Translations under genes and position numbers: made by a program | The notes under the pieces: model-generated | Databases searched by the model: none | The model's input: only the letters and a program-made list of their open reading frames with translations | What the model was told of the DNA's origin: nothing | Shown: positions 1 through 64,000 of the stretch, one piece after another | How positions within the stretch are numbered: the first letter of the stretch is position 1 | How the letters are laid out: each line of letters opens with the position of its first letter | Origin: Hippopus hippopus | Lineage: Eukaryota > Mollusca > Bivalvia > Cardiida > Cardiidae | Direction of reading: 5' to 3' | Assembly: GCA_946811185.2 (NCBI GenBank) | Contig: OX328108.1 | Location: 8,824,412-8,888,411 of the forward strand | DNA length: 64,000 bases

Positions 1-2369
1 GGTCAGGAATAAAACCAAGAATTTTCTTTTTAAAAGAAAGAAGAAATCATTGTATCTGAACAATCAAATTGTTGTGTCTAGTTTGATTTTGTATTTCACG
101 TGGGAATTAATAGTTTCAAGTTGTGTAGTAATAAGGAAGAACGCTTGAAGGGATTTCTAGGTGTTAGAGTCATGGATAGGACAATGTGCTTTCAGTAAGA
201 AATTACATACAAAAAGCGATTGTTTCTATTTCCCTGAGAAGACTCCAGTGTTTTTTTCTAACTCTTTACCACACAACAAAATTTGAGACTTGTCCAAATG
301 GAAAGCATTTGCTGATAACAGAATCAATGTGACTTAAAAAAATGAATTTTATTTTTGGACGGTCTGAAGACATTGTGGGTAAAGGAAAAATGCTTGTTAC
401 CAGCATTTCCTGATATTCCCAAATTCTTTTTAAAAGCCTTCTTCCTCAGGGTCGTTCAAAGTCGGGCTTGTTTTGTAAGGGTTTAAAATAAATCATACTA
501 GTTTCAAAACAATACATGCTTTTTACTTCAGAATGAGGACAGTTTGTTTCCTTTGTAGCAAGAGTAGATTAAGATCAGACCTCCTAACACAGTAAAATTC
601 CACTCCTATAGGCTCACTATTTTAGATTTGAATTCTCTGCATTCTATATGATTATACCCACTGTATAAAAGTTTAGAAATTGTTGTGTTTATAGTCTGAA
701 TAGATTTGTAAAATGCTGTTTTAAAAATCAAAACCTTGATGTCTGAGTACAGAAGCTTTAATATTTCAAAAGAGTCTTACATTATGATGATTAATAATGA
801 TTTTAGAAATGCTTAAAATGATATGGTAAAGGAACATATAGTCATCATGTTTAGTGCATTTATTTAAGCTCACATATTTACAAACCCTAGGGTGAGTTGT
901 TAATATTTTCAATCTGACTTAAAGCATAATCTCAGACAAAAACCACCTTCACTACTCCTTCTGAAAACCCTTGATTTTTAGTACAGCTAAATGAAGCTCA
1001 GCCAATTGAATCAGTTGTTTCAAAAGTTTTTCTGAACATCTTTCAAAATGGGATAATATAGCCACACTTACCTTAGTTAAAACACATTGTATCCTTTATG
1101 GTGTTATGGAATGGGGAAAAATGACTTTGGTAAGAATGAAAAAAAAAAAAAAAAAGAAAAAAAAAAAATATGTTTGTCTACCAATGTTTTCAAAAACTTA
1201 AGAGCTACATTTTGTGAGGCTGACAAAAATGTCAGATAAAGGTTAACCTTGCAGGAGGCCAATGTTAGATCCACATTTTATTAATTGAATGGTGTTTAAA
1301 GTAACAATAAAGACCAAATGTAAACAAAGCGTGTGTTTAAATACATTTGAATTTATATCATACCATTTAAAAGTATGGAAATTATTGTCAAGATGACAAC
1401 CTGTCATTGTACGGTCGGTCCAAGTGTTAGTCGCTGACAAAGAAATTAATTTCAAAACTAGGTTAAAACCTGCCAGGTAGCTGTGTTTTTTGTTTACTTT
1501 TTCCTGATTTTAAAATTCTTCTTTTCTGCCTGCGACTAACGTATGGCCCGACCCCATGATGACAGACTGTCATCTCTACTATATTTTCCATACTTGTAAA
1601 TGGTATAATTTAAATTTAAATGTATTTTGACACCTGATATGATATTTTGGCCTTAACTGGGCCTTTAATGTTGCTTTCAACGTTATTTCAGTCATATAAA
1701 TGCTGCAGCTTGCTTATTTATGTATGTCTGTGTTTCAGCAGTGCTAGGCTAGGGCTCTGAAGTGTCTTGCCTAAGGACACTCCCACAGAAAAATATGGTG
1801 CTTCCCGTGAGGCTGGAACGTAGGCCATCGGGTAACAAGTTCTAAACTTTACTGGTAAGCCATACAGGACCCCAGATCCACATTTACAGGGGAGTTAATT
1901 TTTGTAAGACTGTTCAGATTAGTCTATGTCCACCATCTATGCATAAATTACTTTTTGTTTTTTAATCAAAAATGGTAATCAAATGAATGCTATTTCGTGA
2001 TTCATTCCTTCCCCATAAGACAAGGTTTAGGCTCTTTAAATGTATCAGCAGACAACAATTCAGAAACTGATACAAATGAGGTGAAGTTCACTCTTATGAT
2101 TGAAAACACTGTTGGAACAGGAGAAATACTGTCTACCAGAATTTTGTCCGTGTCCCATGATGCTTTCAATTGCCTATTTCCTTCAGGGTTATTAACATGA
2201 GTGTTCAGTAAAGTGTTAGAATAAACCCCAATCAAAATTTTCTCTAGATCCAGTCGTTAGATGCCAAGGAAACCTGACATGGATCCATATGTTGTATACT
2301 GGTCTATCCTACAGACTGATATAAATGTATAGCTTGTGTTTGTATAAGGGTACACTTATCTGTCTTGCT
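1..2369. other. Non-genic stretch, no gene recognised
   Basis: No splice-bounded open exon or recognisable domain was found on either strand. The stretch holds one copy of a palindromic repeat near its start and an A-rich run around 1139-1169. A segment around 1735-1850 resembles one at 58720-58800 (shared CTCTGAAG and GACACTCCCA words), so it is part of an interspersed repeat. The short open frames look random. Confidence 0.6.
262..486. repeat. Palindromic MITE-like repeat, family B
   Basis: A diverged copy of a ~220-bp palindromic element. The outer parts read like CTTTACCA...CAAA and the centre pairs GGAAAA..TGCT with CAGCATTT. Better copies lie at 25537-25765 and 27344-27562, where the central arms read GAAAATGCTGGTAACCAGCATTTTC without a break. 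It carries no coding capacity. Confidence 0.6.
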
Positions 2370-2374
2370 ATAGA

Positions 2375-2460
2375 GCTAGCTTTTGTAGCGATGTGGTAGA
2401 GTGTTTGCCTACGGAGTTTGGACCTGAAAGTTCTAGGTTCAATTCCAGCCTTTGGGACTA
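2375..2460 (+). repeat. tRNA-like SINE head
   Basis: The stretch has a box A-like GTAGCGATGTGGTAGAGTG and, about 40 bp downstream, a box B-like GGTTCAATTCC, the spacing of an internal RNA polymerase III promoter. A matching acceptor stem for a functional tRNA is not evident, so I read it as a tRNA-derived SINE head rather than a tRNA gene. Confidence 0.35.
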
Positions 2461-2469
2461 TTTAACAGA

Positions 2470-4700
2470 ACTGTTACAGATACATATAATCAGTATTCAG
2501 AATACCTTACGGTTTGTCCAAACATGGCCTATATTTAACCCTTGACTTTTGTGTCATACAAAGTTAAATTGGGAGAATTTTTGAGGACTTTCCTTTTTTT
2601 AGCCTTTAATACACAATAAATCCTATGTTTTATGAGTCCTGTGTAATAGGGCTTATGAAAACAGTGTTGGAAAACAAGATATCAGAATTTCTTTTTTTTT
2701 TCTTCCAGAATTTTTTCTACCCTTTACAAATACAAATCACATAATCTGAGGGCTCCAAATCTATTGAATTGTTTTTTTATGCTCTAAACATCAAGCAATT
2801 TAGTTTTTACGCCACAAATACAATTATTTTGTAAAAGGCCAATAAATACTACCAGATATATATTTCTTTTCATATAAAGTGTACGGTTAAATTCAATAAT
2901 TTTGTGATGCAATTTTGGGCGTTTGATAATGTAATTGTAGGTTACTTTAGTAATATGTCACTCTGTTTAATTTAGGTTAAGTACCATTCCCTCAAAGCTT
3001 TACAAAACTGTGGCATGAAATCTAATAATACCCAAAGAGGCTGACTGTAGCGCATTAAGAAAATATCAATTCAGATATTTGTTTTCTAAATCTTATCTTT
3101 CTTCTTTACTAATGATTTTCCAGCTATAATTTCATATTGCATACGTGTGTAAGTAGCAATATATTGTACTCTTTGATCAAATTTGTTCATGATTGCTGAA
3201 ACTGATTGACAGCTGTAGACCTTAACACTGTGTTTTTACAGAAATATCATTATATATCATCATCCTATTTTGTATAGTTTTTTAAGTCTTACTCATCAAC
3301 AAATCAACAACTGAAGTGTTCTATATATTTGTCAAATAACTTTCACTTATAAATCCACTTTGGTTTCTTTCCCAGTTCTACGCGTGTTTACAGTCCTAAA
3401 TATAATACTAGCAGAAAAAAAAAACAAAAAAACATCGAATTGATGGATCACATTAATACTCTAATAAGTAGTAAAATAACAGTTGCTGGGCAGCACACTT
3501 GGTAGAACAACTTCGACCCCCATTGCCCTTGCTTACTCTACTAATTACTTACCTATTATACATGTATTACATGTGATAAAAAATAATTTTCATCAAAACA
3601 TACCTTAAAACTGTTCAACGAATCGGCTTTTCAGGACTTTCAGTCCTTTGATTTTATTGCTAGGATGATACTTGATTTTGGAAAATTATTTACCCACATG
3701 TAAATTTCAAAATCCAGCCACGGACAACTATTGAAGTATAGTCGCAAATACTCAAGTCAAGAACGTTGACACATTTTCATCACACACAAACATACCAGAA
3801 AGTACATGAGAAAAAATACAAATAAAGCGAAAAAATCATAACTAATGTAGATTTTAATAACTGCAAGCAAAAAATGCTTTGGCGAAAAAATCGAAACGAT
3901 GACTGCGCAATAATCATACGATTTAGAAGTGGGACGTTCAGATATGTCAAGTACGTGAAACATTCTGAATAGGAAAACATGCACAACTATTCTTTAAATG
4001 TTAAGACCAAAGCTTTTCTTGCCATCTCTACAGACCCTGTTTCTATTTAAAATAACATCTGCGTTTCACAGACTTAGCTTATTTGTTGTAAAATGAATAA
4101 TGTCAGATGTAGTCAAGAACGTGGACGTCAGGTGCGTGCACTGATTTGTGGTTTTGACGGTTTTCTTGACTGAGAGTACAGTTTGATGTGTCCATATGAA
4201 TGCACAATGGGTACTAATATTCTAGCATGAATTGGCTCTTCTAACTGACTTTGAATAAAATTTTCCTATTGATTTTTTTACACAATGTTTTCTCTCTCGT
4301 TACTTCAGACAGCTTTCATACGTGTAGCTGTTTAAATTTAGTAGTTCACATTTCTGTCGCTGTTAAAACGTAAATTTCCGACAGCACAATTGAGAACAAA
4401 CTAAGTATTAAGCCGAAGCCATTTAATAACAAGTAAAAACAGTCTGCAATAAGTAGCCGCTTTTTTTTTCTTCTTAGCCTTATTTATTTATTTATTTTCA
4501 AACCAAACAAAAATAACCATACAAAAACAAACTTTTTCGTAGCTATTTCTGAATATTCGACCTTTGCTTATGAAACTGAATTAGGTACTATTATCATATT
4601 TCAATATAAGCGATGTTGTGGCAAAAGGAGATTTCATGCATCTATATGATGCATTATACCGAGCCAGTTCTCACCTAATAATTGATCCATAAAGTCTATT
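2470..4700. other. Non-genic stretch, nothing recognised
   Basis: AT-rich sequence with homopolymer runs. The overlapping minus-strand frames near 3757-3986 are low-complexity and lack splice context or a recognisable domain. No gene or defined repeat is called. Confidence 0.5.
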
Positions 4701-4705
4701 TTCTC

Positions 4706-5241
4706 TAGCCTGGGTCTAGGCGGTAATAATGTTAATCTTAATCGCGGTCTGCTGTAGATCTTTGGTTTTTTTCTGTTTATCGCTTCCGTTATTATTACCG
4801 CCTGGGGACATTCGAGGGTCTCCCCTTGACTATGAATTGTGCTGATAATCTATTAATAGACTTATTTATCGCGGCACCTCACAACGTTAAAAACGACGGA
4901 TTCGCGCATTTTAGACTAGTTCAAATATAGCGGGGGTGATTTCATATACGAGTGATTTTCCGAAACCGGTCAATGCCATCGAAATACATCGCAACCTCCA
5001 ACAACCCTTGTTGTTGTTAAACTATCCTCCAAAGCCATTGTGAATAACGCGTTTGAAATTTTGCTGTCAATATTTTCAAAGATGGCTCACAAACAGGAAG
5101 TGATCAAACCGAGCTTATTGGAATTTCTGTATCTGTTTTTAGCAATTTATGTTCGAAAAGCGATTGCAGCGACATCTACTTTACCCCACGGTGAGACGGT
5201 AAAAAGTAGATGTCGCTGCGATCTGTTTTCGAATGTCCCCA
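4706..5241. repeat. Compound inverted repeat
   Basis: Two nested inverted pairs are visible. GGCGGTAATAAT near 4720 faces ATTATTACCGCC near 4792. The arms of a strong hairpin (GCAGCGACATCTACTTT and its complement) lie at 5166-5221. The outer ends share CCTGGG/CCCAGG words with opposite orientation. It is probably a MITE or the remains of two. Confidence 0.45.
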
Positions 5242-5259
5242 GGCCGTCATTTGTGACAA

Positions 5260-7135
5260 TCTAACGTCCAAATGATAGAAAAAGAAATAATAAACGAACT
5301 GGAACTCGGGCTAATTTTGTCTAACAATCGAATGAATCCTTAGACGGTGACTCGTAAGCATTGTATCATACTGTATTTCGTCTCTAGACCTGAGGAGCAT
5401 GATGCTGCATGTCACCGTGCTATATATAGCACGGTGCTTTCAAAATATATATGGCTCTTGAAAACTCTGATGAAAAAGCAGAAATTCAGTCTATGTTACA
5501 CCGACCATAAGTTGTTTATTAATACAAAGAGAGGTTTAGAGAGAGCAGAACATCAACTTTCTTCTCTTTATTTATTTATTTTTTTTTTCAACATAACAGC
5601 TCTTATATTCCACCAATCAGTATCATACATTATTACATATGGACAACATATATAAACAATAACCGATTCTTTTAATATAACTGAGTATCAGTACATGTAT
5701 CAATGAAATGTCTCGTTTTACGCCCTGTCGTAGAGATGCTTTTTGGGTGGTCAGTCAAGCTGTTTGTCCTTATGTCCGTTATCCTTTTGTCCGTCATTAT
5801 GTCCGTCCGTCCGTCCACCTTCTGTTCTTCCGTCCGAATTTTCCCCTATAAAATGTAAAGGGATAACAGCAACTTGTTCTCACTGAATATCTCGCAAGCA
5901 AGTTTCATGTTAATATTACCTTTTTTTATTTCAATTGCATGGCCTTGCAAGAAAATATGACATTCAAACACACGGAAATGATTTAAATATCTCAGGGTCA
6001 TAAGTTTTCCATAGGCTTCTACGATGAAAAATTCTAGTCCAAAAGCCTATAGCTGTAACAATTGGTAGGTCTACACCCAGATTTAACGAGCAACCTATGA
6101 GGATGAGCCATTTTGAAAACAATGTAGAAAAAGAAGAAGACGTTAGTGACCAGCATTCTCTCCTTTTCGCAGAATGTTTTCTACCATTTCAAAGACAGAA
6201 ATCATTATTTGAACTACATTTACTTTGTCGTCTGCAAATGCTTTCAACTTGAACAAGTACATCTTTTGTCGTTTGGTAAAGAGTGAAACTACGGCCACAA
6301 GTAGTCACAAATTTTACGCAGGTTTATGTAGTGAACACGTTATAAAAAAATCCTCTTGTCCTAAACCAGGATTAAGATTTGAAGCATTGTTTCATCAAAT
6401 AGTAACGTGTGTACCATGATTGTTCACATTAGTACAAACTTATTACAAAGTAGACAGCCACCAAAACTTTATACTGTGCCCAGAGAGATGAATTTGGTCC
6501 CGTGCAGGTGTCACAAATTTTGCAAAAGGTGATATTGTAAACACAGTATTTAACTTTTCTTAACGGCAAAAGGGATCTTTGGTGAGTCATTCAAAACCAT
6601 CATGGTCTTCGCCTATTGGCATGCAGTTTTTCTTTTAACTGTTTAACTTCAATCAGGGTCAAAATGAAATAATTCGATAGGAAATTAAAATATGTACATA
6701 ACACAAAATCTACACAATTAATTCCCAATAAGGGTCATCGAGCACTTAGCTATATATATTAGTTATACTTCTGACAGTATTTTGTAGTTGTTGAAACCTG
6801 ACAACCGCTAATTCGATACAGTTCCTTCAGCGCTTTGAATATCATGTGGATTAATACATGACAAAAAAATAGGAACAAAGAAAATTATTACGAAAAAAAC
6901 AAACGGCAAATATATGAATATCTGTCTCTGGTTGTCCGCAAACCCACACTTCATGTTAATTAAGGCAGCCCTAAATTTCAACCCTGGCAGCGCCAAAGGT
7001 TTAGTCAGCCCTGTTAGATGAAATTCTCTCTGAGTTTCAGTGATATGTATATTCGGCCGTCGCAAAAGGTGTAGTTTTTATAATATCATTAAGCTCTGAA
7101 AGAGTTAATACTTGAGCTTTTTTTCCTGTCTAGTT
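5260..7135. other. Non-genic stretch with simple repeats
   Basis: No gene recognised. A short GTCC-type simple repeat lies at about 5770-5835, and a family B palindromic repeat at about 6105-6315. The 102-codon plus-strand frame at 5347-5655 has no recognisable domain and runs through low-complexity sequence. Confidence 0.5.
6105..6315. repeat. Palindromic MITE-like repeat, family B (diverged)
   Basis: It contains the family B words GTTTTCTACC, AGACAGAAATCA, TTGTCGTCTGCAAATGC and TTGTCGTTTGGTAAAGAGT in the same order as in the better copies at 24095-24335 and 25537-25765. The 5' half is poorly conserved. Confidence 0.5.
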
Positions 7136-7139
7136 CATA

Positions 7140-7398
7140 CAAGCCATGCTGTGCAAAAAGGCATGAATGCATCTGAAAAAAATATCGTCCATGTCAGCCT
7201 GTGCAGTCGGCACGGGTTAACAGTGGCCGAAAGGTTTAGCTTCTAGATTTTTCTGCATGTTCAACAGCCATTCTGCCACATAAATCAGTTGGTTGTTAAA
7301 CAAAACGGATTTAAGGGATCAATAGGTATGTAGTATACTTGCTATAATACATTACGGAGATACATAAAGCCCTCGCCACCTTTTGCCAGAGTATGGCT
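7140..7398. repeat. Palindromic MITE, family A, copy 1
   Basis: A degraded copy of the commonest repeat in the window (~260 bp). Its ends read like ATGAGCCATGCTCTG and its inverse, and the centre pairs CAGGTCAGCCTGCGC with GCGCAGGCTGACCTG. Here the right end (CCAGAGTATGGCTCATAT) is clear and the centre is weak. It lies just downstream of the GPCR stop, so it may be in the 3' UTR or in flanking DNA. Confidence 0.6.
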
Positions 7399-7439
7399 CA
7401 TATATCTTATTCTCTAAAATGATACAAAGTGTTAATAAA

Positions 7440-8759
7440 TTACAAATTGCGCCTTAAACGCTTGTTAAGTGAGTTTCGACATTCTTGCCGAAAATTCTTG
7501 TTGATAATGGTGTACAGTATTGGATTGATAGCGTTATTGATGTAAAACACGTGATTTAACATTGTATCCAACATTTCTCCAACGTAAGAAGTAGGATGGC
7601 ATCTATCCTCACTGAAAAAATTGCAAAGTCTTAATATAAAAAACGGCATCCAAGATAAAAAGAACACAAAGGTTACTAGAAATAGAATTTTTGCTGCCTT
7701 TAGGTGTCTAGCCGCCAGCTGACCAGAGAATTGTGGGTATGGATTTGAAGAGACTGCGTTTACGGTATACCGATCCCTCGTATTCCTTGGTTTCCTACAT
7801 GACGAAGTTTCACTGGAACCCGTGACGCAGAACAAGGTTGTATTCAGCTGACCCTCATCAGCCGTTGCTTGTCGAGGAGAATGTATAAACGACGTTGTTT
7901 CACATGATGGTGAGGAGGTTGAGGAAACGTCTACTACTTGCATTACCTCGCAGGAAGCGTTGGTTTTTGATGAGCAGTTAGAATTAATCGTTGCCTTTGT
8001 ATTAAAACCTGCAAGCGTGTGAGCGTTTGATAATGGACCAACTCTCCTTCGTTTTTTGTAGGCAAAAACCGCAACACTCTTGTACAATATCGTCATTGCG
8101 ATAATCACGACGAGAAAACCACACACAATAAAGGCACTAAAGAGTCCCATTGCCATTGAGCCGATATATTTCTGTTGGTAATGACAGCTGTATCCAATAA
8201 AGATAGCGTTGCCAATGTCAAACTTGGTTGGACTGGGTCCGTAAAATTCCAGAATGGGTATACTCGCAATTATAGATATCAAAGACGTAGCGGCAATAGC
8301 TTTCATGATGTGTTGATCGAATTTCAAGTATTTGACGGGTCTGCAGATAGCAAGAAATCTGTCGACCGAGATCAGCATCAGAGTCAAACCAGACATGAGC
8401 AAGTTGAGGTGCACGAGAAATTCGAAAAACTTACAAACTACTGTCCAGGTTTGATTGTAGAAGTTAAAGATTTTGTATGTTACATATGGATGTATAGCTA
8501 CACATGCAAACAAATCAATGCAGGCTAGAAACAGGATGAAAGTGTTGGCTGATGTCCTCTGTTTTTTTGCATGGTACATGAATATCGCGACGCTGTTTCC
8601 AGGCAATCCAACAACCATAAACAGAATCATCATTACTATGACAGGTATCATTTGTTCAGCATGTGCTTCATTTTTCAGCGATACTTCTTTGTTCCAACAA
8701 GAGATATTAACAGATCTCGTGCAAAGCACCATATAAACATCTGTAGAGTTTAGTGCCAT
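7440..8759 (-). CDS. Class A (rhodopsin-like) G protein-coupled receptor, coding exon
   Basis: A seven-helix plasma-membrane receptor of about 439 residues. Visible features in order: a short N-terminus with N-S-T and N-I-S glycosylation sequons; TM1 with GLPGNSVAIF (the conserved N); TM2 with LACIDLF; a TM3 Cys (VVCKF) to pair with the ECL2 Cys (YSCHYQ); DRFLAICRP at the end of TM3, where the family norm is DRY; a very long third intracellular loop (~130 residues, Ser/Thr-rich) after YKKRRRVG; TM6 FFLSWMPFF (the usual C of CWxP is S); TM7 NNAINPILY, the NPxxY motif. I start at the ATG at 8757-8759 because a T-rich tract and CAG lie immediately upstream. The 15 extra codons in frame read through that polypyrimidine tract. 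The fold is near certain. The ligand cannot be told; a peptide receptor is a guess. Confidence 0.9.
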   Translation of the reverse strand: MALNSTDVYMVLCTRSVNISCWNKEVSLKNEAHAEQMIPVIVMMILFMVVGLPGNSVAIFMYHAKKQRTSANTFILFLACIDLFACVAIHPYVTYKIFNFYNQTWTVVCKFFEFLVHLNLLMSGLTLMLISVDRFLAICRPVKYLKFDQHIMKAIAATSLISIIASIPILEFYGPSPTKFDIGNAIFIGYSCHYQQKYIGSMAMGLFSAFIVCGFLVVIIAMTILYKSVAVFAYKKRRRVGPLSNAHTLAGFNTKATINSNCSSKTNASCEVMQVVDVSSTSSPSCETTSFIHSPRQATADEGQLNTTLFCVTGSSETSSCRKPRNTRDRYTVNAVSSNPYPQFSGQLAARHLKAAKILFLVTFVFFLSWMPFFILRLCNFFSEDRCHPTSYVGEMLDTMLNHVFYINNAINPILYTIINKNFRQECRNSLNKRLRRNL

Positions 8760-8776
8760 CTGCAAAAAAAAAAAGC
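8760..8776 (-). promoter_or_regulatory. 3' splice acceptor in the 5' UTR of the GPCR gene
   Basis: On the minus strand a run of about a dozen T is followed by GCAG and then directly by ATG. This is a strong acceptor placed exactly at the start codon, so a non-coding first exon lies further upstream (higher coordinates). I could not locate it. Confidence 0.6.
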
Positions 8777-8850
8777 ATTGTCGAATGCCTGCGGCTCCAA
8801 CCATTGGTTAAGATAATCAGTAAATTTATTAGTCCCTACCCCCCACAAAC

Positions 8851-9118
8851 ATATGAGCCATGCTCTGACGAAAGGGGGCTTAGTGCATCTCCGTGATCCA
8901 TGGTACCAAGCAAGCCATCACATACTTATTGATTCATAATATCCACTTATTTTAACAACCAACTTAATCATGAGATAGACTGGTGCTTGGACATACAGAA
9001 AATTGACCAATAACGAAAACTTTCCGCCCAGTTCAGCCTGCGCGGCCTGCGCAGGCTGACCTGGGTCGATACTTTTCGCAGATGCATTAAGCCCCCTTTT
9101 CACAGAGCATAGCTCATA
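8851..9118. repeat. Palindromic MITE, family A, copy 2
   Basis: A nearly full copy. It starts ATGAGCCATGCTCTGACG and ends CACAGAGCATAGCTCATAT; the central arms are CAGCCTGCGCGGCCTG and its mirror GCGCAGGCTGACCTGG. It lies in or near the upstream intron of the GPCR gene. Confidence 0.8.
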
Positions 9119-9440
9119 TCTTGTAACAGGGACAATGAAAACATTCTTGTAAGATAGTCAGCCTTTTACAAGAATTTCAGACCTGTCCATGTTGAAAACA
9201 TATTTTAAGGCAACATATTAAAAGTAGCTTAAGTGATAGGATTTTTCTTTTAAATGATAAAGCCGTCCATAAAGATCTACATTTTCATTATGGGTTATAT
9301 TTGGTATGGAATCTATATAGATTGTGTGGCTTCTGAGGTAAAGCTCCCAATTTTTTAGAACTGAAGTATGAGTTCGATCCAAGCCGACCAATTATTCTTA
9401 AGGACATTCTTTGTCTTATTCTCCAATATTATCAAAATCT

Positions 9441-9507
9441 GAAAGTAACACAACTTCTGATTGGCTAAACCAAAAGGTTTAGCCAATCAGAGGGTGTGTT
9501 ACTTTCA
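9441..9507. repeat. 67-bp palindrome, family H
   Basis: The arms begin GAAAGTAACACAACTTCTGA and the inverse reads TTACTTTC at the far end. The centre is TAAACCAAAAGGTTTA. Related, poorer copies are at about 23762-23850 and 56485-56570. The flanks (AAGGACATTCTTTG / AAGAATGGTTGGTGA) recur too, so the full unit is probably ~150-200 bp. Confidence 0.65.
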
Positions 9508-9754
9508 AATTTAGAAAATTCTAGAGAATAATACTGAGAACGTTGTTAAGAATGGTTGGTGAAATCATACGGATCAAGACTTTGCAGATTGGTGCAAACT
9601 TATCGGTCTGCAGCTCAGAGGTTACGAGCGTATCATGTATTTATTTCCTATTTTTTTTTTAAATAAATTTTTACTAGACTAAAATCCCTTTAAATAGCAA
9701 ACTATCGTTTCAGTATTGTTAAAATTCTAAATTAAATATGTTAAATCTCGTAAA

Positions 9755-10110
9755 AAGGCATTTGAAATCATTGTGGGAAAAGGAAAAGCAGCTTTTTACC
9801 ATCATATTCTCCTGTATAGTCAACGTTTTAAACTCTTCGATACAAGTTTAATCATTCGAGTTGTATTTATTTGTCGTCCCCAAATATTTCAAATTTTGAC
9901 CAATCTATTTCTTCTTTTTTTTTGGTCAGGTAAAGGGTTAAACATTTTAAAACAATATCATGTTTTAACAACCCTGAGAAAGAATTCTATTAAAAAAAAA
10001 ATGATTATATACTTTCCATAACCAACCTTTTCATCTCAACCAGACTTAATTTGTCGTCTGCGAATTTATTTTCAATTTCGTGAAGTCTAAAATCATGCCG
10101 TTTGGTAAAG
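9755..10110. repeat. Family B palindromic repeat, disrupted
   Basis: Family B words (CATTGTGGGAAAAGG, CAACCCTGAGAAAGAA, TTTGTCGTCTGC, CCGTTTGGTAAAGA) are spread over ~350 bp, suggesting two overlapping or nested partial copies. A long A run closes the segment at about 10113-10136. Confidence 0.5.
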
Positions 10111-10250
10111 ACTTAAAAAAAAAAAAAAAAAAAAAATCAATAAGCAAGCTTTTTGCCGTGATATAACTCATACAATGTTGAAATCGATGAAAACATCATT
10201 TGGGAAAAAAACAGTAAACTAAGACAAAAAGCTTACCATGTACAGTGTAT

Positions 10251-10521
10251 ATATGAGTCATACTCTGTGAAAAGAAAGCTTAATGCAATTACAAAAAGTA
10301 TCGACCCAGGTCAGCCTGCGCAATCCCCGCAGGCTGACCTGGGCCGAAACCTTTTGCTCTTGGTCCATTTTCTGCATTTAAAAGGACTAGTGTACCTCAA
10401 GATTCAATTGGCTGTTACACAAAACGAATTTTAGGGTTGTACATTACTATGATGAGTTGCTTGGTATCATGCATCACGGAGATTCATTAAGCCCCCTTTT
10501 CATAGAGCACAGCTCATATTA
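10251..10521. repeat. Palindromic MITE, family A, copy 3
   Basis: Starts TATATGAGTCATACTCTGTG and ends ATAGAGCACAGCTCATAT. The centre pairs CAGGTCAGCCTGCGCA with GCAGGCTGACCTGGGC. It contains no coding sequence. Confidence 0.8.
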
Positions 10522-10524
10522 CTA

Positions 10525-11204
10525 TAAGAGAGATGTAATAAAAGGCTATCTCATAATTCTGTAAGAAACTTGTTTGGTAAAATAGCCTACCTTTCTGTGG
10601 GTGACGCCTACTGCTTCTAAACTCCAAATGAAAATAAACGAGAAGCTGTGTACACCATTAGGTATCTGTATCAAGTTATCGATCAATACAGGTAGGCAAA
10701 AACCTCATTGGTCAAGTTTTATTCGTGTGAATGTCGGGCCATTTATGCATGTCGAAAGACCATTCTACCCCTTAATTCAGCGGAGTGTTACACTAACTGG
10801 ATTTTATGGATCCATGATTATGTGATGTCTTACTTGGCATGGTGCATTGAAATCGTTATTCTGGCCGCATTTGATATCTGCAAATGCTTTCAATTTAGAC
10901 ATGTCTAAAATTTTGTGGTTTGGAAAAGGGTTAATGGTTCTATAGAACTGCCGCCATAATACACAATTATGGCGAATATTTTTGCGAAAGTTATTGCAGA
11001 CTTCAAGCTTTCGCAAACCTTTTCACTTGTATTATCAGGTGAGTGTTGGCAGTTGTATGCCACCGTACACTCCCGATTCTAAACAGAAATTTAAGAGAAG
11101 GGAAACAACTGCATCAAACTATTTTGATGGTTACCAGCCTTTTTGGTAAAGGTTTACTCGTAGGTAGTTAGATAGCTCTGTTAGAACCAGTTTTGTAATA
11201 AAAC
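10525..11204. other. Non-genic stretch
   Basis: It contains degraded pieces of family A (about 10740-10860) and family B (about 10870-10940). No gene recognised. Confidence 0.45.
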
Positions 11205-11905
11205 AGATATTTGTAACAAAATTTTCAATTTCGCTATATTCCTTTAGTATTCACCCATGTACTCCAAAATGGATACACATGGATGACTTCTATCCAAAAC
11301 CTTTACAGAAACATAAGGAAAAATGGAATAGATCGCATTTGAAAATTTTATTTTAAAAGACTGTTTCTTATGGAAATATGTAATAAAATTAAACATGAAT
11401 GCTGATATGTGTAACAAAATTTTTAACTTCGCTATATTCCTTTAGTATCCACCCATGTACTTCAACGGATACATATGGACGATTTTTATCCAAAACCTTA
11501 CAGAAACATCATGAAAGATGGAAAAAATCGCTTTTAAAAAAACCTTATTTCAAAAGACCGTTTCTTATGAAAATATGTAATAAAATTAAACACAAATGCG
11601 GATATTTGTAATAAAATTTTTAACTTTGCTGTATTCCTTTAGTATTCACCCATGTACTTCAAATGGATACATATGGATGATTTTTATCCAAAACTTTACA
11701 GAAACATCATTAATAATGGGAAAACCGCATTTTAAAACTTTATTTCAAAAGCCCGTTTTTAAGGAAATATGATCAAAATTAAATATGAATGCGGATTACA
11801 AAATTTTCAACTTTGCTATATTCCTTTAGTATTCACCCATGTACTTCAAAATGGATACATATGGATGATTTTTATCTAAAACTTTACAGAAACATTAAAA
11901 ACTGT
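11205..11905. repeat. ~195-bp tandem repeat, about 3.7 copies
   Basis: The words CACCCATGTACT, GGATACATATGGA, TTTACAGAAACAT and TTGCTATATTCCTTTAGTA recur in the same order, with starts near 11247, 11444, 11639 and 11828. The spacing is 188-197 bp. It is satellite-like, with no conserved frame across units. Confidence 0.8.
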
Positions 11906-11909
11906 TGGG

Positions 11910-13380
11910 AAACTAATTCTAAACTGTGCTTACATATCTGAATTTACATTTTGAACCATGCCAATGACAAGTTGGCCCCTTTATAGGATACTGCTGTAGA
12001 CTACCATGTCGCTTTACGGAGACCCATACTAAGACGGATCAGAAAAAATACAAAGCAAAATAAAGTTTTTAGTCCTTTAAACAATATAAGTATTCACACA
12101 TTCTAGTAAAATTTTTACAAAAAGCTTAAAAATAAGTCGCCGATGTAAGGCTTTTGATAGGCTCAGATAAATAAAGACCTACGACTCTTAACTAGATCTA
12201 TGACATCCATCTAGGCTGATAATATATAAGTTGGATTCATAGTGACATTTACGCACAGAGAAATTATTATATAAGGAAATAAAAAAAGAAACTGGCCTTA
12301 TGTCTAGAACAATATGAAACAAGCATTTTTGTCATGCCTGCCCAACGTCACACCCAGAGTTAAAGGCCAAAAGGAAGTGTAAGTCTTGTCAAGACTGTTG
12401 CTCACTCGTTTCAGAAGTTTAAAATTACTTTGCGAAAATGGTTATAATGAATATATGATATGTAAGCCGAAGTACTTTTAAAAATCACTTATCATACATA
12501 TTCATATTGGTATGTGGTGTCAGATACAGAAAACTTATGACCATAAGTTAAATGTCAAGGTCATGCTTAGAGGAAAGGCAAAAAATGGACAAAAATATAA
12601 TTATGATGTCAAAGAAATAAAATATTTTGATACTTTTTATCTCCTTAAAGAAATCCTTTAATCACACTGGAAAACTAAAAGATGGAAAACAGTCAATATT
12701 CAACTAAAAGGGCATTTAAAACATTGTGAAAAAGAGGCATTTGGTAATACGACCAATGGCTTCTTTTTACGAGGTGTCCCATTCTAGTTATAAGAACGCA
12801 AAATACTATAGAACTGGAACACACGATAATGAGAAATAACCTTGTATTGTGGGTGTCTGTATTGTTTAAAGTGTGTCATTCTACAAAAATCATCCTGCAT
12901 ACCCCTTTAGTCTGATCTTGCTGAATCGTTTCTTGCCCATTTCACCCTTTTCCAAACAAATTCATTCTCTGTAGTAGCCAACCTTTTGAAAAGATTGTGA
13001 GAAAAGGTAATTGACCCAGCATAAGCTTATTCTCCTTTTCTCAAAGTGTTTTCAAACCTACTCAAAATGAAAATGTCCGAATACTATCTCTTTAGGTGAC
13101 TTAAAAAATACCATATGACAGATATGATTATTTCTAAGCAAAGTTTGAGCACATAAATATCTCAGCACATCATAAAATCGTATGAATAAAAATCGACAAA
13201 ATACAGTTTGTTAAAATGTGAGCGGCATTTTCGAAACAGTTTATTTCAGAATAGTTTGCAATTAGTAAGTAAAGGCAAACATCCTGAACTTTTCGCAGTG
13301 AAACATTAGGTAGAGCATCTTCCCCACCACGCTGATGAAACATATTATGATCCACCATTTTAAAGCATAACACTGTAATA
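11910..13380. other. Non-genic stretch / probable 3' flank of the LRR gene
   Basis: No gene recognised. On the minus strand the part just below 13381 would be the 3' UTR of the LRR gene, and an AATAAA (TTTATT on plus, about 13240-13245) lies about 140 bp past the stop as a possible polyadenylation signal. Confidence 0.4.
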
Positions 13381-13381
13381 T

Positions 13382-13521
13382 TTAGCTGTCCGCCTGTTGA
13401 TAGATTAAAGCATCCATGGTTGTTAAGTAAGTGTCCTCTTCTATGAATTCTTTCCTCTTTTTCACATCACTTGTAGTTTCCATAGCACTGGCAGTGCATG
13501 TGTGAAGACACGCCTTCTGTC
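13382..13521 (-). CDS. LRR gene, putative last exon
   Basis: From an acceptor reading GAGACCAG the frame runs 45 codons to TAA. It contains CLHTC, then a charged hydrophilic tail (KKRKEFIEEDTYLTT). The entry phase matches the previous exon. The polypyrimidine tract is weak and another frame is open for part of the interval, so this is the weakest exon of the chain. Confidence 0.4.
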
Positions 13522-16500
13522 CTGGTCTCCTCCACCACGACTAAATGCCGATACCACTTAACTGATGCCTAATACTGTCTTTACGACATTTTTCGGTTTA
13601 GCTGACTTATCAGTGGACATTAAGAAAGTGTTAGCTTTGAAAAAACCGAAAAGTAATGGATTTATTTGCGAATTTCCATTTTTAGAAAATAATGAGAATG
13701 AGTAAACAATCCTGAAAAAATATAGCCTAAGCCTATTTCTTGTACAACCCAGCAAATACGTGAATAACCCTTTCCCTGGTATTGCATATTTGACTCTTCC
13801 GGTTTTAAAGCTTCGATATAGGCTTTTGAGCTCAGTATTCAACCCTTTACCAAACAATTCTGTTTTACCATATCTGATATGAGTTTTCAATAATATAGGG
13901 GTTAAGAAGACGGCCCTCCCATGTCAAAGTAATGCTTATTTTGAATCTTGCTGAAACGCAATGTGAGCCTCCCCGCCCCTTCCCCCCCCCCCCCCCCCCC
14001 CGCCTAGCTTGTTTTTTTGAGATTTAGTTTCATTTTGCATAATTATGTGTGATTGTAGCACAAGGCATCGATTCTTGTTATAAACGAATAAATAAAATTT
14101 AAAACCTACCGCACTTCTGCTTTTCCCACAATGTTTTTCCAGATTTTTCTTTCTAAAATATGATTCTTACAGGCAAAATACATTTTCCCTTATTTCTTAT
14201 TTAAGCCCGGTTATAATGGTGCAAAGAATCCTGTACCATTGCAATAATCCTACTATCGAAACATTAAATCGATATACTATACGTCCATTTTACCGAACTT
14301 GTCTGTTACTGAAACCAGTGTAAATCGCGGGTCCGATACACCTTATTGTCGTAGTATCTTCAGGAAAAACTATGGTATGAGTTGGATAATGGGGTCATTG
14401 TGGACTACATTGGAGGAAGGAAGGAAGGACTACTGTATTCACTTTAAATATATACCACGTGTATATCTTTTCCGTTTAGTTATGTTTCTCATTGTAGAAA
14501 AAATAATGGACGAGAGAAAGATGAATTTAAATTACAGCAAACTATTCAGTTTTAACAAAAACTCTGAAAAACATGTGACAAGTCTTACCTGTGTCAAAGT
14601 TGTGTGTACATTTGGGACAAAACACATATCCACCGAATCTATTCTGTACCTCTCCTACTACACTACTCGTAGTATGTAAATGACACAGACCCTTGACGAC
14701 ATGGGTGGCAAGCTCTAAAGTTGTCTAGTTGAACATAAAATAACAGACGTTGAATGACTTGCGAGCTGACATATCTTCTTCCACATGAAGACCAGCTCAG
14801 GCAGGGCATAATGATAGTCAAATTCGGTCATGTGGCAAGAAAGAGCAGCTTTGCTAGAGCTCTTTTGTTTAATCTGCGACAAGCATCCTTTGATGTCGCG
14901 AAATATCATTATTCCTACAACCGGAAGTGCTCAAAACACTTCTTGTTTTGCTTTTTTTTTATTCATCATATTAATCGACTATTCTACGATAGATATATTA
15001 TTCCATTTATAATCTATCATTTCATATCAAAAATGGCGAAGGATAGTTTGATAGACAATGGAGTGGTAACTGACGAGAAAATCCGATTGTTGTGCCTTGA
15101 ATACCGATACTGACCGACAATGGTCGATGTTTCACGATCTCATTACAGGTGGTCGACCATAAGGTGACTAAGGAGCGATTAAGATATCATTAGTGTCTGG
15201 ACCAAGAACAGAGGTTGGCTTACCTTTTCCCCATAGCATTGCTGCAGATTTTGGTCTTTTTGACAGTCTTTCAGTCCCTTGGCGTCCGAACAAACATAGC
15301 ACGTTCTAGAATTTTGAGGTCGAAATAAAGTCTCTCCTGAAATGGACACAAAAATTATTCCTTCTCTTATGTAAAGATTAAAGACATTTTTTTTTCTTGC
15401 ATTTTGCAGTTATCAACAGATTCGAAAATTAATTAAAAAAAAAAAAAAGAATCTCCACTCACTGATTATTTCGCTGACTAACTCGCGAACTTGAGCCATG
15501 CTCTGTGAAAATAGAGTTTAATTGAAAAAAAAAACGGGCCAGGTCAGCCTTCCAATTCTGCGCAGGTTGACCTTGGTCGAATCTTTTTGCTTTTGGGAAA
15601 TTTTCTGCATGTCCAAGGACCATTTTCCCTCGTGATTCACTCAGTTGTAAGACAAAATGAATTATATAGATCCATAATCATGTGATGACTAACTTGGTAT
15701 AATATATTATGGAGATGCATTAATCCCTTTAGCCAGAGGATGGCTCATTTCGTTACTGAAAAAATAGGTCATATCACGGCGGTTAGTGCACTTATTCATG
15801 TCTTTCCTGGCTTTCTCACAACTTTCTTCCCCAGTCACTTACTGCTTACCTCACAAGTATCAGAGGTGAGAGGCAAACAATCGCTTGGAGGAAAGTTTTT
15901 CGCAACCGGATATCGAACCTGCAACCACCAGGTCACGGGTCAGATGCGCTATCCACTGAGCTACCCGGCCGGGCTCCAGTTTATGAAAATTGACAGAATG
16001 CCCAAATGAAAAAAGACTACTCCGTTTTGTTAATTCAAAAACTGTTCTTGTTTCTACTAATGTGTTGTAAGCATCCAGTTTTTCCACGCTCGCAAAGAAA
16101 AATGAGCCATGCTCTGGCAAAAGGGGGCTTGATGAATCTCCGTGATGCATTGTAGCAAGCAAGACATCACATTATTAGGGATCCATTAAATCTACTTTGT
16201 CTAACAATCGACTGAATTATGAGGTAGACTAGTCTTTTGGCATACAGTAAAACATATTTATAGCAAACTCTGTTACTGCGAAGTACAGGTTTGAACGAAG
16301 TAAACTCAATTCCCCGACCAAAAGCTTCTTTAGCTTATATGAAAAACTATTGTTACAGCGAATTTTGATACAGCGAAGTTTTGCATATGGCGAATCAAAA
16401 GTCAGGTCCCAACTGAATTAATACTGATGAAAATACCTGCTGTAAAGCGAAGTCAAGAAAGAGCTTTAATCTCCCATAGTTATTCACACCTTTATGCTAA

Positions 16501-19500
16501 CTTGTGTAATTTCTTATGTTACATGCGTCCAAAGAGGTGATTATGTCATCGATCGATAATTACCGCAGCCCAGTATGTAATTAATTGACCACTTAAATTG
16601 AAAATTGTTGTTTGCAGACGCAGTCAATCTCTACCTGTTGAAAAAGTGTTGACCACATTCCAACAAACTACTTCCGCTATTGACTGCATAATTATGCTGT
16701 AACTCGCCAATATATTCAGACAGAAAAAAATAATGATTATCCTTTCAAGTGACATAATTTTTACCTAGAAATTATCATTGAAAAGAACGGTGCGGCCGAA
16801 ATAATGGGTTTTACCTTGTTGCCCGAATGTTTGTCCGAAATAAATAATGCGACAAATTCAGATCTATTTATATCGCCGATAAGGCGGTTAAAACGGCTGT
16901 AGATCTACAGTTTCGGCATATTTTCAATCTTGAAATATAGGCATTTCAAATATTTTCATACCGTGACATTTTCCATTTTGTACACAAATCAAAACTTTGT
17001 AATTACGCGGATGATAATACTCTATTTTATGCAAGCTGCTCTATACCAGATCTAGTTTAAACCCTTGAATAACACAGTCTTTCCTTAGTAAAATGGTTCT
17101 CTATTAATCAAATGAAAGCAAATCCAGAAAGAATCCAAGCTATCTCTTTAGGTCATAAAATTCATAAAAAGAATCTTAAATTCAAGTTTAATGATATCAT
17201 GATTCAGAGTAAAGATGAAGTCAAATTACTTGGTGTAAATTTGGATTTTCTTTTGAGCTTTAACTCACACGTAAGCAGTATATGCAAAAAAGCTTCAAGA
17301 CAATTAAAACGGCAAACACCTTAATAACACCGTAATAAATTAGGAAGACTGACCATCTATTATTCTTTCATTATGTCAAATTTCAACTACTGTCCTCTAA
17401 CAAGGCACTTCACAAACGAGACAAATACAAAGAAAATTGAAAAAATTCAAGAACGTGCATTAAGGTTTATTTATGAAGACCATGTTAGTAGCTATGAACA
17501 ACTTCTTAAGAAGTCAGGTTTACCGTCACTCAAAGTAAGACGATTAAGATCTATTACTGTTGAAACTTTTAAAATTTTACATCAACTCAGCCCTGAGTAC
17601 CTGCATGGTTTAATTACATACAAAGATTTTAACTATAATTTTAGGAACCAAAATACAGCAGAGATCCCACAACTCAGGACAGAAAGGTATGGAAGATCTT
17701 TTAGATACACAGCAGCAGTTCTATGGAACTCTCTCCCTAGCCATTTTAGCGAAACTTAATCTTTTAATCAATTTCGCAATCTTATTAACTCATGGGAGGA
17801 AGAAAAATGTCATTGTTCTGCTTTCCACAAGTAACAGGTTAAGCTGTCAAAAACTAGAGCTGCTGCTGTGGGCCTAAAATTAAACCTTCTGCTTTTGCTT
17901 TCATGTTTCTTTGTTTTGGTTTTTTGCTTTTTGTGCTTTTTGTGCTACTTTGTTTTTTTTTTGCAGCTTTTTCTGCATCATTTGCTTTAACATCAGATTT
18001 AAATGCATGTATATATTACTTTTATTTGCATGATTATTGTTTTTGTCGTAAATTTAGCTGTAACTTCTCACTCAGTTCAATGGAAAATCTCACCAGGGGA
18101 GAGGGTAAATGCTGCATTGTTGATCATTGCTGCTGGAGCCTTCTCCCATGATGACTGACTGTGCATTATAATGTGTGACGCTAGTCTAAATGCTTTTTAG
18201 GTTTCATCCTCAGTAATCCTTTATAATCTCATGTTTCGTTGCTGTCGTGTGTATTTCTAATATGTGACTATGCTTGTTATTTTTTTACAGCAAATACCTT
18301 TCCTGCATAATGCTACAAAACTTTTACTTGTCAGGGGAGGTGAAAATAGCTAGAGTGTTGACCATTTTTGGCAGGAGTTACCTCCCTTGCAGAAATGTTT
18401 GTGTTTTTTTATGCGTGCGTGCGTGTGTGTCTGTGTGTGTGTACGTCTTTTATGTCATAATGTATTGTCAAGGTGTGAAAAGCTCAACAGAGCTTATGTT
18501 TCTTGTTATATGCTCCCGACTTTGTAAATAAAATTTACTTTACTTGACTTGACTTGATACCTTTTTCAGATCTAAAGAAGTACCTTTCTAGTATGATTTC
18601 AGTCATATTTCAGCAGTGGATAGTATAGATCAAGATCAGACTGCACGTTCTGTTTAGTCTGATGTCTATCTACACGATCCGCCAACTGCCATTTTGCCAT
18701 CTGCGGACTAAATTAGAACAACCAAAAATGTAGAACAAGCCATCTGTCAACAAGATTTCACGCCTACCGTGGGTATTCAAATGTTTGCAGTAAAATTTGG
18801 AATAGAGGTATGACGTAACATGCAAATTATTGGAAGCAAGAAGGTTGCACTGAGCGTGTGTATTGTACATACTTAAAACTGTTTTGCTTCATGAAATTTA
18901 TACCAGGTTACAGGTCGACCTCCAATCTTCACAAAATGACCAAGCATTAAGCCATTATAATGGCTGCTTTACACTAGCTGGTAGTGCCTTTTTGCGTTTA
19001 GTAAAGGTTGTTTCTAGACCACCTTGGCAGTCGTGTCATATGTTTTGTGTAGGTGTAGTCAGCAGAAAACTTAGTTCATCTGTTTCTTTTTTTCAAACTC
19101 CTAGCAGCCAAAAATGAAAAGAAATGCATACGACAATTTATGCTCTAGTTTTAAATATAGGTGGATTAATTTCCCGATAAAAAGAGAAAAGAAACAACGT
19201 TAACTAATTTGCTGACTTATCATTTACCGTATTATATCACTACGGAATGATTTGTCAAGGTATGTTGGAACCTCTCTTTAGATGAATAAATGTTATACTG
19301 CATGTGCATGTATCAATCTTTGTGTCAGAAAATATAGCGAAGTTCGCACTATCAATATAGTGAATTATGCTTACAGCGAATTAGAACTAGCCGTCCCCTG
19401 AAATTCGCAATATCAGAGATTTACTATGTAGAAAATTGAAAGCAAAAAGTTTCGGCCTAGGTCAGCCTGCGCGGAATGATTTGAGCATGAAAAAAGGTTT

Positions 19501-22500
19501 TATAAAAAGTGTTCTAACATGACACTTGAATTCGGCTCTATAAACACAATGCAACGAAAGCGTGGTAAAATCGACATCATGCTATATGGAGTGACGTCAT
19601 TCTGTTTAAAGCACTTTAAACAAATCGTCATTTTCCACTACTCGACCAAGGACGAAGGCAAAAAATCAAGGATTTCCCGAAATTAACTGATTTTGATAAA
19701 AATTGACAACGATGAAACCATTTGAAATGTTACCAGTAAACATATATAAATCAGGTGTCTTTTCATGATGAACGTTAGTTCAAAACTGGCCGGTGTTTCT
19801 TTGGAAATTGGATTGGGAGTGGGTGGAGTAATATTCAGAGCATTCGAAGCGACTGCGACTCTAATACTTGACGATACATTCATTCTTCTGTGTCATTTGA
19901 AAGGGAGAAATTATAACAGTAAAACGGTAAGTTTTTTTTCATGTTATGTTCGATGATTAGATTTTATTGAACTTTTGATTCTTTTTGTACTTTTCAGATC
20001 GGGCAGTGGGGTTTTGTTTTGGTTAGTAGCTGGAACAGCCATGGTTTATTCAAGGCAATATTATCTTCATCCGCTCTTGTACACTAAGTATGAACTTGTT
20101 TTCCTTTGATAAAGAGTTGGCCACGTTAGAATCGAAATAATATTCTTTCTATCGTGGTAATCTTCTGACTATCGTGGTTTATCCAATAAACCACGGTTGT
20201 GAGTTATGCGGCGCAATGAATCGCCCTCGTGGATTATTTATTTTGCCTCATAACTCACAACCGTGGTTTATTGAACGATAAACCACGACAGTCAGAAGAT
20301 TATTTCTTAATTCTAACATGACACGTGAATTCGGCTCTATTAACAAAGTGCAACGAAAGCATGGTAAAATCTACGTTATTCTATGTAGAGTGACGTCATT
20401 CCATATAGAGTAAGTAAGTTATTCAGTGGAATATAATCTTCATCCGCCTTTTTACTCTAAGTATGAACTTGCTTTCCTTTGATTAAGAGTTGGTCATGTT
20501 AGAATCGAAATAATCTTCTTTCTATCGTGGTTTATCGTTCAATAAACCACGTTGTGAGTTATGAGGCGCAATGAATAAACCACTCGGGCTGTCGCCCTCG
20601 TGGATTATTTATAGTGCCTCATAACTCACAACTGTGGTTTATTGAACGATAAACCACAATAGAAAGAAGATTATTTCTTAATTATACCCTGTTCCACCTC
20701 TCTGTTAGTTAAAAAGTACATTCTAACCATTCTCGGTGACCCAGTTTCGATTCATTCTGTAATCGCCCCTGGGTTATTTCGCTGGCGTTTCCTCGTTCTC
20801 ATAAATTATTCACGAAGCATTTTGATTGGTGATCTCAGTTTTTCTCTGAGAAAATTTAAACTATTTTTATCACAAATACGCCGTCATTTCTATTTTTTAC
20901 TTGCCGATATCCAATCACGTCATTCGTTGCAAATCAAGCTTAGCGATGCTTTAAATATGGCGGCGCCCATCAACACCACAATCGAGAAGCCTTTAAAAGA
21001 GATTTTCGGCGTAACACCGAAACATTGTCAGTTAAAATCGCACACAAAGATCGTTAGTGTTGCAGAATGGCACATCTCACAGGAGACAAGCACGCCGACG
21101 GCCGCCATATTTGTTTACAACCTCGAGTTTTTCCTGGGTTATTTTTAGTAACGGAAAAAAAAAAAAAATGAAACTATCCTCTCTACAAGAGAGTATCATT
21201 ATGTTATCGGTCTTTCGATTGGCTATCAGGGTACTTTCCGACTATATGAATATTCATAAGAAACGACGATTTGCTAGTCAATTTTCCTAGGGGTGATGCA
21301 TGGAGAGTAACGTAATGCTTCAAACCTGGGTTCCGAGGATGCATTCTAACGTGAGACGTGAATTCGGCTTTATAAACACAGTGCAACGAAAGCGTGGTAA
21401 AATCAACTTCATTCTATGCAGAATGGCGTCATTCTGTATAAAGTAAGTTGCCTGTGGCTGTTCCATGTCTTCGCCATCCGATATTTTATCAATGAAAGTC
21501 ACTTGACGTAAACTAATCGTCATTTTCCGTTCCTTGACCAAGGAGGAAGGAAAATCATCAAGGATTTACCGATATCAGCTGTTTTTTTATAAAAATTGAC
21601 AACAATGAAACTATTTGAAATGTTACCAGTAAACATATATAACTAGAGTGTCTTTTTAAGTTGAAGGTTAGTTCAAAATTGACCGGTGTTGCATTGAAAA
21701 TATGGGATCGGGAATGGGTGGAGTAATAATCAGAACATTAGAAGCAACTACGGCTCAATTGCTTGACAATACATTCATTCTTCTTTGTCATTTGAAAGGG
21801 ATAAAGTATAATTGTACAATAGTGCGGTTTTTTCTGTTGTGTTTGATGCCTAAGGTTTTACTGAATTTTGATTCTTTTTTTCATGTACCGACTGGGCAGT
21901 GGGGCTTTGTTTTGGAAAGTAACTGGAATAGCCATGGTTTATTCAATTGAATATAGTCCGCATCCGCGTTTTGACACTAAATATGAACTTGTTTTCCTTT
22001 GATTAAGAGCTGGTCATGTTAGAATCGAAATAACATTCTTTCTATCGTGGTTTATCGTTCAATAAACCACGTTGTGAGTTATGAGGTGCAATGAATAAAC
22101 CACTCTAGGCTATCGCCCTCGTGGATTATTTATTGTGCCCCATAACCCACTACCGTGCCGTGGGTTATTGAACGATAAACCACGATAGAAAGAAGATTAA
22201 TTCTTAAACGACGTCACATGTGACGTCATATAGTTATGAACTCACATAATCCATATCTCAAGTGTGGTGTCTATATAAATATAAGAAAACTCGTAATGGC
22301 CTTAAAATATAGAAAACAAGGATAGCTATATAATAAACTCTATAAAGAAGTAAGATTAATGGCAAATAAATATAAAAACTCTGTATGTAAACGAACATTG
22401 TGAGGAAGCGTTACTAAGCAATAATATGAAATCGTTGCAAGCATACACTTTATTTGAAACCGAGTGGCAGTAACAAAAATGCTCATCACGTTGATTTGGC

Positions 22501-25500
22501 CAGAACGTTTTCACAAGTGATCTTCAAGACAAAAAATGTTCAAACCATGCACTGTGGAAAGGGGGCTTAATGTTTTTGCAAAACAGTATCGACCTAGGTC
22601 AGCCTGAGCAGTCCGCGCAGGCTGACCCGGGTCGAAACTTTGTTGCTGTTGGTCAATTGTCTGCATGTTAAAGGGCCAGTCTCAGTGTACCCCATGATTC
22701 AGCTATGTGTTAGACAAAATGGATTTTATCGATCATAGTTATGTGCTGACTTGCTTGGTAAAAAGCATCACGAAAATGCAATAAGCCCTCTTTTACCAGA
22801 GGTAGCTCATCTGCAAGTGGCAGCATGGTTATACATAGACAATTTCTACAAGGATAATTTTAATTTATCATGTTATTTTCCCTGTGGTGGGTCATATCAT
22901 GTTTCCTCCAATTAACAGAACTGACCATAGGCTAATTACATATGAGCCAAACTCTTTCTAAAGGAGAGTAATGCAAAATGTTTCGTCCCAGATCAGCTTG
23001 CGCGGGATGCGCAGGCCTACATGAGTTGAAACTTTTTGCTCTTTGTTAATTTTCTTTATGTCTAGGGTTCATTCTACCGCATGATTCAGTCTGTTGTTAG
23101 ACTAAATGGAGTTTATGGATCTGTAACTATGTGATGACTTGCTTATCCTAATGCATTACGGGAATGCATTATCAAAACCCCCTTTGCAAGAGAGCCACGC
23201 AATTATGATGTCTGTCTATAACGTCTACTCAACAGCTTACAAGAGGACAAAATTTTAGATATGTCGAAGATCTGGTGTAAGAATTTGCAGACGAAAAATT
23301 AAGTGTGGCAAAAGATAATGAAACTTGCTATAGATAGAGTAGAAAACATCGTTGGAAGAGGAGAAAATGCTATTAACTAGCATGTTCTCCTTTTCACACA
23401 ACGTTTTCAAAAGACATCTTTCTCATTTAGATCAAAACGCAAGATTGTTTGATAAATGGATATATGACATGTATGCGAAAATGTGTTACCTGAACAATAA
23501 GGCACTGTGGACCACTGATTTTGATTCACTTGATTTATCAGGGTGTCTCCAAAATTGGAACATTCAGTAACAAGTTGTAGTGATCTCAGGGCAAGGAATT
23601 CTGCTAACAGTTTCTCTTCACATCCACAGGTTATGTTATTACCAGGCATATATCTAGTAGTATCAAGAAAGACTAATGGAGTATTTTCAACTCTTCTGCC
23701 GGCGGTGGGGCTGTGTGGCTTGCTGGTAATCGCGCAGGAATTGTAACTCGGGTGAAATTTTCTAAATTTGGAAGTAACACAACTTCTGATTGGCTAAACC
23801 AAATGGTTTAGGCAAACAGAATTTGTATTATTTTCTGAATGTAGAATAAGTCTAAGAATAAAACTAAGAATGGTTGGTTGATACGGACCTAGAGGCCCCG
23901 TATTCGACAAAATGCACTCTTGTAAAGTTGTTGAGGCACGACTCTTTTTGTTTCTCCGTACAATGCAGAACAAGATAAAGTTGCATAAAACGTGCTGTAT
24001 GGACGTGGTTCTAGACTTTTCGATATGGTGAGGATAATTCCAATGAAAGATTGGATTGTTGGACTGTTTTTTTACTTTTTTTTCATTTAATTCCTTAATC
24101 AGTATAACCCTCTCACAAACAATCCCATGATTGATACGATCATGATGAAAAAGCCTTTTGAAATCATTTTAGGAAAAGGGATAAAATACGGGTAACAAGC
24201 GTTTTCTCCTTTTCCTGTAATGCTTTCTAACCTTTCAAAAACAAACCCTAACTGTGAGCCATGGTTAAATTGTCGTCTACAAATGCTTTGCATTTGAACA
24301 AGTCTGAGCTTTTGTCGTTTGGTGTAGGGTTAACGGTCGCCATGATACACTCTTACAGTATTAGTTGTACGGTCAGGTGGCAGGGGACTTGGAAACTTGT
24401 TCACGGCTGTGGCGAATCATGTCGCCACCTCGCCTTCGGCTCAGGCGACATGATTCCCCACAGCCGTGAACAAGTTTCCAAGTCCCCTGCCACCTGACCG
24501 TACAACGAATTTATTATACTGAAAAGTTTTACCATTCCAACGTGTGTTAAGCGAATTTTACCTGTTTTTTTGTTTCAAAAATTGAGTACGCTGACGAAAT
24601 AGAATTTCCCTTCTGAGTGCCCCATTCAATGAAAACTGACGTCACTGGGAACTGACGTCACTGAAACCTTGGTAAAACGTGCATTTTGGTGCATAATCTT
24701 GATGTTAATCTTGATCGACGCCGCCATTTTGGATGTTGTGTTGAAAGTGTAGTCATGTATATGGGGCTCCCGAAAGGGAAACTGCTTTTACGTTGGTTTT
24801 GCCAGTGTACATGATATATATGTTCGGGGCATATTATCCGATCAGATCACGAGAAATTTCTTTGCTGTATAATAAAAGTGGTTCCAATCTGCCGAGGCCG
24901 TTAGCACAGTCGGTAAAATACAGGATTTGATACCACTGATTCGCTGGTTCGAATCCCTGTCTCGGCCAGTTTCTATCCAAGGACTGAAAATAGGAGTAAC
25001 GGCATGATTCATCCAGGAGCGTTGGAAAAATATTATGAGAAGCAATGGTATACACAGAAACTGCAGAAAGTCTTTATTAGGTGCACTGGCCGTCGCGATA
25101 TAAATGAAACAAGGTTAAAACTACATTTAACCCTTATCCTGTTGAATAAGTTAAATGATACCTACAAGTCGATGGTAAAAACCCAAAGGTTGCTATTTCA
25201 AAGTTATTATTATTTTTTTTTGTGTGTGGGGGGGGGGGAGAAATGTCTCCTTATCGGACAGTGTAGATCAAAGATCAGACTGCACGTTCTGTGCAGTCTG
25301 ATCTTGATCTACACTTTCCGCAAAAGGTCAGTGAGTCACGGTCAGCAGCCTAGGGGTTAATACCATACAAGCATAAAAATAAGGTACTTACATGTGCATA
25401 CTTCTGCTTGGTAAAAAGAAGAAGGCATGTCTGTCAATAGTCGTTATCAAGTTGTGACTCAAATTTCTGAAAATCAGTAACTCGATTAATCAGTGTGGTC

Positions 25501-28500
25501 GTACATCTAACTCATGTTCTGTGAGAAGGGTTTTTTAACCCATTACCACACAATCCCTACTTTTGACGACCCTGAGAAAGAAGCCTTTAGAAAACATTGT
25601 GGGAAAAGGAGAAAATGCTGGTAACCAGCATTTTCTCCTTTTCCCATAATGTTTTCTACCCTTCACAAAACCAATTTCAAATTTTCAGTCACTTTCATTT
25701 TGTCGTCAGCAAATGCTTTCGATTTGGACAAACGTAAAATTTTGTCGTTTGGTAATGAGTTAAGGCATTTGCGCAGACTGACCATGTTCGAAATGTTTTG
25801 CTTTTTCTAAATTTTCAGGATTTCCAAGGACCATTCCACCTCATTGTGTAGTCGGTTGTTACATAAAACTTACTTTACCGATCCATGATTATTACCTACT
25901 TCATTTCACCTGATCCTGACCTTTATTCTGAATATCGTATAAGTAGACATGTAAATAGACATCCGACTATTATTCGGTAATATATATATATATACACGGG
26001 AAGGTAGAAGTCAGCAATTTAATTCGCGCATACCGTACGAAATATTTCCGTGACCAGTCGGGAGATATGCCAAAGGCAATCCCGTGCGATGCCGAGGATA
26101 GAAATAGGATTTTAATTTGTGTAAATAATGTTGACCTCGTTCAGGTTAATAATAGGGCACCCTAATGGGATTCGTGTAACGTCGCCTTTCATCGCGACAA
26201 TCGTACGGATTCGGCCAAGACTCGGGTAATCGATGTTGGGAACCTGCGTCTATTGACCGATCGATTACGGATTACCCTAGTCTTAGCCGAATTCGTTCGT
26301 TTTACGGAGATGCATGAAAGCCCCTTTTCTGAAAGCGCTGATCTTTTCCTTTTTGTTTTTCGTTTTACTCGTTGCGTCTGCTGTGTCATTAAAGTAACAG
26401 CATAAGAAGACATTTGAGTATCGCATGCAAGTGCCCGTTTAAGCTAAAATTGTAAGAAAAGAAAGAGCATAACTGTGTACAAACGTTTTCGTGTTTTCCT
26501 GTTGTATGGATGAAACGTTTTATGGAAAACGAGTAGCCCGCTTTTGCGTAATTATCTTCTGTGATGACGGAGACATTAAAAAATGTCGCAGTTTGCGTCA
26601 GGGCTATTACTAACACAAACAACGCAGACAAAGACAACACTACAAAAGTAGCACAAAAACGCAAATGACGACAGAGCCATGACAATGGTAAACCAGGCTG
26701 ACGTTGAAATAGCTGTGGAAAAAAAGTAGACGACAAACTGGCCATGGCAAACGCAGACAACGCAGACGACAATGCCAGGGCTGTGATAAACACTTACAAC
26801 TTTAGGGCTATGATAAAGCAGACGACGACAGGGCTATGTTAAACGCTGTCAACGACAGGGTATAAAAATCGTTGGGCTTTTAAGAATGGGCATAATGACT
26901 TGACGTATATGGTTTGACATGATCTTTACAAAACAATCATGTGTCGTAACGATCCTGAGGAAAAAGCTTTTGAAAACATCGAGGGAAAAGTGGAACTGTT
27001 GTCAACCAGCATTTTTGCAGTTAAGTTTACTGGTATTTTTAGATAAAGGTTATTCGGCCGAAACCATGCATAGAGAAGATGAAAGTATTTAGTAGATCAA
27101 GATCAGATTGCACATAAATTGCACTTTGATCATAGATATACACTTTCTGATAGTTTGATAGACAGTCTGACACAAACGACCTTTTAACTGAGTTATGCTC
27201 TGTCAAAACGATATTTAATGTACTGCAAAAAGTATCGCTACATGTAAGCCTAAGCAGTCTGCGCAGGCTGACCTGAGTCGGAACTTTTTGTTATTTCTTA
27301 ATTTTCTTTAGAGGGTTATACTACCCCGTGATTCATTCGGTTGTTAACTCTTTACCAATTTTGGACTGGACCAAATTAAAAGCATTTGCTGACGACAAAA
27401 TAATTGTATATCAAATGATTATTTCTGTCCTTAATAGGATAGAAAACATTGTGGAAAAAGGAGAAAATGCTGGTTACCAGCATTTTCTCCTTTTCCCACA
27501 ATGTTTTCTAAAGCCCTTTTCTTCAGGGTCGTTAAAACTCGGGATTGTTTGGGAAAGGGTTAAACAAATTACATTTTATGGATCCTTGATTATGTGATGT
27601 TTCGCTTTGTATTATGCATCATGGAATTGCATCAAAACCGTTTTGCCAAAGCATGGCTCTAACACATTCTTGTTGTGTTTTATTCACTCACTTCAAACAT
27701 TCAGGATTTGGGGATAGATGCGTGACCTTTGTGTCCGGTGGTAGGGACTACTCGTGTACTTACAAGTATTGCAATTCCGGAAGGTGACTAAACACGTCTC
27801 TACCCACGAATCGAATGTAGTTATAGCTCAGGTCTCTGGTGGAAATAAAAGTGACATGCATGATTTCGTGCAATCGTAAAAATGGCTGCCGAAATATGGT
27901 TTGTGAATTCAATTTTGGAAAAGAGAAATAAGATAACCTCTCGAAATGAAGAATTAAATCAATACATTATTCTAACATGACACTTGAATTCGGGTCTATA
28001 AACAGAATGCAGCGCAAGGTAAAACGTCATTCTATATGAAGTGACGTCATTCTATACATGTAAAGTTAGTCGCTCGTTGCTGTTCCGATTCCCGCCCTCT
28101 GATATTTTATCGTTGAAAGTCGCCTGACGTAAATGAATCGTCACTTTCCGCTACCCTACCAATGAGGAAGGAAAAACTCAAGGATTTATCGATATATACT
28201 GTTTTGAATAAAAACTGAAAACGGTGGAACTTTTTCAAATGTCACCAGTAAACATACGAGGGGTGATCAGAAAGAACGTGGACCAGTGCCGGTATCTGAA
28301 TATTGTTATAAAAAACAACTTGGAGTGTTCACTATTTTTGAAAGTAACCTCCTTTGAGTTCTATGAATGTATTCGTTCTTGATTTCGACGCGCGAAGCAA
28401 TTGTGGGAGCGAGTCACGTGACGTTACTATGAAGGACCCGGTAGTAGCGAGGGTTACCTCCTCTCTGCTCTCGTAGTGTATGCCACATAGAAAATCTTTC

Positions 28501-31500
28501 AAAACAGGAACTAGTCAGAGGTCACATGGAGTCAGGACTAAATTATAAGGAGCGTTGGCAACTGTTTCTTTGTTTAGTTTTTGCAAAGTTTCCAGTGCAA
28601 GTGTGGCTTTGTGAGCTAGGGTGTTATCTTGGTGTAAAGTAACGTCACTCCGCAGGACTTCTGGCTGTGTTTTTCGTATGGTGTTCGTGAAATTTGTTTG
28701 AATAATGTGGGCATAAAACTCAGAATTGACTGTAGTATGTAAAGATACAACATGATTTAGAAGAAAAACAGGAGAACAGAAATCCTTGATGTAGATAACT
28801 TTACCAAGTGACGTAGAAAGGTTGGCTTTACTAGCGGAAGGCGATGTTGGATGTTTCAATACGCTGCTTTGTCATTTAGATTCAGTGTCGGTAAAGTGTA
28901 CCTATGTTTCATCGCATGTTACAATACGATCAGTAAAGTTTGACCCCTCTACCTAACGCGTTCTGAAATTTCTTAACAGATTTCGACCCTAACCCCCATT
29001 TTCTCGGGCGTCAGTTGCCGAGGTACCCACATTGTGCAAACACGCGACATTCCAAGACTCTCAGTCAAAATCTCCTGAGTACTTATATATGAAATGTCAA
29101 ATGTGTCAGCTATTTTCCTGACAGCATCTCGGCGATCTTGTTTTACATGCTGCTCTACATCCGTTATGATTTTGTCTGTGACTGATGTTGATGGACGGCC
29201 AGATTTAGGATCATCTTTAACAGTATCTAACCCTTGTCTAAACCGGTCCGATCCATGTACGAATATCAGATTCCTTGAGTGCAGATTCCCCTTAAATTGT
29301 TTCTAAATCGGTTTTGATTTCCGATAAATACTTTCCGAGTTTGACGCAAAACTTTATGATTACTCTCGGCTCAAATAAAACGTCGTCCGATATTTTGGAC
29401 CACTAGTGCAGTATATGACGTCATTAAAATGACGTCATACTTTACGTACTTTAATATGACAACATTTGAAAGCGTGAGTCAGTTACCAGATAATTAATGC
29501 TCATCTATGCAAATTTGTGTAATCCTAAGTGAAGTAGTTTTCAAAATAACGGGGTGGTCCACGATCTTTCTGATCACCCCACGTATATATATGAGCCATG
29601 CTCTATGAAAAGGGGGTTTAATGCATCTGCGAAAAATATCGCCTCAAGTTAGCCTGCGCAGTCCGCGCAGGCTGCCCTGGGACGATAATTTTCGCTTTTG
29701 GTCAATTTTCTGCATGTCAAAGGACCAGTGTACCTCTTAATTAAGACGGTTTTTAAATAAAATGGATTTTATGAATCCATGATCATATGATGACTTAGTA
29801 TGTATGATATATCATGGATATGCATCAGGCCCCCTTTCGCCAGAGTATGGAACAATTATATAAGAGTCTTTTCATGTTTAAGGCTAGTTCAAATTGGCCG
29901 TCTTTGCATTGAAAATGGGATTGGAAGTGGATGGAGTAATATTCAGAGCATTTGAAGCGACTGCGACTCCAATGCTTGACGATACATTCATTCTTCTTTG
30001 TCATTGGAAAGGGAGAAACGGTGCGATTTTTTATGTTGTGTTTGACGCCTAAGGTTTTATTGAAATTTTGATTGTTTTTATATTTACCGCTTGGGTATTT
30101 GGGTTTTGTTTTGGTTAGTAACTGGAACAGCCATGGCTTATTCAATGGAACGTGATCTGCATCCGCTTTTGTACACTTAGTATGAACTTGTTTTTCTTTG
30201 ATCAAGAGTTGGTCATGTTAGAATCGAAATAACCTTCTTTCTATTGTAGTTTATCGTTCAATAAACCACGTTGTGACTTATGAGGCGCAATGAATAAACC
30301 ACTCAGGCTATCACCCTCATGTGTTTTTAATTGTGCCTGCCTCATAACTCACAACCGTTGTTAATTGAACGATACACCACGATAGAAATATTTTTTAAAC
30401 ACTTTCTGCACCAAATTTATAAAATCGGCCTATTTCGACGGCTGAGATACAATCCAACTGTGATTCAGAAAAATTCTAGCAGGGGGGGGAGGGCACTGAC
30501 TCAAAGAAGTAAACGGTTTTGATCCAAGATCTGATTGCAACTTCTCTGAAATTTTATCTTGATCTCTGCCGTCCGAAAAAAAGAATGTTTTCAACTATAT
30601 CGCTGGAAGGGTGAATGCATCTGAAAACATGTGAGCATGAAAGGAAAAAGTATGAAAAATGCAAACATGAACAGTCAAAGTGTATTTCGGCGCATTTCGA
30701 TTATATTGTGCTATGGATTTTACTCCTCATAAGGGCAGCATTTATTTTTCAAATGCACTAGTTTCAAGTTGATCTTAGGTATATCATGTGACTAAGAAGT
30801 CTCTATGTTGAAAAGGTGTGTAAATAAGCTGTTGCTGGCAATAAATATGCTTTGTTTCAAGAACTGAAATAAGAGACACAGAACGTGCCGTCGGATCATA
30901 GAACTATACTGTCAGCTACTTTGTAAAGTATAATAACGGAAACAACCTTGAATAGACCTGCAACACGCGAAAAGGGGCATTCGGACATTTGCGTAATGTG
31001 TCGTTCCGGATCGGCCTGTGCAGTCTGCGCAGGCTTATCCGGAAGGGCGCTTTCCGTTTTTAATGTAATTTTCTGTTTTGCGCAAGTCTAATGTAGGACA
31101 AAATCTAGTGTAGTCATAAAGTGCCGTCTGGGATTAGCCTGCGTGGACTGCTCAGACTGATCTGAGACGACACTTTACGCAAATGTCCGAATGCCCCTTT
31201 TCGCGTGTTGCAGGCCAATTTAGTAATCCTTGGATTGTCCTTCCTTATTAAAAAGACCATATTCGTTAGTTTAGCGCTTTAAACCTTTACTAAACAACTC
31301 TGTGTTATAACGACCCTGAAACACGGTTTTTGAGAATATTATGGGAAAAAGAGAAAATACTGGTAACCGGCAAAATCTCCTCTTCCAAAATGTTTTCTAT
31401 CTTCCATGGAACTTAAACTTATTTGTATCAATTTTTAGTTTAAACTTTATCTTTCAAGCAAATACAAATAAACATGTAAAATCATGGTATCACAAGTTGC

Positions 31501-34500
31501 ATGGGTTGAAAGATAGGATTGGAAAACAAGCTATGAATAACTTATGTTAATTCCTCTCTTTTTGAGAGCGGTTTTGATACTTATTCAGGAATATCACGCG
31601 TTGAGATGCCATAGCTTTCAACAGAAGAACATATGTATCTTGCCTAAAAAAAAACAGTATGCAAATCATAACCACCTCCTGTTTTCTTTTCCTGTCACTT
31701 GGGAGATCACAAAATATTATAAATATATGGTTGGGTTTCTTATATTTGATCATAGAAATGGTTATCGAGACGACGGTTCAAAATCTGTCGTTTGAAAATG
31801 GTAAAGCATTAAAGGGAAAGGAAGTCACTTACATAGTCTCTAACCGCATTAATCCACCAAATGCTCCAGGCTCTATGTGGCTTATATAGTTATGGTCAAG
31901 ATATCTGAAGGAGAAAAATAAAATGATTTGTATGGGTTTGTATTTACCAGTCATTTTTAAGAACAATCTTAGTCTTACTCTCAAGAATTTTCAAAATTTG
32001 AAAGTAAAATAACTTCTAATTTGACTAAGAATGCAATAAAGAATGGTTGGTGAATACGGACGCTGGCATTCAATCCATTGCACTCCGCAGACGATTTTTT
32101 AAAAGCCAACCATTGGCAGAGGGTAATTGATTCTGGAGTCAGGGTGCAGAAAAATGTAAAAATGTATATGTCATTATGAGTCTGACAATGTGTTACATTA
32201 TTAGTTGTACGGTCAGGTGGCAGGGGACTTGGAAACTTGTTCACAGCTGTAGCGAATCATGTCGCCCTGAGCCGAAGGCCACAGCCTTGAATAAATTTCC
32301 AAGTCCCCTGCCACCTGACCGTAAAACGAATTTATTATTATACTGCAAAGTTTTACCATTCAAACGTGTATTCAGCGAAATTACTCCGTTTTATGTTCTC
32401 ACAAAGTGTGTACGCTGACGACACAGAATTTCCCTTCTGAGTGCCCCAATTCAATGAAAACTGACGTAACTGGAACTGATGTCAATGAAACCTTGGTAAA
32501 ACGTGCAGTTTGGTGCATAAACTTGATGATGTCCTGCGATAGATATTCGACGTATTTTTATCCAAACATGGATTTAAACAACTTAAAGGTAAGTAACTAT
32601 GCATTTTAATGATTTGTTGGCTAAAGTGTACGACCATTAGTTGCCTCAAACGACCATTAGGTTATCCTTTTAACGTTACAATGTATGAGTTTCTGCACTT
32701 CACAGTTTGCTTACCTGACGAAGGGCTGGCTCGTTTTAACCCTGTGTATTTGTTTTAGAATGGCAACAATCGCTAACATATGTAACTATATTCATTTATC
32801 TTCAAAAAACAATCCATTCTTTCCACTTTAATGACAGCCATCAAGGGAAACTAAAATGATATGGTGCAGGCTACTCAGTATTTTTGTCTTGTGGGGAGAT
32901 CGTATCGGTCGACGCCGCCATTTTTGGATGTTGTGTTGAAATTGTAGTGATGTATACGGGGCTCCCAAAAGGGAAACTGCTTTTACGTGGATTTTGCCAG
33001 TGTACATGACTTGTATGTACGGGGCATATTATCCTATCAGATCGCGAGAAATTTCTTTGCAGTATAATTATACGGTATGTCTAAGTTCCAATCGCTGGCA
33101 GAAGAAATAATCTTCAAACTGAAACAAAAGTGGCAACTTCAGTTTCAGTTTAACTGCTATTATCTGGAATTTTGAAAGACCAAACTGTAACACTTTGTTG
33201 GAGTCATAATTATATCCATACTTTTAAATGATGTCAGTATGAATTAATTTGTATGAATTTTGAATTACGAGTTATTTACTTTTAGCCACTAGTGGACCTT
33301 AAAGTCTTCTAGACAATTTATGAAAATATTATTGAAAAAGGACATTTGCTTATAAAGATAAATTTCTTTTTATTTCTATAAAAAGTCAACTTTATTTGTG
33401 TATCCAACCTGAATTCATGTTGAAAATTCATATTTTACGAAAAAGGAAACTTACATGCCCAATAGCTGTCCCAAGAAGTTGAATGGACCTTTTCGTACTT
33501 CTGTGATTTTATTAGTGGTAAGCATTCTTGAAAAAAAGATGAGAAATATTTTGGTAGAAATTCAAACGGTTAGTACTGAAGTTTTGACAGAAATCAAAGT
33601 TTTCTTTATTATTAGAAAGAAAGCTTGATGATATTTTAAATAGCTTTTTAATGGTACCAGTTTCATCCTGGTACCATTTGTAGTTAATGATGCTCGAGTA
33701 CTTGGAATCTGACATATACTTTGGAACGCCCTGTACCTTGAGAAATAGAATCGGAAGTGATAAATCCTTTTTTGGAAAAAAAAAAAAACGTAAAAGAAAA
33801 AATATATACCGTAATAATGATGATAAATAATAATAATAATAACAGTTCAGTTGGAATCTTCTGCACCATACGTACTCACGCAGCGTCATAATCTGTGTGA
33901 GCCCTCAGGGAGATTTGCGTCGGATGTAACTATGATCAACCGTTGCTTTACTTCAACGAACGTGCGTCTACATGTAGCTTAATCGTTCAATTATAAACGA
34001 TATAAAAAGTAACAGTGATAGTGTCTCTCCTGGCGTCAATCCAACTGCTATGTCAAAAAGGTCTGATAATTCAAACTTATAAGAGAGTTGAACACATGCC
34101 TATTTTACGACTAATGTCTGACTGCAAAAGTTTATACAACATCATACCGTGATCAACGATATCAAACACGAGCTTGTGGTCAATATAGAAAGAGACCATT
34201 GTTGCTTTTGACTTTCCGACCGAAACTTTGGAAATTGCTTCGAGGAAAAAAAAAACACGCCGTCAGAATGAATACCTTTGAGACCGTGTGACACGTTCAT
34301 ACAAGTATCCTTCGTCAGTTTCAGGGCAAACCCTAAACATGCTAAAAAGATTAAATGAAACTTTAAAGCTGATAGTAAAATTCCTAATATTGCTATTTTA
34401 AAGTTATTTTCTTTTGAGAAAAATATCTCCTTGTCCGACAGTGTTGATCCAAGATCAGACTGCACGTTCTTTGCAGTCTGATCTTGATCTACACTGTCTG

Positions 34501-35906
34501 CAAAAGGCCACTGAGTCGCACTTAGCAGCTTAAGGATTTACGACACTTAGAAAGAATGCTTTGCAGTGTGTAAAATGTATATGTAAATGCTTTTAAGGCT
34601 GCTTAGCGCGACTCACTGACCTTTTGCGGACAGTGTAGAACAAGATCAGACTGCACAGAACGTGCAGTCTGATCTTTGATCTACACTCTCCGATAAGAAG
34701 ATTTTTTTTTTTCTCCTAAAGATTAGTTTGAAAAAGCATTTATCGGGTTTTTACTATCGGATTAAAAGTTTGATTTAACTTATTTAGCAGGATAAGGGTT
34801 AATTTGGACAGGTTTGTAAAGTGTTAATATAAAATACATCTGCGAAATGGATATCAACATTGAAGCGGATGAAAGCGTTACGCCAGTAAATCGGATCACT
34901 TGACAGTGTAATTTATGGGGTTTGAATCCTAATTTCTGAAGACGGACTCCTTGAAGGAACGTGCAATTACAATCGAAAATAATTGGCCTGCAACAAGCGA
35001 AAAGGGGCATTCGGACATTTGTGTAAAGTGGCGTCGCGTATCAGCCTGCGCAGTCCTCGCAGACTGATCCGAGACGACACTTTACGACTACATTCGATTT
35101 TGTACTACAGTAGACATGCACAAAAGAGAAAATTGCATAAGAACGGAAAGTGTCATCTCGGATTAGCCTGCGCGGACTGCGCAGGCTGATCCGGGCTGAC
35201 ACTTTACGCAAATGTCCGAATGCCCCTTTTCGCGTGTTGTAGGTCAAATATCAGCGATTCAATGCGCTGTTAGAGTTCTGTTAAAGTACTGTCCTAGGTG
35301 TGCGCATTGCTTTCTGTGCAAGAATGAAAATGCTGGAGCCGAGCCCCGGTAGCTCAGTCGGTTGCGTGCAGGATTTGAGAACAAAGGGGTTGTGGGTTCG
35401 ATCACTGGCTCGACCAATTTCTTTCCGAGGATTGATGATAGTCATTCCTCTCCTACTGCTGACCACTGTCTCGACGATGATTATGTGCGAAAGCAGCCAG
35501 TTGCTTAAAAAGAAAAATTGTGCGGAGTACTGGTAAAAGAGACTCCAGAAAAGCATGGATAAGTGCACTGGCCGTCGCGATATAACAGAAATAATATTGA
35601 AAACGGCGTTAAACATCATACAATCAATCAACCAATCAATCAGAAATTTCTGGAAACTTCTTCCCTTCAAAAAATGACTTACATATTATTGACATCAGGA
35701 GGAAAACCTTCAGGGATTGATGACACAGTCCTACACAAAACGTTCGTCTGATTTAAGGCGGATTTATCGCATTTACAACTTGCATATGCCGGACTATTTC
35801 CTGAACACACATCTGCATCTGCAGCCGCTCCTTGTGTCCGCAAAACCAATATAAAGATGCAAAACACCAGTGTATAGGAAAAATGTTCGTAGTTTACTTG
35901 TGCCAT
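13382..35906 (-). CDS. Split gene for a secreted or surface LRR protein with a cysteine-rich tail (9 exons inferred)
   Basis: I assembled this gene from acceptor/donor signals and exon phase. Order: signal peptide plus LRRNT (35683-35906), four single-LRR exons (33455-33526, 31833-31904, 27764-27835, 25392-25466), LRRCT (23490-23653), and three cysteine-rich exons (15224-15336, 14589-14724, 13382-13521). The coding exons sum to 1,068 nt, 355 codons plus stop, and every junction keeps phase (2,2,2,2,2,1,0,1). LRR ectodomains bind protein partners. No transmembrane helix is evident after the LRRCT, so it may be secreted or GPI-linked. The cysteine-rich tail (CYVCSDAKG, then spaced single Cys) is loosely Ly6/uPAR-like, which is inference. 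The introns are full of transposable elements. The LRR part is secure; the last exon is the least certain. Confidence 0.75.
14589..14724 (-). CDS. LRR gene, cysteine-rich exon 8
   Basis: 136 nt between a TTCAACTAG acceptor and a GTAAGAC donor. Phase 0 in, phase 1 out. The only frame compatible with the previous exon is open and encodes GLCHLHTT...GGYVFCPKCTHNFDT, adding three cysteines. An alternative acceptor 10 bp further in would break the frame. Confidence 0.55.
15224..15336 (-). CDS. LRR gene, cysteine-rich exon 7
   Basis: 113 nt between TTTCAG and GTAAGCC. Two of three frames are stopped; the open frame is the one demanded by the LRRCT exon (phase 1 in) and encodes SRTCYVCSDAKGLKDC and QQCYGEK. 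CxxC followed by spaced cysteines resembles the start of a Ly6/uPAR-type three-finger domain, but the full pattern is not matched with confidence. Confidence 0.6.
15490..15752. repeat. Palindromic MITE, family A, copy 4
   Basis: Starts TTGAGCCATGCTCTGTGAA and ends CCAGAGGATGGCTCAT. The centre (GGTCAGCCTTCC..TTCTGCGCAGGTTGACC) is partly eroded. It lies in an intron of the LRR gene. Confidence 0.7.
15860..15978 (-). repeat. tRNA-derived SINE
   Basis: On the minus strand GGGTAGCTCAGTGGATAGCG (box A) is followed by GGTTCGATATC (box B) about 45 bp later. The sequence upstream reads GCCCGGCC. This is an RNA polymerase III promoter of tRNA type. The pieces at 24888, 35343 and 63885 belong to related SINEs. 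Confidence 0.65.
16102..16258. repeat. Family A MITE, truncated copy 5
   Basis: Begins ATGAGCCATGCTCTGGCAAA and runs through the left half, stopping before the central GC-rich palindrome, where pogo/Tigger-like sequence begins. Confidence 0.65.
16990..18557 (+). mobile_element. 5'-truncated non-LTR retrotransposon (LINE)
   Basis: A fragment of a LINE open reading frame (17001-17834) is followed by ~720 bp of 3' UTR and a short TTGACTTGACTTGA tail at 18540-18556. Truncation just before the reverse-transcriptase YADD box is typical of abortive target-primed insertion. It lies antisense in the long intron of the LRR gene. Confidence 0.85.
17001..17834 (+). pseudogene. Reverse transcriptase C-terminal part, broken
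   Basis: The frame opens with NYADDNTLFY, the catalytic YADD box of reverse transcriptase, then reaches VKLLGVNLD and SNFNYCPL, and ends with RYTAAVLWNSLPSHF, all standard for the thumb and C-terminal part of CR1/Jockey-like LINE polyproteins. Several stops interrupt it (two right after the YADD region, one after the thumb region, and one after the SHFSET stretch), and the frame changes between 17324 and 17373. It cannot encode an active enzyme. The endonuclease and the N-terminal fingers are missing. Confidence 0.85.
18610..18690. repeat. Family C hairpin repeat, partial
   Basis: The core GATCAAGATCAGACTGCACG and its inverse are present, with the right arm eroded. Full copies occur at 25127-25361 and 52359-52566. 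Confidence 0.6.
18700..19320. other. Non-genic stretch
   Basis: No gene or defined repeat recognised. It sits between the LINE and the first F element, inside an LRR-gene intron. Confidence 0.4.
19512..20132. mobile_element. F element, copy 1 (non-autonomous DNA transposon)
   Basis: A 621-bp unit with short inverted ends TTCTAACATGAC / ACGTTAGAA. Three more copies are in the window. All share GAATTCGGCTCTAT, GCAACGAAAGCGTGGTAAAATC-type words and an internal part with TTGGAAATTGG..GGTGGAGTAATA. Short frames occur in this inner part on both strands, but they are not conserved in length between copies. Confidence 0.6.
20133..20310. repeat. E palindrome, copy 1
   Basis: A ~175-bp hairpin with arms TTCTTTCTATCGTGG / CCACGACAGTCAGAAGA and an inner pair CAATAAACCACG / CGTGGTTTATTG. 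Every F copy is followed directly by one of these, so E and F probably form one unit. Confidence 0.65.
20311..20504. mobile_element. F element, copy 2, internally deleted
   Basis: The same two ends as copy 1 but only 194 bp, lacking the middle. It starts directly at the end of the preceding E palindrome, making F-E-F-E in tandem. Confidence 0.6.
20505..20681. repeat. E palindrome, copy 2
   Basis: A well preserved hairpin: TCTTTCTATCGTGGTTTATC on the left and GATAAACCACAATAGAAAGA on the right, centred on GGGCTGTCGCCCTCGTGG. Confidence 0.7.
20690..21340. other. Non-genic stretch
   Basis: No conserved domain found. The 108-codon plus-strand frame at 20822-21148 has no recognisable feature. Words such as ATGGCGGCGCCCATC suggest a mobile-element promoter region, but this cannot be resolved. 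Confidence 0.35.
21344..22024. mobile_element. F element, copy 3
   Basis: 681 bp. Starts TTCTAACGTGAGACGTGAAT and ends TGGTCATGTTAGAA. It includes the inner GGGAATGGGTGGAGTAATAA segment shared with copies 1 and 4. Confidence 0.6.
22025..22207. repeat. E palindrome, copy 3
   Basis: Hairpin arms as in copies 1 and 2, with an extra CCGTG insertion in the right arm. Confidence 0.65.
22210..22544. other. Non-genic stretch
   Basis: Nothing recognised in this intronic segment apart from a GACGTCACATGTGACGTC palindrome at its left edge. Confidence 0.4.
22545..22812. repeat. Palindromic MITE, family A, copy 6
   Basis: The left end is eroded (CATGCACTGTGGAAAGGGGG). The centre GGTCAGCCTGAGCAGTCCGC / GCGCAGGCTGACCC is clear, and the right end reads ACCAGAGGTAGCTCAT. 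Confidence 0.7.
22943..23205. repeat. Palindromic MITE, family A, copy 7
   Basis: A diverged copy beginning CATATGAGCCAAACTCTTTC and ending TTGCAAGAGAGCCACG. The central palindrome is reduced to TGCGCGGGATGCGCAGG. Confidence 0.6.
23490..23653 (-). CDS. LRR gene, LRRCT exon 6
   Basis: 164 nt between a CTACTAG acceptor and a TTCAG/GTAACA donor. Phase 2 in, phase 1 out. It encodes PGNNITCGCEEKLLAEF, then TECSNFGDTL and a last cysteine (PYCS). That gives the CxC...C...C spacing of an LRR C-terminal cap, which closes the hydrophobic core of the solenoid. Confidence 0.8.
23755..23860. repeat. Family H palindrome, copy 2
   Basis: GAAGTAACACAACTTCTGAT followed by TTAGGCAAACAGAATTTG, a diverged version of the 9441-9507 palindrome. 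Confidence 0.5.
24095..24335. repeat. Family B palindromic repeat
   Basis: Contains CCCTCTCACAAACAATCCCA, AAAAAGCCTTTTGAAATCAT, TTTTCTCCTTTTCCTGTAAT and TTTGTCGTTTGGTGTAGGGT in family order. It lies in an LRR-gene intron. Confidence 0.65.
24340..24870. repeat. G element, copy 1
   Basis: It begins with a near-perfect ~145-bp palindrome at 24362-24507 (ACGGTCAGGTGGCAGGGGAC to its inverse), continues with GACGTCACT repeats and ends ...ATTATCCGATCAGATCACG. Copy 2 at 32195-33075 has the same order plus about 350 bp more. Confidence 0.7.
24888..25110 (+). repeat. tRNA-derived SINE
   Basis: Box A-like CCGTTAGCACAGTCGGTAAA and box B GGTTCGAATCCC head the repeat. The tail contains GTGCACTGGCCGTCGCGATA, shared with the SINE at 35343-35640, so both belong to one family. 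Confidence 0.75.
25127..25361. repeat. Family C hairpin repeat
   Basis: Starts TTAACCCTTATCCTG and ends TAGGGGTTAAT, so the short ends are inverted. The inner hairpin is GATCAGACTGCACG / CGTGCAGTCTGATC-type with a TTCTG loop. A G-run lies at about 25229-25239. Confidence 0.75.
25392..25466 (-). CDS. LRR gene, LRR exon 5
   Basis: 75 nt (one codon longer than its siblings) between TTTTCAG and GTAAGTACC. Encodes INLSHNLITTIDRHAFFFLP, a standard LxLxxNxI leucine-rich repeat. Phase 2 at both ends. Confidence 0.8.
25537..25765. repeat. Family B palindromic repeat, well preserved
   Basis: Runs from AACCCATTACCACACAATCC to TTTGTCGTTTGGTAATGAGT. The arms GTGGGAAAAGGAGAAAATGC / GCATTTTCTCCTTTTCCCAT meet around GGTAACC. 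Confidence 0.8.
25770..27180. other. Non-genic intronic stretch
   Basis: Contains a family A right-half fragment (about 25765-25900), an AT microsatellite (about 25980-25994), and an inverted pair GGATTCGGCCAAGACTCGGG / CCCTAGTCTTAGCCGAATTC at 26207-26295. It also has a CAACGCAGACGACA-type low-complexity patch near 26640-26860. The 134-codon minus-strand frame across that patch is not credible as a gene. Confidence 0.45.
27187..27660. repeat. Family A MITE with a family B copy nested inside
   Basis: The outer element begins GAGTTATGCTCTGTCAAAA and ends GCCAAAGCATGGCTC. The centre (GTAAGCCTAAGCAGTCTGCG) is followed at 27344-27562 by a complete family B palindrome. So the B copy arrived after the A copy. 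Confidence 0.75.
27764..27835 (-). CDS. LRR gene, LRR exon 4
   Basis: Exactly 72 nt between TTCCACCAG and GTAAGTAC. Encodes DLSYNYIRFVGRDVFSHLPE and a closing LQYL. A textbook single-LRR exon, phase 2 at both ends. Confidence 0.85.
28257..29583 (-). mobile_element. mariner (Tc1/mariner superfamily), degenerate
   Basis: 1,327 bp with inverted ends CGAGGGGTGATCAGAAAGAA / CGTGGGGTGATCAGAAAGAT, flanked on both sides by TA, the target used by this superfamily. It holds a broken transposase on the minus strand. It was inserted into F copy 4 and is younger than it. Confidence 0.9.
28515..29306 (-). pseudogene. mariner transposase, broken
   Basis: The N-terminal part (about 28990-29290) shows DPKSGRPSTS and IADTFDISYISTQEILTE, the helix-turn-helix region, and then WVPRQLTPE, the linker motif of mariner transposases. 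The C-terminal part (28515-28859) shows TLHQDNTLAHKA, with the second catalytic Asp, and NLVLTPCDL near the third. Frames change between the parts and the middle is stopped. It normally cuts and pastes the element at TA; this copy cannot. Confidence 0.85.
29589..29852. repeat. Palindromic MITE, family A, copy 9
   Basis: Starts ATGAGCCATGCTCTATG and ends CCAGAGTATGG. The centre TAGCCTGCGCAGTCCGCGCA / GGCTGCCCTGGG is clear. It abuts the mariner right end across a TATATAT run. Confidence 0.75.
30224..30390. repeat. E palindrome, copy 4
   Basis: CTTCTTTCTATTGTAGTTTA on the left, CGATACACCACGATAGAAAT on the right. It follows F copy 4 directly, as in the other three cases. Confidence 0.6.
30400..30950. 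other. Non-genic intronic stretch
   Basis: Contains a G-rich run near 30482-30491 and a degraded family C core near 30518-30580. Nothing else recognised. Confidence 0.4.
30953..31220. repeat. Palindromic MITE, family D, copy 1
   Basis: Ends CTGCAACACGCGAAAAGG / CCTTTTCGCGTGTTGCAGG, inner GGGGCATTCGGACATTTGCG and its inverse. Two internal GC-rich hairpins (GCCTGTGCAGTCTGCGCAGGC and GCCTGCGTGGAC) lie between. Confidence 0.85.
31221..31832. other. Non-genic intronic stretch
   Basis: A half copy of family B lies at about 31280-31400. The rest is AT-rich and unrecognised. Confidence 0.4.
31833..31904 (-). CDS. LRR gene, LRR exon 3
   Basis: Exactly 72 nt between TTTCTCCTTCAG and GTAAGTGAC. Encodes YLDHNYISHIEPGAFGGLMR, a clear leucine-rich repeat. 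Phase 2 at both ends. Confidence 0.85.
32195..33075. repeat. G element, copy 2
   Basis: The same head palindrome as copy 1 (ACGGTCAGGTGGCAGGGGAC and its inverse) but with the middle damaged, then the shared tail CGACGCCGCCATTTTTGGAT. About 350 bp at 32535-32910 are absent from copy 1, either an insertion here or a deletion there. Confidence 0.65.
33076..33454. other. Non-genic intronic stretch
   Basis: AT-rich. Nothing recognised. Confidence 0.4.
33455..33526 (-). CDS. LRR gene, LRR exon 2
   Basis: Exactly 72 nt between TTTTTTTCAAG and GTAAGTTTCC. Encodes MLTTNKITEVRKGPFNFLGQ, which fits the LxxNxI...F..L repeat. Phase 2 at both ends. Confidence 0.8.
33527..34364. other. Non-genic intronic stretch
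   Basis: Contains a short inverted pair TGGTACCAG / CTGGTACCA near 33653-33678. No exon accepted. Confidence 0.4.
34365..34538. repeat. Family C hairpin repeat
   Basis: Core hairpin GATCCAAGATCAGACTGCAC / GCAGTCTGATCTTGATCTAC at about 34446-34492, followed by TGTCTGCAAAAGGCCACTGA. Confidence 0.75.
34592..34801. repeat. Family C hairpin repeat, inverse orientation
   Basis: A second copy close by in the opposite orientation (GACCTTTTGCGGACAGTGTA first, GGATAAGGGTTAA last). The pair could fold back on one another. Confidence 0.75.
34983..35251. repeat. Palindromic MITE, family D, copy 2
   Basis: Runs from GGCCTGCAACAAGCGAAAAG to CTTTTCGCGTGTTGTAGGTC, with the inner hairpins GCCTGCGCAGTCC and GCCTGCGCGGACTGCGCAGGC. 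Confidence 0.85.
35343..35640 (+). repeat. tRNA-derived SINE, near full length
   Basis: Head CCCCGGTAGCTCAGTCGGTT (box A), box B GGGTTCGATCAC, tail with GTGCACTGGCCGTCGCGATA, and a 3' simple repeat of AATCAATCAACCAATCAATC. Length ~300 bp. Confidence 0.8.
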
Positions 35907-35919
35907 TGGATATTTCTAT
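35683..35919 (-). CDS. LRR gene, exon 1: start codon, signal peptide and LRRNT
   Basis: The exon begins after a TTTCTTTTCTAG acceptor (edge at 35919), so a non-coding exon lies further up. ATG is at 35904-35906. A hydrophobic stretch YTLVFCIFILVL forms the signal peptide, followed by RTQGAAADA. Then the N-terminal LRR cap, with cysteines at DVCSG, SCKCDK and VLCRT. The exon ends with IPEGFPPDVNN and an AT/GTAAGT donor in phase 2, the usual junction between an LRRNT and the first repeat exon. Confidence 0.85.
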
Positions 35920-35939
35920 CTAGAAAAGAAATAGAAGTG

Positions 35940-36760
35940 TTTTTACCTTTTACCTTTACCTTTTACAAACAATCATGTGTTTCAACGACCTGGAGACCTT
36001 GACAGTATTGGTGAAAAAGGCCAGAAACTACGTGATAACAGGGTTTTTCTTTCATTTTCCGACATTACTGTGTACCACACCTGAGACAAATTCCTTGGAT
36101 TAAGGTTGTAGAGCCCAAATGGAAAACGGCTATTTCCACTATAATATTATCCTACAAAATTTGCTATGATTAAAAATGAGTATTATTGTACTACATTAAC
36201 CGAGCCACTTTTTCCTTTTCTTTTTTTCCTTCTTAAAATTGTCATTTATAAATCTAAAACCACTATAGTCTCATTACAAAGGGAGATAATAATTACCTCC
36301 CGTTTCAGGAAACTAACAAAAGTATCAACAAATAATTTCAAGACAGACATCAAAGGATGGTTTGTTAAAAATGTGCAAAAGTATTATATTAGTATAAATA
36401 TATATTTTTCAACTAACAAGAAATTTTTATTCCATGTTGCGCTAGAAGCGTTAGGGGTCTACTGCCTTATGCCAAACTTGCCCTCATTTACAACTTTAAT
36501 AAAGCCACGTTTACGCCAATTTGTGTGCCTTTCACAACTTAAATTAGGTCGAGTTTACCCCTAATAAAGCGCCTTTTCCCAAGTTAACTGTCACAAGTTA
36601 ACTTGCTTATGGGGCTAGTGTTGATCAAATATAGACTTCATTAGAATTGCAGTTTGATCTCGGATCTACACTGCCTGCTTTGTTGAGACATTCTGTACAC
36701 TAGTGTTCTTGAAACTGCAATCAGTTCGGTCTCATTTACTTTTTCAGCGCCATATATGGT
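35940..36760. other. Non-genic stretch upstream of the LRR gene
   Basis: A partial family B copy lies at about 35955-36060 and a family C remnant at about 36610-36675. The 132-codon plus-strand frame at 36166-36564 has no recognisable domain. Confidence 0.4.
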
Positions 36761-36761
36761 C

Positions 36762-36968
36762 TGCAACACGCGAATAGGGGTATTCAGGCATTTGCGTAAA
36801 GTATAGTCTCAGATCAGCCTGCGCAGTCCGCGCAGACTAATCCGAGACTATACTTTCCGTTCTTTTATAATATTCTGTTTCGCGCAAGTCTACTGCAGGA
36901 CAGAATCGAATGTAGTCGGAAATTGTCGTCTCGGATCAGAATGCCTCTTTGCGCATGTTGCAGGTCAA
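36762..36968. repeat. Palindromic MITE, family D, copy 3 (shortened)
   Basis: Begins CTGCAACACGCGAATAGG and ends TTGCGCATGTTGCAGGTC. It lacks the second internal hairpin. Confidence 0.75.
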
Positions 36969-36974
36969 TTATAG

Positions 36975-37330
36975 TCATTGAATCGCCCTCTTTTGAAGAC
37001 TGAATATACAATGCACTGAAACTCTCAAAAATATTAACCCTGTAGACAGAGTAAAGAAGCGAACGGTACTGATTCAAGATCAGACTGTGTCTCCTGTGCA
37101 GTCTGATCTTGGTCGGTGCCGTCCGTATTTTCTCTATTTTTGTGTATGGGACTAACAGGCTAAGGCCTTAACTAAACAATCCCAAGTTTCATGACCCCAG
37201 TCAGGAAGGTTTTTGTTAACATTATATAAAAGACAGAAAATGCTGGAAAACAACATTTTCTTTTTTTTCTTCAAATGTTTTCTACCCTTTCAAAAATGTA
37301 TGCTATATCTGTAGATACATTTGATTTTTC
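36975..37330. other. Repeat fragments
   Basis: A family C core lies at about 37065-37125 (GATCAGACTGTGTCTCCTGT / GCAGTCTGATC), followed by half a family B copy at about 37165-37295. Confidence 0.5.
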
Positions 37331-37334
37331 CTTT

Positions 37335-37425
37335 AACCGACAGACCGACCGACAGATTGGTTGACTGGCTAGCTAGTTGGCCGACCGAACGAGACCGACT
37401 GACTGACTGACCGACTGATCTGCAG
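37335..37425. repeat. Low-complexity GACC/GACT tetranucleotide tract
   Basis: Degenerate runs of GACC, GACT and GGCT words. The same kind of tract occurs at 50450-50830. Confidence 0.8.
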
Positions 37426-37429
37426 TTAA

Positions 37430-37890
37430 TAAGAACAAGAGGGGCCATGATGGCCCTGAAGTCGCTCACCTGAGCCTTTTCACCAAAGATGACCCATTTT
37501 CAATTTCTTCCCAGATATTACGACAGACATTCTAACAAGCCTTTATAAGTATTGGACTAAAACATTTAGCTTTCAGCGTCTACACAAGCTTTGTTCTAGA
37601 ATTTGTCTCGGTTACCTATTTTTTAGCCAACCATAGCCCATTTTGACAGTGCAGATATTATCAAAACAAAGATTCCGACCACCTTTCATGGGTATTGGAA
37701 AGAAAAAGTGGCCTTAGAGTGTACATAAAGTTTTTCATCGATTTGACATGACGACCTAGCTTTTGATCCAGTGTGACCTACTTTCAATCTCATCTCATTG
37801 ATCGTGAAGAAAACCATTCAACTAATTTTCATAAGAATTGGACAGAAAATGTTGCCTCTAGAGCATACACACGCTATTTCTAAGATCTGA
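37430..37890. repeat. Interspersed host repeat, left part (split by the virus-like element)
   Basis: It begins AAGAGGGGCCATGATGGCCC and consists of ~135-165-bp units with words such as ATTGGACT..AAAATGT, GATTTGACATGACGACCTAG and GACCCATTTTCAA. The same units continue at 49691, directly after the right target duplication. It is therefore one repeat split by the insertion. Confidence 0.8.
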
Positions 37891-37896
37891 CCTGGT
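37891..37896. other. Target site duplication, left (CCTGGT)
   Basis: An exact 6-bp copy matches 49685-49690. Six-bp duplications are the hallmark of Polinton/Maverick integration by a retroviral-type integrase. Confidence 0.85.
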
Positions 37897-37904
37897 AGTA
37901 GTAT

Positions 37905-37959
37905 AGGACGGGATAATACGCATCTGACGAGCCCGGTCAGATCCGTATTATCCCGTCCT
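37905..37959. repeat. Terminal palindrome, left (55 bp)
   Basis: Arms of 24 nt with one mismatch (AGGACGGGATAATACG then ATCTGAC, and the inverse) surround a 7-nt loop. It can form a long hairpin 8 bp from the tip. The right tip has the identical sequence in inverse orientation. Confidence 0.9.
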
Positions 37960-38136
37960 GTAGAGCCCTACGCTACCTACCCTACAGATAATTTGTCCCA
38001 GTTGCTACCCAGTTTGCCTACCCTGAGGGGAATTTGTCCCTACATCACTGAATTGGACTTAGTTTTTTCTGAGTTTTTTCTGCAATTAAAGGCTAAGTGT
38101 CGACCAAAAATGAAACATTTTCTATTGTCAATCCTC

Positions 38137-38545
38137 TTTTCTCTCTAAAAGCCTGATCACTGAGTTGGACTTAGTTTTTTTCACCCTATGGATGATTTCT
38201 CTCTCTAAAAGCCTGAGCACTGAGTTGGACTTAGTTTTTTTTTACCCATATGCTATTAGGATTGCTTTATTGTTTACTTCTATCCACTACTTGACCTTTA
38301 AGTGGTTTGTCTCTCTAAAAGCCTAACCATTGAGTTGGACTTAGTTTTTGTCATCCTATGAATGATTTTTTCTCTAAAAGCTTGAGCACTGAGTTGGACT
38401 TAGTTTTTTCTGCATCTATGGATGATTTTTCTCTCTAAAAGCCTGAGCATTGAGTTGGACTTAGTTTTTTCTGCATCTATGAATGATTTCTCTCTCTAAA
38501 AGCCTGAGCACTGAGTTGGACTTAGACTTTTTTCTGAGTTTTTTT
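38137..38545. repeat. ~60-bp tandem array in the left inverted repeat
   Basis: Units contain CACTGAGTTGGACTTAG, a T run, ATGGATGATTT and CTCTCTAAAAGCCTGAG. About seven units, some with a longer variant holding CACTACTTGACCTTTAAGTG. The same unit recurs at 39810-40075 and, inverted, at 47280-47950. Confidence 0.85.
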
Positions 38546-38672
38546 TTTACTCTCTGGAGTGTGGCTCTTTGGAGTGTGGTTCTTTGGAGTGTAACTCTTT
38601 TAAAAGAAAGAAGTTTGACAATTTGAAGAAATGACAATTTGAAGAAAGATAGAACTTTCGTGGTAGATGGTT

Positions 38673-38712
38673 AGTCCTGAAAAGGACTGTTGGGTTAGCT
38701 CTGAAAAGAGCT
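38673..38712 (-). terminator. Two histone-type 3' hairpins
   Basis: On the minus strand: AGCTCT-TTTC-AGAGCT followed by AACCCA, then AGTCCT-TTTC-AGGACT followed by AACCATCTACCACGAAAG. The stems differ by paired changes. They lie beyond the first pair after the 73-codon gene and may be reserve copies. Confidence 0.7.
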
Positions 38713-38898
38713 GTGACAATTTGAAGATAGAACTTTCGTCTGACAACTTGAAGAAATGACAATTTGAAGATAGAACTTTCGTCTGACAACTTGAAGATAG
38801 AACTTTCGTCTGACAATTTCAAGAAATGACAATTTGAAGAAAGATAGAACTTACGTCTGACAATTTGAAGAAAGATAGAACTTTCGTGGTAGATGGTT

Positions 38899-38936
38899 AG
38901 CCCTGAAAAGGGCTGTTGGGTGGTCCTAAAAGGACC
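38899..38936 (-). terminator. Two histone-type 3' hairpins after the left 73-codon gene
   Basis: On the minus strand GGTCCTTTTAGGACC is followed by ACCCA exactly as in histone mRNAs, then AGCCCT-TTTC-AGGGCT by AACCATC. The first lies about 20 nt past the stop codon at 38956. Confidence 0.75.
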
Positions 38937-38955
38937 TGGTTTGGAGGTTGTGTTT

Positions 38956-39177
38956 TTAAGCACAACCTCCAACCTTTCTGCAGGCTGGGCAGCTACTCGC
39001 CGCCCGCCTCTTCAATCTCTTCAGTTGCTGCTCATCTAAATCAAACTTTAACGAGAACGGTGGCTCGTTGTCATCGTTCCAATTCTCCGTCTCCGGCACA
39101 ATGAAGTCTTTCTTTTTCTTCTTTGCGGGTAGTAGTGCAATCTCCCAAAAGTCCATGTCTTTAAGTGAGCACTCCAT
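38956..39177 (-). CDS. Small lysine-rich protein with C-terminal CPAC motif, left copy
   Basis: 73 residues. An acidic/hydrophobic N-terminus (MECSLKDMDF), a lysine cluster, an acidic middle, a basic LKRLKRRAASSCPACRKVGG segment and a C-terminal GCA. The function is unknown. Its twin in the right inverted repeat (48584-48814, 76 aa) differs at scattered residues while both stay open, which suggests the frame was under selection before or after duplication. The promoter block with TATAAAA (39227-39233) and TGACGTCA (39265-39272) lies 50-95 bp upstream, and a histone-type hairpin begins ~20 nt past the stop. A DNA-binding or core protein is possible but is a guess. Confidence 0.65.
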   Translation of the reverse strand: MECSLKDMDFWEIALLPAKKKKKDFIVPETENWNDDNEPPFSLKFDLDEQQLKRLKRRAASSCPACRKVGGCA

Positions 39178-39226
39178 ATTACACCAACTCGAAGAAAATG
39201 AACGATGTGCGGGAAATAACGCTGGG

Positions 39227-39450
39227 TTTTATAGCTTTTCAGACGGATTGAACTAGTTGACCCATGACGTCATTTTCTCCTATGTTTTTCCCGCGTCGGC
39301 GTTTCATGCTGTTTTGGCTCCAAATTAATGTTATCCAATCAGAATTATCGTTGTTTTTCTAATACTAAATGTTTTATTGTTGACCAATCTATAGTTTTGT
39401 TACATTTTTTCTTGTTCGGGTTAGAAAAAACTAGAGTTTGACTATCCTAT
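39227..39450 (-). promoter_or_regulatory. Shared promoter block (CRE + TATA), copy 1
   Basis: On the minus strand: CGGGTTAGAAAAA..., an inverted CCAAT (ATTGG), CGCCGACGCGGGAAAAACAT, TGACGTCA at 39265-39272, GTCAACTAGTTCAATCCGTC, TATAAAA at 39227-39233, then CCCAGCGTTATTTCC. Near-identical blocks precede the genes at 40249, 45731 and 48584. TGACGTCA is the consensus CREB/ATF site. Confidence 0.8.
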
Positions 39451-39511
39451 GACTTTTTTGATTATGAGTCTTCTGACAAAATGAAAAGAAAGATGTTTAT
39501 TGAAGATGGTT

Positions 39512-39527
39512 AGCCCTGAAAAGGGCT
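39512..39527 (-). terminator. Histone-type 3' hairpin after the 46-codon gene (left)
   Basis: Minus strand AGCCCT-TTTC-AGGGCT, then AACCATCTTC, about 22 nt past the stop codon at 39550. Confidence 0.75.
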
Positions 39528-39549
39528 GTTTTTGTGCAGAATACACTCT

Positions 39550-39690
39550 TTATCCTCCCCTCTTTCTTTCGATTGATTCCATTTTATCTAGCATTTGCAT
39601 CAGATGCTCAATTTCATACCTGATATATCTGAAACGTTCTCTTTCTTCTAACCAGAAGAGCAATGAGAGAAAAAATGTCAATCCAAACAT
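39550..39690 (-). CDS. 46-residue membrane-anchored coiled-coil peptide, left copy (intact)
   Basis: Starts MFGLTFFLSLLFWLEE, one hydrophobic segment long enough to span or anchor in a membrane, followed by a charged heptad-like helix (YIRYEIEHLMQMLDKMES) and KRGG. A TATAAAA sits about 80 bp upstream on the minus strand, and a histone-type hairpin follows the stop. The function is unknown. The right-repeat copy has one extra T in a T run and is frameshifted. Because only one arm keeps the frame, this call rests on the start/stop/hairpin arrangement and the amphipathic design. Confidence 0.5.
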   Translation of the reverse strand: MFGLTFFLSLLFWLEERERFRYIRYEIEHLMQMLDKMESIERKRGG

Positions 39691-39799
39691 TATGGGATAC
39701 TGACCCAGCTTTTACGATAGTTAATGGTGAATGAGAAAAAATAATCAGAGTTTAGTGTTTTATATGTGTAATGGGTCACTTTTTAGGCTTTTTTGATTT

Positions 39800-40075
39800 T
39801 ATCCCTATATCACTGAGTTGGACTTAGTTTTTTCTTCACCTATCAATGATTTTTTCTCTCTAAAAGCCTGATCACTGAGTTGGACTTAGTTTTTTCTTCA
39901 CCTATGGATGATTTCTCTCTAAAAAGCCTGAGCACTGAGTTGGACTTAGTTTTTTTACCCATATGCTATTAGGATTGCTTTATTGTTTACTTCTATCCAC
40001 TACTTGGCCTTTAAGTGGTTTCTGTCTCTAAAAGCCTAACCATTGAGTTGGACTTAGTCTTTTTCTGAGTTTTTT
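39800..40075. repeat. ~60-bp tandem array, inner part of the left inverted repeat
   Basis: Units with CACTGAGTTGGACTTAG as in 38137-38545, about four copies, ending in TTTGGAGTGTGGCTC/TTTGGAGTGTAACTT short repeats. Confidence 0.8.
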
Positions 40076-40199
40076 ACTCTTTGGAGTGTGGCTCTTTGGA
40101 GTGTAACTTTTTGGAGTGTAACTCTTCTAAAAGAAAGAAGTTTGACAATTTGAAGAAATGACAATTTGAAGAAAGATAGACCTTTCGTGGTAAATGGTT

Positions 40200-40215
40200 A
40201 GCCCTGAAAAGGGCT
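40200..40215 (-). terminator. Histone-type 3' hairpin after the 104-codon gene
   Basis: Minus strand AGCCCT-TTTC-AGGGCT, followed by AACCATTTACCACGAAAG, about 33 nt past the stop at 40249. Confidence 0.75.
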
Positions 40216-40248
40216 GTTTTTAGAGAAGGACTGATTTTTTGAAAATGT

Positions 40249-40563
40249 TTATTCAGTATCAGCATCAGTCGATTCGCTGTCTGACTCACTCCTTTCAGCG
40301 GCGATTTGCTCGCGGAAATGACGGTCTACCTGCTCAGTTTTTGAAATAACATACTGAAAATACATTTCAAGCATGCCCTCAATAATGAGTTCCTTCATCC
40401 GAAGGTTATAACAGAACACCCTGTTATTAGCAAGCTCAGCCCTCTCGTAACGCTTTCTTACTTCAACTAAGCGCTGTTGAAGTAAAATGATTTGCCTCCT
40501 CGCTCTTGTTAACTTTCGCTCGGCATCCATCCAAGTGAAGAGGAGTGATGGTCTTGAAGCCAT
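40249..40563 (-). CDS. 104-residue coiled-coil protein with acidic tail
   Basis: After MASRPSLLFTWMDAE comes a long basic helix (KLTRARRQIILLQQRLVEVR) with heptad spacing. A second hydrophobic helix (KELIIEGMLEMYFQYVISK) follows, and then an acidic Ser/Asp/Glu tail (SESDSESTDADTE). It probably self-associates; the function is unknown. The start is favoured because TATAAA (40601-40606) and TGACGTCA (40638-40645) of the shared promoter block sit ~40-80 bp upstream. It ends 33 nt before a histone-type hairpin. The frame is intact. Confidence 0.7.
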   Translation of the reverse strand: MASRPSLLFTWMDAERKLTRARRQIILLQQRLVEVRKRYERAELANNRVFCYNLRMKELIIEGMLEMYFQYVISKTEQVDRHFREQIAAERSESDSESTDADTE

Positions 40564-40597
40564 TGTGAAAAATGAAATGTATGAAAATATATCGCAG

Positions 40598-40800
40598 AGA
40601 TTTATAGCTTTTCAGACGGATTGAACTAGTTGACCCATGACGTCATTTTCTCCTATGTTTTTCCCGCGTCGGCGTTTCATGCTGTTTTGGCGCCAAATTA
40701 ATGTTATCCAATCAGAATTGTCGTTGTATTTCTAATACTAAATGTTTTATTGTTGACCAACCCGTGGTTTTGTTACATTTTTTCTTGTTCGGGTTAGAAA
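40598..40800 (-). promoter_or_regulatory. Shared promoter block (CRE + TATA), copy 2
   Basis: Same order as copy 1: inverted CCAAT, CGCCGACGCGGG, TGACGTCA (40638-40645), TATAAA (40601-40606). The similarity to copy 1 runs ~200 bp and stops just before the ATG of the 104-codon gene. Confidence 0.8.
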
Positions 40801-40915
40801 AAAACTAGAGTTTGACAATTCTATGACTTTTTTTTGATTGTAAATCTTTTGAGATTTTGACAATTTTGAAGAAATGACAATTTGAAAAAAGATAGAACTT
40901 TCGTGGTAGATGGGT

Positions 40916-40931
40916 AGCCCTGAAAAGGGCT
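40916..40931 (-). terminator. Histone-type 3' hairpin after the 101-codon gene
   Basis: Minus strand AGCCCT-TTTC-AGGGCT, followed by ACCCATCTACCACGAAAG, about 49 nt past the stop at 40981. Confidence 0.75.
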
Positions 40932-40980
40932 GTTTTGTTTTGGAGGCTGTGTTTTTTCGTCTCACGTTGTTTTTTCCACT

Positions 40981-41286
40981 TTAATGACAGCACCCGAAAT
41001 TCGCTTGACAAATGGGGCATGCTTCAACTCTTTTTCTGATTACCATTGCTCCATTATCGAAAGTAATCTTCCTCCCAAATTCGATATCAACCAAAATGAC
41101 ATCCGGTGTTGTCTTTAAAAATAGTTGAACTAATCTTTCGCGGAGATCTTTGTATGGCTGTGTTATACGTTGTAGTTGGTTTTGTTCCTCCTCTCCTACG
41201 AAATGAGTGTTTAGTTGTAATAACTGTTGACCTGCATTTAGATATTCTTGGAGAGCCTCACGTAGTTGATGATTTATCTCCTCCAT
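40981..41286 (-). CDS. 101-residue helical protein with C-terminal CPIC/GCC motif
   Basis: An N-terminal helix (MEEINHQLREALQEYLNAGQ), a second helix (NQLQRITQPYKDLRERLVQL), a short beta-like part (VILVDIEFGRKITFDNG) and then CPICQANFGCCH at the very end. The C-terminal CPxCxxxxGC is shared with the 73/76-codon proteins, suggesting a common tail that binds metal or a partner. The promoter (TATAAAG at 41378-41384) and 5' leader match those of the 46284 gene over ~150 bp. Function unknown; frame intact. Confidence 0.7.
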   Translation of the reverse strand: MEEINHQLREALQEYLNAGQQLLQLNTHFVGEEEQNQLQRITQPYKDLRERLVQLFLKTTPDVILVDIEFGRKITFDNGAMVIRKRVEACPICQANFGCCH

Positions 41287-41455
41287 ATTGATATTGCTTC
41301 CAAATATTGATACTGCTTTCGAAGTGATCGTTAGCTGAGAGTCAAAGAAATGGTGATTGTATGAAAATAACGCTGGGCTTTATACGTTTACAGAGGATTG
41401 AAAATTTTTAAAGAGCACGGACCTGGCGGAAAGCACATACATTTTTTCCCATGCT
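41287..41455 (-). promoter_or_regulatory. Second shared promoter block, copy 1
   Basis: On the minus strand CCGCCAGGTCCGTGCTCTT, TTTTCAATCCTCTGTAAACG, TATAAAG, CAGCGTTATTTTC and the leader CTAACGATCACTTCGAAAGC. The same order precedes the plus-strand gene at 46284. It differs from the CRE block except for the CAGCGTTATTT initiator-like element. Confidence 0.75.
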
Positions 41456-41514
41456 ACGTTTCATGCTAATATAGCAAAAAAATGTAGACAGAACAAGTCT
41501 TTGGGAAAAAACAG

Positions 41515-41836
41515 AATAAAGAGCTCTATTGTTTTTTGAACTTTTATTTATTGAACTTTTAGTTATTGAACAGAACTAAACAATGAAACATTTTTTGCAA
41601 TGCATCATAAAAATTTTCTTGACAATGAAAAAAATTTCTTGACAATGAAAAAAATTCACAAGGAAACATTTTTTTACAATACAGCATAAAAACATTTTCT
41701 TAACAATGAAAAAATTCACACTGAAATATTTTTTACAATACAGCATAAAAAACATTTTCTTGACAATGAAAAAAAATCACACTGAAATATTTTTTTCACA
41801 ATGAATTATTCACAATGAATTATTCGCAATGAATTT
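41515..41836. repeat. AT-rich degenerate tandem repeat downstream of the 217-codon gene
   Basis: Units of about 55-60 bp with ACAATGAAAAAAATTCACA, ACATTTTTTTACAATACAGC and ATAAAAACATTTTCTTG words. It contains TTTATTTATTG, i.e. AATAAA on the minus strand, and no histone-type hairpin. It could serve as the 3' end of the minus-strand polymerase-side genes. Confidence 0.7.
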
Positions 41837-41837
41837 T

Positions 41838-42491
41838 TTACAATGCAAATTCGCAAATACCACGAGTTTCACATTTGTCTTCATATTCCGTAATGTCTTT
41901 GTGCAATTGGTCATACCCCAAAAACATTGTATACTCACTGTCCATATCGTCGAAATCTCGTAGTCCTATGAATGGAGCAACATGTCTATAAGCGTCTTTT
42001 GTTGAAAGAGCTGAATTCACTACTTCTTCTGTAACATCTCTATCAAATAGAATATACCCTGACATGGTTTCCATTGTTTCTCCGTAGGAATGAACAAATC
42101 CTTTTTTGTAGCGTAAGTAAAAGTCAAATAGAACTGATTTCGTTTTCAGAACGTTAAGAAAACTTTCTTCTGTTGTTCCTATGATAAAAAATGTCCATCG
42201 ACTTGTGGATCGAAACAGTTTACTAATAACATTGTCTTTCAAACAGCTATCTGCTAAATAAGTCTTGAGATCGAGATCCAAACCCGAATCGTCCACCATC
42301 ATCGCAATAAAGTTGATTATACCATACACTTTGTAGGACTTTTCTCCTTTCGCAATCGACTTAAACATTTTTTCGATCCAAATTTTCACACAGAAAAATT
42401 TAATGTTAACCTGTGTTCGTTCATCAAGCGTATGCTGTCGAACAAATTCTCCATAATTTTTTTCACGTAGTTCTATTGGTAACGGTAACAT
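41838..42491 (-). CDS. 217-residue protein of unknown function
   Basis: An intact frame, the longest complete one in the element. It starts MLPLPIELREKNYGEFVRQH. The middle is hydrophobic (VYGIINFIAMMVDDSG; WTFFIIGTTEESFL), and the C-terminus is acidic (DFDDMDSEYTMFLGYDQLHK). No catalytic motif that I recognise. It lies directly downstream of the polymerase in the same orientation, and a TATAAAA at about 42584-42590 could drive it. It lacks the CRE block and the histone-type hairpin. The place suggests a replication-side role, but this is inference. Confidence 0.65.
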   Translation of the reverse strand: MLPLPIELREKNYGEFVRQHTLDERTQVNIKFFCVKIWIEKMFKSIAKGEKSYKVYGIINFIAMMVDDSGLDLDLKTYLADSCLKDNVISKLFRSTSRWTFFIIGTTEESFLNVLKTKSVLFDFYLRYKKGFVHSYGETMETMSGYILFDRDVTEEVVNSALSTKDAYRHVAPFIGLRDFDDMDSEYTMFLGYDQLHKDITEYEDKCETRGICEFAL

Positions 42492-42617
42492 GATTGTTAT
42501 TTTTTGACCAACGGCTAATATTTTTCCCGACTTACTTTGACTGATTGCTACACAACAATGTGATATAGAATTATTTCCTCAAACTTTTATAACCATAGGG
42601 TACAGTGTCAGTACCAT

Positions 42618-44413
42618 TTACAATAACTCTCTTGGTGTATACAGAGCGAAACGTTTTTGTTTGTGGTTCACAGGTAACCGTTCTATCTCTGTGTCTTTTA
42701 ATTCTAAATCATACTGAATTTTGATTTCTATTGTGCGATCCAAAGCACATTTTGAAAATGTATCGAAATTCACCACCTGTTTTGTATTGTAATCCAGAGT
42801 AATCCCCTTTACTTTACATTTGCTTATCTCTTCTCCATCTTTTGTTTTCATTTTGTAAGCATAATTCTTAGGCCCAAGCCCTCTGAATTGAGTAATTTTA
42901 CAAGCAGGCTCTTCATCAGTCCATTTTCCTAGCCGGCTGTTAATAATAGGAGGGTTCCATAATTCAGGGTCGTGAATGTACATACAACTATCTGTATCGA
43001 AATACAGAACTCTATCTTTTAACTTTTCAAGAACGCTGTACAATTCCAACCTTGCACTATAGAAGAACTCGTCTCGTCATCGCTGTCATGGTTCAACTTA
43101 CTTTGGTAAGGCTGAATATAGCATCGATGAGAAAAGTTAACAATTCTCTTACAGATATGACACCTTTTCTCTCCAATGCAAATATGATTTTTCTTTCTGA
43201 CAAGATATTGCACACCACATTTCGAACAGAGTTTCACTAATTCACAAATGGATTTCTTTTCTTTACCTTGAACAATTTTGTGATTTCCAAAGCATTCAGC
43301 ACTAAAAAATCGTCTACGACAATCACTGCAAACATATTCTTTTGATTTTGATGGACATTTTCCTTTGCGGTAACAACCTTTGCAGATAATTGAACAAGCA
43401 TGACTTTCCCGGTGAAAGTAACCCACATCACAGAACTCACAATATTATCCACAACTAAAAAAACCTTTGATAGATTTAATGTAATCATAATGGTTTTGAT
43501 GAAAGTACAAATGTATGATTTTAGTCTCGTCTTTTACTTCTGGATGTTTAAATATTTTTTCCACTTTTGAATGCTGTTGATGAACTTTAATGACATAGCC
43601 TTTTTCATACAAGAATGTTTGAATTTTTTTGTATTCATCAATTCCTACAGGCTGTGTTGGTGAAACTCCAGCTTCATTCAACAATTTCTCAGCTTCAGTC
43701 TTTTGAAGAGGGAGTTTTGAACGACAAATACGATCCCATTTTCTATTCCATGCTCCGGTGTTTTCACGTTCACTGTAGCAAATTCCCACAACAACGGCTC
43801 TTGCAAAACATAGCTGGTCATGATTGCTAATTTGAATAATGGATTTTTTCTTCTGGGCAAAAACCTTTGAATCTAATTCTGATGATCCATATTTTCCGCT
43901 ACCACTTGGAGGTATTGTATGTGTAATGTCAAATGTCATTAATCCATCGTTCAAGACGAAATCTGTATTCGATTGTAGAACTCGTTCAATTTCATTCAAC
44001 ATAGTTTCACCTTGCAACTGTTCTGTAGTTAAAAAAGGAATATGGATTCCCATTTCCAACGAAGGATGACTAATGGTAATTCTAATCATGTCCGTCGGGT
44101 TAGCATTTAACTTTCGAATGATTTCATGGGTAACATCGTCAAATAATCCAAGTAGTCTCTGAGGTGATAATTCTTCAAATTTCTTAAAACTCACCGTCAG
44201 CACATGTGATTCTGTTCTAAATTTTCTTGACTTCTTATTACCCCTTTCTGTTAAATCATATAGACTTTTCATGTCTAAGCTAGAGTTGATACTTTCATCG
44301 TCACTGTCACTTTCTTCTTTCAACGGTCTAGTTTTTTTCTTTTTTGTTGGTGGAAATACCTCATCGTCACTTTCGCTGTCCAAATAGGTTATTATTCTTT
44401 TTCTTTTACCCAT
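42618..44413 (-). pseudogene. Protein-primed family B DNA polymerase, internally deleted and interrupted
   Basis: The replicase of a Polinton/adintovirus-type element. The N-terminal frame (44413-43445) has a nuclear-localisation-like KKKKTRP with acidic patches, then the QISNHDQLCFARAVVVGIC region common to metazoan Polinton-type polymerases. It stops at an in-frame TAA (43445-43447) and continues in the same frame into a zinc-rich segment with repeated CxxC pairs and RCYIQP (43426-43019). The next frame (43049-42618) holds YFDTDSCMYIHD, the palm motif C with the catalytic Asp pair. The exonuclease domain and palm motifs A and B, several hundred residues, are absent between them. Near the C-terminus the frame shifts again. 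It cannot make an active enzyme. Three independent lesions indicate decay or a non-autonomous lineage. Confidence 0.85.
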
Positions 44414-44572
44414 CGTTTTAGCTCTGAGTGAAAAGACAATAATGCAGAAAGTGAGAAAAAACTAACAATTTATATAACCTCTCCGTTGCAACAGTGCATA
44501 AATAGAGACGACTGTTGTGAAAATCTAATCATTCTTCTGCTCAATCTCAGACAGTACAGATGATAAAAGAAT
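44414..44572. promoter_or_regulatory. Divergent promoter between the polymerase and zinc-knuckle genes
   Basis: TATATAA on the minus strand (about 44470-44477) faces the polymerase, and CATAAATAG on the plus strand (about 44499-44507) faces the zinc-knuckle gene. No TGACGTCA or CAGCGTTATTT element is present, unlike the other promoters of the element. Confidence 0.55.
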
Positions 44573-45434
44573 ATGAGCGAATTCAAGCTGCAAAATACAA
44601 CACCGTTTAGAAAGAGGGTGCATCTGTATGTTAATCCATACAACCACGATTATGAGCTCAGCAATTTTCCGTCAAAGTATCGTGTTAATCATATCGGAAA
44701 CTACGTGGGATCATTTTTATCCCACCAACATTTAGAAGAAAAAGATGTTTACCGTACTATCACCTACAGAGGTATGGATCAAGCGACAGCCGACAAACGA
44801 TATGGGGTGAATGGTCAGAGAATAAATATTTGTTTTAGGTGCAACGAGGTAGGACATTGGTCCAGAAATTGTCCAAAAAAAAAAAAAAAAAAATCAGACA
44901 GGAAGATTTGTTTTTGTCTACGTGAACCCACACAGTCATGACATCGAATTTTCACCAACGTTTTACAACGGTGCCGGTCTCCAACATATGAAATTCGTCG
45001 GCACACTATATTCATTCTACAACGAAAATACATGGAAAACAAGCTCACTACAGACTACAATATCATCGGTTGAAAATCAGACCGTAGACATGCAGTCCGA
45101 CACAACGGATATCAGCGAATCAGAAATCTGCAAAATAACAGAACAGGTAGAGAAAAAAATATCTACAAGCGATAATCTGCACAAACAACAATCTTCGGAC
45201 CTAAAAAACAACGAATTTTCTACAGAACCGGGTTGTTCGTACGGAGAGGAAAAACAGCAAAACAACGAAAAGAAGAAAAAACGAGTAACAAAGAACTGTT
45301 TCTTTTGCAAATCAACAAAGCACGAGGGTAAAATCTGTCCAGATATAATATTAAAAACCAATGAAAGGGGAAGAAAACGTAAAATCAAATGTGAATCTGA
45401 CATTCCGAAGAAAAAAATAAAACATACTGAGTGA
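44573..45434 (+). pseudogene. Zinc-knuckle (CCHC) protein, two similar halves, frame broken or slipping at a run of 19 A
   Basis: The first frame (44573-44941) begins MSEFKLQNTTPFRKRV, has YVNPYNHDYELSNFPS and a perfect CX2CX4HX4C knuckle (CFRCNEVGHWSRNC), then reaches 19 A (44875-44893). The second frame starts just past the run with YVNPHSHDIEFSPTF, a clear echo of the first half, and ends with another CX2CX4HX4C (CFFCKSTKHEGKIC) and basic residues, to a TGA at 45434. CCHC knuckles bind single-stranded nucleic acid. Either the run has changed length by replication slippage (a pseudogene) or polymerase slippage on it makes both products. A polyadenylation-type AATAAA lies near 45577. No histone-type hairpin follows. 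Confidence 0.7.
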
Positions 45435-45683
45435 AAAAAGATTTCAACACAATATGGAATTCAAACAAAAAAGACTGATTTTATTTTTTTCATTCATTTT
45501 TTGTCTTTACAGTTCATTCATTTTTGTCTTTACAGTTCATGACTTGATTTTTTCATTGTACATAAGTTCTTTTGAAAATAAAAAACATGAAAATAATTCT
45601 TACTTTTGACTTTTTTCTAGTTTTAACTTTTTTTTTACTTTTGACAATTTTGAAGAAAGAAAGATCTTTTCTTGGAGATGGTT

Positions 45684-45699
45684 AGCCCTGAAAAGGGCT
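45684..45699 (-). terminator. Histone-type 3' hairpin after the 68-codon gene
   Basis: Minus strand AGCCCT-TTTC-AGGGCT, followed by AACCATCTCCAAGAAAAG, about 31 nt past the stop at 45731. Confidence 0.75.
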
Positions 45700-45730
45700 T
45701 TTAAAAAGGATTTCACGACAACATCGAGCT

Positions 45731-45937
45731 CTACGACTCCTCCGCCCGATCCGCTGGGGTGATTTCACACCCACAGTGTTCACAGCAAGTCGATGAACCT
45801 GCATCATCATCGTAAAATCCTTCATCTGTATCTGGACAGTTATGTTTCTGTCCAAGATACTCAAGTATGGCAAAACATTTCCCACACTCTATCTGGCATC
45901 TGCTTGCGCAGTGAGGGCACACAAGAATTCGAACCAT
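45731..45937 (-). CDS. 68-residue cysteine-rich (zinc-ribbon-like) protein
   Basis: Starts MVRILVCPHCASRCQIECGK. It has CPHC, CQIECGKC, a single Cys (HNCPD), and a late CCEHCGCE cluster: about eleven cysteines and several histidines in 68 residues, enough for two or three metal sites. An acidic loop (DTDEGFYDDDAG) lies between. The function is unknown; RNA-polymerase-subunit-like or protein-binding zinc ribbons look alike at this level. It is driven by a CRE/TATA block (TATAAAA 45977-45983, TGACGTCA 46015-46022) and ends at a histone-type hairpin. Confidence 0.65.
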   Translation of the reverse strand: MVRILVCPHCASRCQIECGKCFAILEYLGQKHNCPDTDEGFYDDDAGSSTCCEHCGCEITPADRAEES

Positions 45938-45969
45938 CCTGGAACAAATATGTTTTTATGTAAAAAGAT

Positions 45970-46060
45970 TGGCGGATTTTATAGCTTTACAGGAGGATTG
46001 AACTAGTTGACCCATGACGTCATTTTCTCCTATGTTTTTCCCGCGTCGGCGTTTCATTAA
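45970..46060 (-). promoter_or_regulatory. Shared promoter block (CRE + TATA), copy 3
   Basis: Minus strand CGCCGACGCGGGAAAAACAT, TGACGTCA (46015-46022), GTCAACTAGTTCAATCC, TATAAAA (45977-45983). It is back to back with the second-type promoter at 46140-46283, so this is a bidirectional promoter region. Confidence 0.8.
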
Positions 46061-46134
46061 CATTGTGCAATCAAATCGATGGTTATATCGGTGTTTTTTC
46101 ACCACTCCTAATTCAGTGTCACACAGTACAATCC

Positions 46135-46283
46135 TGGTGTTTCCCGCCAGGTCCGCGCTCTTAAATTTTCAATCCTCTGTAAACGTATAAAAACGCAGCG
46201 TTATTTTATACAATCATCATTTCTTTGACTCTCAGCTAACGATCACTTCGAAAGCAGTATCAATATTCGGAAGCAGTTTCAAT
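46135..46283 (+). promoter_or_regulatory. Second shared promoter block, copy 2
   Basis: CCGCCAGGTCCGCGCTCTT, TTTTCAATCCTCTGTAAACG, TATAAAA at 46186-46192, CAGCGTTATTTT and the leader CTAACGATCACTTCGAAAGC, matching 41287-41455 in order and sequence. Confidence 0.75.
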
Positions 46284-47060
46284 ATGAAGCACAACTTAGA
46301 TGAAATCAACTTGGACGATTTCCCACCAGTGGAAAACAATGGAGACATTCTTTCATCAGTTATAAATTCGACAATTATCAATCCACCGACGGTGTTGTAC
46401 AACATTTGTGAAGAGATGAAACAGTTAAATTCAAAACAAGATGCCATGATGACTCGGATCTTAGAACAACTGGAGACTTTAAACAGGCATTTGGAGGAAA
46501 TTAAAACTTTAAACACAAACGCCGAGCAGCTCAGTAAAAATATCGAGGTACTACGCCAACAGGGTCAGTGCATTTCAACAGTTCCTGTGAAGATCCCTGT
46601 GGAGTTTGACTTTGATAAAACCAATCTTCACAAGTGAGTGGACTCTATCGTAAGTGTTGTGAAGAAAAATCAACCAAAGAAAAAGCCAAAGACAGAGGAA
46701 AAACAACCAAGAAAAACAACAAAACGGAAATCTGAGGAAGACGATAGTCATCTCCACAAGAAACAGCGAGTTGATCAAAAGTCAACTACACCAATAATGA
46801 CAGGCCAGGGCAAATACGGGAAAAACATTGATAATCACGTTCATTTCAAGATCCCGAAAAAGCCAAAGACAGAGGAAAAACAACCAAGAAAAACAACAAA
46901 ACGGAAATCTGAGGAAGACGATAGTCATCTCCACAAGAAACAGCGAGTTGATCAAAAGCCAACTACACCAATAATGACAAGACAGGGCAAATACGGGAAA
47001 AACATTGATAATCACGTTGATTTTAAGATCCCGAAAAAGCCAAAGAAAAGCTGTCGGTAG
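46284..47060 (+). pseudogene. Coiled-coil protein with a doubled 59-residue basic tail, interrupted by one in-frame TGA
   Basis: Codons 1-117 give an acidic N-terminus (NLDEINLDDFPPVENNGD) and a coiled coil (EEMKQLNSKQDAMMTRILEQ and on). A TGA at 46635-46637 follows, after which the same frame continues for ~140 codons with two tandem 59-residue repeats. Each repeat contains KRKSEEDDSHLHKKQRV, a bipartite nuclear-localisation-type signal. The DNA unit is 177 bp, second start at 46857. The TGA sits inside AAGTGAGT, a good splice-donor match, so an intron, readthrough or simple decay are all possible. The gene ends 23 nt before three histone-type hairpins. Function unknown; a nuclear DNA-associated protein is a guess. 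Confidence 0.65.
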
Positions 47061-47083
47061 AGAAAAAACACAGCCTCCAAAAC

Positions 47084-47147
47084 AGTCCTTTTCAGGGCTA
47101 ACCCAACAGTTCTTTTCAGAGCTAACCCAACAGTCCTTTTCAGGACT
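47084..47147 (+). terminator. Three consecutive histone-type 3' hairpins
   Basis: AGTCCT-TTTC-AGGGCT, AGTTCT-TTTC-AGAGCT (each with one G-T wobble) and AGTCCT-TTTC-AGGACT, followed by AACCCA, AACCCA and AACCATCTACCACGAAAG. They begin 23 nt past the stop at 47060. Confidence 0.75.
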
Positions 47148-47279
47148 AACCATCTACCACGAAAGTTCTATCTTTCTTCAAATTGTCATTTCTTCAAATT
47201 GTCAAACTTCTTTCTTTTAGAAGAGTTACACTCCAAAGAGTTACACTCCAAAGAGCCACACTCCAAAGAGTAAAAACTC

Positions 47280-47950
47280 AGAAAAAGACTAAGTCCAACT
47301 CAGTACTCAGTCTTTTAGAGAGAAAAAATCATTCATAGATGCAGAAAAAAGTCTAAGTCCAACTCAGTGTTCAGGCTTTTAGAGAGAGAAAATCATTTAT
47401 AGGTGAAAAAAACTAAGTCCAACTCAGTGCTCAGACTTTTTAGAGAGAAACCACTTAAAGGCCAAGTAGTGGATAGAAGTAAACAATAAAGCAATCCTAA
47501 TAGCATATGGGTAAAAAACTAAGTCCAACTCAGTGCTCAGACTTTTAGAGAGAGAAATCATCCATAGATGCAGAAAAAACTAAGTTCAACTCAATGGTCA
47601 GGTATTTAGAAAGAGAAATCATTCATAGATGCAGAAAAACTAAGTCCAACTCAATGGTTAGGCTTTTAGAGAGAGAAACCACTTAAAGGTCAAGTAGTGG
47701 ATAGAAGTAAACAATAAAGCAATCATTCATAGATGCAGAAAAAAACTAAGTTCAACTCAGTGATCAGGCTTTTTTAGAGAGAGAAATCATCCATAGATAC
47801 AGAAAAAACTAAGTCCAACTCAGTGCTCAGGCTTTTGGAGAGAAAAATCATCCATAGATGCAGGAAAAACTAAGTCCAACTCAGTGCTCAAGCTTTTAGA
47901 GAAAAAATCATTCATAGATGCAGAAAAAAACTAAGTCCAACTCAGTGATA
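47280..47950. repeat. ~60-bp tandem array in the right inverted repeat
   Basis: About ten units containing AAGTCCAACTCAGTG, CTTTTAGAGAGAGAAATCAT and ATAGATGCAGAAAAA. Two long variants carry CACTTAAAGG..CAAGTAGTGG. It has more units than the left inner array (39800-40075). Confidence 0.85.
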
Positions 47951-48067
47951 TAGGGATAAAATCAAAAAAGCCTAAAAAGTGACCCATTACACATATAAAA
48001 CACTAAACTCTGATTAATTTTTCTCATTCACCATTAACTATCGTAAAAGCTGGGTCAGTATCCCATA

Positions 48068-48209
48068 ATGTTTGGATTGACATTTTTTTCTCTCATTGCT
48101 CTTCTGGTTAGAAGAAAGAGAACGTTTCAGATATATCAGGTATGAAATTGAGCATCTGATGCAAATGCTAGATAAAATGGAATCAATCGAAAGAAAGAGG
48201 GGAGGATAA
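48068..48209 (+). pseudogene. 46-codon membrane/coiled-coil peptide, right copy (frameshifted)
   Basis: The right-repeat twin of 39550-39690. A run of 7 T replaces 6 T after the seventh codon region, so the frame shifts inside the hydrophobic segment. All later sequence (CATCTGATGCAAATGCTAG and so on) is unchanged. A histone-type hairpin with one mismatch follows at 48232-48247. Confidence 0.6.
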
Positions 48210-48231
48210 AGAGTGTATTCTGCACAAAAAC

Positions 48232-48247
48232 AGCCCTTTTCAGTGCT
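48232..48247 (+). terminator. Histone-type 3' hairpin, one mismatch
   Basis: AGCCCT-TTTC-AGTGCT followed by AACCATCTTC. The mismatch in the stem accompanies the frameshifted 46-codon copy, consistent with relaxed constraint there. Confidence 0.65.
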
Positions 48248-48349
48248 AACCATCTTCAATAAACATCTTTCTTTTCATTTTGTCAGAAGACTCATAATCA
48301 AAAAAAAGTCATAGGATAGTCAAACTCTAGTTTTTTCTAACCCGAACAA

Positions 48350-48535
48350 GAAAATGTAACAAAACTATAGATTGGTCAACAATAAAACATTTACCATTAG
48401 AAAAAACAACGATAATTCTGATTGGATAACATTAATTTGGAGCCAAAACAGCATGAAACGCCGACGCGGGAAAAACAGGAGAAAATGACGTCATGGGTCA
48501 ACTAGTTCAATCCGTCTGAAAAGCTGTAAAACCCA
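48350..48535 (+). promoter_or_regulatory. Shared promoter block (CRE), copy 4, TATA altered
   Basis: Same order as copies 1-3: CGCCGACGCGGGAAAAAC, TGACGTCA (48486-48493), GTCAACTAGTTCAATCCGTC, but the box reads TGTAAAA instead of TATAAAA (about 48525-48531). It is followed by CCCAGCGTTATTTCC and the 76-codon gene. Confidence 0.75.
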
Positions 48536-48583
48536 GCGTTATTTCCCGCACATCGTTCATTTTTCTTCGAGTTGTAGAAAAAG

Positions 48584-48814
48584 ATGGAGTGTTCACTTAG
48601 AGACATGAACTTTTGCGAGCTCGCTGAACTATCAGTAAAGAAGAAGGAGAAGAAGAAGAAGGAGTTCACTGTGCCACAATCTGAAAGTTGGGACGATGAC
48701 AACGAGGCACCGTTCTCGTTAAAGTTCGAGCTGGACAGCCAACAGCTGAAGAGATTGAAGAGGCGGGCGGCGAGTAGCTGCCCAGCCTGCAGAAATGTTG
48801 GAGGTTGTGCTTAA
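48584..48814 (+). CDS. Small lysine-rich protein with C-terminal CPAC motif, right copy
   Basis: 76 residues, the twin of 38956-39177. MECSLRDMNFCELAELS, a longer lysine run, then acidic residues, LKRLKRRAASSCPACRNVGG and a final CA. Three extra residues lie in the lysine run and about a dozen substitutions elsewhere, many conservative, with the C-terminal 20 residues almost unchanged. This pattern suggests constraint on the tail. Its TATA box is altered, so it may be weakly expressed. It ends 19 nt before a GGTCC hairpin. Confidence 0.65.
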   Translation: MECSLRDMNFCELAELSVKKKEKKKKEFTVPQSESWDDDNEAPFSLKFELDSQQLKRLKRRAASSCPACRNVGGCA

Positions 48815-48833
48815 AAACACAACCTCCAAACCA

Positions 48834-48871
48834 GGTCCTTTTAGGACCACCCAACAGCCCTTTTCAGGGCT
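48834..48871 (+). terminator. Two histone-type 3' hairpins after the 76-codon gene
   Basis: GGTCCTTTTAGGACC followed by ACCCA, then AGCCCT-TTTC-AGGGCT followed by AACCATCTACCACGAAAG. The pair mirrors 38899-38936. Confidence 0.75.
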
Positions 48872-49057
48872 AACCATCTACCACGAAAGTTCTATCTTTC
48901 TTCAAATTGTCAGACGTAAGTTCTATCTTTCTTCAAATTGTCATTTCTTGAAATTGTCAGACGAAAGTTCTATCTTCAAGTTGTCAGACGAAAGTTCTAT
49001 CTTCAAATTGTCATTCCTTCAAGTTGTCAGACGAAAGTTCTATCTTCAAATTGTCAC

Positions 49058-49097
49058 AGCTCTTTTCAGAGCTAACCCAACAGTCCTTTTCAGGACT
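49058..49097 (+). terminator. Two further histone-type hairpins
   Basis: AGCTCT-TTTC-AGAGCT and AGTCCT-TTTC-AGGACT, each followed by AACC. They mirror 38673-38712 in the left inverted repeat. Confidence 0.7.
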
Positions 49098-49307
49098 AAC
49101 CATCTACCACGAAAGTTCTATCTTTCTTCAAATTGTCAAACTTCTTTCTTTTAGAAGAGTTACACTCCAAAGAACCACACTCCAAAGAGCCACACTCCAG
49201 AGAGTAAAAAACCCAGAAAAAAAGTCTAAGTCCAACTCAGTGCTCAGGCTTTTAGAGAGAGAAATCATCCCTAGATGCAGAAAAAACTAAGTCCAACTCA
49301 ATGGTTA

Positions 49308-49560
49308 GGCCGGGCTCCCCTCGGTGGGCAATACTTAGCCTTTTATTGCGAAATAAATGTTCTATTTATAGTAACATTTTCATGCGGATTCTCGGACTTT
49401 ATCGTTTACTCGACCCCGGGTTCTAGCCTGAGAGGGATTTGTACCCAGTTTGCCTCCAAAACGTCCGCCATCTTGAATTCTGAGTATAGACACTCCGGGT
49501 ATCAGGGTAGGCAAACTGGGTATTTTTTGGGCATTTTTTGTAAAAGTGATATAATGTAAA
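49308..49560. other. Segment unique to the right end of the element
   Basis: It begins CCGGGCTCCCCTCGGTGGGC and includes CGTCCGCCATCTTGAATTC. The word GGGTAGGCAAACTGGG occurs at about 49505 and 49569, and CAGTTTGCCTACCCTGA occurs once at the left (about 38010). A duplication at the right or a deletion between such words at the left could explain the difference. Confidence 0.6.
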
Positions 49561-49621
49561 TTCTTTCAGGGTAGGCAAACTGGGACAAATTCTCTGTAGG
49601 GTAGGTAGCGTAGGGCTCTAC

Positions 49622-49676
49622 AGGACGGGATAATACGGATCTGACCGGGCTCGTCAGATGCGTATTATCCCGTCCT
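49622..49676. repeat. Terminal palindrome, right (55 bp)
   Basis: The exact inverse of 37905-37959, in the same loop orientation relative to the tip (no flip/flop difference between the two ends). Confidence 0.9.
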
Positions 49677-49684
49677 ATACTACT

Positions 49685-49690
49685 CCTGGT
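49685..49690. other. Target site duplication, right (CCTGGT)
   Basis: Identical to 37891-37896. Removing the element and one copy restores GATCTGACCTGGTGACATTG, which aligns with sister repeat units such as GATTTGACCTAGTGACTCGG at about 49808. Confidence 0.85.
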
Positions 49691-50260
49691 GACATTGCTT
49701 TTGATCCGATATGACCCATTAGATATCATCAAGACAAACATTCTAATTAAGTTTCAAAAGTATTGGACTGAAAATGTGGCCTCTAGAGCGTACACAATGT
49801 TTTTCAAAGATTTGACCTAGTGACTCGGTTTTTAACCCGACATGACCCATTTTCAAACTTGTCCAAGATGTCGTCAAGACTTAGTCTGACTAAATTTCAT
49901 GAGTACTGGACCGAAAATGTGACCTAAAGAGTGTACACAAGATTTTTTCAAAGATTCGATCCAGTGACCTCCTTTTTCATCTGACGTTACTCATTTTCAA
50001 ACTCGTCTAAGACGTAATCAGGATCAAGTTTCATGAGTAGTAGACTGAAAATGTGGCCTGAAGAGTATACACACGGTTTTTCTAAGACTTGAACTAGTGA
50101 CCTAGTTTTTTATCCGACCTGACCGATTTTCATACTCATCCGAGATATTATCAAGACAAAGTTTCTGACAAAGTTCCATGAGTATCGGACTGAAAATAAG
50201 GCCGCTACAGGTAAAAGTTGACGACGCACGATGGTTGACGGACACAGCACGATCACAAAG
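49691..50260. repeat. Interspersed host repeat, right part
   Basis: Continuation of 37430-37890. Units with GACATGACCCATTTTCAAAC, ACTGAAAATGTGGCCT and GTGTACACAAGATTTTTTCA recur every ~135-142 bp (start points near 49811, 49953 and 50087). Confidence 0.8.
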
Positions 50261-50317
50261 GCTCACCTTGAGCACTTCGTGCTCAGATGAGTTAATGACA
50301 GATAGACAAACATATAC

Positions 50318-50332
50318 GACCCTAGAAAAACT

Positions 50333-50370
<38 letters not shown>

Positions 50371-50375
50371 TAGAA
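50318..50375. repeat. (GACA)n microsatellite
   Basis: About thirteen near-perfect GACA/ACAG units. Confidence 0.95.
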
Positions 50376-50379
50376 TGGA

Positions 50380-50835
50380 TGATGAAAGAATTGACCGACA
50401 GACTATTATTGACCGACTCACCGATCCACCGACCGAAAACTGACTAACCGACATTATGATTGACTATATGACTGACTGACTGCATGACTGAGGGATTGAT
50501 TGATGAAATTGCTGACGGAATAACTGACTGAATGACTAAATTGGTGTCTACATGGCAGGCTAAATTGCTGGCTGATAAACTGTCTGGCTGACCGACTGGT
50601 TTGTTGGGTGGATGGCTGGCTTGTTTGCCGGCCGGCAGCCCGACCGCAAGCCAGACTGCCAGCGCAGTCAACCGACCCAATGACAGACTTAGTGATTGAC
50701 CGACCTAAATGTCTCGCTACATGGCTACCTGATAGACTGGCTAGCTGGTTGGTTGGTCGGCTTGCTCTCTGGCTGGCTGACTGACTGATGCTGGCTGGCT
50801 GGCTGGCTCAGCCGACCGACCGACTGGCTATATGA
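50380..50835. repeat. Degenerate GACT/GGCT tetranucleotide tract
   Basis: Long low-complexity tract of GACT, GACC and GGCT words. The frames across it are not genes. Confidence 0.85.
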
Positions 50836-50879
50836 CTGGCTCACGATTAATATGAATGACAAATACAGAAATACATAGA

Positions 50880-51030
50880 AGTCATTACATGGCTGATGAG
50901 GGCCGGAGAATACCTCCACCTTGATATCTGCCCCGAGGGCTTTAGCCCGAGGACAGATTTCGAGGTGGAGGGCCGATATCACTCTCAGGCTCTCATCAGC
51001 CGTGTAATAACCTGTTTATTACATCCATGG
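50880..51030. repeat. Palindromic MITE (single copy here)
   Basis: Outer arms TATTACA..GGCTGATGAG and their inverse CTCATCAGCCGTGTAATA; inner GGGCTTTAGCCC-type core with CTCCACCTTGATATCTG / CAGATTTCGAGGTGGAG. Confidence 0.75.
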
Positions 51031-51039
51031 ATCATTTGC

Positions 51040-51735
51040 TCGATTGTTTCGTTTTCTAACATGTTTAAACACTAAAAACGGAGCAATTCTTGTCTTCAGT
51101 CGACGCAACTTTTTTCCGCGGGTAAATGTCACGTTCCTGACGTAACCATGCATCATTCATCATCACTATCGCAGCTGCATATACAGTAAAAGGACGTTTT
51201 AAATAAGCAGTTTCTCATCTCTATTCATAGCTAAAAAATGTCGATATGTGTGTTTTTCGAGCCAAGTATTTAATTTAGTATGATACGGATTATGAATGAG
51301 AAAGAGAATAGATAAATAGAATAGATGGTTGATGCTTTTAATTGGGAAACTTTATTGGACTCGGTTCCCCCGGCTCAGCGGATTAAATTCGTAGATCTAC
51401 AAGCCTCTAGGCACCACGCCTTCCCCAATAAACTTTCCCAATCCAAAACAACAATCTATTTTCTATTTATCGTGTTTTTGCTGGTTTTGCGATTCAATCG
51501 TTGTCTGTACTTCTGAAGATTTGTTCAGCCAATTCTTTTTTTCAAACTGGATGTTTTAAGAACCTTTGTTAACAAGCGAGTGTTCTGTTGCTATAGATTT
51601 AGAAAACAAATCTTGTCAACGGGCAGGATATCAGATATCAGCCCGTTGGCGCCATATCTGCCCTGGCGTAACACTGCTACATGTATTTCACATTTTTAAA
51701 AAGAACATGTTGCTATATTAGTAACAGAATTTAAT
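51040..51735. other. Non-genic stretch
   Basis: No gene recognised. A short inverted pair around ACGGGCAGGATATC..GATATCAGCCCGT lies at 51619-51650. Confidence 0.4.
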
Positions 51736-51739
51736 AATT

Positions 51740-52335
51740 GTATACTTATACGGTCCTAGACAAACAGGCAGATAAACTGATAGATAGACTTGCTGACAGA
51801 CTGACAGATTGATTGACGGGCAAACTAATTTATAGACTGACAGATTGATTGACGGGCGGACTGATTTAAAGACTGACAGATTGATTGACGGGCGGATTGA
51901 TATCCAGACAGATAGATTGATAGATTGATTCATGATTTATAGACTGACAGATCGATTGACGGGCGTACGGATTTCTAGACTGACGGATTGATTGACGGGC
52001 GGACTGATTTATAGACTGACTGACAGATTGATTGACGGACGGACTGAATTATAGCCTGATTGATTGATCGACTGGCGGACTGATTTAAAGACTGACATAA
52101 ATAACTGACGGGCGGACTGATTTAAAGACTGACAGCTTGATTTAAGGGCGGACTGATTTATAGTCTTACAGACTGACTGACGGACGGGCTGAATTATAGA
52201 TTGACAGACTGATCGACTGGCGGACTGATTTAAAGACTGACAGATTGATCGATGGGCGGACTGATTTAAATAGATTAACAGATCGATCTACGACCGACGG
52301 GAGGACTGATTGGTTGCATGACTAAATAACTGGTT
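51740..52335. repeat. ~37-40-bp minisatellite
   Basis: Units with GACTGACAGATTGATTGAC and GGGCGGACTGATTTA, at least twelve degenerate copies. Confidence 0.85.
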
Positions 52336-52358
52336 AAATGACTGTATGGGTGTCTAAT

Positions 52359-52566
52359 TAACCCTTATCCTGCTAAATAAGTTAAACAGCACTTTCAAGC
52401 CGACAGTAACACCCGGAATAATGTTTTTTTAAACTTATTTTTTGAGAAAAATATCTCCTTATCGGACAGAGTAGATCCAAGATCAGACTGCACGTTCTGT
52501 GCAGTCTGATCTTGATCTACACTGTCCGCAAAAGGTCAGGGAGTCATGCATAGCAGTCTAAAGGTT
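52359..52566. repeat. Family C hairpin repeat, full copy
   Basis: From TTAACCCTTATCCTGCTAAA to TAGCAGTCTAAAGGTTAA, with a perfect inner hairpin GATCAGACTGCACG / GTGCAGTCTGATC. It interrupts the end of the minisatellite region. Confidence 0.85.
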
Positions 52567-52569
52567 AAC

Positions 52570-53337
52570 TGACTGATAGATTAGAAACAGATTGACAGAT
52601 AACCGTGAAGACGGACATACGCGTACAAAAGAAATAGAATTACAATAACGTCAGATATTCGCATAGAAGAAAGACAAATCTAGACGCAGATGGAGACTAC
52701 ACGTGACAATAGAAAAGCCTTCAGGATTACTAACTCATCGGTAAATATCGTGTAACATCGACGTTTTCGTAAAGGCTATTCGGCAAATCTCGGCAGCTTC
52801 TGTCTTTTACCATGAGAATTTGGGGTCGTAGACTCACTAACTCATCGGTTAATATCGTGTAACATCGACAATCGGCCAATCTAGGCAGCTTGCGTCTTTT
52901 AATATGAGAGTTAGGGGCCGTAGACCTTAAATCCTACAAAAATTATAATGTTCTGCACTAAGTGTCTAAACTTTACAATAAATCTTCTTATTTTTTTTTC
53001 AAAAAGCGTGTGAGTAGACTGTATTCACTAGAAAAGTAAATACGGCCCTATTAGATTTGTGGGTCTTTTTATTGAAACACGTAATTTTGAAATATGAGTA
53101 TAGTCACCCTATTCTCTAATTTCCAAAACGAAGAAAATTTCTAGATTATCGCTAATCCAAGCATGAATATTGCGGAGAAGGTAGACAGTGATGCACAGGC
53201 TGATCTTTAAATGTATCCTCTTTAACACGCGACGAGACGTGATCCTACTACGCAGAAATGCAGATTGTGTTAATATTCCTTTTGGTTTAAACATATTTCA
53301 TTTCCACATTCTTATGAAATGTACATAATAATTTAGA
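52570..53337. other. Non-genic stretch
   Basis: A local ~115-bp duplication (GACTAACTCATCGGTAAATA near 52733 and ACTCACTAACTCATCGGTTA near 52832). No gene recognised. Confidence 0.4.
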
Positions 53338-53607
53338 AATGAGCCACGCTCTGGCAAAAGGGGGCTTAATGCATCTCCGTGATGCATGATATCAGGCAAG
53401 TCATCACGTAATTATGGATCTATAATAGCTAGTTTTTTTTTTTAACAATCGACTGAATCAGGAGGTAGACTTGTCTTTGGACACACTGAAAACTGGCCAA
53501 TAGCGAAAAGTTTCGGCCCAGGTCAGCCTGCGCGGACTGCGCAGGCTGGCCTGGGTCGATACTTTTCGCAGATGCATTAAGCCCCCTTTTCACAGAGCAC
53601 GGCTCAA
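53338..53607. repeat. Palindromic MITE, family A, copy 10 (best preserved)
   Basis: ATGAGCCACGCTCTGGCAAA at the left, CACAGAGCACGGCTCA at the right. The centre GGTCAGCCTGCGCGGACTGC / GCAGGCTGGCCTGGG is intact. Confidence 0.9.
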
Positions 53608-53888
53608 ATAATTCAGCATTTTTTTCTGCAAAAAGTAGAGCTTATAGTGTTCTTCTCCTAACTGGTGGCTAAATATTCCTTTGCTTATATACCTTATATT
53701 ATATACCGAGGTTTGCCGAATGGTAAAGGGCCCACACAAAGGGTTTCACAAACAGTACTTGACATTTTTTAAACATTAGTAAGTCCGACAATTCCCGCCG
53801 CGTTTCTGCAGATCAAATTTATCTAGAGATGCTTTTAAGAGCTTTATTTATATACCTGGGGTCCTATGTACCTCAGTGGTTATCTTTT

Positions 53889-54063
53889 AGCCTGCTAAGC
53901 GCGACTCATTGACCTTTTTGCGGACAGTGTAGGTCAAGTTCAGACTGCACATAACGTGCAGTCTGATCTTGGATCTACACTGTCCGATAAGGAGATATTA
54001 TTCCACAAAACATAACTTTAAAATAGCGATATTTGGGTTTTTTTCCATCGATTAGGACACTTT
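53889..54063. repeat. Family C hairpin repeat
   Basis: Inverse orientation, from TTAGCCTGCTAAGCGCGACT to ATTTGGGTTTTTTTCC, with the hairpin GCACATAACGTGCAGTCTGA. Confidence 0.75.
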
Positions 54064-54212
54064 AACTACCAATACCGGTTTAAAAAGCTTTATTTGACTC
54101 TTTAGATCAAAGTCAGATTACTCCAACAATATGATCTGATCTTGGATCTACACCGTTTGCTACCTGGCGGCAAATCTGGATCACAATCACCTTTATTTCT
54201 TTACCTCATCCT

Positions 54213-54860
54213 CTCGAGCTTTAACGATCCTGACGTAGAAGACTTTTGAAAACATTGTGCAAAAAGGAAAAAAATGCTAGTAATCAGTAAAAGCCGATAA
54301 CCAGTAGATCTATTTTCAGTTTTTCACACACTATTTTTTTCCCCTTCCGACAGACAAAAGTTGTCAAAGAAGTCATCTGCAAATGCTTTCACAGTTTATG
54401 GGAAGGTACAAAACTTTGAATGTTATCTTTTTAAGACTTAACCAGACGACAAAATTATAGATGTGTCCAAATTGAAAGAATTTGCAGACGACAAATCAAA
54501 TGTTACTCAAATGTTGAATTTTGTCTTCGCCCTTTACGACACAATCCAGAGTGTTCAAGACACCGAGGAAAACATTTTGTAAAAAGAGAAAATTCTAGTA
54601 GCCAGCATTTTCTTCTGAAAGGTTTTCTACCCTATCAAAGACAGAAATCAATATGCTAGCATAATTTTATCTTGTCGTCTGCAACTGCTTTCGATTTGGT
54701 CCAGTCAAATGTACTTTCCTTCTGTAAAGAATAAAAAGGGTACAAATTAAACAATGTGTGAAAATGAGAAAATGCATTTTCTCCTTTTCAACAATGTTTT
54801 CAAAAGCCTTCTTACTAAGGATCTTTAAAATTCTGGATTGTGTGGTCAAGAGTTGAGGTG
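54213..54860. repeat. Two or three overlapping family B repeats
   Basis: Family B words occur twice in order (TGAAAACATTGTGCAAAAAG, TGCAAATGCTTTC; then GACAAAATTATAGATGTGTC, ATGCATTTTCTCCTTTTCAA, GGATTGTGTGGTCAAGAGTT). They indicate tandem or nested copies. Confidence 0.6.
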
Positions 54861-54956
54861 TTCACATTGCTGGATCTCCAAATTTTCGTATAACAGTAAA
54901 ACATATACATATTTACAGTTTTAGATGTGAAGATGAAGAATTCTGTATTACTTTGT

Positions 54957-55145
54957 AATCGGATTAAATAGAGGATATTTGTTTTTTACGGTGAAAGATC
55001 GAAATTTATTTCATCGAGCCAACATCATCGATAATATTTTCACGAGTGGCGCAGCACTCGTGAAAATATTACCGATGATGTTGACTCGATGAAATAAATT
55101 TCGATCTTTCACCGTAAAAAAACAAATATTCTATTTATTTCATGC
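54957..55145. repeat. Long palindrome (~185 bp)
   Basis: Arms from ATAGAGGATATTTGTTTTTT through TTCATCGAG..CATCATCG to the core TTTTCACGAGTGGCGCAGCA, then the inverse. A half copy occurs at 58318-58412. Confidence 0.85.
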
Positions 55146-55516
55146 TTTTAACCCTTTCTGGGGGCAACTTAATCAAAATCCAGCACAGTTCTTTTCGGTT
55201 ATTCCTCGAGGCGTATCCCCCTCCGCATAGCAACGCATTACAATATTACGTCAAGCGAGAGAAATGTAAGGTAAATTACGTCATATTTCCATCTGGTTGT
55301 GAGGCACACGCATTTTACCTAGGTAACTAGTGCGCGGGAACAACTGTTTCCGCCTTCAACTGAAGAGTTAGAATATAAGAATCGGTATTTTCACTGGTCG
55401 TAACCATGAAATATCGAAAAATATTTCACCGTTATTTCTCCGGATAAACTACCGGAAAGCATGAAATAAAAAAGAATAATCAGTTCAACCTACGGCTGTC
55501 CTTTGGCCGTCATTTT

Positions 55517-55710
55517 TAAGCCTTATCCAACTAGACAACTAACCTGAAACTTTCAAGTCGATAGTAAAAACCAAAATGTTGCTATTTATGGGGGAAAATT
55601 ATATTCTTTTCGGACAGAGTAGATCTAAGAACAGACTGCACGTTTTGTGCAGTCTGATCTTGATATACACTGTCCGCAAAAGGTCAGTGGGTCGCGCTTA
55701 GCAGCTTACC
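55517..55710. repeat. Family C hairpin repeat
   Basis: From AAGCCTTATCCAACTAGACA to GTGGGTCGCGCTTAGCAGCT, with the hairpin AGACTGCACG / GTGCAGTCTGATC. Confidence 0.75.
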
Positions 55711-55714
55711 TAGG

Positions 55715-57160
55715 TTGCCAGTTTCTAGAAGCCGACCGATTCGGTTATGATGAAAAAAAGATCCCTTGCTCGTATTTCACAATATCAAAAACGAGTAATA
55801 GGCACTTGCAACGTGATCTACCGTATTATCAGTTATTGATAGAAAAATGGAAATAGTTTTCACCTTGATAGAGATAATTTGTTAAGATATAAAGTAGAAC
55901 GAGTATAAATGAAGACCTCTGAAAAGAAATTTCACATACAAGTCTATTTATAGCAATCGCTTTACTACCAGACGCTGGAGCATTATCTCCCGCTAGATGG
56001 CATTCTACAAATACACATCTATCTAATTTGGGCATTGCGGGTACAGAACCGGACTACTTTTCAAAACGACAACCACTACTTTGAATTTTTCAATATAAAG
56101 TAAAGGTTTACTCAATAAAACGCTACTTAGTGCGATTCATTCAGTTATGGTCACCTGGCATGTTACGTATGCACCGGCCATTTATTAAAACAGCCCCCTA
56201 CAGGCTTGGGTAATAGCTTCGGTGTGAGCCCTACTTTTCCCATGTATATGGGATGGGTGATGCGTCATAGCAGACACGTCGAATGTTCGAAGAATATGGC
56301 ATGCGCAGACAACGGACGCTGGAGTAATCACCGACCGAAATTGTCTATTTATAGTAACAGATACTAAATATTATATATACAGGAACTGTTGATAAATAAT
56401 CGTCGGCTTTACAGTAAAATCTGTGTATGAACAGAAACAGACGAAGCGATTTCGATGAACGGTGTTGAAGTATAGCAATTTCTAAATTTCAGGGTGACAC
56501 AATTTTTGATTGTACAACCAAATTATTTAGCCAGTCAGAAATTGTCATACTCCATAAATTTAGAATTGTACTTAAATGTTATGTAGAATAGTTAATGAAT
56601 ACAGACCCGATGTTGTTGTTGTTTTTATTGAAGAATAGCAGTATTTGTTATCCTTGGTTGCATCGGTGTTCAGAAAGTTCAATTTGAATGGTTAATAGGT
56701 TAGATTCAAATGTAGAAAGCGTTTGCACCCGAAAAATTAGATCTACACGTGGCTCAAATGATGGAGATATCTTTTAGGAAGGTAGAGGGTATTGCACGAA
56801 AAGGAGAAAATGCTGATTACAAGCCTTTTGTTAGCCTTCTTCGTTCGTGCCATGAAAAATGCGGAATTACTTTGTAAATGGTTAAAGGAAGAAACATAAT
56901 AATAACGGGTAGAATCACGGTCTTCCCTTTGGGTCAGAAGTTTACTATTATACACGGAAACCCTACACGGAAATACGATTAAGTAAATTGTAATTATAAT
57001 ACATCTGTGGGAAGTCCTTTTCACCATTCAAGTCAAGTACATTTTCAAGTACGGTGATAAACACACTGAGGCGCAAAATGGGTAAAACTGACATAGTCAA
57101 TTTTTACAAACCTGAACAAATTTAAAATTCAAGGCAATCTCTTGGCTGTAGTGTGTCTCA
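55715..57160. other. Non-genic stretch
   Basis: Holds a family H remnant (about 56485-56575) and a family B remnant (about 56780-56890). No gene recognised. Confidence 0.4.
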
Positions 57161-57369
57161 CAATATCTGACAGTGTAGAACCAAGATTAGACCGCACTTA
57201 TTCGCCACTTTTGTTTTTCAACAAGAGTGATTTAAACATAAGCATATGAGGGAAAATTTGGGAATCAATGATGATCACTGAAAACGGAGTCAGGGTTCAT
57301 GTTTCTAGATCGTGACGATGGGCAAATTTATTTTGTCACGTGTGACTATACTACCTTTTTTAGTCTATA

Positions 57370-57612
57370 TTAACTCTTGTGCCTTTCCCAAACAAAAAAA
57401 AAAAGGACTTGTCTAAAGCCAAAGCATATGTAGCCAGATAAATTAATCATGGCTAAAATGTAAATAATAGCCAGTATTTCTCCATTTCCCACAGTGTTTT
57501 GTATCCTTTTAATGAAATATTTCACCCTTTGTCTCACAAGCAATTTGTCGTCTGCAAATGCTTTCAATTTGGTCTAGTCAAACATTTTCTCTTTTGGTAA
57601 AGAGTTCGTTTA
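57370..57612. repeat. Family B palindromic repeat (diverged)
   Basis: TGTGCCTTTCCCAAACAAAA at the left and TTTTCTCTTTTGGTAAAGAG at the right, with TTTGTCGTCTGCAAATGC in place. Confidence 0.6.
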
Positions 57613-57786
57613 CCCCTTCCCGCCATTGGCGAAAACCGTTTTTTTTTTTGATGGCATAAATCAAGATCAGCCCGAAACGTGCCGTTTGATCTTAGATCTA
57701 TACTTCTCGCTTGTTCAGTCAAGCACACTTTTTCTGAGTATCAATGGATTTTACTTTCAGCTGTAGAAAGCTGTAGAAAAGTTTAT

Positions 57787-58052
57787 ATGAGCTATGCCCT
57801 GGCAAAAAAGTGCTTAATGCATCTCCATGATGCATGATACCAAGCAAGTCATCACATGATCATGGATCCATAAAATCCGTTTAATCTTACAACCGAATAA
57901 ATCATGAGATAACAGTTCTAGTCCATGGACATGCAGGAAATTGACCAATAGCAAAAGGTTTCGGCCCAGGTCAGCCTGCGCGGACTGCGCAGGCTGACCT
58001 GGGTCGATACTTTTTGCAGATACATTAAATCCCATTTTTCACAGAACATGTT
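57787..58052. repeat. Palindromic MITE, family A, copy 11
   Basis: ATGAGCTATGCCCTGGCAAA at the left, CACAGAACATGTTTCATAT at the right; the centre GTCAGCCTGCGCGGACTGCG / CAGGCTGACCTGGG is perfect. Confidence 0.85.
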
Positions 58053-58257
58053 TCATATGATTGAGTTAAAAAAACAACAGAGTAAACTAAAGTGAAGTTG
58101 GTTTCAGATTGTATACATTAGTGTTAAATATCAAGTTTACTACAAAAATCATGTCACTCAGTCCAGGATCTTGTGAAAAAAGACAACAAAATGTAAGTCA
58201 TCCATGGTATACGTGTCAGTCTATTACGATCATTATCTACTCATTTCATTCCATTAA

Positions 58258-58259
58258 CC

Positions 58260-58291
<32 letters not shown>
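58258..58291. repeat. (CT)n microsatellite
   Basis: About 16 CT units. Confidence 0.95.
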
Positions 58292-58294
<3 letters not shown>

Positions 58295-58317
58295 TGTCTT
58301 ATTATCTTATTATTATC

Positions 58318-58412
58318 ATTACCGATGATGTTCACTCAATGAAATAAATTTTTATCTTTCCTCCCCCCCCCCCAACAAAAAAACAAATATCCTTTATCTA
58401 TTTCATTCCCAC
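58318..58412. repeat. Half copy of the 54957-55145 palindrome
   Basis: TACCGATGATGTTCACTCAA to ATATCCTTTATCTATTTCAT. A C run is inserted at about 58362-58373. Confidence 0.7.
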
Positions 58413-58891
58413 ACTTTATTTATTGAAATTTTACGTTAATACTCGTATCACATTTCTATATTTGTATGGAGCTGAAGATACTTTGGATATTTGACATTAT
58501 CATATCTGCCAGTCAATGAATAAAGAAAAGGGTATAGAACATATTAAAATTTCTATCTATATATATGAGCCATGCCCTATGATAAAGGCGAAAATGGACT
58601 TAATGGATACCTATGTATGCGATGACTTACTTAGTACATTGATTGATTGATTGATTGATGTTTACTCCATTTCAACATTTCAGTTATATCACGGCGACAG
58701 CTCACAGATTCGTGCTTGTTCTGGCTTTCACCTGTACAAGGCCAGGACTCTGAAGAGTCTTGCACAAAGACACTCCCATGAAAAGCTTGGTATATTGCAT
58801 CACTTGCAGGCAATAAACCCGCTTTTCACAGCTCTGATTTACATGCAGATATCATGTTCTTGAAAAATGTATCACCCTTCTGCTGTGAAAT

Positions 58892-58897
<6 letters not shown>

Positions 58898-58923
<26 letters not shown>

Positions 58924-58928
58924 CTATA
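58898..58928. repeat. (TATC)n microsatellite
   Basis: About seven TATC units. Confidence 0.9.
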
Positions 58929-59044
58929 TGCCAGCTGCCTTGTCTTTGGACCAGGAAAAAAATCAAAGAGCCATAACTCTTACAATATTCGACCATTCAT
59001 GAGGAAAATTGTAAGTGCTTAAGTTCCCAGTAGAAAGGCTTCCA

Positions 59045-59982
59045 TTAACGACGTATATGACAAATGTTCGCGCGCATCCTACTGCGCATGTATTTTTGTC
59101 GTGGATATTGAATCAAAAGCGCACCTATGTATTTTTTGCACACAATGGTAATACTATTGGTGCACTGAAACAAGTAGCACTTTCTTCGGGTAGTATTGGT
59201 TGGTGAAGAGAAAAAAATGTTGTTTTTTTTAACTGTCACCGTGAAATAATTAAAATGCTGCTGACACGGCGTTACACACCAAACAAGGAAACAATGGCAG
59301 GAAATTTAAAGCTGTGGAAGTATAGCTGTTTCCACTTCGAAAATTATTGTTGGAAAAGGAGAAATTGCTCCTATTGAGCAATTTCTTCTTTTCTCACCAT
59401 GTCTGCTGAGCTTTTATCCTATTTTTTTCTTGGAAAAAATAACTTCCACAGTGACCTTCAACTTTGTTTTCTGACGAAATAAGCATGGATAGGTGCCATT
59501 TTTATTTTTTCTTATTGTTTAGAATTATAAATACTATAAGTGTGGAAAGTTTAAGAAAAATCTGTCCTGTAGAAAGTATGCATTTTTCTTAAGATTTACT
59601 CTTAATTCGATCAAATTATCTCCCTTTTTTAACTCAATGGCCTATATATAACATGCGTATTTGCACATTTGCCATGCTCAAAAACAGGCTTTTATATATT
59701 TTTTGTGCAAAAATATATGAGTTATCATTAAAATTATGATTATTTGTATATTTTTCTTGTAATTTTCCTGTTTAACTGACTATTAAAGAAAGGCGCGTTA
59801 AATCCAATATAAGCTGCATTTTGGAACTGTATATACCTTCTTCAAAGACAAGTTTCTCAGAAACGAGCACGGTGACCCACACTTTTTTTTTACTGTATTC
59901 TCCTAGAGACATGATGAGCTTTGTATATACAAAGTTTTGAAAAAATCTGTCCCTTAGAAATATTTGTCATATACGTCGTTAA
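59045..59982. mobile_element. ~0.94-kb element with TTAA-flanked inverted ends
   Basis: CGACGTATATGACAAAT at the left and its exact inverse at the right, each bordered by TTAA. No transposase frame is evident. It could be a non-autonomous element of a TTAA-targeting (piggyBac-like) family, though the ends lack the usual CCC start. Confidence 0.5.
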
Positions 59983-60216
59983 AATTGCAACCGAACTGGT
60001 TAAAAACTGTACTTGACAATCAATTTCGTTCACGGATATACAATCCTAACTTTGTTACGGAGTGGGGGGGGGGTATGATTGAACCAACGATGAATCATCC
60101 TGCCCCGGTACATAGTTTGACTACCGTTGAGTGTACAAACGGCTCGTGTTGCTTGTGTCGCCATACAACAGCGTTCCTATAGATAAAGGACGATATTTTT
60201 GATCTGGCAGTCAACG

Positions 60217-60422
60217 ATTAACTCTTTACCAAACGACAAAACTTTAGGATCAACCATATTGAAAGCAAATAAACAGGACAAGTTCGGTTTTGCTGAATTG
60301 ATGTGGTTTGTCTTAGAAAACATCATGGGAAATTGAGAAAATGCTCGTTACTACCATTTTCTCCTTTATTCACAATGTTTTCTGAAGCTTTATTTTTCAG
60401 TGAGTGTTGGGAAAAGGGTTGT
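60217..60422. repeat. Family B palindromic repeat
   Basis: From TTAACTCTTTACCAAACGAC to TGAGTGTTGGGAAAAGGGTT, with arms GAGAAAATGCTCGT / CCATTTTCTCC. Confidence 0.75.
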
Positions 60423-60477
60423 ATCATCCATCATATAGGCCAAGTATATGAACAACTGTTTACCAAAATACTGTACA

Positions 60478-60692
60478 CTCTTTACCAAACGACAAAACTT
60501 TAGACTCACGATATTCAATTCATTTGCAGACGCCAATTATTAATATCTTGCCTCTGAAAAGGTAGAACACATTGTGGGGAAGGATGAAATGCTTTCTACA
60601 AGCATTCTCTCCTTTCCCATCATTGTTTTTCAAAAGCTACCTTTCTTTTTGCAAAAATCGTTTTAAACAAGTGATTATTTGGTGAAGAGTTA
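60478..60692. repeat. Family B palindromic repeat
   Basis: CTCTTTACCAAACGACAAAA at the left, ATTATTTGGTGAAGAGTTAA at the right. It is a second copy 56 bp after the last. Confidence 0.75.
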
Positions 60693-60892
60693 ATACAAAT
60701 CGAAATTCCAAAACCAGCAGACAGAACGCCTGACCCAATCAGATGGCGAGTCCCAGAATTCAGTATTAGAACAACCGCTGCAGTTTTAGATGAATATCAA
60801 CGTGGACCCCAGAGGCCGAGCCCGGTAGCTCAGTGCGTAATCTTAATTGGTCCCTGTTGTACTAGTGCCCGTTGCACATTATACAGATATGT

Positions 60893-61158
60893 ATAGGTAG
60901 TTTGCAGTTCATAGGGACCCCCTGAATTTCGAAATATCTTGAAAAATCCCGTATCAATTTTTATGAAACTTTTCAAGGTCTTTTAAAATGACCTAACCAA
61001 CTCTCCTCTGTGAGAAAGAAAATTTTGCCTATTCCAGTAGTGTTAAATATTTGCTCTGCAGCTTAACATTCTCCGACGGTTTCGCATAATGACTAGAACA
61101 GCAAACATAACCGGACAAGTGCATGACTTCAGTACCTCAATTCATTTAAATATGAGGC

Positions 61159-61189
<31 letters not shown>

Positions 61190-63650
61190 TATATATATTG
61201 TACAAATAATATAGTTCTATACTTTACCTTACATATCGCTCTTGTCACTTTCATTCAAACTTTGAGGTCTGAAATGATTTGTCCAATGTTTTCTTTTTGT
61301 GGTGTCTGTTCTCGAATATTTGATTAAATTTTATTTTCGGCATGGTTTCAAGTTTTTATACCACTTCTTTTGAGATACGTGTTTCAAAGCACATGACACT
61401 TAGACTTAAAGGTCTTTCATGGTTTGTTTTGAATTGTTTTTCGCTACGATTTTTTCAGTTCGCCTAAAATTAGCTCAATTGTATTATGATTACACTCATA
61501 GAGTGGTAGTTTTAAAGACACTGTGCCCCTTTGACCTTAAAAATTCATTTACAACAATACATTTTAGCTTGTTTATGGAAATTAACCACTTCATACAATG
61601 CACCTACTTCTTTTCATGATTGTTGTAAGCTATACCACGTGATGTGAGCCAGGGTTTGACTGGGTTTCGGGGGGGGGGGGGAAGCTTCTATGGTTGGGAG
61701 TGGAAAAGAAAACAAAGTGTAAATAAGTGTGTGCAAGTCTCCAATATTGAATGATTAAAATAAAACCCAAATAAAAAACGAGATCAGGGCCTCAAAAGTT
61801 GAAGTTTTACTATTCAAACAATAGTTTTTGGTTAGTTTACTTTATTCAAACAATAGACGACCACAGTTACTGTACTTGCATGAGAATTGTTTTCATACTC
61901 GGAATAGCCTTCAACCCTCCCACGGTTTTTAAGCTGTTTTGTTCATACTTTTTAACATTGCATTGAATGCAAAAACAGTCAAACTATGGTACCAAAAATT
62001 CTGAAAATTTCACACAGAGTTGGGAAAGGTAATATTTTTAACTATGCACATTTTCAGTACAATAGCTAAAGCATTTTTTAAGATATTTAAAAATTCAGGG
62101 GGTCCCTATGAATCTCAAACTACTTATACAACCACTGGTACACGCCATTGTGACGACTGATTTCATTGGATAACCTAAATTAGCTGGATTAGCCAAATGG
62201 AGTGCCCTTTTTTTTTATCACATCTCAGCGTGGTAGACTGGTTACCACTATAGATGCAAGTAATCGATTATTGTGCGTAGATAATAGGGACCAGCTTAAG
62301 TCTGCTGGTAAAAGACGACGCGGATTCGTGTATTTCTCTCCATGCCATTTAGACTGTATGCGTTATGGTAAATGGTTGGGTGTGTGACCAAGTTGTTGCG
62401 CCTTACGTAATAAATGAAAACGTGTAGGTAGTTTGAGGTTCATAGGGACCCCATGAATTTTGAAATATCTCAAAAAATGCTTTAGTTATTGTACTGAAAA
62501 TTTGCATAGTTAATAATACTACCCTTACCAACTCTGGGTAAAATTTTCAGAATTTTTGATAACTCAGTTTGACGTTTTTGCATGCATAGCAATGTTAAAA
62601 TGTATGAACAAAACAGCTTAAAAACGGCGGAAGGACTGAAGGCTATTCCGAGTGAAGGGTTTACCTGTTTAAGAAAACAACTCTCATGCAAGTACAGTAA
62701 TAGTGTTCGTCTATTTTTCTAACATCAAAAACTTCAACTTTTTAGGCCCTTACCTCGTTTTTTTTTTTAATATTATTTGGGTTTTGTTTTAATGATTCAA
62801 TATCGGAGACTTGCACGCACTTGTTTACATTTTATTTTCTTTTCCAAGCCATACCATAGATGTTTTCCTGAAATCCAGTCAAACTTTGGCTCACGTCATG
62901 TAGTATAGCATACAACAATAAAATGAAGAAGGGTAAATTGTATGAACTGGATAAGTTCCATAAACAAGCTCTAAAGTCTTGTTATAGATGAATTTTACGG
63001 TCAAAGGGACACAGTGTCTTAAAGGTTACCACCCAATGCGTGTGACCAAAATACAGTTGAGCTAATTTTTGGCGAACTAAAAAAAAAATCATAGCGAAAA
63101 ACAATTCAAAGCAAACCATGAAAGACCTTAGAGTATGAGTGTCAGGTGGTTTCTAACCCATATCTCAATAGAAGTGGTATAAAAGATGAAGTCGTGCCGA
63201 AAATAAAATAGACACCAAATATTGGAGAACAGACACGGTATTAGAGAATATTGGGTAAATCAGTTTAGACTTCGAAGATTTGAATGAAAGTGACGAAAGC
63301 AATATCTAAGGTAAGGTATAACACTATATCATTTGTAAAAAAAACTCAGGGCCTCATATTTAATTAAAGTGAGGTACTGAAGTCATACACTTGTCCAGTT
63401 ATGTATGCTGTTCTTGTCACTGTGTGAAACCGTCGGAGAAACCTAAGCTTCAGAACAGAAATTTAATACTACTGGAATGGACAAAATGCTCTTTCTTGTG
63501 AAGAACAATTCTAAATTTCGCTGTGGGATTTGGTACGGTCATTTTAAAAGATTTTGGAAAGTTTCATAAAAATTGATACGGGATTTTTCAATATATTTCA
63601 AAATTCAGGGGGTCCCTATGAACTGCAAATTTCCTCTACTTTACATATCA
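60893..63650. repeat. Fold-back repeat with ~1.2-kb inverted arms
   Basis: The left arm (60893-62130) and right arm (62425-63650) are inverse copies. Shared words include AGTTCATAGGGACCCCCTGA, CTCCGACGGTTTC, GACTTCAGTACCTCA, TCAATTGTATTATGA-type and AGACTTGCAC. The ~290-bp spacer (62131-62424) is unrelated to the arms. A CA microsatellite (about 61158-61181) and a G run (about 61668-61681) occur only in the left arm. The arms are diverged at many positions, so the duplication is old. Confidence 0.85.
62131..62424. other. Spacer of the fold-back repeat
   Basis: Unique sequence between the arms with a 61-codon plus-strand frame. No domain recognised and no splice context, so no gene is called. 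Confidence 0.4.
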
Positions 63651-63884
63651 TTAAAATTTGTAATGAGTTAACACACATAAAATCACTTGAATTGGCTTTT
63701 TGATCTGCGTTAGACACCACAAGAAACAAAAGTGACCTTCCCTGAATATAAAGTAAACAAGAGCAACCTCCCATAGACGGGCAAAATTCTGCCCGTTTTC
63801 AGTAGCCTGACCGGATCCCTAAACACTTTGCTGTCTCATGGGGGTAATCAATTTACGGGTGATCTATCTAGTTTCAAATTCTGG

Positions 63885-64000
63885 AGTCGCTGGTTCGATC
63901 CTCTGCCAGGCCAAATTCTTTCCAAGGATTGATGATAGTCATTACGACTTTCTTACCACTGAACATTATTTTTACGATGAGTAGTTTTGTTAGAAAGTAG
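63885..64000 (+). repeat. SINE 3' part, cut by the window end
   Basis: Box B CTGGTTCGATCCTC, then CCAAATTCTTTCCAAGGATT and GATGATAGTCATTACG, matching the 35343 SINE in order. Confidence 0.7.

Follow-up and report, generated by a model that had tools for sequence, protein, structure and literature searches.

Among metazoan mRNAs, those of replication-dependent histones are described as the sole ones known to lack a poly(A) tail, and the second base of their terminal stem, a G, is given as the position read by SLBP (PMC10388802). The element analysed here shares with metazoan replication-dependent histone 3′ ends the 6-bp stem with G at position 2, the 4-nt loop, the A-rich 5′ flank, ACC past the stem and a purine core 12-13 nt further on, and with the histone 3′ ends of its own host the TGTCA motif. 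It differs from them in that its genes do not encode histones, the stem opens with an A-U pair, as many as three stem-loops follow one another in tandem and one of the genes (G2) is devoid of the purine core. Small DNA tumour viruses and adenoviruses have E2F-linked early genes tied to S phase and their mRNAs are polyadenylated; we know of no histone-type 3′ end in these viruses. They resemble the element in its putative link to S phase and differ in their 3′ ends. A histone stem-loop has been claimed in a viral genome, as a predicted Histone3 (RF00032) match of 14.7 bits in the nsp3 region of SARS-CoV-2 (PMC7786107); as presented in that report it concerns an RNA virus, and lies within a coding region and not at a gene end; to us it looks like a chance match. 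A paper on adintovirus-related viruses reports histone-like proteins, and a term search of its text returned no stem-loop (PMC11071296).

The window, i.e. the whole stretch of DNA analysed, comprises 64,000 nt of the Hippopus hippopus contig OX328108.1, with the element at 37897-49684. Its features are given below (genes as ORFs; promoters by motif scan unless stated; RF00032, Rfam histone model; R1, a model made solely from six host histone 3′ ends).

37891-37896, no strand: left target-site duplication CCTGGT (direct sequence reading)
37897-38003, no strand: left terminal inverted repeat, 107 nt, 99% identical to 49578-49684
38627-38712, minus: left extra distal cassette without a gene; stem-loops 38697-38712 and 38673-38688; R1 47.6 bits on 38627-38694
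38853-38920, minus: G1 3′ cassette; stem-loop 38899-38914, GAAAG, TTGTCA; R1 46.0 bits, RF00032 24.8 bits
38956-39177, minus: G1, 73 aa, C-terminus CPxC..GC
39209-39294, minus: G1 promoter; TCAATCC-TATA, CRE TGACGTCA, two E2F-consensus sites
39469-39533, minus: G2 3′ cassette, AATAAA replacing GAAAG; R1 35.5 bits, RF00032 27.8 bits
39550-39690, minus: G2, 46 aa; homologue in another copy (L155)
40154-40221, minus: G3 3′ cassette; R1 50.7 bits
40249-40563, minus: G3, 104 aa, acidic end
40603-40697, minus: G3 promoter; TCAATCC-TATA, CRE, three E2F-consensus sites, two overlapping
40870-40937, minus: G4 3′ cassette; R1 50.9 bits, RF00032 28.5 bits (top score)
40981-41286, minus: G4, 101 aa
41381-41423, minus: G4 promoter; GGTCCGTGCTCTT (as in host H1) and TCAATCC-TATA (as in host H2A/H2B), by host comparison
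41838-42491, minus: 217-aa gene; neither promoter motif nor 3′ end of histone type (ORF, motif scan, R1)
42618-44413, minus: PolB remains with internal deletion; N-terminal frame 43445-44413, YFDTDS frame 42618-43076
44573-45434, plus: zinc-knuckle (CCHC) gene, split over two frames here; AATAAA at 45577
45637-45705, minus: G5 3′ cassette; R1 39.0 bits
45731-45937, minus: G5, 68 aa, cysteine-rich
45980-46044, minus: G5 promoter; TCAATCC-TATA, CRE, E2F consensus
46140-46189, plus: G6 promoter; E2F consensus, CCAGGTCCGCGCTCTTAA (identical in the promoter of host H1) and TCAATCC-TATA, by host comparison
46284-47060, plus: G6, basic repeats in later part; in-frame TGA 46635-46637
47084-47193, plus: G6 3′ end; tandem stem-loops 47084, 47108 and 47132, then GAAAG, TTGTCA; R1 47.6 bits on 47126-47193
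48226-48290, plus: G2r 3′ cassette, decayed inverted copy of G2; R1 26.3 bits; one stem mismatch
48466-48549, plus: G1r promoter; two E2F-consensus sites, CRE, TCAATCC, TATA changed to TGTA
48584-48814, plus: G1r, 76 aa, inverted copy of G1
48850-48917, plus: G1r 3′ cassette; R1 46.0 bits
49058-49143, plus: right extra distal cassette without a gene; stem-loops 49058 and 49082; R1 50.6 bits on 49076-49143
49578-49684, no strand: right terminal inverted repeat, 107 nt, 99% identical to the left one
49685-49690, no strand: right target-site duplication CCTGGT (identical 6 bp)

The outer ~60 nt of the left terminal repeat form a strong palindrome (z of -8.1 for the DNA fold of 37897-37980). The earlier description of the locus as Polinton-type holds in part: with the Polinton/Maverick and adintovirus group it shares the 6-bp target-site duplication, terminal inverted repeats and a family-B polymerase (PF03175, 3e-45 in copy L151; internally deleted in the window). 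It differs from that group in the histone-type signals on its small genes and in that Pfam detected neither an integrase nor a capsid or ATPase gene among ten ORFs of the window and seven ORFs from pieces of other copies. PolB alone of the adintovirus set (capsid, integrase and PolB together) was present among the scanned ORFs, and since these revealed neither capsid nor integrase the element is not classed as a complete Polinton.

Eight small frames are present: G1 with its inverted copy G1r, G2 with G2r, G3, G4, G5 and G6. Scanning for 6-bp stems (G-U allowed) around a TTTC loop revealed 13 intact hairpins inside the element (plus strand: 47084, 47108, 47132, 48856, 49058, 49082; minus strand: 45684, 40916, 40200, 39512, 38899, 38697, 38673), as compared with a mean of 1.06 and a maximum of 5 in 300 dinucleotide shuffles, and the hairpins noticed earlier are thus real. 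Eleven of them are fully Watson-Crick, against none of the 10 in the remaining 52.2 kb of the window. The original observation placed a hairpin 19-49 nt behind each of the eight frames; it was found at all eight, at 41, 41, 22, 22, 33, 49, 31 and 23 nt from stop to first stem (G1, G1r, G2, G2r, G3, G4, G5, G6), which corrects the lower bound to 22, with a single stem mismatch at G2r (48232, plus strand; the 14th hairpin). Of the two frames said to occur in both inverted repeats, G1 and G1r do so as described, while G2r is decayed and its frame is shifted relative to the G2 start; the G6 frame is interrupted by its TGA. The AACC/ACCCA tail noticed earlier reads AACC in 13 of the 14 hairpins and ACCC in one. 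The GAAAG tract, originally noted throughout, occurs in G1, G1r, G3, G4 and G6 and is GAAAAG in G5, so that six of the eight genes carry a purine-rich element (GAAA/GAAAA) about 12 nt on; G2 and G2r have AATAAA at this place.

Stem position 2 is G in 14/14 element hairpins, and the first stem pair is A-U, as against G-C in 6/6 host histone ends. Variation at stem pairs 3 and 4 is compensated (59 of 60 cells paired, both sides altered in 3); two of five covariation measures did not exceed shuffles, the observed value being reached by 55/500 and 239/500.

There are more hairpins than genes, with three in tandem at G6 and an extra gene-less pair at each element end, and many lie in inverted repeats close to both ends. 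This arrangement would suit DNA-level signals for replication, recombination or packaging standing behind genes by coincidence, and so would the antisense ORFs of at least 40 aa ending 15-60 nt before 3 of the 35 hairpins counted in the window and seven pieces of other copies (G6 frame counted twice). Sense ORFs are so placed at 22 of the 35, including the mid-element G5, the loop and 3′ tail are asymmetric, and the resemblance to host histone genes extends to downstream and promoter motifs; we therefore consider such DNA signals very improbable.

RF00032 gave ten matches on the element at 18.6-28.5 bits, all under the gathering score of 34 bits which is the curators' threshold, with E values of 1.4e-4 to 0.69 (16 kb searched). 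Host H1, H2A, H2B and H3, four of the five host histone classes, also fall under 34 with this model (30.0-33.5 bits). The possibility raised originally, that the covariance model would score the hairpins as noise, was not borne out, although they remain below the cut-off. With R1 the top ten of 18 rows (E<=10) in the window were the ten terminal cassettes of the element, at 50.9-26.3 bits (E values 1.5e-7 to 0.0083 in 64 kb), followed by a row at 15.3 bits, and no R1 match was found in the window 3′ of the PolB, zinc-knuckle or 217-aa gene. A third motif, TGTCA, is common to all six host histone ends and the element cassettes. The host ends (n=6) have GA(A/G) at +11-12 and TGTCA at +30-34; in the element the purine core lies at +12-13 (6/8 genes) and is followed by TGTCA at +33-37, so that order and spacing agree. 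A histone-type 3′ end (stem-loop, downstream core, TGTCA) stands on all eight small genes, and its histone-type nature, proposed originally, is strongly supported by the selection of these cassettes by the host-only model and by their presence in other genome copies.

The upstream regions also resemble those of histone genes. Seven small-gene promoters were inspected, of which six contain a host-histone promoter motif and five E2F-consensus sites; TCAATCC is present in six, with TATA next to it in five, CRE in four, and GGTCCG(C/T)GCTCTT additionally in those of G4 and G6. The motif scan detected no histone-type promoter motif at G2, and neither this motif nor E2F sites at the PolB, zinc-knuckle and 217-aa genes. 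TCAATCC-TATA occurs five times in the window (0.65 expected), always at small-gene promoters, and all nine E2F-consensus sites of the element lie upstream of small genes, with three in the other 52 kb; CRE enrichment is mild (4 sites vs about 1.8 expected from the flanks). Similarity to the host H1 promoter reached 18.5 for G4 and 19.0 for G6 (maxima of 25 shuffles 14 and 12), and G5 scored 14.0 against host H2B (shuffle maximum 12); the whole promoters of G1, G1r, G2 and G3 were not above shuffles when compared with host promoters. TCAATCC is absent from the host H1 and H4 promoters. The S-phase expression proposed earlier is supported indirectly by these histone-like motifs and by E2F sites, the latter in this copy and close relatives. 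The promoter motifs and E2F sites are new beyond the earlier observation of 3′ hairpins.

The hairpin pattern has 13,002 matches in the host genome (one in the reversed control) and RF00032 at least 74 scored matches; we infer a copy number of the family on the order of a thousand. Within this genome, these copies contradict the notion that related elements lack the hairpins. Synonymous sites are saturated between the window and L154 for G5 and between the window and L150 or L155 for G1, and dN/dS, where measurable (G1, G3, G4, G5), is 0.12-0.34. Chosen cassettes of the window and other copies agree fully in stem, loop and TGTC (13/13), in a set omitting the decayed G2-type ends (window 48226; L152:1084, 5/6 pairs; L150:1558) and AGTCCT/AGCTCT hairpins. 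The purine core and TGTCA are largely retained in other copies; the G6 copy in L150 has no cassette. TCAATCC is present in 8/8 small-gene and 0/4 other promoters of other copies, the E2F consensus in 3/8 small-gene promoters (0/3 from the diverged L154 and L155) and GGTCCG(C/T)GCT in 0/8; diverged copies thus retain stem-loop, TGTC and TCAATCC and have not retained the E2F sites.

The flanks of several cassettes are clear duplicates of each other, and the cassettes, being in part copies of one another, do not represent eight independent events. They might be functionless relics of a single captured histone 3′ end, duplicated with the repeats and homogenised; some are decayed or lost, and gene conversion between copies may mimic constraint. 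Neutral relics would hardly be expected to keep stem-loops unchanged beside genes of saturated synonymous divergence, to show compensatory stem changes, to end all eight small genes and none of the PolB, zinc-knuckle and 217-aa genes, or to be accompanied by histone-type promoter motifs on six small genes, and we give this explanation scarcely any weight.

The evidence points to a large PolB-bearing, Polinton-derived family which probably expresses its small accessory genes in the manner of replication-dependent histone genes, and the use of SLBP/U7 and of S-phase expression is the most likely reading of the sequence. The small genes would be transcribed in S phase, SLBP would bind the stem-loop (predicted target AGCCCUUUUCAGGGCU), U7 snRNP would pair with the GAAAG core (CGAAAG) and CPSF73 would cleave between stem and core, leaving an mRNA without a poly(A) tail, so that the small proteins would be made only during host replication; the PolB, zinc-knuckle and 217-aa genes would follow a separate, ordinary programme. 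Polyadenylation is possible because of AATAAA in G2/G2r and of AATAAA (G3) and ATTAAA (G4) at or adjoining the stop codon. The hairpins might accordingly bind SLBP on messages also or mainly polyadenylated, acting in translation or as an SLBP/U7 sponge rather than in 3′ processing, which the A-U first pair unlike that of host genes, the tandem stem-loops of G6 and the distal cassettes, some without their own purine core, and the sheer number of genomic hairpins would also fit. The core and TGTCA past the last stem, near host spacing in most genes and largely kept in other copies, are needless for a mere sponge, and this alternative appears rather unlikely.

If histone-like expression works as proposed, a histone signal, together with histone promoter motifs, on six or seven small non-histone genes breaks the poly(A) rule, selfish DNA can time itself directly by the replication of host DNA, and many natural variants become available to learn which parts of the signal matter. 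Tentatively, and with somewhat less than even confidence, we extend this to the whole family of about a thousand copies: accessory genes may run on the histone pathway from promoter to 3′ end with S-phase-only proteins, the ~13,000 stem-loops, set against at least 74 RF00032 matches in the genome, may compete with the host for SLBP/U7, and TGTCA may be a third, undescribed component of the histone 3′-end signal of this animal lineage. For the host's own histone genes, a conserved TGTCA motif beyond the downstream element is indicated.

The element at 37897-49684 of the window had originally been predicted to be of Polinton type, an assignment which stands for its ends and its polymerase, both Polinton-like. 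Besides the features listed below it carries eight small open reading frames (G1 to G6, with G1r and G2r as inverted copies of G1 and G2), a 217-aa frame, a zinc-knuckle gene and the remains of a polymerase gene (PolB).

Features of the element
Both flanks of 37897-49684: target-site duplication CCTGGT, 6 bp
Both ends of the element: terminal inverted repeats, 107 nt, 99% identity
Hairpins of the element: one stem sequence, AGCCCUUUUCAGGGCU

The polymerase gene in the window is internally deleted. What is left of it is an N-terminal frame (43445-44413) plus one carrying YFDTDS (42618-43076), and neither piece is recognized by Pfam. The polymerase ORF of another copy, L151, is assigned to PF03175 at 3e-45 [Pfam]. 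Since no integrase, capsid or ATPase gene was found among the scanned ORFs of the element and its copies, however, the element is not filed as a complete Polinton or adintovirus. L151 is the 8.6-kb mid-part of its copy, with PolB, zinc-knuckle, 217-aa gene, G3, G4 and G5; the three ORFs scanned in it comprised no integrase, capsid or ATPase. At the left terminal repeat (region 37897-37980) the outermost ~60 nt form a single, long hairpin of palindromic sequence (DNA fold z -8.1), and the right repeat (49600-49684) is a 99% inverted copy of the left one. Such a terminus is, to our knowledge, atypical of Polintons and calls to mind hairpin telomeres. Many imperfect repeats around AAGTCCAACTCAGTG lie near both ends of the element (38056-38540, 39800-40060, 47280-47960 and 49230-49310).

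The presence of hairpins behind the small genes was borne out. The element contains 13 intact hairpins with a 6-bp stem and a TTTC loop, and a 14th with one mismatch, whereas its dinucleotide shuffles (n = 300) averaged 1.06 and never exceeded 5, so that a chance origin was rejected. Every hairpin lies on the same strand as the adjoining small gene, the first stem starting 22-49 nt past the stop codon. The 5′ sides of the stems read AGCCCT, AGTCCT, AGCTCT or AGTTCT, and the 3′ sides match them; in ten distinct rows 59 of 60 cells are paired, and two of the six pairs are changed on both sides. The observed values were reached by 1/500 shuffles for pairing, 1/500 for the covariation score, 55/500 for pairs changed on both sides and 239/500 for the number of pair types. 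Because the rows are related copies, this counts as support, short of proof. Two other explanations, that the hairpins are signals acting at the DNA level or that they are neutral repeats, were considered and rejected, either being highly improbable. At three places (47084-47147, 38673-38712 and 49058-49097) two or three stem-loops stand in tandem, 24 nt apart, ahead of one purine core.

The reading of these hairpins as parts of histone-type 3′ ends was compared with Rfam and with the histone genes of the host. At the Rfam gathering threshold the window matched no family. With the threshold relaxed, the histone 3′ UTR stem-loop model RF00032 did find ten matches in the element, but at 18.6-28.5 bits none reached the cut-off of 34; these matches weakly support histone-type ends. 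A control on 14 well-known genomes gave a match in one (Lactococcus lactis) and none above the cut-off. The cut-off is strict for this animal, as stem-loops in one stretch of the tandem histone gene cluster on contig 15 of the 1.07-Gb host genome themselves score 35.2 (H4), 33.5 (H2A), 32.4 (H2B), 31.5 (H3) and 30.0 bits (H1). Six host 3′ ends (H1, H2A, H2B, H3, H4 and an H2A variant, at L019 and L011) have GA(A/G) at +11-12 past the last stem base and, beyond this purine core, all six share TGTCA at +30-34 past the stem. We know of no described role for TGTCA in this position. Behind the last hairpin of the element genes the purine core is found at +12-13 and TGTCA at +33-37; a GAAAG tract had been noted at all eight genes, and the purine core is present in six, but at G2 and G2r AATAAA stands there instead. 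When a covariance model (R1) built solely from the six host histone sequences was run over the 64-kb window, its ten best matches were ten cassettes (stem-loop, downstream core and TGTCA) of the element, eight at the eight small genes and two distal extras, scoring 50.9, 50.7, 50.6, 47.6, 47.6, 46, 46, 39, 35.5 and 26.3 bits; the next match scored 15.3. Capture of a histone gene together with its protein was rejected, the scanned small proteins matching no Pfam histone family. Elsewhere in the host, on contig 8 (L021:1073), a histone-type stem-loop (RF00032, 31.4 bits) lies ~490 nt after a frame and has no TGTCA within the next 50 nt. We take this frame to resemble a Harbinger-type nuclease.

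Hairpins had also been expected in related elements, and are present in other copies within the host genome, where AGNNCTTTTCAGNNCTAACC has 6548 + 6454 matches and the reversed pattern 1 + 0; a pair is broken in at least one of the 100 matches listed (C1:6853822). At loci L120-L149 all 34 hairpins of distinct context are fully paired, four of the six pairs being fixed by the search pattern itself. For the 23 hairpins standing last in tandem at these loci, TGTC(A/G) occurs at +28-40 in 20, and 22 have a purine core, by a loose definition, at +10-15. In seven further pieces (L150-L156) R1 matched 21 cassettes, scoring 33.5-57.8 bits, as well as four more rows at 13.9-16.8. Nine of 11 examined cassettes there lie ~21-39 nt past an open frame of 46-99 aa, the other two having no such frame; the nine frames are homologues of G2, G3, G4 and G5 and an additional 98-aa gene (L153:1274 region), which was not found in the window copy. 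G1 homologues with a cassette are present in L150 and L152, and the G6 copy in L150 is without one. Thirteen chosen cassettes, none of them a decayed end or of another stem type, are identical in stem-loop and TGTC (13 of 13), and 11 of them in TTGTCA, the intervening sequence being variable. Synonymous sites are saturated in several gene pairs between copies; where measurable, dN/dS was 0.12-0.34 for G1, G3, G4 and G5 and 0.44-0.52 for the 217-aa gene, as estimated by a simple counting method on short genes.

The likeness to host histone genes extends to the promoters. TCAATCC lies upstream of G1, G1r, G3, G4, G5 and G6, followed in five of the six by TATA, and the window holds five instances of the pattern TCAATCC-N6..20-TATA (0.65 expected), all of them at these small-gene promoters. 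Host H2A and H2B promoters have TCAATCC ahead of TATA, TTTCAATCC is found in the H3 and H2A-variant promoters, and those of H1 and H4 are without TCAATCC. The G6 and host H1 promoters share CCAGGTCCGCGCTCTTAA, to which G4 has a near-match; local scores against host H1 were 19.0 for G6 and 18.5 for G4 (maxima of 25 shuffles, 12 and 14), and G5 scored 14.0 against host H2B (shuffle maximum 12). Scores of the G1, G1r, G2, G3, 217-aa, PolB and zinc-knuckle promoters against host promoters were within the shuffle range. E2F consensus sites number 12 in the window (3.8 expected; maximum of 8 in 100 shuffles), nine in the element, all no more than 200 nt upstream of G1, G1r, G3, G5 or G6, and three in the other 52 kb. 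TGACGTCA is found in four small-gene promoters, about twice the flank-based expectation. The 217-aa, PolB, zinc-knuckle and G2 promoters contain no TCAATCC, E2F, H1-type or TGACGTCA motif. Of the promoters examined in other copies, 8/8 of small genes and 0/4 of other genes contain TCAATCC, and in the diverged L154 and L155 AAGTAGGTCAATCC stands ahead of TATA, letter-identical to host H2A. E2F consensus sites, in contrast, were found in 3/8 of these small-gene promoters, with none in the three from L154 and L155, so that the conserved part of the promoter is the TCAATCC-TATA motif, and the E2F sites a feature of the branch to which the window copy belongs. GGTCCG(C/T)GCT was found in 0/8 small-gene promoters of other copies.

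Histone mRNA is processed by a cut that CPSF73 makes between the stem-loop, bound by SLBP, and the downstream element, with which U7 snRNP pairs (PMC7026596). SLBP requires the second base of the stem (position 7) to be G, its sole base-specific hydrogen-bond contact (PMC10388802). This G is kept in 14/14 element hairpins, and their A-U first pair is thus no obvious bar. Given the histone-type 3′ ends and the promoter motifs shared with host histones, the small genes are most simply read as honorary histone genes that are probably expressed in S phase; their mRNAs would then follow the histone pathway from transcription through to decay.

Searches of openly licensed PMC papers turned up no description of transposon or Polinton genes with histone-type 3′ ends, the nearest printed claim there being an RF00032 match of 14.7 bits inside the SARS-CoV-2 nsp3 region (PMC7786107). 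In IMG/VR AGNNCTTTTCAGNNCTAACC occurs in ten contigs, with the six pairs complete in five, and R1 gave no match on these ten at E ≤ 1. The canonical hairpin pattern was found in 95 IMG/VR contigs; 52 of the 80 examined were fully paired, 46 of them with one repeated sequence, and judged from their tails alone these contigs are probably unrelated. No IMG/VR relative was found for PolB, either as a single protein or as an alignment, or for G5 as an alignment, nor were G5 relatives found in prokaryote genomes. Protein searches gave no relatives for G4 and 56 for the PolB N-terminus, all in ENA records. For the cysteine-rich family of G5 (45731-45937; LGQKHNCPDxDEGFYDDD) other data sets yielded 13 relatives, including one in a record whose label names a Candidatus Thiodiazotropha bin; that one is possibly host DNA within the bin.
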